Source: Candidatus Cloacimonadota bacterium
GTDB taxonomy: Bacteria; Cloacimonadota; Cloacimonadia; Cloacimonadales; Cloacimonadaceae
Assembly (NCBI GenBank): GCA_012728875.1
Contig: JAAYEF010000024.1
Span: 1-64,000, forward strand
DNA: 64,000 nucleotides
Direction: 5' to 3'
Shown here: in pieces, positions 1 to 64,000 of the stretch
How positions within the stretch are numbered: position 1 is the first letter of the stretch
Layout: every line of letters starts with the position of its first letter
Made by a program: the position numbers and the translations under genes
Notes under the pieces: model-generated
Told to the model about the DNA's origin: nothing
The model's input: the letters and a program-made list of their open reading frames with translations, nothing else
Databases searched by the model: none

Positions 1-76
1 TTCCCATTTCAATTTCTTCCACTACCATTCGTTTAAATTCTTCGCTATATCGAACTTGTGGACGTGTCTTTTTCAA
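1..76 (-). CDS. IS3-family transposase OrfA, N-terminal fragment (runs off the window)
   Basis: Read on the minus strand from a TTG start at 76-74, the peptide begins MKKTRPQVRYSEEFK and continues through RMVVEEIEMG. This is the usual opening of an IS3-type OrfA helix-turn-helix protein, with the YSEEFK motif. A strong ribosome binding site (AAGGAGAGAGG) lies just upstream. About 25 codons are in the window. By family knowledge, OrfA binds the element ends and is joined to the OrfB catalytic part by frameshifting; OrfB is not visible here. Confidence 0.65.
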   Translation of the reverse strand, partial: MKKTRPQVRYSEEFKRMVVEEIEMG

Positions 77-127
77 AACCTCTCTCCTTAATCTGGTTTT
101 TTGGTCAACCTATTTTAGGATGGGTCA
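1..127 (-). mobile_element. One end of an IS3-type insertion sequence, cut by the window edge
   Basis: The segment holds the start of a transposase OrfA (minus strand, 1-76). On the same strand, upstream of it, lies a terminal-inverted-repeat-like sequence at 127-103 that begins TGACCCATCC and ends GGTTGACC, resembling IS3-family ends that start with TG and carry a TTGAC core. Only this end is visible; the rest of the element lies left of the window. Whether the element is intact cannot be judged. Confidence 0.6.
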
Positions 128-140
128 GCCTTGTCTGAAA

Positions 141-223
141 GCGTTAATCAAGTGATTATCAAGCCTTAATCAAGTCTTAATAGTTAACGCTTGATTAAGG
201 CTTGATTAAGAAGTGATCAACGC
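141..223. repeat. Long imperfect inverted repeat (37-bp arms) built from TTAATCAAG units
   Basis: Arms 141-177 and 187-223 pair with no gaps at about 30 of 37 positions, including a perfect 17-bp core (ATCAAGCCTTAATCAAG). The arms themselves contain repeated TTAATCAAG units, so the structure is both palindromic and tandem. It starts 14 bp beyond the end of the insertion sequence. Transcribed, it would form a long hairpin. There is no T-run, so it is not a standard terminator. Confidence 0.7.
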
Positions 224-417
224 CTCGAAACATGGTGCAAGCTCAATGGAGTCAGAGAGATGGACTCCAAAAGAGGAGAAAATGTTCATCAAATCGCCAG
301 ACACGCAGTATGCCGGGCTTTGCTCACGCCGATTGAGCATGGATAAATATATTTCATTGACAAACCAAACAGAGTTGAAATGATGGAATTTCTTATTAAT
401 AATAGTTGGAGATCCTG
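224..417. other. Non-coding stretch ahead of the decarboxylase beta gene; nothing recognised
   Basis: No supported reading frame or RNA gene is seen. A TTGACA box lies at 357-362, but no convincing -10 element follows at normal spacing. The only clear signal is the GGAG ribosome binding site at 408-411 for the gene starting at 418. Confidence 0.5.
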
Positions 418-1524
418 ATGGAATCGTTATTCAGCGGAATTTTGGCCTTTCAATGGCAGCAAGGCGCGATGATCATTGTCGGCTTGGTGTTGCTTTGGCT
501 GGCCATCGCAAAAAAGTATGAGCCTGCTCTGCTCCTGCCGATCGGGTTTGGCACCATTTTGGCCAATATCCCGCTTTCTGCCGCTGTGGGTCAGGGCGGT
601 CCCATGCAAATACTTTTTGACGCCGGGATTTCCACCGAACTGTTTCCGCTCCTGATCTTCATCGGCATTGGCGCGCAGATCGATTTCACCCCACTTTTGA
701 AAAACCCATCCATGCTGCTCTTTGGAGCGGCAGCACAACTGGGGATATTCGTAACTCTTGCTCTGGCAACACTTTTGGGCTTTGATCTGAAGCAGGCGGG
801 AGCAATCGGCATCATTGGCGCGGCAGACGGCCCCACCTCCATCTATGTGGCAAACCGCTTTGCCAAGGATTTGCTGCCCGCAATTTCCGTGGCGGCATAC
901 TCCTACATGGCTTTGGTGCCCATCATCCAACCGCCCGTGATCAGGCTGCTCACCTCCAAGGAAGAGCGCAAAATCCGCATGGACTACAAGGATAGCCAGG
1001 TTTCCAAGCCGGTAAAAATCATCTTCCCGATTGCCATCACGCTGATCGCAGGAATTTTGGTGCCGGCTTCCGTCGCCCTGATCGGCTTTTTGATGTTTGG
1101 CAATCTCTTGCGCGAGTGCGGCGTTTTGGATGGACTGGCAAAATCCGCTCAAAATGAACTGACCAACGTGGTTAGCATCCTTTTGGGCATCAGCATCGCC
1201 TCCACCATGAACGGCACGGTGTTTTTAAGACCGGAAACCCTGCTGATCTTCGGACTGGGACTGGTTGCCTTCATTTTCGACACGGTGGGCGGAGTGCTGT
1301 TTGCCAAATTCATGAACCTGTTCCGCAAGCACAAGATCAACCCAATGATCGGCGCCTGCGGGATTTCCGCATTTCCGATGTCTGCAAGAGTGGTGAACCA
1401 AATGGGACTGGAAGAGGATCCGTTCAACTTTCTGCTGATGCCTGCGGTGAGCGTGAACGTTGGCGGACAGATTGGATCCGTGATTGCCGGAGGCTTGATT
1501 CTGGCGCTTTTGGGGAGCCTTTGA
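418..1524 (+). CDS. Sodium-pumping decarboxylase, beta subunit (OadB/GcdB/MmdB family)
   Basis: Membrane carboxyl-biotin decarboxylase subunit that couples decarboxylation of a biotin-bound carboxyl group to Na+ export. The 368-residue protein is almost entirely hydrophobic helices and carries the family hallmark GIIGAADGPTSIY and, near the end, SARVVNQMG and VGGQIGSVIAGG. Family length is about 370-430. ATG 418 follows a GGAG site by six bases and is preferred over an in-frame TTG at 406. The substrate (oxaloacetate, methylmalonyl-CoA or glutaconyl-CoA) cannot be told from the beta subunit. The alpha subunit and biotin carrier are not in the window; a gamma-like small subunit lies at 10947. 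Confidence 0.9.
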   Translation: MESLFSGILAFQWQQGAMIIVGLVLLWLAIAKKYEPALLLPIGFGTILANIPLSAAVGQGGPMQILFDAGISTELFPLLIFIGIGAQIDFTPLLKNPSMLLFGAAAQLGIFVTLALATLLGFDLKQAGAIGIIGAADGPTSIYVANRFAKDLLPAISVAAYSYMALVPIIQPPVIRLLTSKEERKIRMDYKDSQVSKPVKIIFPIAITLIAGILVPASVALIGFLMFGNLLRECGVLDGLAKSAQNELTNVVSILLGISIASTMNGTVFLRPETLLIFGLGLVAFIFDTVGGVLFAKFMNLFRKHKINPMIGACGISAFPMSARVVNQMGLEEDPFNFLLMPAVSVNVGGQIGSVIAGGLILALLGSL

Positions 1525-1526
1525 AT

Positions 1527-1928
1527 ATGGATTTGGACTACCTTCTGGAACAGGCAAAGAAAGCCGCACAGCAGGCATATTCGCCCTATTCCGGCTACCG
1601 CGTGGGAGCCGCTCTGCTGTGTGATAACGGCAGCATCTATACCGGCTGCAATGTGGAAAACGCCTCCTATTCGCTAACCATCTGCGCAGAGCGCAATGCA
1701 GTTTTCAAAGCCGTGAGTGATGGCCAAAGAGACTTTTCCGCCATTGCCATCTATGTGGATTCCGAAGAGATTTTCCCGCCCTGTGGGGCTTGCCGCCAGG
1801 TTTTGGCAGAGTTCAATCCCCGCATGCAAATCCTCTACGCAAACCGGCGGGGAAACGTTTTGAGCGATCTGGAAACCCTTTTGCCCCAAGCTTTTAACCT
1901 TCAGGAAGATGAACCCGGAAATTTTTAG
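1527..1928 (+). CDS. cdd: Cytidine deaminase
   Basis: Hydrolytic deamination of cytidine/deoxycytidine to uridine/deoxyuridine in pyrimidine salvage. The 133-residue protein has the small homotetrameric type's motifs: substrate-binding GCNVENASY, the zinc/catalytic CAERNAV (Cys ligand plus proton-shuttling Glu) and PCGACRQVL with the other two cysteine ligands. ATG 1527 lies nine bases after GGGGAG inside the end of the previous gene; an in-frame TTG at 1521 is too close to that site. It is three bases from the upstream stop and overlaps the next gene by 20 bp, so it is probably co-transcribed with both. Confidence 0.93.
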   Translation: MDLDYLLEQAKKAAQQAYSPYSGYRVGAALLCDNGSIYTGCNVENASYSLTICAERNAVFKAVSDGQRDFSAIAIYVDSEEIFPPCGACRQVLAEFNPRMQILYANRRGNVLSDLETLLPQAFNLQEDEPGNF

Positions 1929-2817
1929 GCTGAACCCCTGCCACCTTTGCCCCCAGGAATGTGGAACCAACCGCTTTGAAAGTGTTGGCTTATGCGGTGC
2001 GGGAGCCCAACTTCAAGTGAGCAGTGCACAGCTTCATCACGGCGAGGAAAGGGTTTTACGCGGAACCCGCGGAAGCGGGACCATCTTTCTTTCCCACTGC
2101 AATCTACGCTGTGTTTTTTGCCAAAATTACGATATTTCCCACCAAGGTCAGGGCAGCATCGTCAGCATTGAAGATTGCGCAGAAATGATGCTGGGCTTGC
2201 AGGCAGCCGGAGCCCACAACATCAATCTGGTTTCGCCAACTCAATACACACCGCAACTTGCTGATGCCATCAGGATCGCCCGCAAGCAGGGTTTGAGCAT
2301 TCCCTTGGTTTGGAACAGCAATGCCTACGAAAAGGTGGAAACCCTGCGTGCTTTGAATGGCTTGGTGGACATCTATCTGCCGGATTTCAAATATGCCGAT
2401 GATGCCAAAGGGCTTAAATATTCGGGTGCAAAGAATTATCCCGGCGTTGCCTTGGAGGCGCTGAAGGAGATGTTCAGCCAGGTTGGAAGACTCAAGCTTT
2501 CGGAATCCGGAGTGGCTGTGCGTGGGGTTTTGGTTCGCCATCTGGTGCTGCCAAACGGGATTTCGGACTCCGCCACCGTAGTGCGCATGCTGTGGGAAAA
2601 GTTTGGCTTGAACCTTTCCCTGAACCTGATGGCGCAATACCATCCGGCTGCAGAGGCCAGACAATTTCCCGAGCTTTCCCGCCGGCTCACGCGCAGGGAA
2701 TATCAGGAAGTGTTGGAAGTGGCTGAAAGCTTTCCCTTTATCCATCTTTTTACCCAGAACCCTGATTTTTTACTGGACGAAGATCCCGATGCCCAGAAAA
2801 AAGGAAACCCGCAGTGA
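1909..2817 (+). CDS. Radical SAM protein, PflX/pyruvate-formate-lyase-activating-enzyme-like (COG1313 type)
   Basis: Uncharacterised radical SAM iron-sulfur protein of 302 residues. An N-terminal cysteine cluster (Cys11, 14, 18, 29) resembles an auxiliary metal site, and the SAM-cleaving 4Fe-4S motif CX3CX2C follows at Cys64/68/71 (CNLRCVFC). The later LVWNSNAYE and YLPDFKYAD segments are typical of this family. Despite the family name there is no evidence that it activates pyruvate formate-lyase, and no Pfl gene is nearby. The ATG lies within the cytidine deaminase gene (20-bp overlap), implying translational coupling. Confidence 0.82.
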   Translation: MNPEIFRLNPCHLCPQECGTNRFESVGLCGAGAQLQVSSAQLHHGEERVLRGTRGSGTIFLSHCNLRCVFCQNYDISHQGQGSIVSIEDCAEMMLGLQAAGAHNINLVSPTQYTPQLADAIRIARKQGLSIPLVWNSNAYEKVETLRALNGLVDIYLPDFKYADDAKGLKYSGAKNYPGVALEALKEMFSQVGRLKLSESGVAVRGVLVRHLVLPNGISDSATVVRMLWEKFGLNLSLNLMAQYHPAAEARQFPELSRRLTRREYQEVLEVAESFPFIHLFTQNPDFLLDEDPDAQKKGNPQ

Positions 2818-2850
2818 GGTAAAATCCTCACCTTGAACAAGGAAATAATA

Positions 2851-3993
2851 ATGAAAAGAAATAGACTGCCCTTTATACTGTTAATCTTGCTTGGATGGCT
2901 TTTATCCATCGGGTTTTTAGGCGCGGATGTGAACATCCTGATGATGCCATCAAAGCTGCCTAAAAAGCTTCCCACGGTGAAGCTGGAAAACCGCGACTAC
3001 GTTGCTTTGGAAGAGGTTAGCAAGCTTTTTCACACTGCCGCCAGAGCTGAATACAGCGAATATAACGACCAAAGAGTATCGTTGTGGTTGAATGGACAGC
3101 AGTTCATCTTCCTGCTGAATTCACCGTTTTACAGTTTTGGCGAAGATGTGTTCAACATGAGCTTTCCCTTTGTGCAGGACCGTGATGATCATTATATTCC
3201 CTCACACTTTTTCCTGACCAACCTTCCGCAGCATTTCCCTGCAAGCATCAAGCTGGTGGACGGCGTTTTGCAGCTTCCCACTCCCAAGGATAAGGGCGTG
3301 CTGCGCATAGTCTTGGATCCCGGTCACGGCGGCCACGACCCCGGCGCCGTGGGCAAAAACAAGGTTCGGGAAAAAGACATCAACCTGAGCGTTTCCCTGC
3401 TTTTGAGGAATATGCTGCAAAAGGAACTGGGCGTGGAAATATTGATGACGCGTTCCGACGATACCTTTGTATCCCTAGCAGGGCGCACTAAATTTGCCAT
3501 GGACAAAAAAGCCGATATTTTTGTGAGTATCCACACAAACTCTTCCACAAGCAGCAGCGCCAGAGGCATTGAAACATATTATCTTGCGACCCGATCCACC
3601 ACTGATTCCCGGGCTGTGGAAGCCCTGGAAAACGGCGTTGTGGAGCTGTATGAGGGTGCGGAAGCCCGCAAGAAATATGACGCGCTGGACTTTATCCTCA
3701 GCGACATGAGCCAGACGGAGTTCCTGGAATTCAGCAATACCATGGCCACTTTGGTGCAGCGCAACATGGTTTCCGGCCTCCAGGGAAGAGACCGCGGCGT
3801 GAAACAGGCAAACTTCTATGTGCTGCGCGGCGCTTTCATGCCGGCAATACTAGTGGAAATGGGCTTCATATCAAACCTTGAGGAAGAAGCACTTCTGGCA
3901 AATCCACAATATCAGGAACGGATTGCCCGCACCATTTTTGAGGGCCTCAAGCGCTTTAAACACAACTATGACCGGGTGAGAAAAATCGGATAA
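2851..3993 (+). CDS. N-acetylmuramoyl-L-alanine amidase (Amidase_3, AmiC-like), exported
   Basis: Zinc amidase that cleaves the bond between MurNAc and L-alanine in peptidoglycan, acting in the periplasm. 380 residues: signal peptide (MKRNRLPFILLILLGWLL), a roughly 130-residue N-terminal region of AMIN or copper-amine-oxidase-like type, then Amidase_3. Zinc ligands and catalytic Glu are visible as DPGHGGHDPG, REKDINLS, FVSIHTNSS and VEMGFISN. ATG 2851 follows AAGGAA; an in-frame TTG at 2833 lacks a site. With the LysM/M23 protein at 7423 it forms the visible cell-wall hydrolase set. Confidence 0.92.
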   Translation: MKRNRLPFILLILLGWLLSIGFLGADVNILMMPSKLPKKLPTVKLENRDYVALEEVSKLFHTAARAEYSEYNDQRVSLWLNGQQFIFLLNSPFYSFGEDVFNMSFPFVQDRDDHYIPSHFFLTNLPQHFPASIKLVDGVLQLPTPKDKGVLRIVLDPGHGGHDPGAVGKNKVREKDINLSVSLLLRNMLQKELGVEILMTRSDDTFVSLAGRTKFAMDKKADIFVSIHTNSSTSSSARGIETYYLATRSTTDSRAVEALENGVVELYEGAEARKKYDALDFILSDMSQTEFLEFSNTMATLVQRNMVSGLQGRDRGVKQANFYVLRGAFMPAILVEMGFISNLEEEALLANPQYQERIARTIFEGLKRFKHNYDRVRKIG

Positions 3994-3997
3994 CGCA

Positions 3998-5263
3998 ATG
4001 CCATTGAAGGTTTACAAAGTCCAAGCCCGCAGCCAGGCAGCAAAAGCCGGCATCAAGGATGGTGACAGCATTTTGAGCATCAACGGCATGGGGATCAACG
4101 ACTTTTTTGACCTTGAATATTACTCCAACGACTACCAGTTGGATTTTGAATTGGCAGATCCGGACGGAGAAATCCGGGAACTGAGCATTTTCCGAAAACC
4201 GAACAATTCGCTGGGGATTGAGCCTGAGCCTCACCGCGTGATGCCCTGCGCCAATCACTGCGTTTTTTGCTTTATTGATCAACTTCCCCCGGGATTGCGT
4301 CCCAGCCTCTATGAAAAGGATGACGACTACCTCTTTTCCTATGTTTTCGGAAACTATATCACCCTTAACAACCTTGGTCCTCAGGAGCTGGAGCGCATTG
4401 CACAGCAGCATATCAGCCCGCTTTATGTTTCCGTGCACAGCAGCGATTCCAGTTTGAGACAAAAACTGATGGGCAACACCCGTGAATATGACTTGATTGG
4501 AACTCTCATTTCTTTGTCCAGCAAAGGTATAAGCTTTCATCTGCAGATTGTTTGCGTTCCGGGATACAACTGTGGAGAGCAGCTGCGTGCGAGCCTTCAA
4601 AAATTGCTGGATGAAAGGATCAACACGCTTTCTGTGGGAGTGGTGCCGGTTGGGCTCACCGCCTGGCGGGAAAAGCTGCCCCGCCTGGAGCCCTTTGATG
4701 CCGCTCTGGCTGAGCAAACCATTGGCATCATTGACGAATTCCGAGCCCAGCACCCCGGCGTTCAAGCCGCAGACGAGCTTTTCATCCAGGCAGGACTGCC
4801 CATTCCCGATGAAGACTATTATGGCGACTTTCCTCAGTTGGAAAATGGAATCGGCATGATGCGGCTCAGTTGGATGAATTTTCTGCTCAAAAAACGCACT
4901 TTGACCAAGGAGATTGAGAAAAGCAGGGCCAATTTTGTTTTGCTCACCTCCATATTGGCAGCTTCAAACCTGGACGCCATGGCAAGGGAACTGAATTTTG
5001 GTTTGAATAAATCGCAGGTGCGTGTGCAACAAATCGAAAACCGTTTTTTGGGCGGACATGTGAATGTGAGCGGCCTGCTTTCTGCTTCGGACATTTTTGA
5101 TCAACATGGTGCCCTGGCTGGCGAAACCGTGATCCTGCCCTCCAACGTTTTCAACCATGATGGCATGACCTTGGACGATGTTTCGCAAACCGAACTGAGA
5201 GATAAGCTGAACCGAAATCTGCTGGTGATCGACCAATATTTCGAAGGCTGGGAATGGATTTGA
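3998..5263 (+). CDS. PDZ-radical SAM protein, DUF512 family
   Basis: 421 residues. An N-terminal PDZ-like domain (residues 1-55, AAKAGIKDGDSILSING) is followed by a radical SAM-type CX3CX2C cluster (Cys84/88/91, CANHCVFC) with the family-typical FIDQLPPGLR, and a C-terminal DUF512 domain with GGHVNVSGLL. The family is widespread but its reaction is unknown; cyanobacterial members have been annotated as FeS oxidoreductases. It begins four bases after the amidase stop with only a weak binding site, so translation is probably coupled. Confidence 0.85.
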   Translation: MPLKVYKVQARSQAAKAGIKDGDSILSINGMGINDFFDLEYYSNDYQLDFELADPDGEIRELSIFRKPNNSLGIEPEPHRVMPCANHCVFCFIDQLPPGLRPSLYEKDDDYLFSYVFGNYITLNNLGPQELERIAQQHISPLYVSVHSSDSSLRQKLMGNTREYDLIGTLISLSSKGISFHLQIVCVPGYNCGEQLRASLQKLLDERINTLSVGVVPVGLTAWREKLPRLEPFDAALAEQTIGIIDEFRAQHPGVQAADELFIQAGLPIPDEDYYGDFPQLENGIGMMRLSWMNFLLKKRTLTKEIEKSRANFVLLTSILAASNLDAMARELNFGLNKSQVRVQQIENRFLGGHVNVSGLLSASDIFDQHGALAGETVILPSNVFNHDGMTLDDVSQTELRDKLNRNLLVIDQYFEGWEWI

Positions 5264-5313
5264 GCCATGTATTCTTTTAAAATAGAGTTTTTTAACAACA
5301 AGGAGACGATCTC

Positions 5314-6240
5314 ATGAAAAAAATCATTTTCCTTTTGTTTTGCCTTGCTTTGCTTCTGACAGCCTGCATGAGCGACGAAGACAGGCTGGCAAAGGCAAAC
5401 TTGGATTTGGGTTCCAAGAAAAACCCCATCAAAATGTATTTTGTGCCCTCGATGGAGGCTTCCACCGTGGTAAGCAGCGGCGAGGCAATTGCCCAGTGGA
5501 TGCACGAGGAAACGGGCTATTACTTCAAAGTGGCGGTTCCAACCAGCTATGCCGCAGTGATTGAAGCCATCGGATCATATCAGGCGGATGTTGCCTGGCT
5601 TGCCACCTTTGCCTACGTTTTAGCGCACGACAAATATGGCGCCGAGGTGAAATTCATCACCGTACGCAACGGTTTGACCAAATATTGCGGCCAGTTTGTT
5701 GCCCATGTGGACAGCGGAATCGACAGCCTTTCCCAAATTGAAGGGAAGGTGGTGGCCTACACGGATGCCGCTTCAACAGCAGGCTACATCTATCCTTCCG
5801 CCATTTTGAAGCGCGAAGGCATCGAGCCGGCGAAATATACCTTTGCAGGTGGCCATCCGCAGGCGATCACAGCGGTTTACAACCGCACGGCGGATGTGGG
5901 CTGCACATATTGGTCTCCGGCAAAAAACGGCCATCCGCGCGATGCCAGGGAAAAGCTGCTTCAAACCTATCCGGATGTGTTGGAAAAAGTTAAGATCGTG
6001 GCGCTGACGGATTCCATTCCCAACGATACGGTCACCTTCCGACGCAGCCTGCCCAAGCAGGTGGAGGAAAAGCTGGTGAAAGCCTTGGAAAAATTTGCCC
6101 AGACCGGACAGGGACAGGACATCCTGCACAAACTTTATGACATCGATGGGCTGCAGCCTGCCACGGATGCCGATTATGACATTGTGCGCCAAACCCTGAA
6201 GACTCTGGATATGGACGCAAACAAAGTTTTGAACAACTGA
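5314..6240 (+). CDS. phnD: Phosphate/phosphonate ABC transporter substrate-binding lipoprotein (PhnD family)
   Basis: Solute-binding protein that would capture phosphonate, phosphite or a related oxyanion and present it to an ABC permease. The 308-residue product has a lipoprotein signal with lipobox LLTAC (Cys18). The mature part fits PhnD: KMYFVPSMEAS, the VAWLATFAYV ligand loop, DAASTAGYIYP, and AGGHPQAITAVYNRTADVGC. An AAGGAG site precedes ATG 5314. The ATPase gene follows six bases later. The ligand is inferred from family only; some PhnD-like proteins serve other anions. Confidence 0.88.
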   Translation: MKKIIFLLFCLALLLTACMSDEDRLAKANLDLGSKKNPIKMYFVPSMEASTVVSSGEAIAQWMHEETGYYFKVAVPTSYAAVIEAIGSYQADVAWLATFAYVLAHDKYGAEVKFITVRNGLTKYCGQFVAHVDSGIDSLSQIEGKVVAYTDAASTAGYIYPSAILKREGIEPAKYTFAGGHPQAITAVYNRTADVGCTYWSPAKNGHPRDAREKLLQTYPDVLEKVKIVALTDSIPNDTVTFRRSLPKQVEEKLVKALEKFAQTGQGQDILHKLYDIDGLQPATDADYDIVRQTLKTLDMDANKVLNN

Positions 6241-6246
6241 GGCTAG

Positions 6247-6987
6247 ATGGCACAGCTCGAGATTCGGGAACTGCGAAAAAGCTATGACGGCAAAGTGTTT
6301 GCTCTCAATGGCGTGAGTTTTGACGTGCAGCAGGGTGAATTTGTGATCCTGCTGGGGCTCTCCGGCAGCGGAAAGTCCACCCTGCTGCGCTGCATCAACA
6401 GGCTGATCGAGCCCGATGGCGGCGACGTTTTTTATGAAGGACAGTCTGTAAGAGGGCTTTCTCCTTCTCAATTGCGCCGCTACCGCCGAAACATAGGCAT
6501 GGTGTTCCAGCAGTTCAATCTGGTGAAAAACCTCACCGTGCTCACCAATGTTCTCACCGGCAGGCTGGGTTACCACGGCTTGCTGGAAAAATGCAGCGCC
6601 CAGGAAATTGAAACCGCTTATGCAAATTTGGAGAGAGTGGGGCTTCAAGACATGGCAAAACGCCAGGTGAGACACCTTTCCGGAGGTCAGCAGCAGAGGG
6701 TTGCCATTGCGCGAGCCTTGATGCAGGAACCTGCCATCATTTTGGCAGATGAGCCCGTGGCGAGCCTCGACCCCGCCACCGCCGATTCCATCATGAAATA
6801 TCTGGGGCAAATCAATTCCGAAGGCATCACCGCCATCTGTTCGCTTCATTTTCTTTCCCTTGCCCGGCGCTATGGCAGCAGGGTGATCGCGCTGAAGGAT
6901 GGCATGGTGGCCTTTGAAGGTCTGCCCTCCGAGATCGACAATGAACGTTTCAAGCAAATATATGGGCGTGATGCGCAGGAAATTTAA
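6247..6987 (+). CDS. phnC: ABC transporter ATP-binding protein (PhnC family)
   Basis: ATPase of the PhnD-linked importer, 246 residues. Walker A GLSGSGKST, Q-loop MVFQQFNLV, signature LSGGQQQR and Walker B ILADEPVASLD are intact, followed by the H-loop CSLHF. The NLVKNLTVLTNVLTGRLGYHG segment is characteristic of PhnC. The start is six bases after phnD, so the two are co-transcribed. No permease gene (PhnE) follows: the next 188 bp hold no membrane protein and the next gene is an acylphosphatase. The system must use a permease encoded elsewhere, or it is incomplete. Confidence 0.9.
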   Translation: MAQLEIRELRKSYDGKVFALNGVSFDVQQGEFVILLGLSGSGKSTLLRCINRLIEPDGGDVFYEGQSVRGLSPSQLRRYRRNIGMVFQQFNLVKNLTVLTNVLTGRLGYHGLLEKCSAQEIETAYANLERVGLQDMAKRQVRHLSGGQQQRVAIARALMQEPAIILADEPVASLDPATADSIMKYLGQINSEGITAICSLHFLSLARRYGSRVIALKDGMVAFEGLPSEIDNERFKQIYGRDAQEI

Positions 6988-7120
6988 ACATAGAGAATTG
7001 ATCCAGGCTGTAGAGCACCATCCTCAAATTTGCATTTCAATCAACGCTGTGCACTTGCCCTCAATATTTGGGGTAAAACATGCAAAACAAGCAACAAACA
7101 AAATCGAAGAAAACGAATCC

Positions 7121-7149
7121 TTGACAAATATCGCCTCTTAAAATACAAA
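7121..7149 (+). promoter_or_regulatory. Putative sigma-70 promoter for the acylphosphatase-LysM operon
   Basis: A perfect TTGACA at 7121-7126 is followed after 17 bp by TACAAA at 7144-7149 (4 of 6 to the -10 consensus). The predicted start lies about 20 bp before ATG 7176. It sits in the gap after phnC, so it would begin a new transcription unit. Confidence 0.5.
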
Positions 7150-7175
7150 GATTTATTCCATAAATGGATTGATTT

Positions 7176-7445
7176 ATGCTTACATGGGAAATAGTGGCCA
7201 GCGGTCGCGTGCAGGGAGTTGGCTTTCGCAGATTTGTGCAAAGCTGCGCCCAACGCTGCCAAATTACTGGCTGGACAAAAAACTTGCACGATGGGAATGT
7301 GCAGATCGAAGCCACCGGTGAGCGACGAAACCTTGCGTTTTTTTTGGAACACGTGCGCTCCGGGCGAGGCTTCATCAGAGTGGACGAACTCAGCGTGAAA
7401 GAATTGGATAAGACGATAAATTATGAATATTTTAACATACGATAA
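7176..7445 (+). CDS. acyP: Acylphosphatase
   Basis: Hydrolyses acyl phosphates such as acetyl or butyryl phosphate; 89 residues, the normal length. The phosphate-binding loop GRVQGVGFRRF carries catalytic Arg18, and GWTKNLHDGNV carries catalytic Asn36. Acyl phosphates are expected intermediates here, given phosphate butyryltransferase at 9565 and phosphotransacetylase at 58009, so the enzyme may limit their accumulation (inference). The next gene starts inside it. Confidence 0.92.
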   Translation: MLTWEIVASGRVQGVGFRRFVQSCAQRCQITGWTKNLHDGNVQIEATGERRNLAFFLEHVRSGRGFIRVDELSVKELDKTINYEYFNIR

Positions 7446-8637
7446 AAAAAGCTTGGAGAGCAAAAATGGAAGGCTTTGGACTTCCGTGAAAACCCGGATT
7501 GCGGTCTTTTTCCTGTTGTTATTGTTGCCTCTTGTGCTGTCTGCTGAATATCAGACCCATAAGGTGGAAAAAGGCGAAACTTTGTATAGACTGCACAAAA
7601 TGTATGATGTGCCGGTCGAGCAAATCAAGGAACTGAACAATTTAACGGATGACATCATCCATGTGGACCAAGTTTTAAAAATCAAAGAAACATCATCTGA
7701 TAAACCATCCAGCCCAGCCCCAAAACCCACACCGCAGGAAGAGCAAAAACCGGCAAAGCCCGCCCCGACAGAGACCCCAAAAGAAAAGGAAACCAAGGTC
7801 CCTGTCAAATTGGATCTTCCTGATGACTATTACTATACCGTCCAAGCGGGCGATAATCTCTACCGCATTTCCGAGAATCATGGGATTGCTCTGCTGGAAC
7901 TGGAAAAATGGAATAACATAGCCGATAGCAAAACCCACCCTCTCCGTGCAGGCGACAAATTGATCGTCAAAGATCCCTCCGCTTATACTGGTGAGGGAAA
8001 AAACGTCGTCGAATCTCCCGTTCCGGTTGTGGAAGATAAAGTTACGGCTCCTGCTGACACTGTTGTGGTCGAAAGGATCTATGTGGTGCAAAAAGGTGAC
8101 ACTCTTTTTAGAATCGCAAAAGAAAACGGAATGACAGTGGACGAGCTCAAGGAGCGCAACAGCCTGTCTTCCAACGATATAAAGGTTGGACAGCGGCTTT
8201 GGCTGGTTGGAAATCCGCCTGCCAAAGACAGTTCACAAGCCAGTTCTTCCAGCGATGTAAGTGTCCGCACAGATCTTTTCATGCCCACCCAAGGGCGTGT
8301 GACCTCAGAGTTTGGCATGCGTAAGGGTCGCGCCCACAAGGGCATAGATATTGCCAATAAATCCGGCACCCCAATCTATGCCGCGCTGGACGGCGTGGTG
8401 GTGTTTTCCGGGGTTCAGCGTGGCTATGGAAATGTGGTTTTGATTGAACATCCGAATTTTGTGATCACCGTTTATGCTCACAACGAAAAAAACCTGGTGA
8501 AAGTGAACGACAAAGTCAAGCGCGGTCAGCATATCGCAAACATGGGTTCCACCGGAAATTCCACCGGACCCCACCTGCATTTTGAATATCGCGTGAAAGG
8601 CACAGCCATCAACCCTCGCAAGGTATTGCCCTTTTAA
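7423..8637 (+). CDS. LysM-repeat M23 (LytM-type) peptidoglycan endopeptidase, NlpD-like
   Basis: Exported cell-wall protein, up to 404 residues: hydrophobic signal (about residues 25-41), three LysM peptidoglycan-binding modules (about 45-88, 136-185, 222-268) separated by a Pro/Lys-rich linker, then a C-terminal M23 domain (about 290-404). The zinc ligands look complete (HKGIDIA and GPHLHFE, the HxH pair), unlike the degenerate NlpD/EnvC amidase activators, so it may be a true endopeptidase. The start is uncertain: ATG 7423 overlaps acyP by 23 bp, while GTG 7486 would give a more standard signal peptide. Confidence 0.88.
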   Translation: MNILTYDKKSLESKNGRLWTSVKTRIAVFFLLLLLPLVLSAEYQTHKVEKGETLYRLHKMYDVPVEQIKELNNLTDDIIHVDQVLKIKETSSDKPSSPAPKPTPQEEQKPAKPAPTETPKEKETKVPVKLDLPDDYYYTVQAGDNLYRISENHGIALLELEKWNNIADSKTHPLRAGDKLIVKDPSAYTGEGKNVVESPVPVVEDKVTAPADTVVVERIYVVQKGDTLFRIAKENGMTVDELKERNSLSSNDIKVGQRLWLVGNPPAKDSSQASSSSDVSVRTDLFMPTQGRVTSEFGMRKGRAHKGIDIANKSGTPIYAALDGVVVFSGVQRGYGNVVLIEHPNFVITVYAHNEKNLVKVNDKVKRGQHIANMGSTGNSTGPHLHFEYRVKGTAINPRKVLPF

Positions 8638-8659
8638 GCTTTAGGAACGAAAAGGAAAG

Positions 8660-9535
8660 ATGAACCGGGAAAATGTATTCGCAGACAAAGCTCTGCAAAA
8701 CTACCTGAAAGAGATTTCCAAATTCAAACCCTTGAGCCGTGAACAAGAGCGCGAACTGGGTTTGCGCGCCCGGGATGGAGATCAGGAAGCTATCAACCGT
8801 CTGGTGCAGGCAAACTTGAAATTTGTGGTGAAAATTGCCGCACGCTATCAAAATAGAGGCCTATCACTTTCAGAATTGATCAGCGAAGGCAATATCGGTC
8901 TGTTGAAAGCCATTGAAAAATTCGATCCCGACAAAAACATCAAACTCATTTCTTACGCCATTTGGTGGATCAAACAAAGAATCATGCTGGCGGTTTCTGA
9001 AAAGAGTTCGCTCATCCGCGTTCCGCTGGGAAAATCCAGTTCGGCTCATCGCGTGAAAGCCACCCAAGACCGCATCTACACTGAAACTGGAGAGCGGGCT
9101 TCCACCGTGGAACTGAGCGAAAAGATGAACATCTCCGAAAAATCCATCGAACAGCTTCAAGATCAGATGGTTGAAACCACCTCTTTCGATGAAATGATGA
9201 CTGGGAGCGACTTTCAAGAGTTCAGCACCCGGGACATGATCAGCGACGAAGAGGAAGCCGACCCGCAGATCAGATATCACAGGGAACGCATGCAAGGAAA
9301 GCTGAGCCGCGCCATTGACCGCCTGGACAAGCGCGAAGCCGACATCATCCGCACCTACTACGGATTGAACGAGAATCAGGAAACCCAAAACTTTGCCCAA
9401 ATTGCCGAAAAAATGGGGCTCTCGCGTGAAAGAGTGAGACAGATCCAAAAGGAAGCGTTGAAAAAGATTTTGGAAGATCTCAATCCGGAAGAAGACGCAT
9501 TTGTAGACGAATTCATTGAAAAATTTAGCACCTGA
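8660..9535 (+). CDS. rpoD: RNA polymerase sigma factor, sigma-70 family (short RpoD/SigA type)
   Basis: 291 residues with regions 1.2 to 4.2 but no long N-terminal extension, as in Bacteroidota primary sigma factors. Region 2 is clear (NLKFVVKIAARYQNRGL, ISEGNIGLLKAIEKFD, SYAIWWIKQ), then region 3 and region 4 with the helix-turn-helix (MGLSRERVRQIQKEALKKI). It directs core polymerase to housekeeping promoters if it is the primary factor; a group 2 paralogue cannot be excluded. An AGGAAAG site lies upstream of ATG 8660. It is co-directional with the LysM peptidase, 22 bp downstream. Confidence 0.88.
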   Translation: MNRENVFADKALQNYLKEISKFKPLSREQERELGLRARDGDQEAINRLVQANLKFVVKIAARYQNRGLSLSELISEGNIGLLKAIEKFDPDKNIKLISYAIWWIKQRIMLAVSEKSSLIRVPLGKSSSAHRVKATQDRIYTETGERASTVELSEKMNISEKSIEQLQDQMVETTSFDEMMTGSDFQEFSTRDMISDEEEADPQIRYHRERMQGKLSRAIDRLDKREADIIRTYYGLNENQETQNFAQIAEKMGLSRERVRQIQKEALKKILEDLNPEEDAFVDEFIEKFST

Positions 9536-9564
9536 GCGCTAGCTTGGGATTGGGGAGACAGCTA

Positions 9565-10467
9565 ATGTATAAAAATTTTGACGAAATGGTAGCGGCGGTA
9601 AAAACTGGACGCCGTGGAACTGTGGTCATCGCTGCGGCGCAGACTGAATCTGTACTTGACGCAGCCATCCTTGCCAAGCAGGATGAACTTGCCGACTGCC
9701 TTTTGGTTGGCGACAAACCTGAAATCCAAGCCCTGCTGCAAAAAATGGCGCCCGAACTGGCGAATGATTTTGAGATTGTGGATGTGGGGACGGATTTGAA
9801 CCAAGCCGCCAAGCGCAGTGTTGAACTGGTTCGCGAAGGCAAAGGCGACATTATTTTAAAAGGGAAAACCGATTCCGGACAGCTTTTGCGTGCGGTTTTG
9901 GACAAGGAAAAAGGCCTGAGAGAAAGCGATGTGATCTCCGACGTTTTGGCTTACGAACACCCCGATGGACTCAAACTGCTCAGTGATGGCGGCGTGAATT
10001 TGTATCCCGATCTCAAGGAAAAGATCGCCATCGTGAAAAACGCCGTGCAGGTTGCCCACAGCCTTGGTTCGCCCATGCCCAAAGTTGCCTTGTTGACAGC
10101 GGTGGAAACCGTCAACCCCAAGATGCAGTCAACGATTGATGCGGCTTTGATCTCGCGCATGAACGCCCGCAAGCAGATTACGGGCTGCATCGTTGAAGGT
10201 CCCCTGGCTTTTGATAACGCTGTGGATGCCGAAGCCGCCAGAATCAAAGGGATCGAATCCCCCGTTGCCGGGCAGGCAGAGGTGTTCATTGTGCCAAACA
10301 TCGAGGCCGGCAACATCTTTGGCAAAATGCTGGGCTACTATTGCGGCTGGCGGGTCGCCCACGTGGTGGTTGGAACCAAAGCCCCGATTTTGATTCCCTC
10401 CCGAGCCGACCGCGGAGAATTGAAAATGCTGTGCATGGCCATGGCTTTGGCCTGCATGAAGCAGTGA
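9565..10467 (+). CDS. ptb: Phosphate butyryltransferase (phosphotransbutyrylase)
   Basis: Converts butyryl-CoA (or a branched or short acyl-CoA) and phosphate to acyl phosphate and CoA, giving ATP through a kinase. 300 residues, the family length. It lacks the VAGA and PNAE-type signatures of Pta and shows the Ptb-like ILKGKTDSGQLLRAVLDKE, SDGGVNLYPDL and VEGPLAFDNAV segments. ATG 9565 follows GGGGAG; an in-frame TTG at 9544 has no site. No butyrate kinase is in the window. The short-chain acyl-CoA dehydrogenase at 40201 and Pta at 58009 fit the same fermentation. Confidence 0.87.
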   Translation: MYKNFDEMVAAVKTGRRGTVVIAAAQTESVLDAAILAKQDELADCLLVGDKPEIQALLQKMAPELANDFEIVDVGTDLNQAAKRSVELVREGKGDIILKGKTDSGQLLRAVLDKEKGLRESDVISDVLAYEHPDGLKLLSDGGVNLYPDLKEKIAIVKNAVQVAHSLGSPMPKVALLTAVETVNPKMQSTIDAALISRMNARKQITGCIVEGPLAFDNAVDAEAARIKGIESPVAGQAEVFIVPNIEAGNIFGKMLGYYCGWRVAHVVVGTKAPILIPSRADRGELKMLCMAMALACMKQ

Positions 10468-10928
10468 TCTTCAGGATTTTCCAGCTCGGTAAAACCCGGG
10501 AAGCCTGGCTGAAGCAAGGCTGCGCTGAATATATCAAAAGATTGGGACCCATGGCCAAGCTGGAAATCACCGAAATCCCCGACGTCAGCATTAGCACCGC
10601 TCCAGACATCCAAACCGTGATGGCAAAAGAAGCTGAAAGCTGTCTCAAACGCCTGGATAAGGACGACTTTCTGGTGCTCCTGGATGAAAACGGTCAGGCA
10701 AAAACATCGCTTGAGTTTGCCGAATTTTTGGATAGCTTATCTTTAAAAAAGTCTGTCGTTTTCTTGATCGCAGGAGTTTATGGCGCCCATGAAAGCCTGA
10801 AAAACCGAGCCAACGCCATGCTGAGCCTTTCCAAAATGACCTTTACCCACCAGATGGCGCGCCTTTTCCTCTTGGAACAGATTTACCGTGCCCAGATGAT
10901 CAGACAAGGCAGAAACTACCACTATTAA
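10464..10928 (+). CDS. rlmH: 23S rRNA (pseudouridine-1915-N3) methyltransferase RlmH
   Basis: SPOUT-class methyltransferase modifying helix 69 of 23S rRNA. Choosing GTG 10464, which overlaps the ptb stop as GTGA, gives 154 residues, matching the family (155 in E. coli); longer in-frame extensions read into ptb and look non-homologous. The knot motifs FLIAGVYGAHE, LSLSKMTFTHQMARLFLLEQIYRA and the terminal GRNYHY are diagnostic. Confidence 0.93.
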   Translation: MIFRIFQLGKTREAWLKQGCAEYIKRLGPMAKLEITEIPDVSISTAPDIQTVMAKEAESCLKRLDKDDFLVLLDENGQAKTSLEFAEFLDSLSLKKSVVFLIAGVYGAHESLKNRANAMLSLSKMTFTHQMARLFLLEQIYRAQMIRQGRNYHY

Positions 10929-10946
10929 CAACCAAGGAGCCAAACG

Positions 10947-11123
10947 ATGTTTCAAATGCTTATTGCCACAACGTCGCAAAACTTTAAACAGTCCCTGCTG
11001 ATCCTGTTGATCGGAATGGCGGGGGTATTTGTTTTTATGGGCTTGCTTTTTGGCCTCATCGTTGCTTTGGAAAAACTGCTGCCGCGCGTGGAAAAGCAAT
11101 CCCCCGACGAGGACAAAAAATGA
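10947..11123 (+). CDS. Small membrane protein, sodium-pump decarboxylase gamma subunit-like (OadG type)
   Basis: A 58-residue gene. ATG 10947 follows a good AAGGAG site by six bases. The product has one central transmembrane helix (about 15-38) with IGMAGVFVFMGLLFGLIVALE, the pattern of OadG-family gamma subunits that tether the alpha subunit to the membrane beta subunit, followed by a charged tail (KQSPDEDKK). Its stop overlaps the next ATG (ATGA). The beta subunit lies 9.5 kb upstream at 418. The call rests on pattern only; a different single-helix protein is possible. Confidence 0.65.
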   Translation: MFQMLIATTSQNFKQSLLILLIGMAGVFVFMGLLFGLIVALEKLLPRVEKQSPDEDKK

Positions 11124-14100
11124 AGAAACTCTTTGTTCTGCTCGCCCTGCTGGCCGCAGTTGCGGCAAGCGCCACGGTTAGGGTTTTGGAAAGCTCGGAA
11201 AGCCATATCCTGCTTGAATATAGCCTTGGCGACTTCGAGCTCCATGAAGCCGGGGACTTTTTACATTTGGAACTAACTGGAGCGAACTATGAACACAGAG
11301 TTGGAGCGCCACTTTTGCCCTTGGATGAAATCAAGGCAGCCCTTCCGCCTGTGGGAAACGCAACTGCTGTGGTCTTAAGCTCTTCCCAACGCTCTCAAAC
11401 CCTTTCCAAAAGGCTTCTGCCCGTTCCGGAAATGCGCATGGGAGAGTCGGTTTCCGAATATGTCCTCAATGTGGATGAAAGCCTTTACCGTGAGGCGCCC
11501 AAGCCACTTTTGGAAATGCTCGAACCCAGCACCTTCCGGGATCTCCGCTTTGTGGCTATCCATATTCATCCGTTCAGCTATGATGGCGGATTTTCCTTGC
11601 AAATCACCGAGCAGGTCCTGATCAGGATTGACATTCATGGAGGCAGCGGCCAGCGAGGCGAGGCGCTACAAGACGAACTGACCCTGGCTTTCGCCGAAAG
11701 CTTGGTGAATCCAGAACATGCCGTGCAGTTCCACAGTCCCGTCAAACAGCAGATTCACTATGCTGATTTTTCCAAATCGGACCATTGGCTGAGGCTGGAA
11801 ACAGACCGTGACGGCATTTTCCGCATCGGTCCCGAACATTTTACCGGCTTTCCGCTGGCAGACATCGATCCGCGCAGCTTCCGTCTCTTCACCAATGGCG
11901 GCCAGCTACTTTCCCATGGGATCCAAAACCCCGGAAATGAATTCGTGGAAGTGCCCATCCGGGTTGTGGGCGCCGAAGATGGGCGCTTTGACCCCCAGGA
12001 CTACATTGTTTTTTATGGCACAAACCGGGATGGCATCACTAAAAATTCCGGTCTGCAATTCGCACCCACATATTTCAATCCATACAGTGGCAACACGGTC
12101 TGGTGGCTCACCTTTGCAGGAGAATTTTCCGGCGAACCTCTCAGGATGCAAACCCTGCCCGGCGAGCAAAACTGGACCACACAAACTGACCGTTTTTCAG
12201 AAAACGTCCGCGTGGAAAAAGAAAACCACCGCCGCGACGTAATTGGATTTGATTGGTATATGACCAGGCTGTTCGGAAACTCCACCGCCGAATATGAATT
12301 TCAACTCCAGCTTGCCAACCCCGTTCCCGAGCAATCAGGATTACTGAGTTTTTCCATTCGCCAGGAAGCAGTCTCAAGCAGCGATTCTTTGCACAAAATC
12401 AATATTTTCTTGAACGACGAACCCATTTATACCAATAGCGGCTCTAGCATCTTCAGCTGGGGTGGGACGGGCACATACGTTTTCTCCAGGCAGGTTTCGA
12501 ACCTCTTAAATGGCCAAAACACCCTGCGCATCAAAGTGATAAGATCCTCCACCGACAACCTTTTCCTGGACTGGATCACCCTGAACTACGCCCGCCACAT
12601 CTACAAAGAAGACGCTCAAATTGCTGTCAAACAGATGGAGCTGAATTATGGAAACCCTGTCCGCTACAATATCTCTGGAAACACGAACACTAAAATCTAC
12701 CTGGTGAACAGCTTTACCGATCTTGCGATGCTGCCATTGCAACAGTCCGGATCACAGAGCTTTTTTGTTGGCACGGGAGACAGCTCCACGCGGTTTTGGC
12801 TCAGCGGCGACTCTGAACTTCTTCAGCCTTTGAATGTGGCGTTTAAAAACCCCACTGATCTCACTGCCGATCCCGCCCATCTGGACAACATCATCATCAG
12901 CCCGGATGAATTTTTAACCCAAGCGCAGACTTTGGCGGATATGTATTGGCAGGATTACGGTTTACGCAGCCGGGTGGTGAATCAAAATGATATTTTTGAA
13001 CAATTCAACGGCGGACACCCCGATCCTGTGGCGCTGCGCCAGTATCTGCGCTATGTTTTTTACAACCACACTTGGCCACGCTTGAGTTCGGTGACCCTTC
13101 TGGGCTTGGGAACCATCGACTGGCGAAACTTCTCCGGCCAGGCGCAGCCCAAAAACAAGATCATCACCTACCAGAGAGATTTCATTTCCTCCGATGACTA
13201 TTTTGTGATGCTCACCCAGTCTTCCTATCCGGAATTGATGGTGGGACGCTATCCTGCAAGCAATGAAACCGAACTTGCCGTGATGCTTTCAAACTTTGAA
13301 AACTACACTCGCAACCTCCAGGGCGGTTGGTGGCGAAATTCCACCATCCTGCTGGGAGATGACCTCTATAACGGCAGTTCTCAAGCCTATGAAAACATCC
13401 ACACCCGCCAAACACAAAAAGCCGGTACATTTATCCATCCCAGCATGTTGACAGATAAAATCTTTGCCTGGGATTATCCTTATGACCAGTTTCAGAACAA
13501 ACCCGAAGCCCGCGACGATATGCTCAAAGCCATCAACGAAGGCCGCCTGATTTGGTATTACATCGGTCACGGAAGCTACGACAAATTGGGCTCGGAAGAC
13601 TACTTCAACGGCGCTGCAGACATGGGACGCTTCAACAATTCCGGCAAGCTGCCCTTTTTCATGGCCGCCAGCTGCAGCGTTTCCCATTTTGACTACTGGG
13701 GCTTTGAAAGTTTGGGGCAAAAAACCGTGTTGATGAACGATCTGGGAGCCATCGCCTCCTATTCCGCCACCAGGCTCAGTTCTGCGACCCAGAATGCCCC
13801 CATGATGGAGTATGTGCTGGAAAACATCACCAAAAACCGTTACCCTGTGGGAAAATCCATCATGCTGGCAAAGATCAGACACACTGGAGTTGGCGCCGAT
13901 GAAAACGATGCAACTTATGTTCTATTCGGCGACCCCCACCTGAACATCGTCCCTCCCATCCGAAACGAACAAATGAACGTGACTTCGCAATCTGACGTTG
14001 CGGGACAAGATGCCTTGCGACCCAGAGACCTCGTCACCATCCAGGGTTCTTTTTCAGGCTCGCAGGCAAATGGGATAGCCCAAGTCAAGGTTTTCAACAC

Positions 14101-14974
14101 AGAAACCGAATATGACCTGGATTGGCAAACACATGTGAGCCATCGCGGAGCCCAGCTCTTCAGTGGTCAAGCCAGTGTGGATGGAGGCTCATATCAAAGC
14201 TCCTTCATCGTGCCGGATGATGCCACCCAGGGAAACACAGGCCTCATCGTCTCCTATTTTTGGGACCCCCTGGAAAAACAGGACTACACAAATTTCCGCC
14301 ATCCGGTTGCCTACAGCAGCAACGCCGTTTCTGTTGAAAATCCCGGCCCTCCCAAGATCGACTTGCTACTGGGCAGCCTCGATTTTCGTCCCGGTGACAC
14401 AGTTCCTCAAAACACCACCCTCTATGCCAAAATCGAGGATGAAAATGGCATAAACCTGACCGGACAATTCGGACACGGCATCCTCTTGGTTTTGGATAAC
14501 GCCCTCCAGGCCATCGCAGTCACAGATTATTTCAGCTACAACCTTGATTCCCACACCGCAGGACAGTTGGTTTATCCTCTTACAGACCTATCTGAAGGAC
14601 CCCACACCCTGCAGCTGATCGCGTTCGACAACTTCAACCTTCCCGCCGTGGCAAGCGTAGATTTCACCGTTAAAAAAACCGGTGACCTGACCATCGAACG
14701 CTTTTTGATCTATCCCAACCCCATGGAAAACGAAACCAATTTCACCTTCCTGCTTTCCCAGGATTCTGAACTGGACATCGATATCTTCACCATCACCGGC
14801 AAGAAGGCTCACAGCATCAAAACCTTTGGCAAACAAGGCTTTAACAGCGTCCACTGGGACGGAAAAGATGGAAGCGGCCATCGCCTTGCAAACAACACCT
14901 ATTTCGTAAAAATCCGCGCCAAAACGCAGGACTTGAAAGCCGAGGCCTTGGAACGCCTCGTGATCTTCAAATAA
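11120..14974 (+). CDS. C25 (gingipain/PorU-like) cysteine peptidase with T9SS C-terminal sorting domain
   Basis: 1284 residues. Signal peptide (1-18), a long N-terminal beta-rich propeptide-like region, a PorU/gingipain-type domain opening with WLRLETDRDGIFRIGPEH and FDPQDYIVFYG, then the C25 catalytic core with His817 (YYIGHGSYD) and Cys852 (MAASCSVSHFDYWG). Ig-like regions follow, and the end is a T9SS type-A sorting domain (IYPNPMENETNFTF, NNTYFVKI, terminal LVIFK). It could be the T9SS sortase PorU, which is a C25 enzyme of similar size with the same N-terminal style, or a secreted gingipain-like protease. It overlaps the gamma-subunit gene by four bases. Confidence 0.88.
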   Translation: MKKLFVLLALLAAVAASATVRVLESSESHILLEYSLGDFELHEAGDFLHLELTGANYEHRVGAPLLPLDEIKAALPPVGNATAVVLSSSQRSQTLSKRLLPVPEMRMGESVSEYVLNVDESLYREAPKPLLEMLEPSTFRDLRFVAIHIHPFSYDGGFSLQITEQVLIRIDIHGGSGQRGEALQDELTLAFAESLVNPEHAVQFHSPVKQQIHYADFSKSDHWLRLETDRDGIFRIGPEHFTGFPLADIDPRSFRLFTNGGQLLSHGIQNPGNEFVEVPIRVVGAEDGRFDPQDYIVFYGTNRDGITKNSGLQFAPTYFNPYSGNTVWWLTFAGEFSGEPLRMQTLPGEQNWTTQTDRFSENVRVEKENHRRDVIGFDWYMTRLFGNSTAEYEFQLQLANPVPEQSGLLSFSIRQEAVSSSDSLHKINIFLNDEPIYTNSGSSIFSWGGTGTYVFSRQVSNLLNGQNTLRIKVIRSSTDNLFLDWITLNYARHIYKEDAQIAVKQMELNYGNPVRYNISGNTNTKIYLVNSFTDLAMLPLQQSGSQSFFVGTGDSSTRFWLSGDSELLQPLNVAFKNPTDLTADPAHLDNIIISPDEFLTQAQTLADMYWQDYGLRSRVVNQNDIFEQFNGGHPDPVALRQYLRYVFYNHTWPRLSSVTLLGLGTIDWRNFSGQAQPKNKIITYQRDFISSDDYFVMLTQSSYPELMVGRYPASNETELAVMLSNFENYTRNLQGGWWRNSTILLGDDLYNGSSQAYENIHTRQTQKAGTFIHPSMLTDKIFAWDYPYDQFQNKPEARDDMLKAINEGRLIWYYIGHGSYDKLGSEDYFNGAADMGRFNNSGKLPFFMAASCSVSHFDYWGFESLGQKTVLMNDLGAIASYSATRLSSATQNAPMMEYVLENITKNRYPVGKSIMLAKIRHTGVGADENDATYVLFGDPHLNIVPPIRNEQMNVTSQSDVAGQDALRPRDLVTIQGSFSGSQANGIAQVKVFNTETEYDLDWQTHVSHRGAQLFSGQASVDGGSYQSSFIVPDDATQGNTGLIVSYFWDPLEKQDYTNFRHPVAYSSNAVSVENPGPPKIDLLLGSLDFRPGDTVPQNTTLYAKIEDENGINLTGQFGHGILLVLDNALQAIAVTDYFSYNLDSHTAGQLVYPLTDLSEGPHTLQLIAFDNFNLPAVASVDFTVKKTGDLTIERFLIYPNPMENETNFTFLLSQDSELDIDIFTITGKKAHSIKTFGKQGFNSVHWDGKDGSGHRLANNTYFVKIRAKTQDLKAEALERLVIFK

Positions 14975-14983
14975 GGAAAACCC

Positions 14984-16363
14984 ATGCTTTTGTACAACAC
15001 AAGCAAACGCAGCAAAGAAGAATTTGTGCCCGGGCAGCCCGGAAAGGTTAAGATGTATGCCTGCGGTCCCACGGTTTACGACTATTTCCACATCGGAAAT
15101 GCCCGTGCCTTCGTAACTTTCGATGTTTTGCGCCGCTATTTTGAATATCGCGGCTACGAGGTGGACTATGTGCAAAACATCACCGACATCGACGACAAGA
15201 TCATCGCCCGCTCGCTGGAGGAAAAGGTTCCCTTCCAGCAAATTGCGGATAAATATGCCCAGGCATTTTTGGACGACAGCGCCGCCCTGGGAATCAAAAA
15301 ACCAAACCATCAACCCCGAGCCACCGAGGTTTTGACAGACATCATCAGCGCCATCCAAGCCCTTGTGGAAAAAGGCTTTGCCTACGAAGTGGCAGGTGAC
15401 GTCTATTTCGACACCGGCGCTTTGCCCGAATATGGCAGCCTCTCTGGAAAAAAGCGGGATGAACAGCTTCCCGGCGCACGCATCACGGAAAACCCCAAAA
15501 AACGCAACCCGGCAGACTTCACGCTCTGGAAGGCAAGCAAGCCCGGCGAACCGGTTTGGCAAAGCCCTTGGGGCGAAGGCCGTCCCGGCTGGCACACAGA
15601 ATGTGTGGTGATGGGACAAAAGTTTTTGGGCGACAATTTCGACATCCACGGCGGCGGCATCGATCTCGTGTTTCCCCACCATGAAAACGAACTGGCACAG
15701 GCACTTGCGCTCACCGGAAAACCCCTTGCAAACTATTGGATGCACAACGGTTTCCTGAATATCGATGGCGACAAGATGAGCAAAAGCCTGGACAACTTTT
15801 TCACCGCGCGCGACATCTTGGAAAAACACAGCGCCGAAGCCATCCGCTTCTTCTTTCTTTCCAAGCACTACCGCTCCCCCATCGACTTTAACCCCCAGAT
15901 CATAGAAGAATCCGAACGCGCTGTGCACAACTTCCATGAAGCCCTGCGCAGCATCGCTTTCGGCAAGATCAGCGCCGAAGCCGACGGCAGCTTTGCAGAG
16001 CAGGAAAAAGCCTTTATCGAAGCCATGGACGACGATCTCAACACAGCCCGCGCCCTGGCGGTGCTTTTCGAGCTCACCCGCAGCGTGAAAAATGAACAGC
16101 TGCCCCGCGAAAAGCGCGAACAGGCTGCGCTGATGCTGGTGAAACTGGGCAGGGTTCTTGGCTTTTTTGCGGACCTGGAAAGCAAGCTCAGTGAACAGGT
16201 TCCGGACCTCTCCAGGCAGTTGATTGAGCTGCTTCTGGACTATCGTAAACAAGCCCGCCAAAACAAGGATTGGGCTCTATCCGACCGCATTCGGGACGAC
16301 CTTGCCGCCCTGGGAGTGGAAATCCGCGACACCCCTCAAGGCTGTGAATGGAAAATAAAGTGA
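14984..16363 (+). CDS. cysS: Cysteinyl-tRNA synthetase
   Basis: Class I synthetase charging tRNA-Cys, 459 residues (normal about 460). Visible: zinc ligand Cys27 in YACGPTVYD, the HIGH-type FHIGNARAF (about 35-43), the GWHTECVVMG zinc/cysteine pocket, HHENELAQ, and KMSKS at about residue 264 (GDKMSKSLDN). The C-terminal DALR-like region and short KIK end are intact. It begins nine bases after the C25 peptidase with an AAGGA site. Confidence 0.95.
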   Translation: MLLYNTSKRSKEEFVPGQPGKVKMYACGPTVYDYFHIGNARAFVTFDVLRRYFEYRGYEVDYVQNITDIDDKIIARSLEEKVPFQQIADKYAQAFLDDSAALGIKKPNHQPRATEVLTDIISAIQALVEKGFAYEVAGDVYFDTGALPEYGSLSGKKRDEQLPGARITENPKKRNPADFTLWKASKPGEPVWQSPWGEGRPGWHTECVVMGQKFLGDNFDIHGGGIDLVFPHHENELAQALALTGKPLANYWMHNGFLNIDGDKMSKSLDNFFTARDILEKHSAEAIRFFFLSKHYRSPIDFNPQIIEESERAVHNFHEALRSIAFGKISAEADGSFAEQEKAFIEAMDDDLNTARALAVLFELTRSVKNEQLPREKREQAALMLVKLGRVLGFFADLESKLSEQVPDLSRQLIELLLDYRKQARQNKDWALSDRIRDDLAALGVEIRDTPQGCEWKIK

Positions 16364-16377
16364 AATAGGACGAAAAG

Positions 16378-17199
16378 ATGAGATTTGGAAAAAGACGCGT
16401 AACCCTGCTTTTGATTGTGACGGTTCTGGTTCTGCTGGCGGCATATCTGGTGTTGAAATTCGTTAAACAAAGCAGCTTCAATAAACCCGAAAGCATTGCC
16501 TACAATGAAGTTACTGAAAGCTTGCTGATCTCGAACGTGGGCAACGGCAGAATCCTGAGCATGAATAAACAGGGCAAACTGAGCACCTTTGCCAAGGGTC
16601 TGAAAGCTCCGCGAGGCATCAAAACCCTGGACAGCCTGCTTTGGGTGGCGGACAACACCCAGCTCAAGGCCTACAACCTGAAAAGCAGAAAGCTGGTCCA
16701 CACCGTCGCCATCGAGGGCGCCAAGATGCTGAACGACATCGAGAACGACCACCTGGGCAGGCTTTACCTCACAGACACTCTGGCAAACAAAATCTTCATC
16801 CACGACCCTGCCTCGGGAAAAACCGAAAGCATCAGCTCCGAACTGCTGACCTCTCCCAACGGCATTGTTTATGATGCACCCCGCCGGCAGATGTTCATCG
16901 TTTCCCTTCGCCAAGCCTCTCCCATCCTGGCTTTCAACGTTGAAAGCAAGGAAATCAGCGTTTTTCGCGAAACCCTTTACGACAATCTGGATGGAATTGC
17001 CATCGACGAACTGGGCAGGATCTATTTCAGTTCCTGGGAAGGCAGATGCATCTATATGATCCCGCAGGAACAAAACCGTTTCCTGCTCTGGCAAGAGGAA
17101 CTGCAAAGCCCGGCCGATATTTTCTTCCACAAAGCCACAAACGAAATCATCGTCCCGCTGTTTGAAAAAAACCAGATCAAACGCTTCGCAGTGGATTGA
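16378..17199 (+). CDS. Membrane-anchored beta-propeller protein (SMP-30/NHL-like)
   Basis: 273 residues: an N-terminal transmembrane anchor (about 9-27) and an outward-facing beta-propeller with repeats such as ESIAYNEVTESLLISNVGNGRILSM, LKAPRGIKTLDSLLWVAD and LLTSPNGIVYDAPRRQMFIVS (each shown here as a short segment). These resemble SMP-30/gluconolactonase and NHL repeats. A catalytic lactonase function is not supported, because the metal-site residues cannot be assigned by eye; it may simply bind a ligand. It is co-directional with cysS, 14 bp downstream. Confidence 0.7.
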   Translation: MRFGKRRVTLLLIVTVLVLLAAYLVLKFVKQSSFNKPESIAYNEVTESLLISNVGNGRILSMNKQGKLSTFAKGLKAPRGIKTLDSLLWVADNTQLKAYNLKSRKLVHTVAIEGAKMLNDIENDHLGRLYLTDTLANKIFIHDPASGKTESISSELLTSPNGIVYDAPRRQMFIVSLRQASPILAFNVESKEISVFRETLYDNLDGIAIDELGRIYFSSWEGRCIYMIPQEQNRFLLWQEELQSPADIFFHKATNEIIVPLFEKNQIKRFAVD

Positions 17200-17238
17200 A
17201 TACCATGACCCCGATCAACATTTTAGGATAGTATCGCA

Positions 17239-18960
17239 ATGACCATAATTGATGTTATAAATCTTTTGGGCGGTCTGGCGCTGTTCCTTTTTGGGTTGAA
17301 CAGAATGACCGACAATCTTCAAGCCGCAGCCGGCAACGAAATGCGCAACATCCTGAAAAAGCTTACCAATACTCCCTTCAAGGGCGTGCTGGTGGGCATC
17401 GGGGTTACCGCTCTGATTCAAAGCAGTTCTGCCACGTCGGTGATGATCATCGGCCTCGTAAATGCAGGAATCATGACCCTGCAGCAGGCTGTGGGAGTGG
17501 TGATGGGCGCAAACATCGGCACAACTTTGAATGCTCAGCTCATCGCTTTCAATTTTGGCGAAATTGCCTACCTGTTTGTGTTCATCGGCGTGATGGGTAT
17601 GTTCGTCCAGCGCAGCCGCAAGATGGAACGCTGGAGCAACGTTATCATGGGTTTTGGCTTGCTTTTTGTGGGCTTGGGCGTGATGTCCCGCGCAGTTTTG
17701 GGCTTGCAAAACTCCCCCTTGGCGTTGGAGACCCTCACAAAGGTTTCCAGCAATCCCATCCTTGCCATCTTGGTCAGCATGAGCCTGACCATGATCATCC
17801 AGAGTTCATCCGCCTCCGTGGGTATCGTGATGATTCTTGCCAAAGCCGGTCTCATCTCTTTTGAGGGTGCGCTCTACTTTGTGTATGGAGACAATATCGG
17901 CACCACCATCACCGCGTGGATCGCCAGCCTGGGCTCAAACAACACCGCAAAAAGAGTGGCTTTGGTGCACACACTTTTCAATGTGATTGGAACAGTCATC
18001 TTCGCAACCCTCACCTGGGCGGGCTACTACACCAAATTCATCAACCTCATCACTCCCGGAGACGTTTTCTCCGAAGTGCTCACCGAGCGCAATATCGCCC
18101 GCCACATCGCCAACGCCCACACTTTCTTCAATATCTTCAACACTATGCTGTTGCTGCCCTTCGCAGGGCTTTTGGCAAAAATCGCCTCCATGCTGATACC
18201 CAAAGACCCCGAAGACATGGTTTTCATGGGCGAGCCCAAACACCTGAACTATCACCTCGTTGCAGATTCACACATCGCCATCGACCAATCTTTGAAGGAA
18301 ATGCGCGAAATGCTGCGTCTGGTGCGCATGGGTCTCTTTGTTTCCTACGAAGCTTTCCGGGATAAAAACTACAAAAAACAGGTGCGCATTTCACGCATCG
18401 AACAAGCCATCGACCAGCTGCAAAGAGAAATCACCCGCTATCTGGTGGCCATCAACGAGCGCACCCGCTCCAAAACGGTGGTTCAAAAGATTCCCGCCCT
18501 GCTGCACACCGTGAACGACATTGAAAAGATCGGCGACTTCATCGAAGAGATCAACCGCACCCTGAACTATCAGATTTCGTCCCAAAAGAACCCGCTGGGA
18601 CAGGATTTCAGGGATATCATCGACAGCTTCAACGCCTTGGTGACCGACATGCTGGACCTCAGCATCGACTATCTGGAAGATCTGAAACCCTCCTACACTT
18701 TCAAGATCATCGAGATGGAAGGGCGCCTGGATGAGATGCACCATCGCCTGCGCGACAATATCATGCTGCAGATCCAAAATGGCGAATGCGACCCCGAAGG
18801 TGCGCTGAACACCATCGACTATATCGACACAATGGAAATGATTGCGGATAAATTGATCAACATCGTGGAAGCGGGAACCTACAACTTTATCTATCAACAC
18901 GATGTGCTTGATACAGACGACCAGGGAAAAGTGATTCCCCACGACAAAAAAGGCAGATAA
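17239..18960 (+). CDS. Na+/phosphate cotransporter (NptA/PNaS family) with PhoU-like domain
   Basis: 573-residue membrane protein. Two inverted Na/Pi repeats carry the hallmark QSSS motifs (ALIQSSSATSVMIIG near 57-71 and MIIQSSSASVGIVMI near 185), spanning about eight helices up to residue 330. A cytoplasmic PhoU-like helical domain follows (about 340-560). It imports phosphate with sodium, consistent with a sodium motive force from the decarboxylase subunits. Its 3' end converges on lysS with a 144-bp gap in which no convincing terminator is seen. Confidence 0.9.
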   Translation: MTIIDVINLLGGLALFLFGLNRMTDNLQAAAGNEMRNILKKLTNTPFKGVLVGIGVTALIQSSSATSVMIIGLVNAGIMTLQQAVGVVMGANIGTTLNAQLIAFNFGEIAYLFVFIGVMGMFVQRSRKMERWSNVIMGFGLLFVGLGVMSRAVLGLQNSPLALETLTKVSSNPILAILVSMSLTMIIQSSSASVGIVMILAKAGLISFEGALYFVYGDNIGTTITAWIASLGSNNTAKRVALVHTLFNVIGTVIFATLTWAGYYTKFINLITPGDVFSEVLTERNIARHIANAHTFFNIFNTMLLLPFAGLLAKIASMLIPKDPEDMVFMGEPKHLNYHLVADSHIAIDQSLKEMREMLRLVRMGLFVSYEAFRDKNYKKQVRISRIEQAIDQLQREITRYLVAINERTRSKTVVQKIPALLHTVNDIEKIGDFIEEINRTLNYQISSQKNPLGQDFRDIIDSFNALVTDMLDLSIDYLEDLKPSYTFKIIEMEGRLDEMHHRLRDNIMLQIQNGECDPEGALNTIDYIDTMEMIADKLINIVEAGTYNFIYQHDVLDTDDQGKVIPHDKKGR

Positions 18961-19104
18961 ACCTCAAAGCCTGACTGCTTCTCCCCAGGCCCCCAATCCA
19001 CTTTTACAGCGCTGATCCTCCCCAGCCTCCCGTCCAAGATCGGGAAAGAGAGGGGTATCCAACGGGTGGGAGTATTTTTTGGCTCAAGGAGGAAGCAGGA
19101 TTTT

Positions 19105-20601
19105 TTATTCCGGCTTCATTTGTGGGAAAAGAATAACCTCTTTGATGGAATCGTTTTCGGTGAGCAGCATCACCAGGCGGTCGATGCCAATGCCCAATCC
19201 ACCCAGAGGCGGCATGCCATATTCCAGAGCTTCCAGAAAATCCTCATCCACGGGGTTGGCTTCATCGTCGCCCAAGGCACGCAAGGCAGCCTGCGCTTCC
19301 AAGCGGGCACGCTGATCCAGGGGATCGTTCAGCTCGCTGAAAGCGTTGCCAAACTCATGCCCCGCAATGTAGATCTCAAAACGGTCTGCCAAATCCGGAT
19401 TGTCGCTCTTGGACTTTGCCAGGGGTGAAACTTCCTTGGGAAAATCGGTCACAAAGGTGGGCTGGATCAGCTTGGGTTCCACATATTCCTCAAAAAGCAG
19501 GGCGATCATCCTGCCGGCTCCGGAGCCGGGCGGGATTTCCAGCTTCCGCTCCTTGCAAAACGCCTCCGCCTTCGCCGCATCCATATCCGAAAGGTCGATG
19601 CCGGCATATTCCTTCACCAGTTCGATCATCGGAACCCGGGCAAAGGGCTGTTCCAGGTTCACTGTGTGACCACGGAACACAAATTCTTTTTTGCCCAAAA
19701 TGTCCAACGCCAGATGGCGCAAGAGCTCTTCGGTGAGGTTCATGATACCATTGAGATCGGAATATGCCACATAGAGTTCCAGCATGGTAAATTCGGGATT
19801 GTGGACGCGGGACATCCCTTCGTTGCGAAAGTCTTTGCCGATCTCATAAACGGCTTCAAAGCCGCCCACCATCAGGCGTTTCAGATACAGTTCCGTGGCG
19901 ATGCGCAGGTAAAGATCAATGTCCAAAGTGTTGTGGTGGGTCACAAAGGGCCTTGCGTTTGCGCCTCCATAGAGCGGCTGCAAAACGGGGGTTTCCACTT
20001 CCACGTAGCCCAGTTTGTCCAAAAAGGCGCGGATGGCGGTGATGATCTTTGCCCTGAGCACAAAAACCTGACGGTGCGCAGGGTTCAAAAGCAAGTCCAG
20101 ATAGCGCTTGCGATAGCGCAGTTCGATGTCTGAAAATTCATCGTAGCGGATGGTTTTTCCATCCTCCACCTTTTCTTTCACCGCCGGGATGGGACGCAGG
20201 TTTTTCCCCAGGAGTTTGACCTGGTTCACCTTGAGGGAATACTCACCAGCTTGTGTGAAAAAGAGGCTGCCGCGCAGTTGGACAAAATCCCCGGGATCGC
20301 AAAGCTTGAAGAGTTCATAGTTTTCCTCTCCAACCAGGTTTTGCGCCACGTAGATCTGGATTCTGCCGCCGGCGTCTTCCAAGTCTCCAAAGCCAAGCTT
20401 GCCCTGCCTGCGCATGGCAACCAGCCTGCCGGCAAGGGTTACTTCCTGCTCACTGGAAACCCAGGTTTCGCGGTCTTTCAAGACCTCAGCGATACGGTGG
20501 CTGCGTTCAGACTCGATGGGATAGGGATTAATTCCGGCGTCGCGAAGCTTTGCCAGCTTCTGCTTGCGCAGCTGGATCAGTTGATTGTCCTTGGGCTGCA
20601 T
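19105..20601 (-). CDS. lysS: Lysyl-tRNA synthetase, class II
   Basis: Charges tRNA-Lys; 498 residues. N-terminal OB-fold anticodon-binding domain (about 55-150, with VTLAGRLVAMRRQGKLGF), then the class II core: motif 1 near VEVETPVLQPLYGGANARPF, motif 2 FRNEGMSRVHNPEFTMLE, and motif 3 GIGIDRLVMLLT near the end. It is nine bases downstream of rpsA on the same strand, so the two are probably co-transcribed. Confidence 0.95.
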   Translation of the reverse strand: MQPKDNQLIQLRKQKLAKLRDAGINPYPIESERSHRIAEVLKDRETWVSSEQEVTLAGRLVAMRRQGKLGFGDLEDAGGRIQIYVAQNLVGEENYELFKLCDPGDFVQLRGSLFFTQAGEYSLKVNQVKLLGKNLRPIPAVKEKVEDGKTIRYDEFSDIELRYRKRYLDLLLNPAHRQVFVLRAKIITAIRAFLDKLGYVEVETPVLQPLYGGANARPFVTHHNTLDIDLYLRIATELYLKRLMVGGFEAVYEIGKDFRNEGMSRVHNPEFTMLELYVAYSDLNGIMNLTEELLRHLALDILGKKEFVFRGHTVNLEQPFARVPMIELVKEYAGIDLSDMDAAKAEAFCKERKLEIPPGSGAGRMIALLFEEYVEPKLIQPTFVTDFPKEVSPLAKSKSDNPDLADRFEIYIAGHEFGNAFSELNDPLDQRARLEAQAALRALGDDEANPVDEDFLEALEYGMPPLGGLGIGIDRLVMLLTENDSIKEVILFPQMKPE

Positions 20602-20610
20602 CTGCTTTTT

Positions 20611-22104
20611 TTAAAGATCTTTGAAGGGATTGTCATCCGCCACAGTGGGCTTCTGATTGGCATAGCGGCGCCATTCATCATCCTGGCGGGATCTGCCGCG
20701 GAAGCGTCCATAGTCCGAGCCTTCACGGGGTTCGCGGCGCTCGTCCGGACGGCGGCGTTCCACAATCTCGCCGGGCTGGCGATCTGTGTAGTCCAGGGTG
20801 AGACGGTGGTTTTCCCTGTCGATGGAAGTCACCATCAGTTCAACCTCGTCGCCGGGCTTGAAGTTGTCTTTTTCACGCACTCTGGAGCGCGGCAGAAGAC
20901 CGGTGATTCCTTCGGTGATGGTGACGAATACGCCAAAATTTGTGGCGCTTTCCACCACTCCGTTGAAGGGGGTTTCCAGCTTGATTTTTTCGTCGATCTC
21001 ATCCCAGGGATCAGCCTGCAGGGCACGCAGGGAAAGGGAAATCTTTTGGGTGTCGGGGTCAATGCGGAGCACTTGGACTTCCACAAAGTCGCCTTCCTTC
21101 ACCACTTCGCGGGGATGGACAACGTTGCGGCTGCGGCTCATTTCCGACACAGGGATCAGACCTTCCACTCCGGGCTTGATTTCGGCAAAGGCGCCAAAAT
21201 TGTGCAGCCTGAGAATGCGGCAATTGATCGTGTCGCCTTCTTTTATCTCCTTCGCAAAGCTGTCGAAGGGGTTTTCCAAAAGAGTTTTCATGGAAAGGGA
21301 GAGCTTTTCGCCCTTGATGTCCAGGATCTTCACTTCCACTTCCTGGCCCTGTTTGAGGGCGTCCTGGGGCTTCACAACGTGTTGCCAGGAAATCTCGGAA
21401 ACGTGCATCAGGCCTTCGATTCCGCCCAGGTCCACAAAGGCGCCAAAGCTGGTCATGCGCGTCACCGTGCCGGTGACCACATCATCCACGTGAAGCGTTT
21501 TGAGGGCTTCGGCTTTGCGACCCATCTCTTCCTGTTCTTGAATCAGACGGTGGGAAACCACCACTCGCCGGCAATTTTCTGAGCATTCAATCACAATGAA
21601 ATCCAAGGTTTTGCCGATGTATTCGGAATTTTCGCCACCACCCCGCAAAGCGATCTGGGAGGCGGGGCAAAAAGCGCGTGAGCCCAAAACATCAACGTTG
21701 AACCCGCCTTTGGTGACGCCATAGACCTTTCCGGAAACCGGGATCTTGCGCTCAAAGGCATCCAAAAGTGACCGTTTGTCCACAAATTGTTTGGTAAGGC
21801 TTTTACCGATGACGAAGCCCTGTTCGTTGCTGTCGACGATGTAGCCTTTCAGGCTGTCGCCCACGACGAAGGGGAGTTCCCCTTTTTCGTCGGAATATTC
21901 CGCAACTTCGGCATAGGCGTCAAACTTTCCTCCCAGGCTCAGGATAATATTTTTATCACTGATACTGATGATGGGAGCTTCGATGACATCGCCTTTTTTG
22001 TATTCGGCTGTGGTTTCGAAGGATTCCTCGAGCATCCGCAGATACTCTTCCTTCATTTCTTTCATGGCAGCTTTGCTGCTTGTGTCTCGCACCTTGTCTG
22101 GCAT
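20611..22104 (-). CDS. rpsA: 30S ribosomal protein S1 (five S1 domains)
   Basis: 497 residues with five S1 RNA-binding domains at roughly 37-110, 121-187, 204-272, 289-358 and 374-441 (for example TSFGAFVDLGGIEGLMHVSE, NFGAFAEIKPGVEGLIPVSE). A charged Arg/Asp-rich tail of about 50 residues follows. E. coli S1 has six domains; five is common elsewhere. It recruits mRNA to the 30S subunit. The AGGAGA site before ATG 22104 is strong. lysS follows after nine bases. Confidence 0.92.
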   Translation of the reverse strand: MPDKVRDTSSKAAMKEMKEEYLRMLEESFETTAEYKKGDVIEAPIISISDKNIILSLGGKFDAYAEVAEYSDEKGELPFVVGDSLKGYIVDSNEQGFVIGKSLTKQFVDKRSLLDAFERKIPVSGKVYGVTKGGFNVDVLGSRAFCPASQIALRGGGENSEYIGKTLDFIVIECSENCRRVVVSHRLIQEQEEMGRKAEALKTLHVDDVVTGTVTRMTSFGAFVDLGGIEGLMHVSEISWQHVVKPQDALKQGQEVEVKILDIKGEKLSLSMKTLLENPFDSFAKEIKEGDTINCRILRLHNFGAFAEIKPGVEGLIPVSEMSRSRNVVHPREVVKEGDFVEVQVLRIDPDTQKISLSLRALQADPWDEIDEKIKLETPFNGVVESATNFGVFVTITEGITGLLPRSRVREKDNFKPGDEVELMVTSIDRENHRLTLDYTDRQPGEIVERRRPDERREPREGSDYGRFRGRSRQDDEWRRYANQKPTVADDNPFKDL

Positions 22105-22488
22105 AACTTTCTCCTAAAGACGTTTCAGAAAAACCACGATTTCCGTTCCGCCTTTTTTGTAAAGGTTTTTTATTCATAAACTTGGACGCCACCCTTGCCG
22201 AAGTGCGCTGTCCAGCGACGGACGGCTTTTCACACTGTGCAAAAATAGCCTTTGATCAATGTTTTCAGATGCTTGGCTGGGAGGCGGTTCCGCCGCATTT
22301 GGGTTCTCGCCAGTTTGAACGCCAAGCTCTTTACTGACAATGGGTTGGCTTGGTTTATGATGGAAATGCTGATTTATGGATACAAACACTGGCAAAAGAT
22401 TGGGGTGAACCGGCTTTGCCAAAAATGGACTTGACTAAATCCAATCCCTCATTTTGAATGTTTGAAACTTTAGTTTAGGAAGTACAAT
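22105..22488. other. Divergent intergenic region between rpsA and the glycerate kinase gene
   Basis: 384 bp with no supported gene. It carries the rpsA leader on the minus strand (ribosome binding site at about 22110-22115) and the putative promoter for the glycerate kinase gene near 22431. No RNA gene or repeat was recognised. Short frames here have no family likeness. Confidence 0.5.
22431..22459 (+). promoter_or_regulatory. Possible promoter for the glycerate kinase-LptD operon
   Basis: TTGACT at 22431-22436, a 17-bp spacer and TTGAAT at 22454-22459 (4 of 6 to the -10 consensus). The predicted start falls just upstream of the AGGAAG site and the TTG start codon at 22489. Confidence 0.35.
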
Positions 22489-23754
22489 TTGAGCAATCTC
22501 CACCTGCTTGTTTACCAAAGCTATATGCAGTGCATGCACGATTTTTGCCAGTATCCTCAGTTGGTTGAACTCCTGCAGCGCAAGCGGCTCAGCTCAAAAA
22601 CCCAGATTTTGGCAATCGGCAAGGCAGCCTGGAAAATGGCTTCGTTGAGTGCCCGGGTTTTGGCTGAAAAAGGCTTGGGTTACAGCGGTTTTGTGCTCAC
22701 CAAAGCCGGACTTGCCCACGGCGAAATTCCCGGCTTGAAAATCCTGGAAGGCGGGCACCCCCTCCTCAACGAACAAAGCCTTGAATCCAGCCAAATCATT
22801 GTGGATTGGCTTCAAAAACTGCCTGCGGAAGATGACCTGCTGGTGCTGATTTCCGGCGGAAGCTCCGCAATGTTCGAACTTCCCGCCCAAGGGCTCACGC
22901 TTCCCGAACTGATTTTAAAAAACAAAGAACTGCTGGCCAGCGGTTTGAACATTGCACAAATGAACAGCGAACGAAGAAAGCTCTCCCGGCTCAAAGGCGG
23001 CCGGGCTTTCGAACTTTGCCGCTCCCGGCGTGTCTTGGTTTTCGCGGTGTCCGACGTGGCTGAAGACGACCCCCGGGTGATCGGCTCCGGGCCGTTCACG
23101 CCAAGCTCTGAACTCTCTGAAACAGAGCGGGGCTGGCTTTTCAAAACGGGCGGCAGAACGCTTGAATACAGGGTTGTGGCAAATAATCTGGATTTCAGGC
23201 GGCTTTTGGGCAAAAACTTGGGAAAGCACGGATTTCGCGTTTTGATCGACGAAGCTTATGAAAGCGACGAACTGTCCAAACTGCGCACCAAAATCCGGGG
23301 AACTTTGCGCCAAACACAAAAGCTCAGACCCGGGAGCAGGATGCCGTTCATGCTGCTTTTGGGCGGCGAAACCCCGGTCAAGGTCACAGGTTCAGGCAAG
23401 GGTGGACGCTGCAGCCATCTGGCTTTGAGCCTCTCCCGCTATCTGGCAAGGCTGGAAAATTCCGCCCTCTTTTGCTTTGCCACAGACGGTTGTGACAACA
23501 TCCCCGGCAGCGGCGGAGCCTGGGTTGACAGCAATTCCTGGAATCTATTCAAAAAAGAGGAAATTCACCCTCCGGACGCCATCCGCGATTTTGACAGTCA
23601 CAGTGCGCTGAAAGCCATCAACCATCTGCTACCCGCACCGCTACTCACCACAAACGTGAACGATGTTTTTCTGCTGAGCCACGGCTACAACTTGGAATAC
23701 CCCTGTGCCAACGACTGCTCTGAAGAATTGGATATCTTCCATGACTTGCCTTGA
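22489..23754 (+). CDS. Glycerate kinase, type 2 (GckA/TtuD, MOFRL family)
   Basis: Phosphorylates glycerate, usually to 2-phosphoglycerate; 421 residues. The N-terminal DUF4147 domain shows AIGKAAWKMA, GGHPLLNEQS and VLISGGSSAMFELPA. The C-terminal MOFRL domain shows LLGGETPVKVTGSGKGGR and FATDGCDNIPGSGGAWVDS. Start is TTG 22489 with AGGAAG upstream. The gene overlaps the LptD gene by 14 bp. Why a glycerate kinase heads an envelope operon is unclear; overlap suggests shared transcription rather than shared function. Confidence 0.88.
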   Translation: MSNLHLLVYQSYMQCMHDFCQYPQLVELLQRKRLSSKTQILAIGKAAWKMASLSARVLAEKGLGYSGFVLTKAGLAHGEIPGLKILEGGHPLLNEQSLESSQIIVDWLQKLPAEDDLLVLISGGSSAMFELPAQGLTLPELILKNKELLASGLNIAQMNSERRKLSRLKGGRAFELCRSRRVLVFAVSDVAEDDPRVIGSGPFTPSSELSETERGWLFKTGGRTLEYRVVANNLDFRRLLGKNLGKHGFRVLIDEAYESDELSKLRTKIRGTLRQTQKLRPGSRMPFMLLLGGETPVKVTGSGKGGRCSHLALSLSRYLARLENSALFCFATDGCDNIPGSGGAWVDSNSWNLFKKEEIHPPDAIRDFDSHSALKAINHLLPAPLLTTNVNDVFLLSHGYNLEYPCANDCSEELDIFHDLP

Positions 23755-26155
23755 AAGCCGGGTTTCCGCGCTGAAAAAGCTCATATTCCTGCTGATTTTG
23801 CCGCTGCTCGCCATCCCTGCGCTGCTGAATGCGCAAGGCTTGGACGAGCTTTTCAAGGAACCCGAAATTGAGGTGATCCAGCCCGGCGAGGAAGACTCGC
23901 TTTTCTACGCTGCAGACAGCCTTCACTATAACAATGCCCTGGAGCAGATCCGGCTTTTCGGCAACACCCAGATTCGCTATCACAGCTTTGAAATCAGCAG
24001 TGATTCCCTGCTGGTGGACCTGAAAAACAAGCTCGCCTACAGCCAGGGCAACACCGTGATGCGCGATGGCGACCAAATCATTTTGGGAGAAGACATTGCC
24101 TATCACATGGAAAGCCAAACCGGAACCATGTCCAGCGGGATCAGCCGCATGGATAAAAGCTTTTACACCGGGGAAAACATCCGCAAGATCAGCGATGTGG
24201 CCTACGACGTGGATAATGGCAGCTTCACCACCTGCGAAAATGAGGAGCCGGATTTTTGGTTCACAGCCAAAAAACTGCGCATCTATCGCGGCGACAAACT
24301 TGTGGGAAAACCCGTGGTGGCGTATGTTAACCACCTTCCCGTGTTCTATTTTCCCTTCATCGTGATTCCCATGCAAAGCGGACGCAAACCGGGTTTTTTG
24401 ATCCCCCAGCCCGGTTTCAACAACCTCGACGGAAAATTTTTCAAGGACATCGCCTGGTATTATCCTTATAAAGACTATGCCGATCTGATTTTGAGCCTGG
24501 ACATCTATGAACGCACCGGCTGGCGTGCCGCTTTGAAGCTGGACTATCTGCGCCGCTATATGCACAACGGAAACCTGAACGCCAGCTTCCAGCGCCGAAA
24601 TGCGGGCATGGGCTATTATAACGACTGGTCCCTGCGCCTGAACCATCATCAGGATTTTGCCAACAAGGCCAGTTTTGATGCGAATGTGGACTTTGTGAGC
24701 AACAAACGCGTTTGGGAAAGCAGTTCTGATATCGACGAAAGCCTGGCGCAGACTGTGACTTCCACCCTTTCCTACCGCCAGCCATTTTTGGGTTCAAACC
24801 TGAATCTGGGGGCTTCCTACACCCAGGATCTCATCAACGACAGAGCCACAATTTCACTGCCTTCAGCGTCCTTTGCCCTGCCCACCCGACCGGTTTACGA
24901 GCTGTTTTACAAGCCCGAACGCAGACCCACCAAGTGGTGGAGCGACCTGAACTACAGCTATAACCTGCGCATGGACCACAGCGGAAATCTGGACACAAGC
25001 CAAAGCCAGATCATGGATTACATCTGGAGCAACCGGGTTGACCCAGCCGACAGTAGCCGGATTTCGCTGCACAATCTGGGTTTGAAACACCAACTGGGGC
25101 TTTCCTACAACTGGAACGCCTTTGGCTGGCTGGGCTTCCAACACGGTCTGCGCTACAACGAAGCCTGGTTCGACCGCGATAGGAACGGCGTAAACTTTGT
25201 GCGCGGAAACGATTACAACGCCTACACCAACGCCAGTTTCAACATCTATGGCATCAAAAACTACAAGCGCGGCTGGCTGAAATCCCTGCGCCACATCCTC
25301 ACCCCAAACGCGGGAATCAGCTTTAATCCGGATTTTTCAGACAACAGCCGATTTTACAGCTTTGGCGGCATAAACCTGAACAGCGCGGGAAGATCTGCCA
25401 ATCTGAACCTGTCCCTGGACCAAAAATGGCAGATCAAATATGGGAAGGAAAACCGCAAGCTGAACGACGTTTTCACCCTGAACAGCCGCAGTTCGGCAAA
25501 CCTTTTGAACCCGCAGCAGAGACCTTTTGAAAGCATTTCCCACACCGTCGCCTTCCGCCCTGGAAGTTTCAACTTGGGAAACCTGACCCTGCCGAAAACC
25601 AAATTCAGGCTCAGCGGGCTTTCCCTGAGTTACAACGCCCAATACAGCCTGAGCCACAGCCTTTACGACCTCAGCCTGGACAATTGGCGGATTTCCAGTC
25701 AATATCTCTCGCAAAGCCTCAGCCTGTCTGGCTCGGCGCCATATCAAACCTATTTTACCAAGGATAAAAACCGCATTTTTGACCCCTGGCAAAAAAAAGA
25801 CAGCCTGAGCTTCGATTCCCAAAGCTTTGAGAGCAATCCCAACACCTGGCGGATTTCTCTGGCGCATGATATGAGCGCCGCCTCGCGCCTTTTCGAACCC
25901 AATGCCCACAATCTGCGGCTGGAGACTTCCTTCAAAATCACCCAAAATTGGGCGCTTTCCTACGGCAACTATTTCAACCTGAAAACCGGTGAAATGCTTT
26001 CCCAAACGGTGCGCGTGACGCGTGACCTCCACTGCTGGAAGCTGGACTTGAGCTACACCCGCCGCAACGACTATTGGGAATATAAGGTTGCGCTGTTCAA
26101 CATTGCCCTGCCTGATGCCTTGAGGTTCCAAACCAGTGACAGCAAAAAGTTTTAA
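23741..26155 (+). CDS. lptD: LPS-assembly outer-membrane protein LptD/OstA-like
   Basis: About 804 residues: signal peptide (hydrophobic KLIFLLILPLLAIPALLNAQG), an N-terminal OstA/LptA-like beta-jellyroll (about 45-160, with the DSLHYNN, GNTQIRYHSFEISSDSLLV-type pattern), then a large C-terminal beta-barrel rich in alternating aromatic strands. The VAYVNHLPVFYFPFIVIP segment is typical of LptD. It inserts LPS into the outer leaflet of the outer membrane. ATG 23741 overlaps the glycerate kinase by 14 bp; an in-frame GTG at 23705 would lengthen the signal. It is followed by a GmhB-like gene, consistent with LPS biogenesis. Confidence 0.85.
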   Translation: MTCLESRVSALKKLIFLLILPLLAIPALLNAQGLDELFKEPEIEVIQPGEEDSLFYAADSLHYNNALEQIRLFGNTQIRYHSFEISSDSLLVDLKNKLAYSQGNTVMRDGDQIILGEDIAYHMESQTGTMSSGISRMDKSFYTGENIRKISDVAYDVDNGSFTTCENEEPDFWFTAKKLRIYRGDKLVGKPVVAYVNHLPVFYFPFIVIPMQSGRKPGFLIPQPGFNNLDGKFFKDIAWYYPYKDYADLILSLDIYERTGWRAALKLDYLRRYMHNGNLNASFQRRNAGMGYYNDWSLRLNHHQDFANKASFDANVDFVSNKRVWESSSDIDESLAQTVTSTLSYRQPFLGSNLNLGASYTQDLINDRATISLPSASFALPTRPVYELFYKPERRPTKWWSDLNYSYNLRMDHSGNLDTSQSQIMDYIWSNRVDPADSSRISLHNLGLKHQLGLSYNWNAFGWLGFQHGLRYNEAWFDRDRNGVNFVRGNDYNAYTNASFNIYGIKNYKRGWLKSLRHILTPNAGISFNPDFSDNSRFYSFGGINLNSAGRSANLNLSLDQKWQIKYGKENRKLNDVFTLNSRSSANLLNPQQRPFESISHTVAFRPGSFNLGNLTLPKTKFRLSGLSLSYNAQYSLSHSLYDLSLDNWRISSQYLSQSLSLSGSAPYQTYFTKDKNRIFDPWQKKDSLSFDSQSFESNPNTWRISLAHDMSAASRLFEPNAHNLRLETSFKITQNWALSYGNYFNLKTGEMLSQTVRVTRDLHCWKLDLSYTRRNDYWEYKVALFNIALPDALRFQTSDSKKF

Positions 26156-26726
26156 TAAAGCGGTGTTTCTGGACCGCGACGGCTGTATCAGCCCGGATAA
26201 ATTCGGCTATATCTCCGATCCCGCCGGCTATGAGCTGTATCCCTACACCGGAGAGGCGCTCAGGCTGCTGAAATCCCTGGGCTATTTGCTGATCCTGGTC
26301 ACAAACCAATCCGGGATCGCCAGAGGCTATTTTGACTTCCCCCAGTTGGAAAAAGTGCATGCCAAGCTGCGGGATCTGCTGGCCGCTGAAGGCGCAAAGC
26401 TGGATGCCATCTACTTTTCCCCCTACCTGAAGGAAGGAATCGTGGAGCCATATAACATCGCCCACGAAGACCGCAAACCCGGCTTGGGCATGTTTCGACG
26501 CGCCCAGCGTGAATTCAGGATCGACCCCGCCGCTTCCTGGATGATTGGCGACCGCGAAACAGACATCGCCTTTGGAAAAAAAGCCCAGCTGAAATCCATC
26601 CTCCTGCTCTCTGGCAACGGCGCTCAAGAGATGCTGTCCGGGCCCTGGAACTGGGAATATCGTCCGGATTTTATGGCTGAAAGCCTGCTCACCGCCGCCA
26701 AATTGATCGAACTGATGCAGCCATGA
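26136..26726 (+). CDS. HAD-IIIA phosphatase, GmhB/histidinol-phosphatase-like
   Basis: 196 residues, matching D-glycero-D-manno-heptose-1,7-bisphosphate 7-phosphatase (GmhB), which makes the LPS core sugar precursor. HAD motifs: AVFLDRDGCI (nucleophile and acid Asp), LILVTNQSG, and GDRETDIAFG. The usual GmhB CxH...CxCRKP zinc loop is replaced by SPYLKEG...HEDRKPGLGM, with no cysteines. The start is GTG 26136, 20 bp inside the lptD end; the last four bases overlap the next gene. LPS context supports a GmhB role, but other HAD-IIIA phosphatases are possible. Confidence 0.75.
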   Translation: MTAKSFNKAVFLDRDGCISPDKFGYISDPAGYELYPYTGEALRLLKSLGYLLILVTNQSGIARGYFDFPQLEKVHAKLRDLLAAEGAKLDAIYFSPYLKEGIVEPYNIAHEDRKPGLGMFRRAQREFRIDPAASWMIGDRETDIAFGKKAQLKSILLLSGNGAQEMLSGPWNWEYRPDFMAESLLTAAKLIELMQP

Positions 26727-27574
26727 AGTTTCTGGCTTCCTACAGTAAAAAGAAATTCCAAAGTTTGAACCCCGAAACCCAAATCAAAGCCCTGGACAAG
26801 CTTGCCACTGCCTTGGAAGAAAATTTGGCTGATTCGGAGGCGGTTGCCCAGCTTATCGGCTCAATCCAAAACTGTGTGTCTTGGCTGGAAGAGCCTGTTC
26901 CCCACCACCTTATGCTGTTTTCCAAAGCGCTTGAAAAAGCGAAAGATACAAGGGAAATCTCGCTTGCCATTGCCGCTTTTCAATCTTCACTGGGAAAAAA
27001 CTTCACCGACAATCAGCTCCGGCTTCAAAGCCAGGATGGACCGCGTTTTGCCGACCCCCAAACCCTGGAGCGTGCCAGCCGGATCATTCTGATCTTGGAT
27101 AATCTGCGTTCCGCCTTCAATGTGGGCTCCATCTTTCGCAGTGCGGAATGCCTGGGAATCCCTGAACTCTGGCTTTGCGGGGTCTGCCCCACTCCCCAAA
27201 ATCCAGCTTTGATAAAAACCGCCCGGGGAACCGCTGAAAAGCTGTCCTGGAAACATTTTGCCCACACCACCGATGCCGTGGAAGAGGCAAAAAATAAAGG
27301 CTACACGGTTTACGCCCTGGAAACGGCACCGAATGCCGGTTCGGTATTTGAAACGGAATTCCGGCTTCCCCTGGCTCTGCTTTTGGGCAATGAAAGCCTG
27401 GGAATTGGCGATGCCCTCAAGCTTTGCGACCACATTGTTTCCCTGCCCGTGCAGGGCTGGAAAAACTCCCTGAACGTGGCTGTGGCTGCATCTGTGTGTG
27501 CCTACCAGATTGTTTTTGGAGAACAAACTCACAAGCTGGGGCAACTCACCCACCCAAACTCACCCACTCCCTGA
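26723..27574 (+). CDS. TrmH/SpoU-family RNA methyltransferase
   Basis: 283 residues. A helical N-terminal extension of about 110 residues precedes a SpoU (SPOUT) domain with the three motifs: LILDNLRSAFNVGSIFRSAE, LALLLGNESLGIGDAL and LPVQGWKNSLNVAVAASV. It would 2'-O-methylate tRNA or rRNA; the target position cannot be inferred. The ATG overlaps the upstream stop by four bases. The long N-terminal part differs from standard TrmL and RlmB. Confidence 0.88.
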   Translation: MKFLASYSKKKFQSLNPETQIKALDKLATALEENLADSEAVAQLIGSIQNCVSWLEEPVPHHLMLFSKALEKAKDTREISLAIAAFQSSLGKNFTDNQLRLQSQDGPRFADPQTLERASRIILILDNLRSAFNVGSIFRSAECLGIPELWLCGVCPTPQNPALIKTARGTAEKLSWKHFAHTTDAVEEAKNKGYTVYALETAPNAGSVFETEFRLPLALLLGNESLGIGDALKLCDHIVSLPVQGWKNSLNVAVAASVCAYQIVFGEQTHKLGQLTHPNSPTP

Positions 27575-27661
27575 ATCTCATTCTGTTTATCAACGTAAAA
27601 TAATATTTCGCTTTGCCCAACATATCAATTATTTTATGATCAAAACATAAGGAGATACACC

Positions 27662-28096
27662 ATGAAAAAGTTAATTTATACATTGCTGGCTTTGGTCTTT
27701 GCCACTGTCTTGAGCGCCCAAACCGGACTTTTCAACCTCTCCTATGGCATGGACGCAGACGAGGCAAGCGAGATACTGTCAGAAAGTGGTTTCGAACTGT
27801 ATATTGAAAACGGTAACCGCTTATCATTCATTGACTATGATAACTATTATGTAGATGAAATCGTCCTCAATTTTTCCGATTATGATGGCACCCTGGAGAA
27901 TTGGGTGGTTTACTATCTGCAACAAGATGATGAAGATATTGAAGATTTGGTGCTGGATGCTTTGATCGAACGCCACGGTGATGATTTCGCCGTAGACTTT
28001 TACAACGAAGTATTCATCTGGGAATTGGACGATATTCACACAATTGTCGCAGGCTGGGACGACTATTATTTATACGTGGAATATAGCACAGAATAA
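27662..28096 (+). CDS. Small acidic exported protein of unknown function
   Basis: 144 residues with a clear signal peptide (MKKLIYTLLALVFATVLSAQ) and a strikingly acidic, tyrosine-rich mature part (YDNYYVDEIV, QQDDEDIEDL, GWDDYYLYVEY). No known domain was recognised. The fold could be a small alpha/beta domain: a GMDADEASEILSESGF helix followed by strands. An AAGGAGA site precedes ATG 27662. Base composition is AT-richer than the upstream operon. A strong terminator follows the gene. Confidence 0.7.
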   Translation: MKKLIYTLLALVFATVLSAQTGLFNLSYGMDADEASEILSESGFELYIENGNRLSFIDYDNYYVDEIVLNFSDYDGTLENWVVYYLQQDDEDIEDLVLDALIERHGDDFAVDFYNEVFIWELDDIHTIVAGWDDYYLYVEYSTE

Positions 28097-28120
28097 AGCC
28101 CTTAAACCCTGACTATAGTG

Positions 28121-28155
28121 GAAAAGCCCCCAGCGCAAACCGGGGGCTTTGTTTA
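28121..28155 (+). terminator. Rho-independent terminator after the acidic exported protein
   Basis: Nine-bp stem AAAGCCCCC (28123-28131) / GGGGGCTTT (28142-28150) with a 10-base loop, then GTTTATT. The flanking A-run and T-run mean it may act in both directions and could also stop the GLUG gene coming from the right. Confidence 0.85.
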
Positions 28156-28265
28156 TTGCTTGAGTTATTTGCTGATTACGCGACGTGGAGGTCTGCCAAA
28201 ATCTCATGTGTGCCAAGAATTTTATCTTTTATTTTGAAAGAGTTGGAAGCAAGAAATAAACTTCG

Positions 28266-29882
28266 TTATTCTCCTGAAGGAACATCCTTTAAATACGGAT
28301 ATCCTCCATTTTTCTTGCCTCCAGTATCAGGCACCCAAATTTCCCGGTCCCAATCCTCGTAAGTATTGTAACTGTAAGGGTGCACCATTTCACTTGTGCG
28401 ACGCCCATAGCCGCCAGCACTCTGTTTCTGATTGGATTTGTCGACATCCCAATAGCAATTACTGATTTCGGCATAAGTATCGAGGCTTCTGCCCACAAAG
28501 CCACCTGTGTTCTTTTTCCCTATGACGGAGCCAACGCTGTAACAGCAACCGACAATGCCTTCAAATAACCCTACCAAGCCACCTGTGTCCTCTCCTCCTA
28601 AAACGTTTACGATGCTGTAACTGTTTTCGATGGTGCCACATAAATCCCATTCTATCATATTGTCGGTTTCTTCGTTATAAGATTCTTCATAAACAACAAA
28701 ATTATTAAAACCCACCAAACCACCCGTCATTTTTTCACCTGTAACATCTCCGGTGCTATAACAGTTAATAATCTCATTAAAATTATTCCCAACCAATCCT
28801 CCTACTGAAGTGCGTCCGGTTGTTTTTCCTGAACTAAAGCAACCAAATATCCAACCTCCACTGGCACCAACCAAGCCGCCTGTACTTTCATCTCCTGAGA
28901 CGTTTCCAATACTGTAGCAATTGTTGATCGAGCCACGTTCATTGTACCCAACCAAACCACCAGTATCATCTTTCCCAAAAACGTCACCTATGCTATAGCT
29001 ATTATTGATATAACTCAACAAATTTAGACCTACCAAGCCACCGACACAGTTGTCCCCAGAAACATCGCTGGTGCTATAACAACTGTCTATCGTTGCTTTA
29101 TAGTGCATTCCGACAAAACCACCAGTAGAATATTCTCCAACAACTTTTCCCATAAAATAACAGTTACAAGCATCGGTAACATATAGATATCCAGCAAGAC
29201 CGCCAATACAGCCTTTCCCAGACACGTTTCCAGTGCTAAAACAGCTGTCGATTGCGCAAAATTCAGCATTTCCCACCACACCGCCGACACATCTTTCTCC
29301 AAATACGTTTCCTTTGAAATAGCAATTGCTGACGGTACCTTCAGCAACACAGCCCACCAAACCCCCGGTATCATTTGTACCTGTAACATCACCTGTGCTA
29401 AAGCAATTGTTTATTGTACCACTATTTTGACCCACCAAAGCACCCGTTTCCCATCCTCCTTTGATATTTGAGTCAACAAGATTGAGGTTGCGGATGGTTC
29501 CATCTAAGTAACCAAACAAACCTTGAAGTCTAGCATCAGGTCTGTTGATATAAAGCCCCGAAATCATGTGACCATTTCCGTTGTAAGTCCCTTCAAACGG
29601 TGAATCAAAAACATCGTACTTTGATGAGATTCCAATTGGCTCCCATCCTTCTCCCTGATTCCATGGCTTCACGTCCAAATTAATGTCCGCTATTTGGATG
29701 AACCAAGAATCCAAATAGTTTCGCACATTATTCAAATGCTCTGCGGTTGCCACGCGGTATGGGTCTTGTTGAGAGCCAGATCCGCCTGCAAATTGGGCAA
29801 AAACTGGGAATGTCGTCAGTAAAAACACAAAAATTAACAGCCAAGAAATGCCGGTCATACGTATTGTTGCTTTTCTTTTCAT
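28266..29882 (-). CDS. GLUG-repeat surface/secreted protein
   Basis: 538 residues: signal peptide (about 1-29, ending VFAQ), a non-repeat region, then about 12 tandem GLUG-type repeats of roughly 26-28 residues with consensus GGLVG...I.NCYSTG.V.G, ending with a GG(Y/R)-rich tail. GLUG motifs form right-handed beta-helices in adhesins and IgA-peptidase-like proteins. No T9SS sorting domain is visible at the C terminus. An AAGGAAC site precedes ATG 29882. The gene is AT-richer than its neighbours, suggesting acquired or fast-evolving DNA. Function, perhaps adhesion, is inferred. Confidence 0.82.
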   Translation of the reverse strand: MKRKATIRMTGISWLLIFVFLLTTFPVFAQFAGGSGSQQDPYRVATAEHLNNVRNYLDSWFIQIADINLDVKPWNQGEGWEPIGISSKYDVFDSPFEGTYNGNGHMISGLYINRPDARLQGLFGYLDGTIRNLNLVDSNIKGGWETGALVGQNSGTINNCFSTGDVTGTNDTGGLVGCVAEGTVSNCYFKGNVFGERCVGGVVGNAEFCAIDSCFSTGNVSGKGCIGGLAGYLYVTDACNCYFMGKVVGEYSTGGFVGMHYKATIDSCYSTSDVSGDNCVGGLVGLNLLSYINNSYSIGDVFGKDDTGGLVGYNERGSINNCYSIGNVSGDESTGGLVGASGGWIFGCFSSGKTTGRTSVGGLVGNNFNEIINCYSTGDVTGEKMTGGLVGFNNFVVYEESYNEETDNMIEWDLCGTIENSYSIVNVLGGEDTGGLVGLFEGIVGCCYSVGSVIGKKNTGGFVGRSLDTYAEISNCYWDVDKSNQKQSAGGYGRRTSEMVHPYSYNTYEDWDREIWVPDTGGKKNGGYPYLKDVPSGE

Positions 29883-30108
29883 ATCTCATGTTCCTTTTTT
29901 GCATCTTGCTTTTTCCTTATCGCTTCATCCCGATTCGGTTGGGCACAGCAGCTTGGACTGTTTGGATTTTCTGCATATTATGCCTTTATCTCAGGTATCT
30001 TTTCACGCAGTAAAGCATATCAAACAGCGGATGATTCTTTTGGTTTTCTGTCAAGTTTTTCTTTGATCCATAGGCATAGCCCATAATCTTGCCAAACATA
30101 AGCTGAAG

Positions 30109-30138
30109 GCATCCTCTGCGGGGTTCAGGATGCTTATT
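30109..30138 (+). terminator. Hairpin followed by T-rich tract
   Basis: GCATCCT (30109-30115) pairs with AGGATGC (30127-30133) around an 11-base loop, followed by TTATT. It reads best on the plus strand, but no plus-strand gene precedes it closely, so its role is unclear. Confidence 0.4.
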
Positions 30139-30211
30139 GGATGACTTTAGGATGTGTATCGGTCAGGGTCAAGGGCTGGAAAAACAAGGTCTTCTGTTTT
30201 CCACACCAAAC

Positions 30212-30246
30212 AGAACAGCCCCACACAATGGCAGGGCTGTTCTTTG
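30212..30246 (-). terminator. Terminator hairpin after htrA
   Basis: AGAACAGCCC (30212-30221) pairs perfectly with GGGCTGTTCT (30234-30243), 12-base loop, 20 bp beyond the htrA stop on the minus strand. The T-tract on the minus strand is short (GTTTGG), so it may need help or act mainly as an mRNA-stabilising hairpin. Confidence 0.65.
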
Positions 30247-30265
30247 ATCTGGAGTCTATGATGGT

Positions 30266-31783
30266 TTAGAAATTGAATTTCAACACCACAAATTGTTCGG
30301 TTTTGTTGCGATCCTGCACATAGAGCAGGATGGTGTTTTTACCGTCTTTTTTCATTTTTGAGATTTCGCGGTTGATGGCGGTGTCAAATTCCTCTGGGCT
30401 GTCAATTTCGGTGTTTCCCACTTTCAGGATGATGTAGCCCACCTGGATTCCGGCGCGGGAAGCGGGTGAATTGGATTCGATGGTGCTGACCACCACACCC
30501 TTGTCCGCCTTGATGTTGTTCCGCTGGGCATAGGCGCTGTCCCGGGCTTCCACGCTGATTCCGGCAACGGTATCTTCCGCGGTGGGTTCCTTGGCTTCTT
30601 GGTCACCGTCTTCGGGGAAACCTTTCAACTGGATGTAGAGGGTTTTGGTTTCGCTGCCGCGAATCACCTTCACCGGCACTTTGGTTCCGATCTTGGAGGT
30701 GGCGACTGCGATGCGGAATTTGGAGACATTGGGCACTTTTTCGCCGTTGAATTCCAAAATCACATCACCCACGGAAAGTCCGGCGTTGTGAGCGGGGGAA
30801 TCGGCTTCCACCTTTGCCACCAAAACTCCGGAAACCTCTGAAAGGTTAAAAGCTTCCATCAGGTCGGCGGTGATTTCCTGGGGAGAAATTCCGATGTAGG
30901 CGCGGGTCACCTTTCCGTTTTCCACGAGGTCTTCCACCACGCGTTTTGCCAGATTGATGGGAATGGCGAAGCCGATGCCGATGTTTCCGCCGGAAGTGCT
31001 TGTGATGGCGGAGTTTATGCCGATGACTTCACCGTCGATATTCAGCAGGGGACCGCCGCTGTTGCCGGGGTTGATGGCGGCGTCGGTTTGGATGTAGTCC
31101 TGATAGATGGGTGAGTTTGTGCCAAAATTCAGGTTCGACCTGCCGATGGCGGAAATCACGCCCAGGGTGACGGTGCGGTCCAAGCCCACATCACCAAAGG
31201 GGTTTCCGATGGCAATCGCCCAATCGCCGATTTCCAGGTTTGCGGAATCTCCCAGCGGGGCAAGGGTGATTTTTTCGCCTTCCTTGAGGGTGATCTTGAT
31301 CACAGCCACATCGGTGTTTGGGTCCAGTCCCACCACGGTGGCGGTGTAGTTCACCTTGTCCGCCAGGGTCACGGTGATGGTTCCTTCCTTGCCTTTTTCC
31401 ACCACGTGGTTGTTTGTCATGATGAAGGCTTCGCGGGTTTGGGGGTTGTATTCATAGATGAAGCCGCTCCCCATCGAGGTTACGGGACGCTGGGTCTCGC
31501 GGGGCTGCTGGGGGAAGAAATAGCGGAAAAAGTCGTCGTCAAAAAAGGGATTGCGGAAGTTTTGTACCGTAACTTTCGCTTCCACCTTGATTTGCACCAC
31601 AGATTCGCGCACATCGCGCACAACTTTCACCACGGGGTTGGGGTTGTTTCCGTTTGGCATCCAGGCTTTATCGGAGCCGGAGCGGAACCTGGGAACGTCG
31701 CTGCTATCATGGGTTTGGGCAATGGCGCAGGACATCAGTCCCAGGGCCAAAACCAAGGGTATGATGCGTTTCCATATTTTCAT
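30266..31783 (-). CDS. degQ: HtrA/Deg family periplasmic serine protease with two PDZ domains
   Basis: Envelope quality-control protease, 505 residues. The signal region contains Cys19 (GLMSC), a weak lipobox, so it may be a lipoprotein. The trypsin-like domain (about 50-270) has the triad His126 (MTNNHVVEKG), Asp158 (NTDVAVIKI) and Ser242 (NPGNSGGPLL). PDZ1 (about 290-375) and PDZ2 (about 405-490) follow. Degradation of misfolded envelope and surface proteins would be useful with the many exported proteins here. It is transcribed divergently from recG. Confidence 0.93.
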   Translation of the reverse strand: MKIWKRIIPLVLALGLMSCAIAQTHDSSDVPRFRSGSDKAWMPNGNNPNPVVKVVRDVRESVVQIKVEAKVTVQNFRNPFFDDDFFRYFFPQQPRETQRPVTSMGSGFIYEYNPQTREAFIMTNNHVVEKGKEGTITVTLADKVNYTATVVGLDPNTDVAVIKITLKEGEKITLAPLGDSANLEIGDWAIAIGNPFGDVGLDRTVTLGVISAIGRSNLNFGTNSPIYQDYIQTDAAINPGNSGGPLLNIDGEVIGINSAITSTSGGNIGIGFAIPINLAKRVVEDLVENGKVTRAYIGISPQEITADLMEAFNLSEVSGVLVAKVEADSPAHNAGLSVGDVILEFNGEKVPNVSKFRIAVATSKIGTKVPVKVIRGSETKTLYIQLKGFPEDGDQEAKEPTAEDTVAGISVEARDSAYAQRNNIKADKGVVVSTIESNSPASRAGIQVGYIILKVGNTEIDSPEEFDTAINREISKMKKDGKNTILLYVQDRNKTEQFVVLKFNF

Positions 31784-31945
31784 ATAATTCTCCTAAAAGA
31801 TGGGAAGCAAAAGGCTCCCCGGATTTTTTTTGTATATAAAAAACCAAGCTTACAGAGTTCTGCGACTGCGTTTCTGGAATATTATAAGCCGCAAAACGGA
31901 AAAGGTCAAATAAAAAATTGCCGTTGGATCGGAAGGAATGGCTCC

Positions 31946-34078
31946 GTGGTTGACAATTATGGCGGACACGCCAGGATGGTTCCCATGCAAAAAGGTCAGC
32001 AAACTCGGGATACAAGCACGCCCATCCAGTTTTTGAAGGGTGTGGGCGAGGTGCGTGCGCGCCAACTGGACAAGCTGGGCATCAGAACCGTTCTGGACTT
32101 GATGGAATACTTTCCCAGGAACTACATCACACGCATGCTCCAGCCTGCCATCCGGGGTTTGAGGCCGGGAGACGGAATCGCCCTGACCGCCATGATCAAT
32201 TGGGTGGACGAATATCCCAGCCGCGAAGGAAAAAAGATTCTGAATGTGGGCATCAGCGACGGACATGCGACCCTGGTTTGCACCTGGTTCCACTATCCAA
32301 AAACATATCCAAGTCTGCTCAAACCGGGCACAAACATCTGGGTGACAGGCACTTTGAGCGAATACAACGGACAGCTTCAACTGATGCACCCGGAGTTTGA
32401 GCAGGTGGACGACACTGATGAGGAAGACTTTTGGAAAAGTCGGGAAGCGCTTCCCGTATATGGGCTTACAGGAAACCTGACCCAAAAATTCTTTCGCAAG
32501 GCGATTCACGCGGCGTTTGAGGAATTTGCCAGTCAAATTCAAGAGAATCTGCCCACAAGAATCTTGGAAAAACACGGCTTTCTCCCACGCCGGACGGCTC
32601 TGCAAAAGATGCATTTTTCGCTGAAACCCACAGAACTTGCAAGGGTGCGCGAGCGCTTTGCCTATGAGGAGTTTTTCTATTCCCAACTGCTGTGGGCACG
32701 CCATAAGCACCATCACGTGAGCAAGGTTCAGGGCATGAAGTTTGAAAATAAGCGGGAACTGACTTCGGACCTGTATCGGAAGCTGCCATATAGGCTCACC
32801 GGCGCCCAAAAAAGGGTGATCAACGAGATTTTTTCCGAAATGTGCAGCCAAAAACAGATGTCGCGCCTCTTGCAGGGGGATGTGGGTTCCGGAAAGACGA
32901 TTGTGACGCTTTTTGCCATGCTTTTGGCGGTGGAGAATGGCTTTCAAGCCGCTCTGATGGCGCCCACGGAAATCCTTGCCGACCAGCATTTCACCAATAT
33001 CAGCCGCCTGCTGGAAGGCACTGAGCTGAAGGTAGTTTTGCTCAAGGGGGGCAGCCACAAGGGCAAAACCCAAACCAAAAAGGAAATTGCGGATGGCACG
33101 GCGCAAATTGTGATTGGAACCCATGCGCTTTTGCAAAGCGATATTGTGTTCCACAGCCTGGGCTTTGTGGCGGTGGATGAACAGCACCGTTTCGGGGTTC
33201 AACAGCGTGCGGAACTGGCAAATAAAGATAAGCACCCGGATTTGCTGTATTTGAGCGCCACGCCCATCCCGCGTTCGCTGTCTCAAACGGTTTATGGAGA
33301 TCTGGAAGTGAGTGTGTTGGATGAAGTTCCGCCAAACCGGGTTCCGGTTTTAACCTCGGTTCGCTCCACGCAAAAGATTGATTCGGTGTTCCGCGAAGTG
33401 GGCAAACAGCTCGCCGCGGGAAGCCAGGTTTACGTGGTTTGTCCCTTGATTGAGGAATCCGACAAACTGGACCTTCTGGACGCTGAGCGCATGCATAAGC
33501 ATCTGTCTGAAAATGTCTTCCCGCAGTATTCCTGTGTGCTCTTGCACGGCAAAATGAGTTCGGCGGAAAAGGATGAGATCATGCTGCGCTTCAAGGATGG
33601 GGAAATCAAGATTTTGGTATCCACCACAGTGATTGAAGTGGGCCTGGATATTCCCAACGCCTCCGTGATGGTTGTGGAACACGCTGAACGCTTTGGACTG
33701 GCCCAGCTGCACCAACTTCGCGGCAGGGTTGGGCGCGGAGGACAACAGGCTTGGTGCTATCTGATTGCACATCATCCGCTTAGCAAGGTGGCGCGCGAAC
33801 GGCTGGACACGATGGCACGCACAAACGACGGCTTCCTGATTGCGGAAAAGGATTTGCAACTGCGCGGACCGGGGGAGTTTTTTGGCACGGAACAGTCTGG
33901 CATGCCGCAGTTTAAGCACGCCAGCCTGATTTCCGACCAGCCCATTTTGCAAAAAGCACGTGCAGACGCCTTTGAAGTGATAGCCGAAGACCCGGATTTG
34001 AAGGCGGAAAACAACGCCGCCATCAGAAAATTCCATGCTTCTCAACAGCTTGAAAAAGAGAAGCTTATCCTATATTGA
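31946..34078 (+). CDS. recG: ATP-dependent DNA helicase RecG
   Basis: Branch-migrating helicase that remodels stalled forks and Holliday junctions. The N-terminal wedge OB-fold starts at IQFLKGVGEVRARQLDKLGI; helicase motifs include Walker A LQGDVGSGKT, motif II VDEQHRFGVQQR, motif III LSATPIPR, and motif VI QLRGRVGRGG. The frame is open back to 31406, but that part is antisense to htrA. GTG 31946, eight bases after GGAAGGA, gives 710 residues, close to the family's roughly 690; ATG 31976 is an alternative. Confidence 0.93.
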   Translation: MVDNYGGHARMVPMQKGQQTRDTSTPIQFLKGVGEVRARQLDKLGIRTVLDLMEYFPRNYITRMLQPAIRGLRPGDGIALTAMINWVDEYPSREGKKILNVGISDGHATLVCTWFHYPKTYPSLLKPGTNIWVTGTLSEYNGQLQLMHPEFEQVDDTDEEDFWKSREALPVYGLTGNLTQKFFRKAIHAAFEEFASQIQENLPTRILEKHGFLPRRTALQKMHFSLKPTELARVRERFAYEEFFYSQLLWARHKHHHVSKVQGMKFENKRELTSDLYRKLPYRLTGAQKRVINEIFSEMCSQKQMSRLLQGDVGSGKTIVTLFAMLLAVENGFQAALMAPTEILADQHFTNISRLLEGTELKVVLLKGGSHKGKTQTKKEIADGTAQIVIGTHALLQSDIVFHSLGFVAVDEQHRFGVQQRAELANKDKHPDLLYLSATPIPRSLSQTVYGDLEVSVLDEVPPNRVPVLTSVRSTQKIDSVFREVGKQLAAGSQVYVVCPLIEESDKLDLLDAERMHKHLSENVFPQYSCVLLHGKMSSAEKDEIMLRFKDGEIKILVSTTVIEVGLDIPNASVMVVEHAERFGLAQLHQLRGRVGRGGQQAWCYLIAHHPLSKVARERLDTMARTNDGFLIAEKDLQLRGPGEFFGTEQSGMPQFKHASLISDQPILQKARADAFEVIAEDPDLKAENNAAIRKFHASQQLEKEKLILY

Positions 34079-34102
34079 TGTCCCGTCCTGGGGATTAAAC
34101 TA

Positions 34103-34130
34103 TTGACGAAATCAGCCCCTGTATTATTAA
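34103..34130 (+). promoter_or_regulatory. Putative promoter for the subtilisin-like protease gene
   Basis: TTGACG at 34103-34108, 16-bp spacer, TATTAA at 34125-34130, 40 bp before ATG 34171. It lies in the 92-bp gap after recG. Confidence 0.45.
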
Positions 34131-34170
34131 GGATATTAGACTAAAAAATAAGAGAGAAAAAGAGGTGCCA

Positions 34171-37100
34171 ATGAAAAAGCTGACCCTCATTACACTGTTG
34201 GTCATCGCGTTGAGCGCGGTGTCCGCCATCAATTTTGACCCCGATTACTTCTATTCACAAACCGTGATCGTCTGCTTCACCAAAGACGCTGTGAACAACG
34301 ACACCGGCAAAATAGAGACAAGCCTTGTGGATGGCACGATCCGCACCGGGCTTGAATCCTTCGACGCTTTGGCGGCGGAGTTTGGAATCGTGGAACTGCG
34401 TCAGATGCATCCCTATGTGAAGGTTCCCACCTGGAACGACAACGGAATCTATCTGCAAAACCACTATCGCGTGATTCTGGACTCAAACGATCGCATCGAC
34501 GAAGCCGTGGCTGCGCTCGCCAAGGATAAAAACCTGATCTACGCTGAATTGGAAGGCATCAACCGCTCCAAATTCACGCCCAACGACCCCATGGTGACCC
34601 AGCAATATGTTCATTCCCGCATTCGCAGCTATGAAGCCTGGGACTACATCATGGGTTCCTATGACGTTAAAATCGCCATCACAGACTCCGGCGTGAAATG
34701 GAACCACCCGGACCTGCGTGCAAATATCTGGATCAACCCTGCTGAATCCGCCGGCATGACCATCAACTGGGATGCCGGAACCATCCACGGCGGAAATGGT
34801 GTTGACGCTGGCGAAGGCGGCGGAAAAATCGACGACCTGGTTGGCTGGGACTTTGTTGGCAACGACAACAACCCCATCCAAAATTATCCCACAAACGACC
34901 ACGGCACCCACGTTGCCGGATGCGCCGCAGCGGTTGGAAACAACGGCATCGGCGTGGTTGGCACCTCTCCCCTGGCTTCGATCATTTCCTGCAAAGGTTC
35001 CCCGGACAACACTCCCTCCACCGGAATTCAATATGCCTACGACCAAATCAAATATTCCGCGGAAGTGGGAGCCGACATCATCAACGCCAGCTGGGGCAGC
35101 CCCGGCAGCGGAGTGTATCCAAACTCCATCGTGAACTATGCCACAGCGCTGGGTTCCCTGGTGGTGACAGCCGCCGGAAACGACAACACGGAGCATAACG
35201 CCGGCTATCAGGACTACCCTGCAGACTGCGACAACGCGCTCTGCGTGGCTTCCACCGGACAGCAGGATATCAAATCCAACTTCTCCGACTTCGGCGCACC
35301 CATCGACATTTGCGCCCCCGGCGAAGGCATCCTTTCCACCATCATCTCCAGCAACGGATATGACGCCTACGACGGCACTTCCATGGCTTCGCCCGTGGCA
35401 GCCGGAGTTTGCGCACTGGTGAAAGCGCTTCATCCCAACATGACCCCCGCCCAACTGAGGCAGCGGGTGATGATGACTGCAGACTATATTTACGACGTGA
35501 ACCCAAACTACGTTGGCAAGCTGGGCGCAGGCAGGATAAATGCCTATGCCGCAACGATGTATGATAAAATTCCGAACGTCACCATCGACGACACCATGGT
35601 CACCGAACTTCAGGGTGATGGAGACGGAATCCCCAACCCAGGTGAGACTGTCCAGCTCAAGGTTTCGCTGAACAACTATCTGGATCCCTTCACTGGGCTG
35701 GCATGGCTCACGGCAAACAACCTGAGCGCCACACTCACCACCAATTACCCCGGAGTGACCATCCTGGACAACACCGCCGCCTTTGGAACCCTGGCTCCAG
35801 GCAGCACGATGTGGAACAACAGCCAACCCTTCAAGTTCAGCACTGCTTCCACCATCGCTTCGGAACCCATTCCCTTTGAACTGGTGATCAGCGCAAACGA
35901 ATCCTCCTCTTTCCCCTACACCAAAACCCTGCCCTTCAGCGTGGATCTTTCCCTGAACCAAGCCGGCTGGCCGCACCACGTGGGCGGAGCCTCATCCTCC
36001 AGCGCCATTCTTTACAATCTGGACAGCGACCCCGATCTCGAAGTGATCTTTGGCGACCCCTCCGGCAAAATCCGCGCACTGAAAGCCAACGGCAGCCCTG
36101 TTTCCGGCTTTCCCATCAACGCCGGCGCAGCCATCGTCGGCTCCCTTGCCATGGGCAAGCTCGACAACTCTGGCAACAAACACTTTGCCGCAAACCTGCA
36201 AAGCAACAACATCATGCTTTTCAACCAGAACGGTGAAGTTCTGTGGACCGTTCCCTCCGGTGGAAACCTGCGCAACGGCCCCGTGATCGCAGACTTGGCA
36301 AACAACGGCCAGGGCAAGGTCATCACAGTGACCCAAACCGGAAGCCTGGTGGTTTTGAATGCCGATGGCACTCCTTATCAAAACTTCCCCGTGGCTCTGG
36401 GCGGCGCCTGCCTGGCAACCCCTGCCATCGCAGACCTGAATGGAGACGGAATCCATGAAATTCTTGTGGCTACCCTGAGCGGCAGCCTGCACGCCATCAA
36501 CAGCGCAACCGGCCAAAACATTGCGGGCTTCCCCGTGACCATGGTTGGCGGCTCTCAAAACTCCATCACCATCGCAAATATCGACAGCGACCCCAATCCC
36601 GAAATCATTGTGACCACCAGCACCGCCGGTGCGATTTTGGCATACAATCACGACGGCACCCAGGTTTTCAACAAACACATTGGCGGACAAATCAAGACCA
36701 GCGCCGTGGTGGCAGACGTGAATGGTGATGGCACCAAGGAAATCATCGTGATCGGCGCCTCCGGGATCGTGCATGTTTTTAACGCCAGCGGAAACGACCT
36801 TCCAAACACGCCCATCAGCATTGGCCAGGCAGTGGAATGCACTCCCACCATCGCCTATTTCGACAACGACAACTATGCCGGAATCATTTTCGGCGATACC
36901 AACGGCTATATTCACAGCCTGCGCATTGATGGCACGGAATCTCCGAACTTCCCCATCCGCATCAACGGAAACGTGAAAACCTCTGCTGCCCTGGCAGATA
37001 TCGACCTCGACAACGACCTGGACATCGTGATTCCAAACGACGACAGCTTCTATGTGGTCGACATCAAGCGCCCCGCCCAGCAGATCCCCTGGCCTTGCTA

Positions 37101-37449
37101 TCTTGGCGGCTACAACCGTTCCGGAAACGTGATGCAATATACCCCGGTTCAAGATCTTGAAATCCCGGCTCTGGTCACCGAGCTGAAGGGCAACTATCCC
37201 AACCCCTTCAACCCCTGCACCTTGATCAGCTACAGCCTGGAAATTCCCGGACACGTGAGCCTGGAAATCTACAACCAAAAGGGACAGCTGGTGAACACCC
37301 TGGTGAACACAGAGCTTCCCTCCGGCAACCATCAAACCCAGTGGAACGGATGCGACTCCAGCGGACAGCCCGTCAGCAGCGGAGTCTATTTCTACCGTAT
37401 GCGCTCTGGAAAATACTCTTCCACCCGCAAAATGGTGATGATGAAATAA
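34171..37449 (+). CDS. Secreted subtilisin-like (S8) protease with FG-GAP repeats and T9SS sorting domain
   Basis: 1092 residues. Signal peptide (1-19); propeptide (about 25-130, ending in YAELEG); S8 catalytic domain with Asp172 (IAITDSGVKWNHPDL), His244 (DHGTHVAG) and Ser404 (GTSMASPVAAG); an Ig-like region; FG-GAP/VCBS-type propeller repeats from about 590 to 980 (DLNGDGIHEILVAT, DVNGDGTKEIIVIG, DIDLDNDLDIVIP); and a textbook T9SS type-A domain (NYPNPFNPCTLISYSL, SGVYFYRMRSG, terminal KMVMMK). It likely degrades proteins outside the cell, consistent with amino-acid fermentation. An AGAGG site precedes ATG 34171. Confidence 0.93.
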   Translation: MKKLTLITLLVIALSAVSAINFDPDYFYSQTVIVCFTKDAVNNDTGKIETSLVDGTIRTGLESFDALAAEFGIVELRQMHPYVKVPTWNDNGIYLQNHYRVILDSNDRIDEAVAALAKDKNLIYAELEGINRSKFTPNDPMVTQQYVHSRIRSYEAWDYIMGSYDVKIAITDSGVKWNHPDLRANIWINPAESAGMTINWDAGTIHGGNGVDAGEGGGKIDDLVGWDFVGNDNNPIQNYPTNDHGTHVAGCAAAVGNNGIGVVGTSPLASIISCKGSPDNTPSTGIQYAYDQIKYSAEVGADIINASWGSPGSGVYPNSIVNYATALGSLVVTAAGNDNTEHNAGYQDYPADCDNALCVASTGQQDIKSNFSDFGAPIDICAPGEGILSTIISSNGYDAYDGTSMASPVAAGVCALVKALHPNMTPAQLRQRVMMTADYIYDVNPNYVGKLGAGRINAYAATMYDKIPNVTIDDTMVTELQGDGDGIPNPGETVQLKVSLNNYLDPFTGLAWLTANNLSATLTTNYPGVTILDNTAAFGTLAPGSTMWNNSQPFKFSTASTIASEPIPFELVISANESSSFPYTKTLPFSVDLSLNQAGWPHHVGGASSSSAILYNLDSDPDLEVIFGDPSGKIRALKANGSPVSGFPINAGAAIVGSLAMGKLDNSGNKHFAANLQSNNIMLFNQNGEVLWTVPSGGNLRNGPVIADLANNGQGKVITVTQTGSLVVLNADGTPYQNFPVALGGACLATPAIADLNGDGIHEILVATLSGSLHAINSATGQNIAGFPVTMVGGSQNSITIANIDSDPNPEIIVTTSTAGAILAYNHDGTQVFNKHIGGQIKTSAVVADVNGDGTKEIIVIGASGIVHVFNASGNDLPNTPISIGQAVECTPTIAYFDNDNYAGIIFGDTNGYIHSLRIDGTESPNFPIRINGNVKTSAALADIDLDNDLDIVIPNDDSFYVVDIKRPAQQIPWPCYLGGYNRSGNVMQYTPVQDLEIPALVTELKGNYPNPFNPCTLISYSLEIPGHVSLEIYNQKGQLVNTLVNTELPSGNHQTQWNGCDSSGQPVSSGVYFYRMRSGKYSSTRKMVMMK

Positions 37450-37473
37450 AGAATACCACATAAATTGAGACCG

Positions 37474-37534
37474 AAACACCGGAATCCGGCCACCCCGGAC
37501 CAAAATGCACGGGGACCCGCGCTTCCGGTGTTTT
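37474..37534 (+). terminator. Terminator after the S8 protease gene
   Basis: An 11-bp perfect stem AAACACCGGAA (37474-37484) / TTCCGGTGTTT (37523-37533), followed by one more T and a G-rich base, encloses a 38-base loop with further C/G pairing potential. It starts 25 bp after the stop codon. Confidence 0.65.
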
Positions 37535-37563
37535 GGAAAAAAGCTTGAAAAGCGAGGAAGCAA

Positions 37564-38571
37564 ATGGCTGAAAAACAATATGGATCGAACAAGTTCAAGG
37601 ATTTGGGCTGGATCGCCTCCCACTGGAACTACTATCTGCGGCTCAATTCACACGTTTTGATGCGTGGCGTGCCGCCGCGTGAACTCATCGGCTTGAAATA
37701 TCCCTTCAAGCTGGCCGATCCCATCAAACCTCCCCTGCTTTCGGTGGATTTCACCGATGCCTGCGACCTCGCCTGTGTGTATTGCAACAATCCCTGTTTT
37801 CCGCATCCGCGAACGATGATGAGCGACGGCATTTTCAACTGCCTGCTGCAAAACCTCCGTGCCGCCAAGATCAACCGGGTCCGCGTGGGCGGCGGAGAGC
37901 CGATGCTACACCCCAACTGCGCTGAAATGCTGGGCAAGCTGAAGCCGCTCACAAAATATCTTTCCATCATCACCAACGGACAGTGGAAAGAACCGCACGA
38001 AATTGACGAAATCCTGCTTTCCGGGGTCGATCTGATCGAGGTTTCCGTGGATGCAGGCGGAGCAAAAATCTATGAAGCTTCCCGCCAAAACGCCAGCTAC
38101 AGGCGCCTGCTGCAAAACATCCGCCACCTGCGCCACCAGCGCGACAGGCTGAAAAGCAGCACCCTCATCCGCATCAGGCTGATGCTGCGACCTTCCACCA
38201 AACACCTGGAACGCAGCGAAACCGCTTTTTGGAAAAGATATGCCGACGCCGTTTTGCCGCAACTGCTCTTGAAGCACCCTGATTCGGAATATGACCAGGA
38301 CCTGTTTTACACCAGGGTTTACGACCAAAACACCGCCCCGGTCTGCTCCCTGCCATTCAAAGACCTGCAGATCAGGCCCGACGGGCGCATCCCGCTCTGT
38401 CCGGCAAAAGGCACCAGCTTGGACCCTGCCAAGCGCAGTTTCCTGGGTCATGTGTGCCACGATTCGCTGATCGACATTTGGAACGGACCTGCCTTCAAAG
38501 CCATGCGCCAAGCCCAACGCACCCGCCAGGGCAAGATCATGGAAGGCTGCAAAGGCTGCAACTACAGCTGA
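37564..38571 (+). CDS. Radical SAM/SPASM-like protein
   Basis: 335 residues. The radical SAM cluster is CX3CX2C at Cys67/71/74 (CDLACVYC), preceded by PPLLSVDFTDA. A later GGGEPMLHPN is the typical SAM-binding strand-loop. C-terminal cysteines (VCSLPF, GRIPLCPAKG, VCH, GCKGC) fit a SPASM-like auxiliary cluster domain. The substrate is unknown; such enzymes modify peptides or small molecules. A GAGGAAG site lies upstream. Its neighbours are a T9SS-tagged protease and a B12-regulated propeller, but no small precursor peptide is visible. Confidence 0.8.
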   Translation: MAEKQYGSNKFKDLGWIASHWNYYLRLNSHVLMRGVPPRELIGLKYPFKLADPIKPPLLSVDFTDACDLACVYCNNPCFPHPRTMMSDGIFNCLLQNLRAAKINRVRVGGGEPMLHPNCAEMLGKLKPLTKYLSIITNGQWKEPHEIDEILLSGVDLIEVSVDAGGAKIYEASRQNASYRRLLQNIRHLRHQRDRLKSSTLIRIRLMLRPSTKHLERSETAFWKRYADAVLPQLLLKHPDSEYDQDLFYTRVYDQNTAPVCSLPFKDLQIRPDGRIPLCPAKGTSLDPAKRSFLGHVCHDSLIDIWNGPAFKAMRQAQRTRQGKIMEGCKGCNYS

Positions 38572-38635
38572 ACAAAAATTCGCCCACAAAGCAATTGACA
38601 TAAATCCCACTTCCTGCAAAGTGGCATTCAGAAAT

Positions 38636-38793
38636 AGATGGTGCTACTTTCAGGTAAAAGGGAATCCCGTGAAAAGCGGGAGCGGTAACCGCCACTGTAT
38701 GCGGCAAATTCAGCCGGAGAAGTCACTGCGCTACATGCGTGGGAAGGCTTTTCCACTTTCAAGGCCGCCGCGAGCCAGGAAACCTGCCACCTT
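38636..38793 (+). promoter_or_regulatory. Cobalamin (adenosylcobalamin) riboswitch aptamer
   Basis: Strong primary-sequence match to the B12 riboswitch: P1-side GGTGC (38640-38644), AGGGAATCCCGTG, GGGAGCGGTAACCGCCACTGT, CCGGAGAAGTCACTG, GTGGGAAGG and the B12-box-type GCCAGGAAACCTGCC (38774-38788), closed by CACC. By family knowledge, bound cobalamin represses the downstream gene. The controlled gene is the secreted propeller at 38876. A TTGACA box at 38595-38600 may be the promoter -35 element, though no good -10 is seen. Confidence 0.95.
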
Positions 38794-38796
38794 TTC

Positions 38797-38830
38797 GCCA
38801 AAGTTCATACGGTTTATGTGAACTTTTGGC
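38797..38830 (+). promoter_or_regulatory. Hairpin after the riboswitch, candidate expression platform
   Basis: GCCAAAGTTCA (38797-38807) pairs with TGAACTTTTGGC (38819-38830) with one bulged base and an 11-base loop. It begins a few bases after the aptamer. No T-run follows (AAAGTAGTGCG), so it is not an obvious intrinsic terminator. The ribosome binding site of the gene lies 34 bp further on (38864-38870). Confidence 0.55.
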
Positions 38831-38875
38831 AAAGTAGTGCGATCCCTGTTCAAAAAAAGAAGCAAGGAGAACGCT

Positions 38876-40114
38876 ATGAAAACCAGACACATGATCGCCC
38901 TTTTGGCACTTTTTTTTGTTGCCAAAACCCTCACCGCCACGGAAATTTTCGTGGTCAATTCCGTTTCCCAAACGCTTTCCCGGATCGACACCGAAAACGG
39001 AAGCGTGAACAATTCCTTCGCCCTCTTGGGACAATCCCCCAATCTGATGGATATGGACGAACAGCACATTTACGTGGTCTGCTCCGGAGACAATGCCATC
39101 CAGGTTTTGAACCGTCTCACCGGCGCCCATATCCGCTACATCCCTGTGGCGGGTTCATCAAATCCCTACGACGTTCTGAAAGTGGGTGAACACCTCTACG
39201 TGAGCGGACTTTTCACGGAAAAGCTTTACAAAATCAGCCTGCAAACCAATTCTGTGGTGGCGTCTGTGAATGTGGGAGCCGGACCGCAGGGGCTTTGCTC
39301 GGATGGAACCCGGCTGTTTGTTTGCAACACAGGTGGTTGGTCACAAAACTTTGCCAATAGCTCCGTCAGCGTGATAGACTTGGCTTCCTTCAGCGTGGCA
39401 ACCACCATACCAACTTGGACAAACCCGCAATTCGCCGAGGTTTGGGATGGCTATTTGCACGTTTCCTGCACCGGAAACTGGAGCGATATCCAAGGAAAAA
39501 TGGACATCATAAACCTTTCCACCCTCACTCTGGAAAAGCGTTTGGATATTGGCGGCAATCCAGGCTCACTGTGGATCAACCCCAACGGCATCGGCTACAT
39601 CGGGGAAGGAATGTCAAGCGCGCTCTACAGCTATGATGCAAACACACACACCCTCCTGCACGGTTCGGCAAATCCGCTGGCTTATGATGCCTCGATGGTG
39701 CACGGAAACAGCAGCATGATGGCCTTGTTGAAGCAAAATTGGACTTCAGCTTCCAAAGTGAGCGTTTACGGTCTGGATTTTTCCCCATTGGGAAGCTATG
39801 ATGTGGGCATTTCCAGCTCGGACCTGATGGTGGCGCCCGAACTAAGCTCCATTCAGGATGAGGTTTACGCCACTCCCGCCGCGCAAGTCTATCCCAATCC
39901 CCTGCGCCGGGGAAGCCGGTTGAACCTCAAACAAATCGCTGATGATAATTCCCTGTTCCAGCTTTTCAACATCAAGGGCCAGTTGGTGCAAACCCACACC
40001 CTTGCAAAGGGCGAAAACAGCCTGGGACTGGGCGCTCTGCCCGCCGGAATATATCTCTATCGCATAGGCGAAAACTCCAAGGCTGAAAGCGGAAAACTGA
40101 TGATTTTGGATTGA
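38876..40114 (+). CDS. Secreted YncE/BtuG-like beta-propeller with T9SS sorting domain, under B12 riboswitch
   Basis: 412 residues. Signal peptide (about 1-21, no lipobox), then a seven-bladed-propeller-like region of YVTN/YncE type (EIFVVNSVSQTLSRID, NAIQVLNRLTG, GAGPQGLCSDGTRLFVCNTG, NSSVSVIDLASFSVATTIP, WDGYLHVSCTGNW), then a T9SS type-A domain (VYPNPLRRGSRLNL, GIYLYRIGENS, terminal KLMILD). ATG 38876 follows AAGGAGA. The pattern resembles Bacteroides BtuG, a surface propeller that captures cobalamin; control by a cobalamin riboswitch supports B12 uptake. BtuG is a lipoprotein, whereas this protein would reach the surface by T9SS. The function is inferred. Confidence 0.8.
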   Translation: MKTRHMIALLALFFVAKTLTATEIFVVNSVSQTLSRIDTENGSVNNSFALLGQSPNLMDMDEQHIYVVCSGDNAIQVLNRLTGAHIRYIPVAGSSNPYDVLKVGEHLYVSGLFTEKLYKISLQTNSVVASVNVGAGPQGLCSDGTRLFVCNTGGWSQNFANSSVSVIDLASFSVATTIPTWTNPQFAEVWDGYLHVSCTGNWSDIQGKMDIINLSTLTLEKRLDIGGNPGSLWINPNGIGYIGEGMSSALYSYDANTHTLLHGSANPLAYDASMVHGNSSMMALLKQNWTSASKVSVYGLDFSPLGSYDVGISSSDLMVAPELSSIQDEVYATPAAQVYPNPLRRGSRLNLKQIADDNSLFQLFNIKGQLVQTHTLAKGENSLGLGALPAGIYLYRIGENSKAESGKLMILD

Positions 40115-40200
40115 AGCTCCAAAAATTTCCCTTGACCTGATAAAGCAACTCCAAAAGCTTGGCGAACCTCGTTAAACGCCAACAATCAAGGAGTTATGAT

Positions 40201-41346
40201 ATGAACTACTTTCTGAGTGACGACCAGCTTGAGATGCAGGAAATTGCACGCCGCATCGCGGAAGAAAAGATGCGCCCGCTTTCAGAAAAATATGATGAAG
40301 AGGGGATTTTCCCCTGGGACATCGTGGAAGTGATGCGCCAAAGCGACCTCTTCGCCATCCTGGTGCCGGAGGAGTATGACGGCATCAGCGGCAGGGTTTC
40401 CGACCTCGTTGTGGTCACAGAAGAGCTTTGCACCGTTGATGCAGGCATTTCCCTGGCTTTTGGAGCCACCGGCTTGGGTATGTATCCCATCACCATTGCC
40501 GGCAACGAAGAGCAGAAGCAAAAATGGCTGCCCATCATCGCCTCCGGAGAGAAGCTTGCCGCTTTTGCGCTCACCGAAGCCAACGCCGGTTCCGACGCCG
40601 GAGCCATGGAAACCACAGCCCGTAAGGAAGGAGACAAATATATCCTCAACGGCACCAAGCAGTGGATCACAAACGGCGGTGAAGCAGAGATTTACACAGT
40701 TTTTGCCATGACGGACAAAAGCAGGGGCGCGCGTGGTGCCTCCTGTTTTGTGGTGGAAAAAGGCACACCCGGTTTCAACTTCGGCAAGAAGGAAAACAAA
40801 ATGGGAATCCGTGCATCCGCCACACGCGAGCTGATTTTTGAAGATTGCGAAGTCCCGGCGGAAAACCTGCTTGGACGCGAAGGCACCGGCTTCATCACCG
40901 CGATGAAGGTTTTCGACAAATCCCGCCCCATGGTGGGATCCCAGGCTGTGGGCATTGCCCGCGGCGCCTTTGAAGCGGCGGTGAAATATTCCCGGGAAAG
41001 GCACCAGTTTGGCAAGCCCATCTCATCCTTCCAGGCAGTCCAATTCATGCTGGCAGACATGGCGACCCAGATCGAAGCTGCCCGCTCTCTGGTTTGGCAA
41101 ACCGCCAAAATGATAGACAGCGGCGAACGCAACTACAGCAAGGAATCCGCCATGTGCAAATACTTTGCCTCGGACGTTGCCATGAAGGCTACCACCGACG
41201 CCGTTCAAATCCTGGGCGGATACGGCTACATGAAGGAATATCCGGTGGAAAAAATGATGCGCGACGCCAAGATCCTGCAGATCTATGAAGGCACAAACCA
41301 GATTCAACGCGGCATCGTTGCCGCCAACCTGCTGAAGGAATATTGA
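40201..41346 (+). CDS. Short-chain acyl-CoA dehydrogenase (butyryl-CoA dehydrogenase-like)
   Basis: 381-residue FAD enzyme interconverting a saturated acyl-CoA and its trans-2-enoyl-CoA. Family signatures: FALTEANAGSDAG, WITNGGEAEIYTVFA, MGIRASATRELIFEDCEVP, RHQFGKPISSFQAVQFMLAD-type segment, QILGGYGYMKEYPVEKMMRD, and the catalytic Glu363 in IYEGTNQIQRG as in SCAD. ATG 40201 follows AAGGAG. No electron-transfer flavoprotein genes are adjacent. It fits butyrate or branched-chain fermentation with Ptb at 9565. Chain-length specificity cannot be set from sequence by eye. Confidence 0.92.
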   Translation: MNYFLSDDQLEMQEIARRIAEEKMRPLSEKYDEEGIFPWDIVEVMRQSDLFAILVPEEYDGISGRVSDLVVVTEELCTVDAGISLAFGATGLGMYPITIAGNEEQKQKWLPIIASGEKLAAFALTEANAGSDAGAMETTARKEGDKYILNGTKQWITNGGEAEIYTVFAMTDKSRGARGASCFVVEKGTPGFNFGKKENKMGIRASATRELIFEDCEVPAENLLGREGTGFITAMKVFDKSRPMVGSQAVGIARGAFEAAVKYSRERHQFGKPISSFQAVQFMLADMATQIEAARSLVWQTAKMIDSGERNYSKESAMCKYFASDVAMKATTDAVQILGGYGYMKEYPVEKMMRDAKILQIYEGTNQIQRGIVAANLLKEY

Positions 41347-41349
41347 TTG

Positions 41350-41685
41350 ATGCCGGATTGGGTAAAAGATTTCCCCGCGTCCATCACCGTGATCGACGCA
41401 GACGGCACCATCCTTGAAATGAACGAAAAAGCCCGCGCCACCTACGCTACCGATGGTGGCGCGGACTTGATTGGCAAAAGCATTTACCACTGCCACAAAC
41501 CCGAATCCGAACAGCGGATCCGCGAGATGATCGCCGCCGGCGCAAACCACGTTTACACCATCGAAAAAAACGGACGCAAAATCCTGATCTACCAGCAGGC
41601 ATGGCTTCGTGACGGCGAACCCGCTGGAGTGGTGGAAATCGCTTTGGAGCTGCCGGAAAGCATTCCCCATCGTGTTCGTTCCTAA
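41350..41685 (+). CDS. Stand-alone PAS-domain protein
   Basis: 111 residues, a single PAS fold with no output domain: ASITVIDADGTILEMNEKA, DLIGKSIYHCHKPES, IEKNGRKILIYQQAW and GVVEIALELP. The gene starts four bases after the acyl-CoA dehydrogenase stop and overlaps queH by 14 bp, so all three are probably one transcript. The HCHKPES segment could bind a ligand or metal, but this is speculative. It may bind an acyl or flavin ligand or partner with a separate kinase. Confidence 0.75.
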   Translation: MPDWVKDFPASITVIDADGTILEMNEKARATYATDGGADLIGKSIYHCHKPESEQRIREMIAAGANHVYTIEKNGRKILIYQQAWLRDGEPAGVVEIALELPESIPHRVRS

Positions 41686-42238
41686 GCACTTACTCTTGCA
41701 CAGCTGTTGCGCGCCCTGCCTCATCGCGCCCTATGGACAGCTGAATGCCGAAGGCATCAAAACCACCGTGCTGTGGTATAATCCGAACATCCATCCCGTA
41801 ACCGAATATCGGGCACGCCTGCAGGCCCTCAAAGAATTTTCCCAAAGAGAAGGCTTTGAACTTGTTTTGAAAGACGATTATGGCCTGCGGGAATTCACCC
41901 AAAACGTGGCGGACGACATTGACAATCGCTGTGCATACTGCTACCGCACGCGCCTTGAGCTGGCAGCCAAAACCGCCGCCGAACTGGGCTGTGACGCCTT
42001 TTCCAGCACCCTGCTCTACAGCAAATATCAAAAACACGAACTGATCTGCGAAATTGCCCAGGAAATGGCAGCCAAATACGGCGTGAAGTTCTTCTATCGG
42101 GATTGGCGCGAACTGTGGGATGAGGGCATCCGGCTTTCCAAGGAAGCTGAAATGTATCGGCAAAAGTATTGTGGCTGCATCTACAGCGAGGAAGAACGCT
42201 ATCTCAAATCAAAAAGGAAGAAGACGAACAAAGCCTAA
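41672..42238 (+). CDS. queH: Epoxyqueuosine reductase QueH
   Basis: Reduces epoxyqueuosine to queuosine in tRNA; this is the non-orthologous replacement for QueG (former DUF208). 188 residues from GTG 41672. Diagnostic cysteine motifs: LLLHSCCAPC (Cys12, 13, 16), RCAYCYRTRL and KYCGCIYSEEERY, which hold the 4Fe-4S cluster and an additional iron. GTG 41672 follows GGAAAG and gives the usual start just before LLLHSCC; longer frames read through the PAS gene. No other queuosine genes are in the window. Confidence 0.92.
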   Translation: MFVPKHLLLHSCCAPCLIAPYGQLNAEGIKTTVLWYNPNIHPVTEYRARLQALKEFSQREGFELVLKDDYGLREFTQNVADDIDNRCAYCYRTRLELAAKTAAELGCDAFSSTLLYSKYQKHELICEIAQEMAAKYGVKFFYRDWRELWDEGIRLSKEAEMYRQKYCGCIYSEEERYLKSKRKKTNKA

Positions 42239-42246
42239 AACCTCTT

Positions 42247-42281
42247 TATCCGTCCCATCCGTCCTTATCCGTTTTATCCGT
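42247..42281 (+). repeat. Short tandem (T/C)ATCCGT repeat
   Basis: Four imperfect copies of TATCCGT-like units, spaced by 2-4 bases, start eight bases after the queH stop. The pattern (TATCCGTCCCATCCGTCC) is an intergenic repeat of unknown role. Confidence 0.7.
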
Positions 42282-42308
42282 AAAAAATCACTTTAGCTAC
42301 CCACGTTC

Positions 42309-42813
42309 ATCATTTCAATCAATTCAATCAATCCGAAAATGGCTAAATCCAGCCCTGAAATCCGCTAAGCTTATATCCAGATGGAGGTTATGAGTCTTTG
42401 GGGTTTTATCAATTCAATCAATCTATAAATATCTCTTATACCACCCCCTCCGGGCTTGGAAAAAGGTATCTTGACAAAAAGGAAAGCCAAGTACCTGCAT
42501 CCATGAGTGTTGGGTATTTCATATATATGATATATAGTATATAAAAATATATTACTATATAATAATATATATACATATCTACTATATATATCTACTACTT
42601 AGAGCAATCTACTCGTTTCATCACTCTCTATCCGGTCCCGGGAGACGGTATGGAGGATATTTATAGATTGATTGAAATGATTAAATTATCAGTTGAGGAT
42701 AGTAAGCTCTTAACATACTGCACTGCTGGTATTTACAATTTATCTTGTCCTCAAAAAGCGTCGATTTCTCCCAAAATGCCCAAAATCGGATTGATTGAAT
42801 TGATTGGAATGAT
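42309..42813. repeat. Nested inverted-repeat structure with AT-rich core
   Basis: Outer arms 42309-42337 and 42785-42813 match in inverted orientation at 27 of 29 bases (ATCATTTCAATCAATTC...). Inner arms 42408-42433 and 42656-42681 match at 25 of 26 (ATCAATTCAATCAATC...). Outer and inner arms share a CAATCAATC core, so four copies point inward two by two. The centre (about 42520-42600) is almost pure A/T with TATA runs. No transposase is present; a non-autonomous element or nested insertion is possible. Confidence 0.75.
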
Positions 42814-42981
42814 AAAATGCCTGATTTATGAAACCCCTCTCGATACATGCCGCATCTACAGAAGTTTATACATATCCCCAATAAAATATCACGGTGGACA
42901 GAGGGATAATTATCCCCCTGCTTCATAAATTTAATCTCCCTGCTTCTGAATCTTCAAAAGGCAAAAAGGGAGAAACAAAAA

Positions 42982-44277
42982 TCAAGGGAAAGTCCTGCAT
43001 ACGCGGAAGCCGATTGCGAAGTAGCTCAACTCAGCATAGTCACCGTTCCGACGTGAAACGGTGCAATAGTCGGCAGAGCTGTAACAGCTACCACCGCGAT
43101 TCACGCGGATGGAACCGCTGTAAACATCCCAGCACCATTCCCAAACGTTGCCGCTCATGTCGTAAATACGAAGCTCGTTGGGACGCTTTGTACCAACCTG
43201 TTTTGTTCCGAAAAGCGAATTGTTGCCTTCATGCCATGCCACCTCATTGATATCGTTGCTGCCGCTGTAGGTGTAGCCGTGCGTATGCAAACCGCCCCGG
43301 GCGGCAAATTCCCACTCCTCCTCCGTAGGCAGCCGGTAACCGATGGCGTTCCAGTTACAGCTTACGTTAATGTGGTTCTCAGAATTAGCATTCCAACCTG
43401 CAGGCCAATTATCCGGATTGCTGCCATAATCCAGATAACTGTAACAGGGAGTCAAGCCTTCCAGAATGCTGCGACGGTTGCAATATTCAATGGCATCGAA
43501 CCATGAAACTTGTTCCACAGGATGCTTTGGATTACCGCCAAACAAAGAGGGATTGCTGCCCATCACAGCCGCATATTCAGCCTGGGTAAGCTCGTATTTA
43601 CCGATGTAAAAACCCGAGACAGTCAGGCCATTGGTGTAGTGACCTGAGCCAGGATAAATGGTGCCACCCGGAACATAGACCATCCGGATGGGAGGGGGAG
43701 GTACGCCTATTGTGTATGTGGCGATGGCGGTGGAACTGGGCGCCCAGCCTGTTTTGAAGCCCTTGGCTTTTATTGTGGTGCGGACATTCAACGTAATGGG
43801 TTCAGTATACTTAGTCGACGTTTCGGTTGGTTCCGTCACGTCGGTTGTGTAATGGATTTCTGCCCCCGGAGTTGCACATGAGATACTGACAATTTTTGCC
43901 GAATCATAGGTACCACTTGGGACACTAAATATCGGTTTGGCAACCTTTAAATTGTATTTTGCGCTCGCGGTTTTACTGTCCTGCAAGTCTTGTCTAAATG
44001 CCTTGGCTTTAATTGTTGTTGTTTCATCAATGCTTATAGGTTTTATGTAAACAGGTGATGATGAATCAGGCTCACTTCCATCCAGTGTATAATAAACGCT
44101 AACTCCCAGGGTTGCGCAGTCTATGCTTACCGTTTGAGGGCTTTCATATGTTCCTCCAGGTGGGTCAAAAAAAGGTGTGGCCACCCTATTAGGATTAGTG
44201 AGTTTATCACAAGCTCCAACCAAGAAGAATGTAAGAACCACCAAAAGAGAAAAAACTACCTTGGCTTTTGTTTTCAT
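42982..44277 (-). CDS. Lipoprotein with CHB_HEX_C-type repeats and formylglycine-generating-enzyme (SUMF1) domain, copy 1
   Basis: 431 residues. Lipobox LVGAC (Cys23) follows a hydrophobic signal. Two CHB_HEX_C-like beta domains (about 33-112 and 113-190; VYYTLDGSEPDSSS, IHYTTDVTEPTETS) lead to a SUMF1/FGE-sulfatase-type domain (about 195-430): YELTQAEYAAVMGSNPS, PVEQVSWFDAIEYCNRRS, YRLPTEEEWEFAARGG, DMSGNVWEWCWD, VNRGGSC, GFRVCR. Bacterial SUMF1 domains are often sugar- or ligand-binding rather than true formylglycine-generating, and no sulfatase is nearby. The paralogue lies immediately upstream at 44413. Confidence 0.87.
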   Translation of the reverse strand: MKTKAKVVFSLLVVLTFFLVGACDKLTNPNRVATPFFDPPGGTYESPQTVSIDCATLGVSVYYTLDGSEPDSSSPVYIKPISIDETTTIKAKAFRQDLQDSKTASAKYNLKVAKPIFSVPSGTYDSAKIVSISCATPGAEIHYTTDVTEPTETSTKYTEPITLNVRTTIKAKGFKTGWAPSSTAIATYTIGVPPPPIRMVYVPGGTIYPGSGHYTNGLTVSGFYIGKYELTQAEYAAVMGSNPSLFGGNPKHPVEQVSWFDAIEYCNRRSILEGLTPCYSYLDYGSNPDNWPAGWNANSENHINVSCNWNAIGYRLPTEEEWEFAARGGLHTHGYTYSGSNDINEVAWHEGNNSLFGTKQVGTKRPNELRIYDMSGNVWEWCWDVYSGSIRVNRGGSCYSSADYCTVSRRNGDYAELSYFAIGFRVCRTFP

Positions 44278-44412
44278 GGTGCACCTCTATTTTTTTGTTA
44301 AACGTTGCGTTCATTAATCATAAATAATTCAAACAATTTCCGCTTTGGCTGTTTCATAACTTTAATCCCCCTGCTTCTGAATCTTCAAAAGGCAAAAAGG
44401 GAAAAACAAAAA

Positions 44413-45666
44413 TCAAGGGATATTCCTGCATATGCGGAAGCCAGCAAAGGCGCTGCTGTAAGTGGCAATGCTGCCGGCCCGAAACGAAACAGGGCGACAA
44501 TAGTCGTACCAACAGCCACCGCGCAAGGCACGGTAGATATCGCAGTAAATATCCCAGCACCATTCCCAAACGTTACCGCTCATGTCGTAAATACCAAGCT
44601 CGTTGGGAAGTTTGCCGCCAACCTGTTGTGTTCCCCAAATCGAATTGTTTCCAACATACCAAGCAACTTCGTCAACGTTGTTGCTGCCGCTGTAGGTGTA
44701 GCCATGCGTCTGCAGGCCGCCCCGGGCGGCATATTCCCACTCCGCTTCTGAAGGCAGCCGGTAACCGATGGCATTCCAGTTACAGATTACGTTAACGTGG
44801 TTCTCAGAATCAGCATTCCAACCTGACGGCCAGTTGTCCGGATTGCTGCCGTAAGTCAGATATCTGTAGCAGGGGGGCAAGCCCTCCATCAGGCTGCGAC
44901 GGTTGCAATATTCAATAGCATCAAACCATGAAACTCGCTCGACAGGATGATTGGGATTGCCGCCAAACCCAGAGGGATTGGTGCCCATCACTGCCTCATA
45001 TTCAGCCTGGGTAAGCTCATATTTGTCGATGAAAAAATTACCAACCGTAATCCCTGCAACGGTCCCACCCTGAACAAAGACGAAGTTCTCAGGAATGAAT
45101 GTATAGGTCTCGCTGGCGGTGTCGCTGGACGCACAGCCTGTTTTGAAGCCCTTGGCTTTGATTGTGGTGCTCACAATTACCGTAATGGGTTCATTATACT
45201 CGGTTGACGTTTCGGTCGGTTCCGTCCCGTCGGTTGTGAAATGGATTTCTGCCCCCGGAGTAGCACAGGAGATGCTAACAAATTGTGCCGAGACATAGGG
45301 GCCGCCTTGGACACTAAATATCGGTTTGGCAACCTTTAAATTGTATTTTGCGCTCGCGGTTTTACTGTCCTGCATGCCTTGTCTAAATGCTTTGGCTTTA
45401 ATTGTTGTTGTTTCATCAATGCTTATAGGCTTTGTGTAAATAAGCGAAGCTGAATTTGGCTCACTTCCATCCAGTGTATAATAAATGGTTACTCCCAAAG
45501 TTGCGCATTTTATGATTATTATTTGGGGGCTTTCAAATGTTCCTCCCCGTGGGTTAAAAAAAGGTGTGGCTACCCTATTAGGATTAGTGAATATATTACA
45601 ACCTCCAATCAAGAAGAATGTAAGAACCACCAAAAGAGAAAAACATACCTTGGCTTTTGTTTTCAT
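44413..45666 (-). CDS. Lipoprotein with CHB_HEX_C-type repeats and SUMF1 domain, copy 2
   Basis: 417 residues, closely similar to the copy at 42982 along its length. Lipobox LIGGC (Cys23), two CHB_HEX_C-like domains (VTIYYTLDGSEPNSAS, IHFTTDGTEPTETS), and a SUMF1 domain (YELTQAEYEAVMGTNPS, YRLPSEAEWEYAARGG, DMSGNVWEWCWD, GFRICR). It is shorter between the repeats and the SUMF1 domain (FIPENFVFVQGG versus a longer GVPPPPIRMVYVPGG linker), and its last part differs (LRGGCWYDYCRPVSFR). A putative promoter lies 170 bp upstream at 45866-45837. Confidence 0.87.
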   Translation of the reverse strand: MKTKAKVCFSLLVVLTFFLIGGCNIFTNPNRVATPFFNPRGGTFESPQIIIIKCATLGVTIYYTLDGSEPNSASLIYTKPISIDETTTIKAKAFRQGMQDSKTASAKYNLKVAKPIFSVQGGPYVSAQFVSISCATPGAEIHFTTDGTEPTETSTEYNEPITVIVSTTIKAKGFKTGCASSDTASETYTFIPENFVFVQGGTVAGITVGNFFIDKYELTQAEYEAVMGTNPSGFGGNPNHPVERVSWFDAIEYCNRRSLMEGLPPCYRYLTYGSNPDNWPSGWNADSENHVNVICNWNAIGYRLPSEAEWEYAARGGLQTHGYTYSGSNNVDEVAWYVGNNSIWGTQQVGGKLPNELGIYDMSGNVWEWCWDIYCDIYRALRGGCWYDYCRPVSFRAGSIATYSSAFAGFRICRNIP

Positions 45667-46187
45667 GTTGCACCTCTATTTTTTGTTTACCATTGCGTCT
45701 CTTTAATCATATAGAGTTCAAACAACTTTCGCTTTGTCCGCTTTAAAACTTTTACCTGCGTTTCTTTGAAGTCAATCCGGCAGGTTTTGCCATGAGCACC
45801 ACGGCGTAATGTTTATGGCTTTTTTCACCTAAACTCATATAAACAAAACAAACACTTTTTTGTCAAGTAATTTTATGCATGGATGACCCGATTTACAAAG
45901 ATGTGAATGATTAGCTCAGCAAAAAACTCTCTCAACTTCCGGAGACCATTTTGAAGTCTTTTTCAGGAATGATACAGAAATGAAGGAATTGTTTGCTCAA
46001 TTCACACCAGCACGTTGGCAGGGAAATCCCGGACTTCAGCCCGAATCATGCCTCCTCCTTGGTTCGAGCCCGGTTCGTGCTTCAGAAATCCTGCTGACCC
46101 TCCCGCCTTTTTATGGGGAGACTCACGGGGGCGAAACTCGTAAGTGACGGGATGGGGTCTGGGAGGAAGCAGAGAAAATGGGGAAAA
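45667..46187. other. Intergenic region between the lipoprotein pair and the ZIP transporter gene
   Basis: 521 bp with no supported gene. The left part is the long leader and putative promoter of the lipoprotein genes (minus strand). The right part (about 45880-46187) becomes GC-rich again toward the ZIP gene end and shows no tRNA or repeat that I can recognise. Confidence 0.5.
45837..45866 (-). promoter_or_regulatory. Putative promoter for the SUMF1 lipoprotein genes
   Basis: On the minus strand a perfect TTGACA (45866-45861) is followed by an 18-bp T/G-rich spacer and TTATAT (45842-45837). This predicts a 5' leader of about 160 bases before ATG 45666. Confidence 0.5.
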
Positions 46188-46985
46188 CTAACCCAGAGCC
46201 ACATCCAAAAGCATCATCACGGCAAAGCCCAGCATCACGCCCAGCGTGGCAAGGTGTGAGTGTTCCCCGCTTTGGGATTCGGGGATGACTTCTTCCGCCA
46301 CCACAAAGATCATGGCGCCCGCGGCAAAGGCAAGCGTGTAGGGCATAATGGGCCGAGCTAGCATCACCATGCCAGCGCCCAGAATGCCGCCCAAGGGCTC
46401 AACCATACCGGAAAACTGTCCCCAAAAAAAGCTTTTTCCGCGGGACATGCCGTCGCGACGAAGCGGGATGGAAAGCGCGGCACCTTCGGGCAGGTTTTGA
46501 ATGCCGATGCCCAGAGTGAGCGCAATGGCCCCGGCGATGGTGGCGGATGGCATTCCCAAAGCCGCCGCTCCAAAAGCCACTCCCACAGCCAAACCTTCGG
46601 GAAAGTTGTGCAGGGTGACCGCCAAAAACATGAGGGTGGATTTGCCCCAGGGGGTTTTCAAGCCTTCGGGATGGTCTTCGCCGTCTTTTTGGTGCACGTG
46701 GGGCAGCAGCATATCGATGAGCCGCAGGAAAGCGCCGCCCAACAGAAATCCCACCACGGCGGGAAGGGGGTTGCCGCCGCTCATCTCGATGGCAGGCTGC
46801 AAAAGCGACCAAAAACTCGCCGCGATCATCACTCCCGCCGCAAAGCCCAGCATGGCGTTCATGGTTGCCGGCTTGATGGTTTTGAAAAAGAACACAAAAG
46901 CAGAGCCGACCGCGGTTAGAAACCAGGTGAAGCCCGTGCCCAATAGTGCCAGTTGGATGGGGGTCAAAGTTTCAAGCCAGTTCAT
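46188..46985 (-). CDS. ZIP-family metal transporter (ZupT-like)
   Basis: 265-residue membrane protein with about eight helices. Family metal-site motifs are intact: AVTLHNFPEGLAVGVAFG in helix 4 and GIQNLPEGAALSIPL in helix 5, with a His-rich loop HVHQKDGEDH between helices 3 and 4. It imports zinc, iron or manganese; specificity is unknown. Its ATG overlaps the stop of the upstream small gene by four bases (ATGA). Confidence 0.9.
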   Translation of the reverse strand: MNWLETLTPIQLALLGTGFTWFLTAVGSAFVFFFKTIKPATMNAMLGFAAGVMIAASFWSLLQPAIEMSGGNPLPAVVGFLLGGAFLRLIDMLLPHVHQKDGEDHPEGLKTPWGKSTLMFLAVTLHNFPEGLAVGVAFGAAALGMPSATIAGAIALTLGIGIQNLPEGAALSIPLRRDGMSRGKSFFWGQFSGMVEPLGGILGAGMVMLARPIMPYTLAFAAGAMIFVVAEEVIPESQSGEHSHLATLGVMLGFAVMMLLDVALG

Positions 46986-47179
46986 GCGTAAAAGTTTTCA
47001 ATCACGTCCAACATTTGTTGGATGACGGTTTGGGCGTCGTCCACGTCCAGGGTGCGTTTGTCGCCGTTGTCAAAGGTGACCACCACATTGCCCAAAACCT
47101 TGCTGATCTCGCGGATTTTGGGAATCACGATGTAGCTCTTGCCAAGTTGTTCATCATCATAGGTAAAAACTGCTTTCAT
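46982..47179 (-). CDS. Small protein of unknown function, 65 residues
   Basis: MKAVFTYDDEQLGKSYIVIP start with a GGAGG site upstream of ATG 47179; in-frame extensions to 47254 have no site. The protein looks like a compact beta-rich domain with a C-terminal helix (DDAQTVIQQMLDVIENFYA). No family was recognised. The four-base overlap with the ZIP transporter gene suggests coupled expression. Confidence 0.65.
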   Translation of the reverse strand: MKAVFTYDDEQLGKSYIVIPKIREISKVLGNVVVTFDNGDKRTLDVDDAQTVIQQMLDVIENFYA

Positions 47180-47269
47180 CAAGCCTCCAAAGTGGATTTC
47201 AGGTTTGAGACGTCCATCCGGATCCCCTGCCACAAAAACAAGGGACCCGGACAAACGATATAGATCGGA

Positions 47270-47710
47270 TTATCGCTTCAAATTGCAGCCTTGGCTGTGG
47301 CCTTCACCGGGACGCAGATACTGCGCATAGTCGGGTTCGAACTCGATGAGGCCAAAGTCGGGGTCATCATAGCCGTGGAAATATTGGTCAAAAAAGTAGC
47401 AGGCTTCGGCAAGTTCAGCCTTGAGTGCGTCGTTGGTGACAACTTTGGCTGTTCCGCTGAAACGGATATAGCCGGTCTGCCCGGATTCCTCCAAAGGCAC
47501 GCAAGCTTCAACCCACTTGTTTGCAGAGATTTGCGCCATCTTGGCATCGCCGCTGAAGGTGGTGAAAAAGAAGCGTGAGTCGTGCAGGATAAGCACCACG
47601 GGACGCACACGGGGCTGTTTTTTATCCACAGTTGCCAGATAGACATACTGGTTTTGACCAACCCATGCCATAATCTCTTGCTGCAGAGCAGATTCCGAAA
47701 TTTTTGCCAT
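47270..47710 (-). CDS. Pyridoxamine 5'-phosphate oxidase-family (FMN-binding split-barrel) protein
   Basis: 146 residues. YVYLATVDKKQPRVRPV, the central LILHDSRFFFTTFSGD, WVEACVPLEESGQTGYIRFSGTA-type strands and the C-terminal LIEFEPDYAQYL fit the general-stress-type PNPOx split-barrel family. It would bind FMN or a related flavin or heme; the substrate is unknown. The ATG shares its last base region with the cyclophilin stop (one-base overlap at 47710). Confidence 0.82.
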   Translation of the reverse strand: MAKISESALQQEIMAWVGQNQYVYLATVDKKQPRVRPVVLILHDSRFFFTTFSGDAKMAQISANKWVEACVPLEESGQTGYIRFSGTAKVVTNDALKAELAEACYFFDQYFHGYDDPDFGLIEFEPDYAQYLRPGEGHSQGCNLKR

Positions 47711-48570
47711 TATTTCTTTTCCAAACGGATGGAGTTGATGAAGGCTTGGTTTCCCACCAGGGGGTTGTCGCTTTTGTCGCGGGGCAGGTTTTCGATCTCA
47801 TGCACCACTTCCAAGCCGGAAGTCACCTTGCCAAAAACGGTGTGTTTACCATCCAGCCAAGGGGTTCCGGGTTTTTTGGTCACGATGAAAAACTGGCTGC
47901 CGTTGGTGTTTGGTCCGGAGTTTGCCATGCAGATATAGGAATAGAGCACGGGCGCCAGCAGCACTTTTGTATAAAGGTCGTCAGTGCGTCCGGTGCGCTG
48001 CAGATACCATTCCACGGTCTTGCCATAGATGGGCTCTGGTCCGTTTTGGGTTTGCACCTGCTGAACGATGTCGAAAATATCCTTTTGGGGATCCTTGGCA
48101 CTCTGCATGTAGGGGATGATGATTTCGGTCCAAACCAGAATGGCGGTCTCTTCATCCTTCACTTCGCCGGTCACTTTTTCGCCGGGGCCATAGCATTCGT
48201 CTTCAAAACGGTAGCCGGGGCCTCCCTGGCCGTCGTTGCCGCGGTCGTCGTCCTTGGTGTTGGGATCGCCGCCCTGGATCATGAAATCCGGGATCACGCG
48301 GTGGAAATAGGTTTTGTCGTAAAAACCTTCACCGGCGAGTTTGATAAAATTGTCCACGGTTTTGGGAGCCAGGTTCGGCCACAGTTCCAGTTCGATTTCT
48401 CCCAGGTTTGTAACGATGGTGGCATATTTGGGTGGGACTTCACGTTTCACTTTAATCTCCTCTTTTGCATCTTCGGCACGCTTGAATCCGTCGGTTTGAC
48501 AGTTCAGCAGGCTAAAGCTGAAAATCAATACCAGCGTCGTCAAAGCGATCTTCTGATAGGTTTTTAACAT
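47710..48570 (-). CDS. Cyclophilin-type peptidyl-prolyl isomerase, probable lipoprotein, with large insertion
   Basis: 286 residues. Lipobox-like LLNC at Cys24. The cyclophilin domain starts at YATIVTNLGEIELELWPN, continues FHRVIPDFMIQGGDP, then after about 65 extra residues (roughly 140-205, including ILVWTEIIIPYM) resumes at YICMANSGPNTNGSQFFI and PWLDGKHTVFGKV. The insertion replaces the usual short loop. Active-site FHRVIPDFMIQGG and SQFFI are retained, so it is likely an active envelope proline isomerase. The last bases overlap the LpxH-like gene region. Confidence 0.85.
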   Translation of the reverse strand: MLKTYQKIALTTLVLIFSFSLLNCQTDGFKRAEDAKEEIKVKREVPPKYATIVTNLGEIELELWPNLAPKTVDNFIKLAGEGFYDKTYFHRVIPDFMIQGGDPNTKDDDRGNDGQGGPGYRFEDECYGPGEKVTGEVKDEETAILVWTEIIIPYMQSAKDPQKDIFDIVQQVQTQNGPEPIYGKTVEWYLQRTGRTDDLYTKVLLAPVLYSYICMANSGPNTNGSQFFIVTKKPGTPWLDGKHTVFGKVTSGLEVVHEIENLPRDKSDNPLVGNQAFINSIRLEKK

Positions 48571-49316
48571 GGTTGGTCTCCTTTCTCATTATAAAACTTT
48601 AGTTCGACTTCGCCATCGATAATTTCCAGATAGCTGCGGTGGGTGGTCCAATCTCCGCTGTTGGCATAGATTCCGCCGTCCAGCCGCTGTATCTTGGGAT
48701 GGTGGGAGTGTCCCATGCAAACGATGTCGTAGCCTTTGCGTTTGATCATATAACCAGCGTGGTGCTCCAAACCTTCACTTTTTTTTCTTTGCAAAAGGGC
48801 GGGAACCTGCCTGAACCTGCTGGAGCGCGAAAGCTTGGCGCCCAGGCGCAGGGCAAGTTCGGGATGCAGCAGGGAAAAAAGCCCCTTGCTGAAGGGAAGG
48901 CGGATGAGCCGGCGCAGGATTTTGTAGCGCGTATCGTTGTAGGTGTAAAAATCGCCGTGGGAAAAAAACATCTTTTTTCCGTCGGCAGTCAGGGCGTGGG
49001 ATTTATCCTGGACCACGGCGTTCAGGTGTTTGGTGAAAAAGTCGTTGAACCAAAAATCGTGGTTTCCGCTGATCATCACTATCTTGCAGCCGGTTTCGTC
49101 AAGTTCGGCGAAGCGGTGTAAAACCCCAAAATATTCCTTGATGATCAGGGATTTCCAGTCGAACCAAAGGTCGAAAATGTCGCCATTGAGCACCAGCAGG
49201 TCATATTTGCCCACGGATTTCTTCAGAAAAGCCTGGAAAAGTTTGGCGTTTTCGCGGTCGGCAGCGTCCCAGGGAACAAATTTGATGTGGGCATCGGAAA
49301 TCACGCAGATGCGCAT
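48564..49316 (-). CDS. UDP-2,3-diacylglucosamine pyrophosphatase-like metallophosphoesterase (LpxH type)
   Basis: 250 residues. Calcineurin-like motifs: ISDAHI (DxH), LNGDIFDLWF (GDxxD), ISGNHDFWF (GNHD), FSHGDFY and GHSHHPKIQ (GHxH). The LpxH-like arrangement would make lipid X in lipid A synthesis, which fits with LptD and the GmhB-like gene; LpxH homologues in this clade are divergent, so the substrate is inferred. Its 3' end overlaps the cyclophilin start by seven bases. Confidence 0.8.
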   Translation of the reverse strand: MRICVISDAHIKFVPWDAADRENAKLFQAFLKKSVGKYDLLVLNGDIFDLWFDWKSLIIKEYFGVLHRFAELDETGCKIVMISGNHDFWFNDFFTKHLNAVVQDKSHALTADGKKMFFSHGDFYTYNDTRYKILRRLIRLPFSKGLFSLLHPELALRLGAKLSRSSRFRQVPALLQRKKSEGLEHHAGYMIKRKGYDIVCMGHSHHPKIQRLDGGIYANSGDWTTHRSYLEIIDGEVELKFYNEKGDQPC

Positions 49317-49317
49317 T

Positions 49318-49986
49318 TTATCCTCGGGTCAAAAGATAGTAAACGATGTTGCAGCCAAAGCGCAGGGCGGCTTCACGGATTTCGGGCGGGTCCTTGTGGG
49401 TGTCCGGGTCAGCCCAGCCGTCGCTGATGTTCGTTTCGTAGGTGTAAAAGCACATCAGGCGGCCGTTTTCGTCAAAAACTCCGAAGGCCTGCGGGGGTTT
49501 TTCATCGTGCTGGTGGATTTTGGGCAGCCCGGAGCCGAAACTGAAAAAGGAGGTGAACAAAGGAAAGCTGCCATCCAGTTCCACCAGTTCATATTCGGGA
49601 AAAACGCGCTTGATCTCGCGGCGGAAGGAAGCATCCATGCCATAGTCGTCGTCGGCATACAAAAATCCGCCTCGCAGCATCCATTGGCGCAGGTTTTCCA
49701 CTTCGCGGTCGTCCCAGCGGATGTTTCCATGCCCGGTGAGATACACGAAGGGATACTCGAACAGCTTGGCATCATTGGCTTTAACCACACTCTGGTCGAT
49801 GGGGAAGTTTGTGTTCAGGGTGGAGTTTACAAACCGTGCGAGGTTTGGCAAAACTTCGGGATCATTGTACCAGTCTCCCCCACCGTCATACTGCAGCCGG
49901 GCAAAGCCTGTGCGGGACACATTCCCGGTCACGGCGCCCAGGGCGGCTGTGAGAAAGAGCAGTGAGAAAACCATGAATCTGCGCAT
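49318..49986 (-). CDS. DUF4159-family exported protein
   Basis: 222 residues with a signal peptide (MRRFMVFSLLFLTAALGAVTG). The rest matches the DUF4159 pattern: GFARLQYDGGGDWYNDP, VYLTGHGNIRWDD, LRQWMLRGGFLYADDDYG, and KIHQHDEKPPQAFGVFDENG. The family resembles ThuA/glutamine-amidotransferase-like folds but has no known activity. It lies two bases upstream of the LpxH-like gene and five bases downstream of the propeller gene. Confidence 0.82.
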   Translation of the reverse strand: MRRFMVFSLLFLTAALGAVTGNVSRTGFARLQYDGGGDWYNDPEVLPNLARFVNSTLNTNFPIDQSVVKANDAKLFEYPFVYLTGHGNIRWDDREVENLRQWMLRGGFLYADDDYGMDASFRREIKRVFPEYELVELDGSFPLFTSFFSFGSGLPKIHQHDEKPPQAFGVFDENGRLMCFYTYETNISDGWADPDTHKDPPEIREAALRFGCNIVYYLLTRG

Positions 49987-49990
49987 GATC

Positions 49991-51370
49991 TTAGTTTGTG
50001 ATATCCAGGTCCAGACGCATGAGGATGTTTCCCGAAACCACGTAGAAACAGCGGTTTTGCAGGTCGTAGGGGGAAATGAAATCGATGTCTTGATCCAGCG
50101 TGATCTCGTGCATCACGCCGCCGCTATAGTTGTCCAGCACGGCGATGCCGCGATCTTTCGGGATCAGGGTGATGCTTTTGTCCAGGCGCATATCCTGGCT
50201 TTGGGTGATCTCGATGGGCTCAAGCCCTGTGCTGTTCGACATCCGGGCTTGGATGTCTTTTTCCCAAAGCACCTTTCCATGCTGGTCCAAACCCAGCACC
50301 ATGCCGTTCTCCAAGCTTGCCTGCAGGCTGTAAACCGTTTTCAAAAGGTTGTTTACCCTGGAATCGAGTGCGGTTTCCCAAATTGGTTCATTGCCGCCGG
50401 GCTTGTAGGCTCGCACAGTGTTTTCGCTGGCCACATAAACGACGTTTTTACTGAAAGCCGGGGCTGCGGTGATTCTTTGAGGCAGGTCAACGCTCCAAGC
50501 CACATTCAGTTCCATGGACCGGGCGGGGGAATTGACCGCTTTTCCGATGTTTTCGATGATCTGGGCGGTTTTGGGCTGGGTTTTTCCCGTGAACCAAAGG
50601 CGGACGCGCATGAAGCCGTGTTCCACAATGCCTCTGCCGCCAAGAGCCATGTATAAGATCGCCAAGGTGGTGCCCAAAAGCAGGATGAGGGTGCTGATTT
50701 CAAGCTTGGTGAGGCGGCGTTTGCGCGGTTTGGCAAGGGGTTTGGAATGTTTGAGAAGCAGCCACAGAGCGGGGCTTGCGTTTTGGAAGGATTCCACCAA
50801 GGGTCTCAGGCTGCTGGCATCGGCGTTTCCGCCGCAGACGCTTTCGGCAATCCTGCCGGGCAGAACCACCAAAATTTCGTCTTCGTCCAGATGGAACTTT
50901 TGGGGTCGAACGTTGATGTCTTGATCCTGCAAGCCCAAAAGGTTCAAGCCCTGCAGGGGCTGGATGTGGTGGTTCTTCCAGTTTTTGCCAACGCTTTTCA
51001 GCTTTTTGCCTTCCGTGGCAGCGCAGAAAATGCGCCCGAATTGGACGAAATAGATGTCGTGATCGTAGCTTACGGCAAAAAACAGGGACAGTCCCTTTTC
51101 TTTCAGGTCCGTGCGACGCAGGCTGGCATGAAGCTTCCAATGAAAATCCTGGAAAAAGCTTTTCAGCCAGGATTCGATCTCTATCCTTCCGATTTCCAAC
51201 ACTTTGGCAGCCATGATCTCGAGCTTGACCATGGCCATGATTTCTTCCAAAACCACGTCTTCTTCCTCGTGAGCGGCACAAAGAAACCAGCCATAGCGCC
51301 CATCCTTGGAGGTTTGGATCTCGCAGATGCTCTGCGGATGCCGGGAAAATTTACTTTGCAAAGTGATCAT
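49991..51370 (-). CDS. Membrane protein with N-terminal unknown domain and C-terminal PQQ-like propeller
   Basis: 459 residues. N-terminal cytoplasmic region (about 1-215) with weak PP2C-phosphatase-like features (LSLFFAVSYDHDIYFVQFG, DEDEILVVLPGRIAESV) that I cannot confirm. One transmembrane helix at about 225-245 (LEISTLILLLGTTLAILYM). The C-terminal part resembles beta-propeller blades (AYKPGGNEPIWETALDS, GLDQHGKVLWEKDIQ, KDRGIAVLDNYSGG). The layout suggests a link between a cytoplasmic module and an external sensor, but function is unknown. Flanked by DUF4159 and radical SAM genes. Confidence 0.6.
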   Translation of the reverse strand: MITLQSKFSRHPQSICEIQTSKDGRYGWFLCAAHEEEDVVLEEIMAMVKLEIMAAKVLEIGRIEIESWLKSFFQDFHWKLHASLRRTDLKEKGLSLFFAVSYDHDIYFVQFGRIFCAATEGKKLKSVGKNWKNHHIQPLQGLNLLGLQDQDINVRPQKFHLDEDEILVVLPGRIAESVCGGNADASSLRPLVESFQNASPALWLLLKHSKPLAKPRKRRLTKLEISTLILLLGTTLAILYMALGGRGIVEHGFMRVRLWFTGKTQPKTAQIIENIGKAVNSPARSMELNVAWSVDLPQRITAAPAFSKNVVYVASENTVRAYKPGGNEPIWETALDSRVNNLLKTVYSLQASLENGMVLGLDQHGKVLWEKDIQARMSNSTGLEPIEITQSQDMRLDKSITLIPKDRGIAVLDNYSGGVMHEITLDQDIDFISPYDLQNRCFYVVSGNILMRLDLDITN

Positions 51371-51376
51371 TATAGT

Positions 51377-52459
51377 TTAGCTCCACCATTTTAGCATGCT
51401 GCGCCAAAAGACCCGCACGAGGGTGGGAAAATCCATCAGCATATTTGTGTAGGCGGCGTTTGCCAAGGGGCACCAACACTCTTTTTTGTGGATGCTCCTG
51501 CGCTCCAATTCCGCCTCATGGTCAAACCAGATTTTTCGGAAATTATAGTTGCTTTTACGCAGATTGCCCAGGGGACGTGCCTTCACGCAGCAGCTCCAAA
51601 GGTCGCCATCGGGCGAAATCTGCACCGAAGCCACTCCGGAATAGCAGGGCAAAACCTGGCGCTCGTCGCGCATGATGCGTTTCACCAGGTTGTAATATTC
51701 GATCCTGAACGCCATCGTGATCTTGTTCATGCCTTTGTAGCGGGAGTTTTTGATGCTGTGGATCAGGTAGTCGATGGCGGATTTGTATTCCACCAGGCTG
51801 GGCGTGATCTGCATGCCCATGGTGTCCAGTTCCACGCGCTCCTCCGCAATTTCCGTGATGTAGGAATCCGGCTCCAGCCTCATCAAACCGCTGGCGATGG
51901 CGGGAAAATTCTCCACGTTGAATTTGGAAATCACGGTGTGGATTCCCACGGCCAGGTTTGGAATCTTGAGCGCTTTCAGGCGGTGAAAAGTGGATATGGC
52001 TTTTTTGTAGTTGCCCGGAACGTTGCGGATCTGGTCGTGCTGGGCGTCCAAGCCGTCAATGGAGATATTGATTATGATCTGGCTTTTGGGGCAGGCGCGG
52101 GCAATGTCGGCGGTTTTTTCCACGATGGCGGAAGTGAGGATGCCGTTTGTGGGAATATTAATGATTCGCGGGCGCGAGGCTTTGTAGATTGCGGAAACAA
52201 TCTCGGAGATATCGCGCCGCAAAAAGGGCTCTCCACCGCTGAAGGTGACCCAATATGGCGCATGCCCGATCTTCTTGAAGGTTTTGGCATATTCCTCAAC
52301 GGTGAAATTGCGCGCTTTCTTTTTCCAAACATTGCAGGTGCTGCAGCGCGAATTGCAGCTGTAAAGCAAGCTGACTGTATAGCTTACGGGCAGAATCTTG
52401 GGAAAGCCGATGTGCTTCATCAGCCAAAAACCAATCATCTTGAAAAATAGTGAAAACAT
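51377..52459 (-). CDS. Radical SAM/SPASM protein
   Basis: 360 residues. Radical SAM cluster at Cys35/39/42 (CNSRCSTC), SAM strand FSGGEPFLRRD, and a C-terminal cysteine set (LPCYSGVASVQISPDGDLWSCC, KECWCPLANAAY) of the SPASM type. N-terminal aromatic helix (FSLFFKMIGFWLMKHIGF) may associate with the membrane. Substrate unknown. It is between the propeller protein and a glycosyltransferase, so it may act in surface glycan or lipid modification (inference). Confidence 0.83.
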   Translation of the reverse strand: MFSLFFKMIGFWLMKHIGFPKILPVSYTVSLLYSCNSRCSTCNVWKKKARNFTVEEYAKTFKKIGHAPYWVTFSGGEPFLRRDISEIVSAIYKASRPRIINIPTNGILTSAIVEKTADIARACPKSQIIINISIDGLDAQHDQIRNVPGNYKKAISTFHRLKALKIPNLAVGIHTVISKFNVENFPAIASGLMRLEPDSYITEIAEERVELDTMGMQITPSLVEYKSAIDYLIHSIKNSRYKGMNKITMAFRIEYYNLVKRIMRDERQVLPCYSGVASVQISPDGDLWSCCVKARPLGNLRKSNYNFRKIWFDHEAELERRSIHKKECWCPLANAAYTNMLMDFPTLVRVFWRSMLKWWS

Positions 52460-52475
52460 CAGTGAAGCCGCTCCG

Positions 52476-53372
52476 TCATTTCTTCAAATCTTTTGTGGAT
52501 CGGGCGATATCCCAGGCAAAGGGGTTTTTCCCTTTCACATGAAAATCCCAGGAGCCGAGCATGCGGCAATACATTTCCAAAGCCATCACGGCAAAGACTT
52601 TGGGCGCGGAAGCCGGATATTGAAACAGTTCCGCCAACAAGATCCTGAACAGGGTGCCGCCATCCTGGGAAACCACGCTGTAATCCTGATGTTTCTTCAG
52701 CCAAAGGTGTCCGTTTTGGATGCGGCGGCGCTGCTTGATGAAATCCTTCAGGTTCAAGGGACCCTTGTTGTTGATGATGGCGCCGGGCACATAGCGCAAT
52801 TCCAAGCCCTGGGCGCGCACGATGGCCTCGATGCTTGCTTCGTCAACTGCGGATTCCGCGGGAATGGAGTCCATCAGCCTGCGAAAAGCGATCATTTCGC
52901 CAAGTTTGGGTGAAATCAGTGCCATGCGGTGATGCAGCCGCCAAAGCAGGTGCACGGCAAAGCCCATGAAGGTGTTTTGCGGATTCACGGGCAGGGGCCT
53001 GCCGCCACTGGCGCCCACTTTGGGGTCCAAAAACGCCAGGGCAAGCTTTTCAATCGTGGTTGGAGCGGGAATCACATCTCCGGAAATCACGATCAGGATC
53101 GGAGATACGGCTTTTGCCAAAAAAAGATTGATGGCGCTGGATTTGCCCTCGCGCTTGGCCTGACGGATCAGGGTGATGCGGGGATCCTTTTCTGCAAAGG
53201 CTTCCACCAGTTCGTCCGTGCCGTCGGTGCTGGCGCTGGAAACCACGATGATCTCAGCAATCTCGGCGCGCTTCAGCTTTTGGGTGGTGAGCGCCTGGAG
53301 CAGTGGGACGATGTTTGCCGCTTCGTTGTGGGCAAAAACTCCCAGGGAGCAGACAATCTGTTCTTTTTTCAC
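52476..53372 (-). CDS. Family 2 glycosyltransferase
   Basis: 298 residues from GTG 53372, which follows GAGGAAG; an in-frame TTG at 53417 would overlap nusB. GT2 features: LGVFAHNEAANIVPLLQAL, IIVVSSASTDGTDELV, KREGKSSAINLFLAKA, and ILIVISGDVIPA (DxD-like). A later KQRRRIQNGHLWL matches the acceptor-side (Q/R)xxRW-like region. It would transfer an activated sugar to a glycan, lipid or protein. Ten bases after nusB. Confidence 0.85.
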   Translation of the reverse strand: MKKEQIVCSLGVFAHNEAANIVPLLQALTTQKLKRAEIAEIIVVSSASTDGTDELVEAFAEKDPRITLIRQAKREGKSSAINLFLAKAVSPILIVISGDVIPAPTTIEKLALAFLDPKVGASGGRPLPVNPQNTFMGFAVHLLWRLHHRMALISPKLGEMIAFRRLMDSIPAESAVDEASIEAIVRAQGLELRYVPGAIINNKGPLNLKDFIKQRRRIQNGHLWLKKHQDYSVVSQDGGTLFRILLAELFQYPASAPKVFAVMALEMYCRMLGSWDFHVKGKNPFAWDIARSTKDLKK

Positions 53373-53382
53373 GATGTCTTCC

Positions 53383-53853
53383 TCATCCAGGCAAACCTTC
53401 AAGTTCTTCGCGGGCAAGCAGTTCCTTGTGCACGGAATCCAAAAGACCGTTGATGAAGCTCACGGAACCTTCGCCGCAAAACTTTTTGGCGATCTCAATG
53501 GCTTCATTGATCACCACCGGCGCCGGAGTGCCGGTGAACATCAGTTCGTAAACCGCGATGTTCAAGATGCTCAAATCCATTTTGGACATGGCTTCCAGGC
53601 TCCAGTTCTCACTGTGTTTTCCGATCTGAGCCTGGATCTGCTCAAGGTTGATCACCGTGTTTTTCACCAGATCGTCGGCAAAATCCAGGACTCTGGCTTG
53701 GTTTTGCAGCCTGTCCAGCTTGGCAACCTGCTCCATCAGTTCGGGATAGCCGCTCAGCATGCCATATTCCCGATACTCTGGATCAATCTCCCGAAAGTCC
53801 AGTGCATAGAGGGTTTTGGCCGCAAGTTCGCGGGCTTTGCGCCGCAGTCCCAA
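53383..53853 (-). CDS. nusB: Transcription antitermination factor NusB
   Basis: 156 residues, helical; RRKARELAAKTLYALDFRE at the N terminus binds boxA RNA with NusE, and the C-terminal TPAPVVINEAIEIAKKFCGE and FINGLLDSVHKEL are diagnostic. It starts two bases after ribH, a common ribH-nusB pairing. Confidence 0.93.
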   Translation of the reverse strand: MGLRRKARELAAKTLYALDFREIDPEYREYGMLSGYPELMEQVAKLDRLQNQARVLDFADDLVKNTVINLEQIQAQIGKHSENWSLEAMSKMDLSILNIAVYELMFTGTPAPVVINEAIEIAKKFCGEGSVSFINGLLDSVHKELLAREELEGLPG

Positions 53854-53855
53854 GG

Positions 53856-54317
53856 TTAAAATTCCGCCATCAGGTTAAGCATTTCCAAAGCTGCGCTGGC
53901 AGCGGAAAAACCTTTGTTGCCAGCCTTGATTCCAGCGCGCTCAAGCGCCTGTTCGATCGTGTCTATGGTCAAAACTCCAAAGATCACGGGCTTGCTCTGG
54001 CTCAGTGCGATCTGGGCAATGCCCTTGCTCACTTCCGCGGCGACGTAGTCAAAATGCGGGGTTCCGCCTCTGATCACCGCACCCAGGCAGATCACGGCGT
54101 CAAATTCCTTTTTGGACGCAGCCAGCTTTGCCACCTGCGGGATCTCAAAAGCTCCGGGCACCCAGATCGTGGTGATGTCCTCATCCTTCACTTCGTGCCG
54201 GCGGAGGCAATCCTGCGCACCTTCCAGCAGCTTCGAGCTGACAAGTTCGTTGAATCTGGACACCACCAGGGCGAACCTGTAGCCTTTTGAGGTCAGTTTA
54301 CCTTCTATAACTTTCAT
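53856..54317 (-). CDS. ribH: 6,7-dimethyl-8-ribityllumazine synthase
   Basis: Penultimate enzyme of riboflavin synthesis; 153 residues, normal size. Signatures: [52 protein letters not shown], and [24 protein letters not shown] precedes ATG 54317. It begins the nusB transcription unit, downstream of a good promoter match. Confidence 0.95.
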
Positions 54318-54359
54318 TACTTTAGCTCCTTTTCACAAGGATTTTTTCCAAGATATGCC

Positions 54360-54387
54360 ATAATATTGAAAGCGCATAATCAATCAA
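54360..54387 (-). promoter_or_regulatory. Putative promoter for the ribH-nusB operon
   Basis: On the minus strand TTGATT (54387-54382), 16-bp spacer, TATTAT (54365-54360), about 43 bp before ATG 54317. No FMN riboswitch is seen in this short leader. Confidence 0.5.
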
Positions 54388-54454
54388 GGAAAATCTTTGC
54401 CCCAAGTCTGCGAACTTCACTTTGAAAAGTGGCTAACAAAATTTGGTTGACACA

Positions 54455-54976
54455 ATGCCGCCGCCAAAAATCATGCCAAAAACTATGAAAAACGCAGTGA
54501 AAACAAACGAACTCTTTCAGTCGGAACTGGTGAAGATCGTGGATGGCTTTGCCTCCAAGGCAGATTGCCTCGAACAGATGTGTTCCCTTTTGGCTCAAAG
54601 CGATTGTCTGGGCAGCCACCAGCGCTTTTTGGATGCCGTTAACGGCAGGGAAGACATCATGACCACCGGAATCGGCAAAAACGTGGCAATTCCCCATGCC
54701 CGCGACCTCAGCGTAAGCTGCTTGAAGGCAGCGGTTTGCCTGTTGCGCGAGCCCTTGGATTTTCAAAGCGTTGACGGGCTTCCCGTCCAGTTGATTTTCA
54801 TGATTGCCATTCCCCAAACTGCGGGAAAAGAATATATGAAGGTTTTGCGCGCCATTTCCGAATATCTGCGCGATGACGCAAAGCGCCAAGCCCTCTTAAA
54901 CTCAAAAACCTCAGCGGAGCTGAACCATGAAGTTCTCAAGATCCAAGCACTTGTTGCTGACAGCCTTGACGCTTAG
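54455..54976 (+). CDS. PTS EIIA domain protein, PtsN-like
   Basis: 173 residues, an EIIA(Ntr)/fructose-type domain. The phosphorylatable histidine is His81 in GKNVAIPHARDL, with FMIAIPQTAGKEYMKVLRAI further on. In family members it acts in regulatory phosphorelay or sugar transport; no EI, HPr or EIIBC is nearby, so a regulatory role is more likely. The start is uncertain: ATG 54455 and ATG 54473 or 54485 all lack strong sites. The end overlaps the PorV-like gene by 50 bp. Confidence 0.8.
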   Translation: MPPPKIMPKTMKNAVKTNELFQSELVKIVDGFASKADCLEQMCSLLAQSDCLGSHQRFLDAVNGREDIMTTGIGKNVAIPHARDLSVSCLKAAVCLLREPLDFQSVDGLPVQLIFMIAIPQTAGKEYMKVLRAISEYLRDDAKRQALLNSKTSAELNHEVLKIQALVADSLDA

Positions 54977-55889
54977 CATTTGCTTCCTTTTGGCGGCAGT
55001 GAACGAAAACGCCGGCACCACGGGATTTGCCAGCCTGAAAACCGTGCATTCCGCCCGTGCCCTGGCGATGGGACAATCCCTCACCGGAGAAGCTGGAAGC
55101 CCGGACGGGCTGCACTTTAACCCAGCCTCCATCTTGAAAATGCAGGCCAACGAAGTGGGCAGCACCTACACGAACTCATTTGTGGGTTCCCAGGGCGGTC
55201 AAGTCCAGTTCCTTTGGCCCAAAAACCGGTTCACGGCCTGGGGCTTTTCCCTTAAATATATGAACATGGGCAGCATTGAGCGCACCGAGATGGATCAGAA
55301 CGGAAACCTTGTCTCCACCGGGGAAACCTTTGGTGCAAACAACATTGTGGCGTCCGCTTCGCTGGCAAAATATATTTCCGACATGGTGGACCTGGGTGGC
55401 AGCGTGAAAGTGATTTATGACCAAATTGACGACAAAAACGCCGCCGCAGCCATGCTGGACCTGGGCATCATGCACCATCCTGAAAATGAAAAGCTGAAAG
55501 TGGGCGCCAGCGTGCGCAACCTTGGCTTCCAGCTCAATAAATATTCCCAAACGGGTGAAGCGGAAAAGCTTCCGCTCACTTTTGCCGCGGGGATCAGCTT
55601 CCGCTTCAATCCCAAAACCATGGGAAACCTGGATATTGGAAAAGCGACCGGAGAAAATATCGTGGCCAAGGTGGGTTTTGAATATGAGCCATATCCAAAC
55701 CTTGACCTCCGCGCCGGATTTCGCACAAACGCAGCTGATGGCTACACCGGCGGTTTCACCTCGATTTTTTCAGGGTTTTCCCTGGGCGCCGGCTGGAAAT
55801 GGAAAAACTACCGCATTGACTATGGCGTGGCGTCCTATGGCGGTTTGGGCTTGCAAAACCAATTGAGCCTCAGCCTGGCGCTGCCTTAA
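54927..55889 (+). CDS. PorV/PorQ-family outer-membrane beta-barrel protein
   Basis: 320 residues. Signal peptide (about 1-24), then the family-typical AGTTGFASLKTVHSARALAMG and GLHFNPASILKM. The remainder alternates strands ending in a barrel-closing LSLSLALP. PorV shuttles or anchors cargo for T9SS, and PorQ acts in surface protein handling. The protein fits the three CTD-bearing cargoes in the window. GGAG precedes ATG 54927, inside the end of the EIIA gene. PorV versus PorQ versus another PorV-like paralogue cannot be resolved by eye. Confidence 0.78.
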   Translation: MKFSRSKHLLLTALTLSICFLLAAVNENAGTTGFASLKTVHSARALAMGQSLTGEAGSPDGLHFNPASILKMQANEVGSTYTNSFVGSQGGQVQFLWPKNRFTAWGFSLKYMNMGSIERTEMDQNGNLVSTGETFGANNIVASASLAKYISDMVDLGGSVKVIYDQIDDKNAAAAMLDLGIMHHPENEKLKVGASVRNLGFQLNKYSQTGEAEKLPLTFAAGISFRFNPKTMGNLDIGKATGENIVAKVGFEYEPYPNLDLRAGFRTNAADGYTGGFTSIFSGFSLGAGWKWKNYRIDYGVASYGGLGLQNQLSLSLALP

Positions 55890-55905
55890 TAAAGGGTATT
55901 CGATA

Positions 55906-58005
55906 ATGCGGGATTTTTTGCTTGAAATAGGGATGGAGGAGGTGCCTGCCACACAGCTCCAGCCCGCTGTGGAGCACATTCTTTCTTCTTTTGAAACCCT
56001 GGCCAGGGATTCGGGTTTGGGATTCAGCAAAGCTAAAGCCAGTTCCACTCCCAGGCGCTTTTTCCTGCTGGTTTGCGGATTGCAGGAAGAGCAGGAAGAC
56101 GTGGCTGTCCACAAGATTGGACCCGCAAAAAAGATCGCCTTCGACGACGCTGGACAGCTTCTGCCCCCTGCCCTGGGCTTTTTGAAAAAAAACAACGCCC
56201 AGCCCGAAGACATTGAAATAGAAAGCTCAGCACGCGGTGAATTCATCGTTTTGAACCAGATCCAAAAAGGACGCCAGACCCAGGACATCCTGCAGGAATG
56301 GATTCCCGGGCTGATCAGCCGCCTGCCCTTTGATAAAACCATGGTGTGGAACGCTTCCAAGCTCGCTTTGTCGCGTCCTTTGCGCTGGCTCTGTGCGCTG
56401 TGGGGAAAAGAAATTATCGACCTGGAAATAGCCGGCGTAAAAAGCGGAAACTTCAGCTTTGGAAACCGCTGGCTGGGTTTGGAAAAACCCTTGACCATAG
56501 ATTCGCCAAGCTCATATTTGGAGGTGTTGCAGCAAAACCATGTTTTGGCAGACCGCGGCAGGCGCCGTGAAAAGCTGCAGGATGAACTGGACAAGGCGGA
56601 ACTGCCAGAGGGACATGAAATTGCACAAGACGAACGCCTCACCGACACCAACACCGACCTCACTGAATTTCCCAGCGCAGTGGTGGCAGAGTTCAATCCG
56701 GAATTCCTTTCCCTGCCGCCCAGAATCATCAGCTCCACCATCAGCCAAAACCAAAAATACTACTGGGTGCGCGATGCCGCGGGAAAGCTGAGCAATACAT
56801 TCGTTTTTGTATCCAATGGCGACCCTGAATCAGCCGGTTTGATCCGAAAAGGCAATGAAAAGGTCGTGTCCGCCAGGCTTGCCGACGCCTTGTGGTACTT
56901 TGAAGAAGACACAAAAAAGCCGCTTGAAAGCTGGCTTCCCCAGCTTGAAGACGTGGTTTTTCAATCCCAACTGGGCACGATGGCAAACAAAACCGAACGC
57001 ATTGTCCAAATCACCCGCCAGCTTTGCGGCAAACTGGGTTTGGACGATGAAAACACACGCCTGGCAGAACGTGCCGCCCTGCTTTGCAAGGCTGATCTCG
57101 TCACAAACATGCTGGGCGAAAAAGAATTCACCAGGCTGCAGGGCTACATCGGCCAACAATATGCCCTGGCTGCAGGAGAAGACCCCGCAGTTGCCCAAGC
57201 CATCGGCGAACACTATCAACCCCGCGGTCCCAATGATGCCCTGCCCGAAAGCCTGATTGGAGCGATTGTTGCCGTGGCAGACAAGCTGGACAGCGTTTCC
57301 GGCATCATCGGCATTGGACAGGCTCCCACCGGCTCGGCAGACCCTTTTGCCCTGCGCCGTGCCGCAAACGGAGTGGTGCAGATCATCGTCCAGCGCGACT
57401 GGGATCTGGATTTCTCAGAAATTCTGGATTTCAGCTTGGGTTTGATTGCAAAACAAACCCAAATCGTGCCCAGCGCCGCCGAGGATCTCCAAGCCTTTTT
57501 CACCCAAAGGGTGCATTGGCTTTTGAACCAACTGAAGCTGGATTACGATGTGATCGACAGCCTGAAACACCTGGCTTTGAAAAACCTCAGCGACCTCAAA
57601 AACCGGGGGCTGGCACTGCAAAACTACCGCAGCAGGGACGACTTTTTGCGCCTGGTAATCGGTTTCAAGCGCGTTTCCAACATCATCGAAGCAGAAAAAG
57701 ACCTGCCCCGGGTGGATGAAAAGCTTTTGGAAGAAGCTGCCGAGCAAGCACTGCACACCGAGCTGAAAAGCCTGCACACCAGGATCGACGCCAGCTTGGC
57801 CAAGAACGACTACCACGAAGCCATTAGCATTTTGATAAAATATGGAGCAAGCATCGATGCCTTTTTCGATGCCGTGCTGGTGAACTGCGAAAACCCCGCC
57901 CTCCGCCAAAACCGACAGGCCTTGATGCGGGACGTGAAAAAGGAATTTTTGCGCGTGGCAGACATCAGCCGTTTAGTGTTAGATAATGAAAACAGAGGAA
58001 CATAG
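55906..58005 (+). CDS. glyS: Glycyl-tRNA synthetase, beta subunit
   Basis: 699 residues, the normal beta-subunit length. Signatures: LLEIGMEEVPATQLQPA at the start, STPRRFFLLV, FDKTMVWNASKLALSRPLRWLCAL, SSTISQNQKYY, and a C-terminal anticodon-binding DALR-like region. It charges tRNA-Gly together with the alpha subunit GlyQ. GlyQ is not adjacent: the upstream gene is the PorV-like barrel. It must be elsewhere or the beta subunit works with a distant alpha. Confidence 0.92.
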   Translation: MRDFLLEIGMEEVPATQLQPAVEHILSSFETLARDSGLGFSKAKASSTPRRFFLLVCGLQEEQEDVAVHKIGPAKKIAFDDAGQLLPPALGFLKKNNAQPEDIEIESSARGEFIVLNQIQKGRQTQDILQEWIPGLISRLPFDKTMVWNASKLALSRPLRWLCALWGKEIIDLEIAGVKSGNFSFGNRWLGLEKPLTIDSPSSYLEVLQQNHVLADRGRRREKLQDELDKAELPEGHEIAQDERLTDTNTDLTEFPSAVVAEFNPEFLSLPPRIISSTISQNQKYYWVRDAAGKLSNTFVFVSNGDPESAGLIRKGNEKVVSARLADALWYFEEDTKKPLESWLPQLEDVVFQSQLGTMANKTERIVQITRQLCGKLGLDDENTRLAERAALLCKADLVTNMLGEKEFTRLQGYIGQQYALAAGEDPAVAQAIGEHYQPRGPNDALPESLIGAIVAVADKLDSVSGIIGIGQAPTGSADPFALRRAANGVVQIIVQRDWDLDFSEILDFSLGLIAKQTQIVPSAAEDLQAFFTQRVHWLLNQLKLDYDVIDSLKHLALKNLSDLKNRGLALQNYRSRDDFLRLVIGFKRVSNIIEAEKDLPRVDEKLLEEAAEQALHTELKSLHTRIDASLAKNDYHEAISILIKYGASIDAFFDAVLVNCENPALRQNRQALMRDVKKEFLRVADISRLVLDNENRGT

Positions 58006-58008
58006 ATT

Positions 58009-59013
58009 ATGGACATCATTTCGGAATTAAGAGCCAAAGCCAAGAATCTCGAAGGGCGCATCGTGCTGCCCGAAAGCTTGGACACACGAACCCTTCAGGC
58101 TGCCGATATCGTTATGCGTGAAGGCTTTGCCGACATTATTCTTGTGGGAGACCCCCAAGCCATCCATTCGCGGGCTGAAATCCTGGACCTGGACATCAGC
58201 CAAGCCACCATCTACAACCCCGCCGAATTCAAAGAGATCGACAAATTTGCAGACTATTACTATGAACGACGCCGGGAAAAAGGCGTGAACCGCGAACAGG
58301 CAGGCCAGGTCGTCAAGAACGAACTCTTTTTCGGCGCCCTGCTTGTGAAGTTCGGCTATGCGGACGGCATGGTTGCCGGAGCTGAAAACACCACTGCCGA
58401 CGTCATGCGCGCGGCACTTCAGGTGGTGGGCGTCACCGAAGGCGTGAAAACCGTTTCCAGCTGCTTCATCATGGTGGTTTTGGACTACCTCTGCCAAGAC
58501 AGAGTCTATTTCTTTGCCGACTGCGCAGTGGTGCCGGATCCCAACGCAGAACAGCTGGTGGATATTGCCATCAGCACAGCCTCCACGCGCAGAGCCATTT
58601 TGGGCGACGATCCCAAGGTGGCGCTGCTTTCCTTTTCCACGCGCGGCAGCGCCAAGCACGAAAAGGTGGAAAAAGTTCAGTTGGCAAAAAAGATCCTCAG
58701 CGACCGCAAGGTGGATTTTGACTTTGACGGTGAACTGCAGCTTGATGCAGCCATCGTGCCCCACATCGCCAAAATGAAAGCTCCCGACAGCAAGGTTGCC
58801 GGCGACGCAAACACCCTCATTTTCCCAGACCTGCAATCCGGAAACATTGGCTACAAGCTGGTTCAGCGCTTTGCCAAAGCCGAGGCGATCGGCCCCATCA
58901 TCCAGGGCCTGGCTTCCCCGGTTTGTGATCTTTCCCGCGGCAGCTCCCGTGAAGACATTGTAAACACCTGTGTCCTGGTGCTGCTGATGGCAAATCAAAA
59001 AAATAAAAAATAA
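58009..59013 (+). CDS. pta: Phosphate acetyltransferase (phosphotransacetylase)
   Basis: Interconverts acetyl-CoA and acetyl phosphate; 334 residues, the short single-domain type. Signatures: IVLPESLDTRTLQAADIV, YADGMVAGAENTTADVMRAAL, VPDPNAEQLVDIAIS, VALLSFSTRGSAKHEK, and FPDLQSGNIGYKLVQRF. Starts three bases after glyS. Pairs conceptually with Ptb and acylphosphatase in substrate-level ATP synthesis; acetate kinase is not in the window. Confidence 0.95.
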   Translation: MDIISELRAKAKNLEGRIVLPESLDTRTLQAADIVMREGFADIILVGDPQAIHSRAEILDLDISQATIYNPAEFKEIDKFADYYYERRREKGVNREQAGQVVKNELFFGALLVKFGYADGMVAGAENTTADVMRAALQVVGVTEGVKTVSSCFIMVVLDYLCQDRVYFFADCAVVPDPNAEQLVDIAISTASTRRAILGDDPKVALLSFSTRGSAKHEKVEKVQLAKKILSDRKVDFDFDGELQLDAAIVPHIAKMKAPDSKVAGDANTLIFPDLQSGNIGYKLVQRFAKAEAIGPIIQGLASPVCDLSRGSSREDIVNTCVLVLLMANQKNKK

Positions 59014-59031
59014 TGATATAAGGATACCCAA

Positions 59032-60234
59032 ATGGCGATCAAAATCTCCAACCGGATCAAACTGGTGAAACCCTCACCAACCCTGGCTCTTTCCGCCCGT
59101 GCCAAAGAAATGGCGGCGGCGGGTCACGACGTCATAAACTTTGGCGTGGGTGAACCCGATTTCAACACCCCCGAATACATCAAAAAATCCGCCCAGGCGG
59201 CAATTGACGCAAACTTCACCCGCTACACGGCAAACGCCGGCATCATCGAACTGCGCAAAGCCATCTGCGACAAATTCAAGCGTGAGAACGGCTTGGACTA
59301 CGATCCCAAGCAAATCTTGGTTTCCCCCGGCGCCAAGGCAAGCATCGTGAATGTGCTCATCGCAGTTTGCGACGCTCAGGACCAGGTTTTGATCCCGGCG
59401 CCATATTGGGTGAGCTATCCCTCCCAAGCCATGCTGGCAAACGCCGAACCCGTGATCATTCCCACCAAGGAAGAAAACTCATATCGCCTCACCGCAGACG
59501 AATTGCGCCATGCCATTCAGGAAAACCCCTGTGCCAAAGTGCTAATGATGAACAGCCCCAGCAACCCCACCGGAACGGTTTACACCCGCTCTGAACTGGA
59601 AGCGATTGCCAAGGTCTGCGTGGAACACGACATTTTGGTGATCTCGGATGAGATCTATGAACGCTTGATCTACGATGGAGTGGAGCACATTTCCATCGCT
59701 TCCTTGGGTCCCGAGATCAAGGAACGCACGGTGATTGTGAACGGTGTTTCAAAAGCTTACGCCATGACGGGCTGGAGGCTTGGCTATGCAGCCGGGCCCG
59801 CCCACATCATCGCTGCCGCCGGCAGGGTTCAGGCTCATGCCACCTCAAACGTTAACTCCATCACCCAAAAGGCCTGCGTGACCGCTTTGGAAGAAGAGGA
59901 CGACTCCATCGAAAACATGCGCGCCGAATTTGAAAAACGCCGCGACTTCCTCTTTGCAGAGCTCAGCAAACTGCCCCACATCAGCGTTTTCAAGCCCCAG
60001 GGCGCCTTCTACATCATGCCAAACATCCAATGGTATTTGGAAAACAACAAGCTCGGCATCACAAACAGCAGCGAATTCTGCGAAGCACTGCTGGAAAAAC
60101 ACTATGTGGCGCTGGTTTCCGGCGAATCCTTCGGAATCGACAGCAATGTGCGCTTTTCCTATGCCAACAGCATGGAAAACCTGGAAAAAGGAGTGCAGCG
60201 TTTCGCTCAGTTCCTCAGCGAACTGCGCTCATAA
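59032..60234 (+). CDS. aspC: Aspartate-type aminotransferase (class I PLP-dependent)
   Basis: 400 residues of the AAT subfamily I-gamma-like type. PLP-binding Lys241 (NGVSKAYAMTGWRLGYAAG), FGVGEPDFNTPEYI, LVSPGAKASIV, MNSPSNPTGTVY, ISDEIYERLIYDG and VRFSYANSMENLE are present. It transfers the amino group between aspartate and 2-oxoglutarate, and possibly other amino acids, fitting amino-acid fermentation. It starts 18 bases after pta, after AAGGAT. Confidence 0.92.
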   Translation: MAIKISNRIKLVKPSPTLALSARAKEMAAAGHDVINFGVGEPDFNTPEYIKKSAQAAIDANFTRYTANAGIIELRKAICDKFKRENGLDYDPKQILVSPGAKASIVNVLIAVCDAQDQVLIPAPYWVSYPSQAMLANAEPVIIPTKEENSYRLTADELRHAIQENPCAKVLMMNSPSNPTGTVYTRSELEAIAKVCVEHDILVISDEIYERLIYDGVEHISIASLGPEIKERTVIVNGVSKAYAMTGWRLGYAAGPAHIIAAAGRVQAHATSNVNSITQKACVTALEEEDDSIENMRAEFEKRRDFLFAELSKLPHISVFKPQGAFYIMPNIQWYLENNKLGITNSSEFCEALLEKHYVALVSGESFGIDSNVRFSYANSMENLEKGVQRFAQFLSELRS

Positions 60235-60252
60235 CACAGTTTTGGAACCATC

Positions 60253-60459
60253 ATGACGGATATTGACGAAAAATATCGGGAGCGTTGGAAAGACAAACGC
60301 AAAAAAACCTACGACTGGAAGCGCCTGGTGATCATGATTTTGGCGCTGATTGCGATTTTGTATGCGCTGAACCGATTGAACAAAGTTGGGAAAACCCAGG
60401 AGTCCGGTGTGGAATTCGTTGACCCTGAAAGCAGTCCCAGCCAGGAAGGCCAGCAATGA
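60253..60459 (+). CDS. Small membrane protein of unknown function
   Basis: 68 residues: a charged N terminus (KYRERWKDKRKKTYDWKR), one transmembrane helix (about 25-42, VIMILALIAILYALNRL) and an acidic tail (EFVDPESSPSQEGQQ). No family was recognised. It lies between the aminotransferase and purM genes. Start ATG 60253 has no strong site, so confidence is limited. Confidence 0.5.
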   Translation: MTDIDEKYRERWKDKRKKTYDWKRLVIMILALIAILYALNRLNKVGKTQESGVEFVDPESSPSQEGQQ

Positions 60460-60585
60460 GTTTGGCAACCGTCCGGGCTGCCAGGAACGCTTCAGGCTTC
60501 AGAGTGATTGGGCTGCATCACCTGGAAATGGCAGACCCCCGGAAAAAGGCACACCAACTCCGCAACTGGACTTGAGCGTAAAGCA

Positions 60586-61620
60586 ATGAACGACAAGAAA
60601 TTGGACTACCGCAGCGCCGGGGTGGACATCCAAGCCGGCGAAGAGGCTGTGGACAGCATCCGCCACTTGGCAAAAAGCACCTACAACTCAAATGTTTTGA
60701 GCGACTTGGGAAGCTTTGGTGCGCTGTTTGGCTTCAACAAGGAAAGCTATGCCGACCCGGTTTTGGTTGCCAGCACCGATGGTGTGGGCACAAAATTGCG
60801 CGTGGCGATCATGGCAGAGCGCTATGACACCGTGGGACAGGATCTGGTGAACCACTGCGTGAACGACATCCTGGTCCAGGGCGCCGAGCCGCTTTTCTTT
60901 TTGGACTACATCGGCTTGGGCAGGATGGACCCCCGGATCGTGCACCAGATCATTTCCGGCATGGCAAAGGCTTGCCGGGAAAACGGCTGCGCCCTGATCG
61001 GCGGAGAAATGGCGGAAATGCCCGGATTCTACCAAAGTGGAGATTTCGACTTGGTGGGAACCATTGTGGGCGTGGTGGACAAAGCCAACCTTCTGCCCGC
61101 CGCCAGAATCAAAAAGGGAGACATCCTTGCCGGAATCCCCAGCACCGGGTTGCAAACGAACGGATATTCCCTTGCCCGCAAGATCGTGTTCGAGCACATG
61201 GGCTTGGGCGTGAACGACGTTGTGCCCCAGCTTGGCGCCACCGTTGCCGACCTCCTGCTCAGTGTGCACGGCAGCTATCTTCCGCTTTTGAGGCCCATGC
61301 TGCGGGACAGGCGCCTGCATGGCTTGGCACACATCACCGGAGGCGGAATTCCCGGAAACCTGAAACGCATCATCCCGGAAGGGCTCTGCGCCTATGTGAG
61401 CTATGCGGATCATGAGATTCCGCCGCTGTTCAGATTGCTGCAGGAAGGCGGCAATCTGGACCGCGAAGCCATGCTGGAAACCTTCAACCTCGGCATCGGC
61501 ATGATCGCTGTGATCGACCCAGCCTTCGCTTCTGAATTCATGAGCGCAACCCAGGCTCTGGTGATCGGTGAAATCGAAGAATGCCGCACTCCGGAAGACA
61601 AGGTGGTCTTCATCGACTGA
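60586..61620 (+). CDS. purM: Phosphoribosylformylglycinamidine cyclo-ligase
   Basis: Fifth step of purine synthesis, converting FGAM and ATP to AIR. 344 residues from ATG 60586 (345 in E. coli). Signatures: LDYRSAGVDIQAGEEAV, DPVLVASTDGVGTKLRVA, HCVNDILVQGAEPLFFLDYI, LIGGEMAEMPGFY, IPSTGLQTNGYSLAR and HITGGGIPGNLKRI. An earlier in-frame start at 60508 adds about 26 non-homologous residues. The upstream site is weak (GAGCG). Confidence 0.94.
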   Translation: MNDKKLDYRSAGVDIQAGEEAVDSIRHLAKSTYNSNVLSDLGSFGALFGFNKESYADPVLVASTDGVGTKLRVAIMAERYDTVGQDLVNHCVNDILVQGAEPLFFLDYIGLGRMDPRIVHQIISGMAKACRENGCALIGGEMAEMPGFYQSGDFDLVGTIVGVVDKANLLPAARIKKGDILAGIPSTGLQTNGYSLARKIVFEHMGLGVNDVVPQLGATVADLLLSVHGSYLPLLRPMLRDRRLHGLAHITGGGIPGNLKRIIPEGLCAYVSYADHEIPPLFRLLQEGGNLDREAMLETFNLGIGMIAVIDPAFASEFMSATQALVIGEIEECRTPEDKVVFID

Positions 61621-61665
61621 ATTCCAGTCCATAAAAACAAGTAAATCAATATAAGACAAACAATT

Positions 61666-61694
61666 AGCCCGGGGATCCCACCCGGGCTTTTTTT
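61666..61694 (+). terminator. Rho-independent terminator after purM
   Basis: Perfect 8-bp stem AGCCCGGG (61666-61673) / CCCGGGCT (61681-61688), seven-base loop, followed by a run of seven Ts (61688-61694). It is 45 bp beyond the purM stop and ends the 54-61 kb transcription unit. Confidence 0.92.
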
Positions 61695-61962
61695 GCTCTT
61701 TTCTGCCAAAACCTGCGCCTTGTGAGCCCCTTCCTTGAGCCCCACAAATTTTCTGGCTGCGTGATCCCCGTCGAACACCCGCCTTTGGGCGGGTGGCCAA
61801 GGATGGCGAGACGGGAGCAAAACGGTTTGGAGCCCAGGGCCACGCTTGAACGGTTCGCCATCGGCAAAGATTTTTCCCGCTTAAAAACTGCTTACAGCCT
61901 CCAGCCTTTGGACTTGAGCCAGATTGGATTTAGGTTCGGAACTTGTGTTCCATAAAAAAACC

Positions 61963-61989
61963 TTGACGATTTTTGGTCAGCCAGATAAT
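61963..61989 (+). promoter_or_regulatory. Possible promoter for the TonB-dependent receptor gene
   Basis: TTGACG at 61963-61968 and GATAAT at 61984-61989 (5 of 6 to the -10 consensus), but with a short 15-bp spacer. About 98 bp before ATG 62087, giving a leader of roughly 90 bases. Confidence 0.35.
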
Positions 61990-62086
61990 CGCATCCTAAT
62001 GGGAAATAATCTTGTTTTGGTCGGTTTGTTTCTTGCAAAATAGATGTTTAAAGATTAAAAAGCCATATAAGAAGGGAGGTTTTTCG

Positions 62087-64000
62087 ATGCGAAAAACTTT
62101 ATTTATCCTGCTGTTTCTCAGCCTATTTTGTCTAACCTTTTTGGATGCCGCCACCACGGGTCGGCTTTCTGTCCGCGTTCGAGACAGCCAAGGTAAGGCA
62201 ATTGAGTTTGTGAACGTTGTTGTGATGCGTGGAACTCAGCGCGTCACTGGCGGACAGACCAATGCCAAAGGCACCGCCATCATCATCAATATTCCGCCGG
62301 GAACCTACACGGTTCGTTTTTCCCTGATCGGCTACGACACAGTTTCATACAACGATGTCCGCATTCAAGTTGACCAGACCACAAACCTTTCCCCGGTCAT
62401 GAAAAAGGCGGGAGTGACACTTTCCACAGTTGTGGTCACGGCAGAGCAGGACAAAGTTGGTAAAGACCGCACCTCCAGCGAACGTCAGATCGAAATGGAC
62501 CGCATTAGCGACGTTTCCGTGAGCGACGTTGCCGGCATCGTTGCCCTGCAGGCTGGAGTGAGCAACATCGGAGGTGAGCTTCACATCCGTGGAGGCCGTG
62601 CCAACGAAATCAACTTCACGGTGGACGGCATGAGCGTTTCCGACCCCGTTGACGGCGGCAGCGCCCTGGGAGTGGACACCGACGCCATCAGCGACATGAA
62701 AGTGATGACTGGAGGATTTCCAGCAGAATATGGCAACGCTCAGAGCGGAGTGATCAACATCGTTACCAAAGACGGCGATCCTTTCTATTCGGGCAAAATC
62801 GAGTATAACACCGACCATATCATCGGAAGCGGCCGCAATTCAGACCTGGTGAAATTTGCCTTTGGCGGACCGATCTGGCCTTTCTCTGGTGAAAACCTGC
62901 GTGAAAAGCTCACCTTCTACCTGAACGGCGGAGGTGAATGGCTGGATGGACGCATGAAAGATTATTACATCGCAGACCCCATGAGCGATTATCTCTTTTT
63001 CGATACTCACAACAATGCGTGGCGCCAGCTTTTGGAATATGAATATCCGATCAACGACCCCTACGAAGACAGAACAAGCTTTTTGGGCTTGGATCTGGGC
63101 AACCGCAACTACAATGCCTACAACATTAACCTGAAGACCAAGTTCGTGCCCAGCGCCACCCAGCGCTTCACGCTTGGCGCCAGAGGAGACTTGAACGTTG
63201 ACTATCCCTTCTCCTGGGGCTCGCGCTATGCCTTGGATCATTATGCGGAATCCAGAACCGACCAAAGACAATATATCGGTACTTACGACCACATTTTCAG
63301 CGGCACCATGAACCTGAAGGTGAAAGGCAGCTACTATCAAAAGAACAGCAACACCGGCCCCAGAGGGATCGACCGCAACAACTATATCTATATGAACATC
63401 GATCCGGAAAATCCCGGCGTGGACTATGTGGATAACGTGCTGATGGGTGTTCAGGGTTGGGACACGGTTGACCACGACAGCGACGGAATTTTCAGCCCGG
63501 ACTATGACGGCGACGGTATCAGCGATGCAGACTATCTGCCCGCTTCCTATTGGACCTATCGCATTGCCGGCGTGGAAGATCCCCGCACAATCACGGGCTT
63601 TTCCGCTCCCGGCAGCATCTATCAGTTCTATCAGAACGACGTGACCACCTCCATCAACACCAGGGCGGACTTTGAGTGGCAGATCAACGAAACCCACCTT
63701 GCCAAAACCGGCTTGGAAGTGATCAAACACTCCATCAAAAAAGACCAGCTGCAAAGCTTCCTCACCATCTATGAAGACCGCTTCCAGTCCAGCTTGAAGC
63801 GCGTTTGGGACGGCATGGCAAGCTTTGAACCCGTGCTAAACGATGATGGCGTCATCACAAACGTGCCCGACGAACTGTATGACATGTATTTGACCGACGA
63901 CGGCATCGTGATCCCGATTTACAAACCAACAGACTACTATCGTGCAGCCCAGGAAGCCTCTGGAAAGCGTGACGGCTACCAAGCCGACCCCTGGCAGATG
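62087..64000 (+). CDS. TonB-dependent receptor with carboxypeptidase-regulatory-like domain (3' end outside the window)
   Basis: 638 codons are in the window and the frame stays open to the edge. Signal peptide (about 1-22), CarboxypepD_reg-like beta domain (about 23-105; GRLSVRVRDSQGKAIEFVNV, NIPPGTYTVRFSLIGYDTV), a plug domain (about 130-235; LHIRGGRANEINFTVDGMSV, AEYGNAQSGVINIVTKDG), then outer-membrane barrel strands. A DSDGIFSPDYDGDGISDADY segment (about 465-485) looks like a calcium-binding DxDxDG-type loop. Ligand unknown. AAGGGAGG precedes ATG 62087. Confidence 0.88.
   Translation, partial: MRKTLFILLFLSLFCLTFLDAATTGRLSVRVRDSQGKAIEFVNVVVMRGTQRVTGGQTNAKGTAIIINIPPGTYTVRFSLIGYDTVSYNDVRIQVDQTTNLSPVMKKAGVTLSTVVVTAEQDKVGKDRTSSERQIEMDRISDVSVSDVAGIVALQAGVSNIGGELHIRGGRANEINFTVDGMSVSDPVDGGSALGVDTDAISDMKVMTGGFPAEYGNAQSGVINIVTKDGDPFYSGKIEYNTDHIIGSGRNSDLVKFAFGGPIWPFSGENLREKLTFYLNGGGEWLDGRMKDYYIADPMSDYLFFDTHNNAWRQLLEYEYPINDPYEDRTSFLGLDLGNRNYNAYNINLKTKFVPSATQRFTLGARGDLNVDYPFSWGSRYALDHYAESRTDQRQYIGTYDHIFSGTMNLKVKGSYYQKNSNTGPRGIDRNNYIYMNIDPENPGVDYVDNVLMGVQGWDTVDHDSDGIFSPDYDGDGISDADYLPASYWTYRIAGVEDPRTITGFSAPGSIYQFYQNDVTTSINTRADFEWQINETHLAKTGLEVIKHSIKKDQLQSFLTIYEDRFQSSLKRVWDGMASFEPVLNDDGVITNVPDELYDMYLTDDGIVIPIYKPTDYYRAAQEASGKRDGYQADPWQM

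Follow-up and report, generated by a model that had tools for sequence, protein, structure and literature searches.

A T9SS-tagged, BtuG-like propeller behind a cobalamin riboswitch is a probable surface corrinoid-capture protein of Cloacimonadota

The stretch of Cloacimonadota DNA analysed here (the window, 64 kb in length) carries a complete cobalamin riboswitch and, directly behind it, the gene for a secreted β-propeller protein. We consider it very likely that this propeller is a surface corrinoid-capture protein, acting as a BtuG-like lid or feeder for BtuB and delivered by T9SS instead of by the lipoprotein route. The first-pass annotation of the window had proposed a T9SS-exported scavenger of the BtuG type, and this proposal is supported by matches to the BtuG fold, by linkage of the propeller gene to a riboswitch or to btuB in 90 of 103 genomes, and by a conserved sorting tail together with SprA and PorU. 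From these lines of evidence we infer B12 binding, contact with BtuB and a surface location for the propeller. Beyond what the annotation had reported, the family has a phylum-wide spread, btuD-btuB lies elsewhere in the genome, and both T9SS-tagged and lipoprotein versions of the propeller occur in WOR-3.

Results

A complete cobalamin riboswitch precedes the propeller gene

A cmscan search of the whole 64 kb against Rfam gave one match in total, a full-length cobalamin riboswitch aptamer (RF00174) at 38622–38805 on the forward strand. The match covers model positions 1–189 of 189 and scores 88.8 bits (gathering score 31.5; E-value 1.4e-20), and its alignment displays the conserved core, including a B12-box-like GAGCCAGGAAACCUGCC. 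The Infernal run had been suggested by the first-pass annotation, whose B12 riboswitch, placed at 38636–38793, falls within the match. This copy is also the single RF00174 match in the 2.17-Mb genome.

Right after the aptamer core, RNAfold predicts a P13-like hairpin in the leader (38797–38830, forward strand) with the loop ACGGTTT. The bases CGGTT (38810–38814) are complementary to AACCG in an L5-like loop (38687–38691, same strand), which we propose as the kissing partner of the hairpin loop. The ACGG of the hairpin loop is kept across the window’s genus. Other genera have CTCCG in L5 and either CGGAG or CGGGG in the hairpin loop, so that both elements change together. This co-variation between genera fits the L5–L13 kissing loop that is a feature of cobalamin riboswitches. 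The leader has no T run 3′ of the hairpin, which makes control of translation likelier than termination; the riboswitch therefore probably acts at translation. A Shine-Dalgarno sequence, AAGGAG, is found at 38864–38869 on the forward strand. Leaders of relatives seemed to contain a hairpin that masks the ribosome site; the leader in the window folds differently, and we do not claim such masking here.

Domain organisation and fold of the propeller protein

The propeller open reading frame begins 70 nt after the riboswitch and runs on the forward strand from an ATG at 38876 to a stop at 40114, encoding 412 amino acids. Its N-terminus was judged from the residues themselves to be a probable Sec signal peptide, MKTRHMIALLALFFVAKTLTA (38876–38938), without a lipobox cysteine; a lipobox pattern was absent in 45 of the 46 rows of sets A1 and A3. 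Pfam identified YNCE (E-value 2.3e-6) and, over residues 338–410, the T9SS tail Por_Secre_tail (PF18962, 5e-9), and NCBIfam identified beta_rpt_yvtn and the T9SS type A sorting domain TIGR04183 (1.4e-10). The open reading frame and these matches agree with the secreted YVTN/YncE propeller with a T9SS sorting domain described in the first-pass annotation. DUF5074 (PF16819), a propeller family found beside B12-binding DUF4465 proteins (PMC13398666), was matched by 5 of 26 close relatives of the protein.

An AlphaFold2 model built from 26 relatives was confident (pLDDT 89.2), with most of the propeller strands above 90. Propeller strands occupy residues 23–319 and are followed by a loose linker and a separate C-terminal β domain. 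The consecutive strands of the model, together with the BtuG matches described below, define a seven-bladed β-propeller at residues ~23–319 (38942–39832), and the sorting domain at residues 338–410 (39887–40105) is all-β in the model.

The model was compared with PDB structures using Foldseek. The top match was 1l0q, the archetypal archaeal YVTN propeller, and ranks 2–17 were taken by 16 chains of BtuG1, BtuG2 and BtuG3 structures, most of them cobalamin-bound, with E-values from 8e-16 to 2e-13. Target-normalised TM scores for these chains were 0.74–0.80, except for 8blw_B, a chain of 626 residues (0.43). A profile of the propeller family, searched against the PDB, likewise found BtuG1 (8ptf, 8ptd and 8blw chain B; E ~1e-18), BtuG3 (6e-13) and BtuG2 (~1e-11); BtuG codes were assigned from the Foldseek results and PMC10404256. 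The structural comparison with BtuG that had been suggested at the outset thus recovered similarity to all three BtuG proteins, behind 1l0q. Sequence identity to BtuG is low, at 13–18% across the fold, and YVTN propellers are generic, which weakens a BtuG-specific reading. We conclude that the Cloacimonadota propeller is probably homologous to BtuG.

A candidate corrinoid pocket

In BtuG2, the loop Asp236–Pro249 closes over cobalamin through Tyr239 (PMC10404256). With the numbering of BtuG2 verified on every residue that the paper names, the lid loop containing Tyr239 (DGGYEGSPYGYEAP) aligns with NTGGWSQNFANSS of the window protein. Of 26 close relatives, 24 have Tyr or Trp in the Tyr239 column; in more distant families the aromatic residue is not kept there. 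Thr64, at the end of the Asn54–Thr64 loop of BtuG2, aligns with the invariant Thr33, and the nearby Asn28 is also invariant. Trp194 of BtuG2 is not conserved, with Leu or Phe near the aligned place, and Trp272 and Tyr316 could not be placed in the alignment. This pattern of residues is suggestive, hinting at a corrinoid pocket but falling short of proof.

Linkage to riboswitches and btuB across the phylum

We searched 125 Cloacimonadota genomes for RF00174 and with profiles for BtuB and the propeller. Propeller orthologues were present in 103. In 38 of these, RF00174 is found under 200 nt upstream of the propeller, and 55 have btuB on the propeller’s strand, under 500 nt upstream; the union of the two sets is 90 genomes, three of which have both. 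Among the 71 genomes that are at least 90% complete, 67 have the propeller and 68 have btuB. The single such genome with btuB alone is G085, where btuB ends 431 bases from a contig end. The best PDB matches of the BtuB profile were BtuB3 and BtuB2 of Bacteroides and BtuB of E. coli.

In the window’s genus, the riboswitch sits 62–69 nt before the matched propeller frame in all 10 propeller-bearing genomes, a regularity that argues against a chance pairing. Family-wide, the pair was found in 36 of 45 relatives, and neither a riboswitch nor btuB was directly upstream of the propeller in 6 of the 45. Genomes beyond the window’s family usually have riboswitch-btuF-btuC, followed by a divergent iscRSU group and then by btuD-btuB-propeller. 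The apparent ancestral locus is riboswitch-btuF-btuC...btuD-btuB-propeller. Genus g8 has the order riboswitch-btuB-riboswitch-propeller. In the window’s genus, btuD-btuB has stayed next to iscRSU, the ancestral arrangement, and the propeller lies elsewhere in the genome with its own riboswitch; RF00174 had no match before btuD-btuB in the stretch examined from this genus (L112), and a btuC-like permease gene lies at a contig end, away from the window’s propeller. The propeller gene is the sole gene found directly under a cobalamin riboswitch in the window’s genus.

Several further arrangements were recorded. Five genomes of genus g2 (G001, G003, G004, G006 and G009) have the propeller and btuB apart and no RF00174 match anywhere in the genome; the riboswitch seems to have been lost in this genus. 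Propellers of the Cloacimonadota type also occur in two sequences titled Armatimonadetes or Armatimonadota (L136 and L181), the title of L136 being probably a mislabel. Downstream of the propeller in the window, an acyl-CoA dehydrogenase gene (40201–41346) starts 86 nt past the propeller stop. Most genomes of the genus, though not L036, have an open reading frame of ~381 amino acids after the propeller, which might share the riboswitch-controlled transcript. Further along, on the reverse strand at 42982–45666, are two adjacent, lipoprotein-like paralogues; judged from sequence, each combines repeated stretches of the chitobiase type with a C-terminal part that resembles formylglycine enzymes.

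Predicted T9SS export and conservation of the sorting tail

The window itself encodes the T9SS sortase PorU at 11774–14965 (forward strand), a part of the machinery lying outside the propeller locus (NF033707, 579.4 bits against a cut-off of 420), and SprA is encoded in the genome (424.9 bits). The TIGR04183 tail was found in 20 of 20 diverse propeller relatives, and the Pfam T9SS tail in 24 of 26 close relatives, the other two being below the threshold used. The C-terminal part of the PorU model has more than 30 matches in the genome (G000), which correspond to many T9SS type A tails. T9SS has been reported in Cloacimonadota and is absent from Bacteroides spp. (PMC11285876).

Both anchoring modes occur in WOR-3 loci

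Related propellers were found in four loci labelled WOR-3 or “bacterium” (L175:3662–9230, L176:1931–7514, L179:2523–6625 and L180:3697–9293). The propeller is T9SS-tagged in L175, L176 and L180, and is a lipoprotein with a lipobox-like cysteine in L179 and L180; in L180 the two forms are adjacent, preceded by genes for a TonB receptor and a further T9SS-tagged protein. RF00174 is present in L176 and L179, which also carry a TonB receptor and have the T9SS-tagged and the lipoprotein propeller, respectively; none was found in the fetched stretches of L175 and L180. That loci of a single type hold the two anchoring modes is our strongest indication that the T9SS-tagged propeller fills the same role as the lipoprotein one. 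Besides the TonB receptor, these loci encode a further T9SS-tagged protein with only weak LIC_13355-type similarity. The model of this protein beside the receptor (A5) is poor (pLDDT 40), and it may be a new component of B12 loci.

Probable dependence of the host on external corrinoids

The genome encodes a methylmalonyl-CoA mutase, identified by its sequence. A search for CbiC gave no match, though with the assembly ~90% complete absence is not proof. Taken together, these observations suggest that the host probably depends on external corrinoids.

Discussion

The reading that we favour is that of a BtuG-like capture protein exported by T9SS. Low intracellular B12 would lead the riboswitch to permit expression of the propeller, probably at translation. 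Sec would then carry the protein across the inner membrane and T9SS across the outer membrane, where PorU would trim the tail and either attach the propeller to LPS or release it. The propeller would bind corrinoids and pass them to BtuB, the B12-specific TonB-dependent transporter, after which BtuFCD would import them. Because the first and last blades of the propeller meet, attachment through the C-terminus could place it near the position of BtuG’s lipid tether.

Three other explanations were weighed, and conserved synteny leads us to reject the one that requires coincidence. A generic YVTN surface protein might by chance lie behind a riboswitch serving another gene, for which the acyl-CoA dehydrogenase after the propeller might be the true target. 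The riboswitch and propeller are however kept together throughout the genus and in most of the family, the dehydrogenase is not always there (it is absent in L036), and beyond the family it is btuB that precedes the propeller, all of which makes a chance placement extremely improbable. It is also improbable, if less so, that the exported propeller is released as a diffusible protein corrinophore that can be shared with neighbours. T9SS cargo may stay attached to the cell or be set free, the propeller lacks a lipid anchor, and its gene no longer adjoins btuB in the window’s genus. Against this, PorU, which usually attaches proteins with type A tails to LPS, is present, and the btuB linkage in other parts of the phylum points to a partner that is bound to the cell.

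Somewhat less remote, and still unlikely, is a role in the B12 regulon that involves no binding of free corrinoids by the surface protein itself, which might for example dock to BtuB or support it structurally, or bind another ligand such as a corrinoid-carrier protein. The low identity to BtuG, the incomplete conservation of the named BtuG2 pocket residues and the many ligands of YVTN propellers all fit such a role. The best specific structural neighbours are nevertheless all BtuG structures, and the linkage to btuB is tight, as it is for BtuG in Bacteroidetes (PMC6143338). A corrinoid-capturing partner of BtuB thus remains our preferred reading. On balance, we also find it fairly likely that Cloacimonadota, along with WOR-3, have a B12-binding lid for BtuB that is placed by T9SS, anchored at its C-terminus and free of lipid, separate from the lipoprotein lid of Bacteroides; the most radical form of this idea would be a released, diffusible corrinophore in syntrophic communities.

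BtuG has been described as a surface lipoprotein exclusive to Bacteroidetes, its homologues being confined to that phylum in a study of gut genomes (PMC6143338). The openly available literature that we searched held no prior description of a T9SS-exported BtuG, or of T9SS in connection with cobalamin. The first-pass annotation had raised the prospect of a new route for bringing a B12 scavenger to the surface, and the literature searched is consistent with this; our genome search took in Cloacimonadota, WOR-3 and a small number of MAGs with other labels, and T9SS-tagged BtuGs may exist in Bacteroidota genomes. If our reading is true, riboswitch-controlled surface capture of B12 is not tied to lipoprotein export, and a BtuG-like propeller exists phylum-wide outside Bacteroidetes. 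The lack of T9SS in Bacteroides spp. (PMC11285876) may explain why known BtuG proteins are lipoproteins. Since the BtuG lid is tethered by its N-terminal lipid, a lid attached at the C-terminus would have to open differently or be unfixed. Members of the window’s family include propionate oxidisers (PMC8542988), and with a B12-dependent methylmalonyl-CoA mutase in the genome, B12 capture may matter for anaerobic digestion.

Of the known systems to which the locus can be compared, the riboswitch is the most familiar: its aptamer is an ordinary member of the RF00174 class, complete and with L5–L13-like loop pairing, and the unusual part is the gene under its control. As T9SS type A cargo (TIGR04183/PF18962), the propeller has the expected signal peptide and C-terminal sorting domain, with SprA and PorU encoded in the genome; it would differ from other such cargo in being a component of B12 uptake, none having been reported as such in the literature searched. 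The B12-binding surface proteins of the BtuH/DUF4465 type likewise serve btuB loci as accessory binders of B12 and occur next to propellers (PMC13398666); their fold is a β-jellyroll rather than a propeller. The closest single structure by both Foldseek and phmmer, the archaeal YVTN surface-layer propeller 1l0q, is alike through the generic YVTN repeat, a likeness that implies no btuB or riboswitch context. BtuG1, BtuG2 and BtuG3 of B. thetaiotaomicron (YncE-like, DUF5074) share with the Cloacimonadota protein the seven-bladed propeller, control by a cobalamin riboswitch, linkage to btuB across relatives, an export signal and a similar position of the lid loop, at ~15% identity. BtuG is an N-terminal lipoprotein with a lipobox and export signal (PMC6143338), whereas the Cloacimonadota propeller has a C-terminal T9SS tail and no lipobox. 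As the lipoprotein anchor is a defining feature of BtuG, we class the protein as BtuG-like in its working and not as a BtuG in the strict sense.
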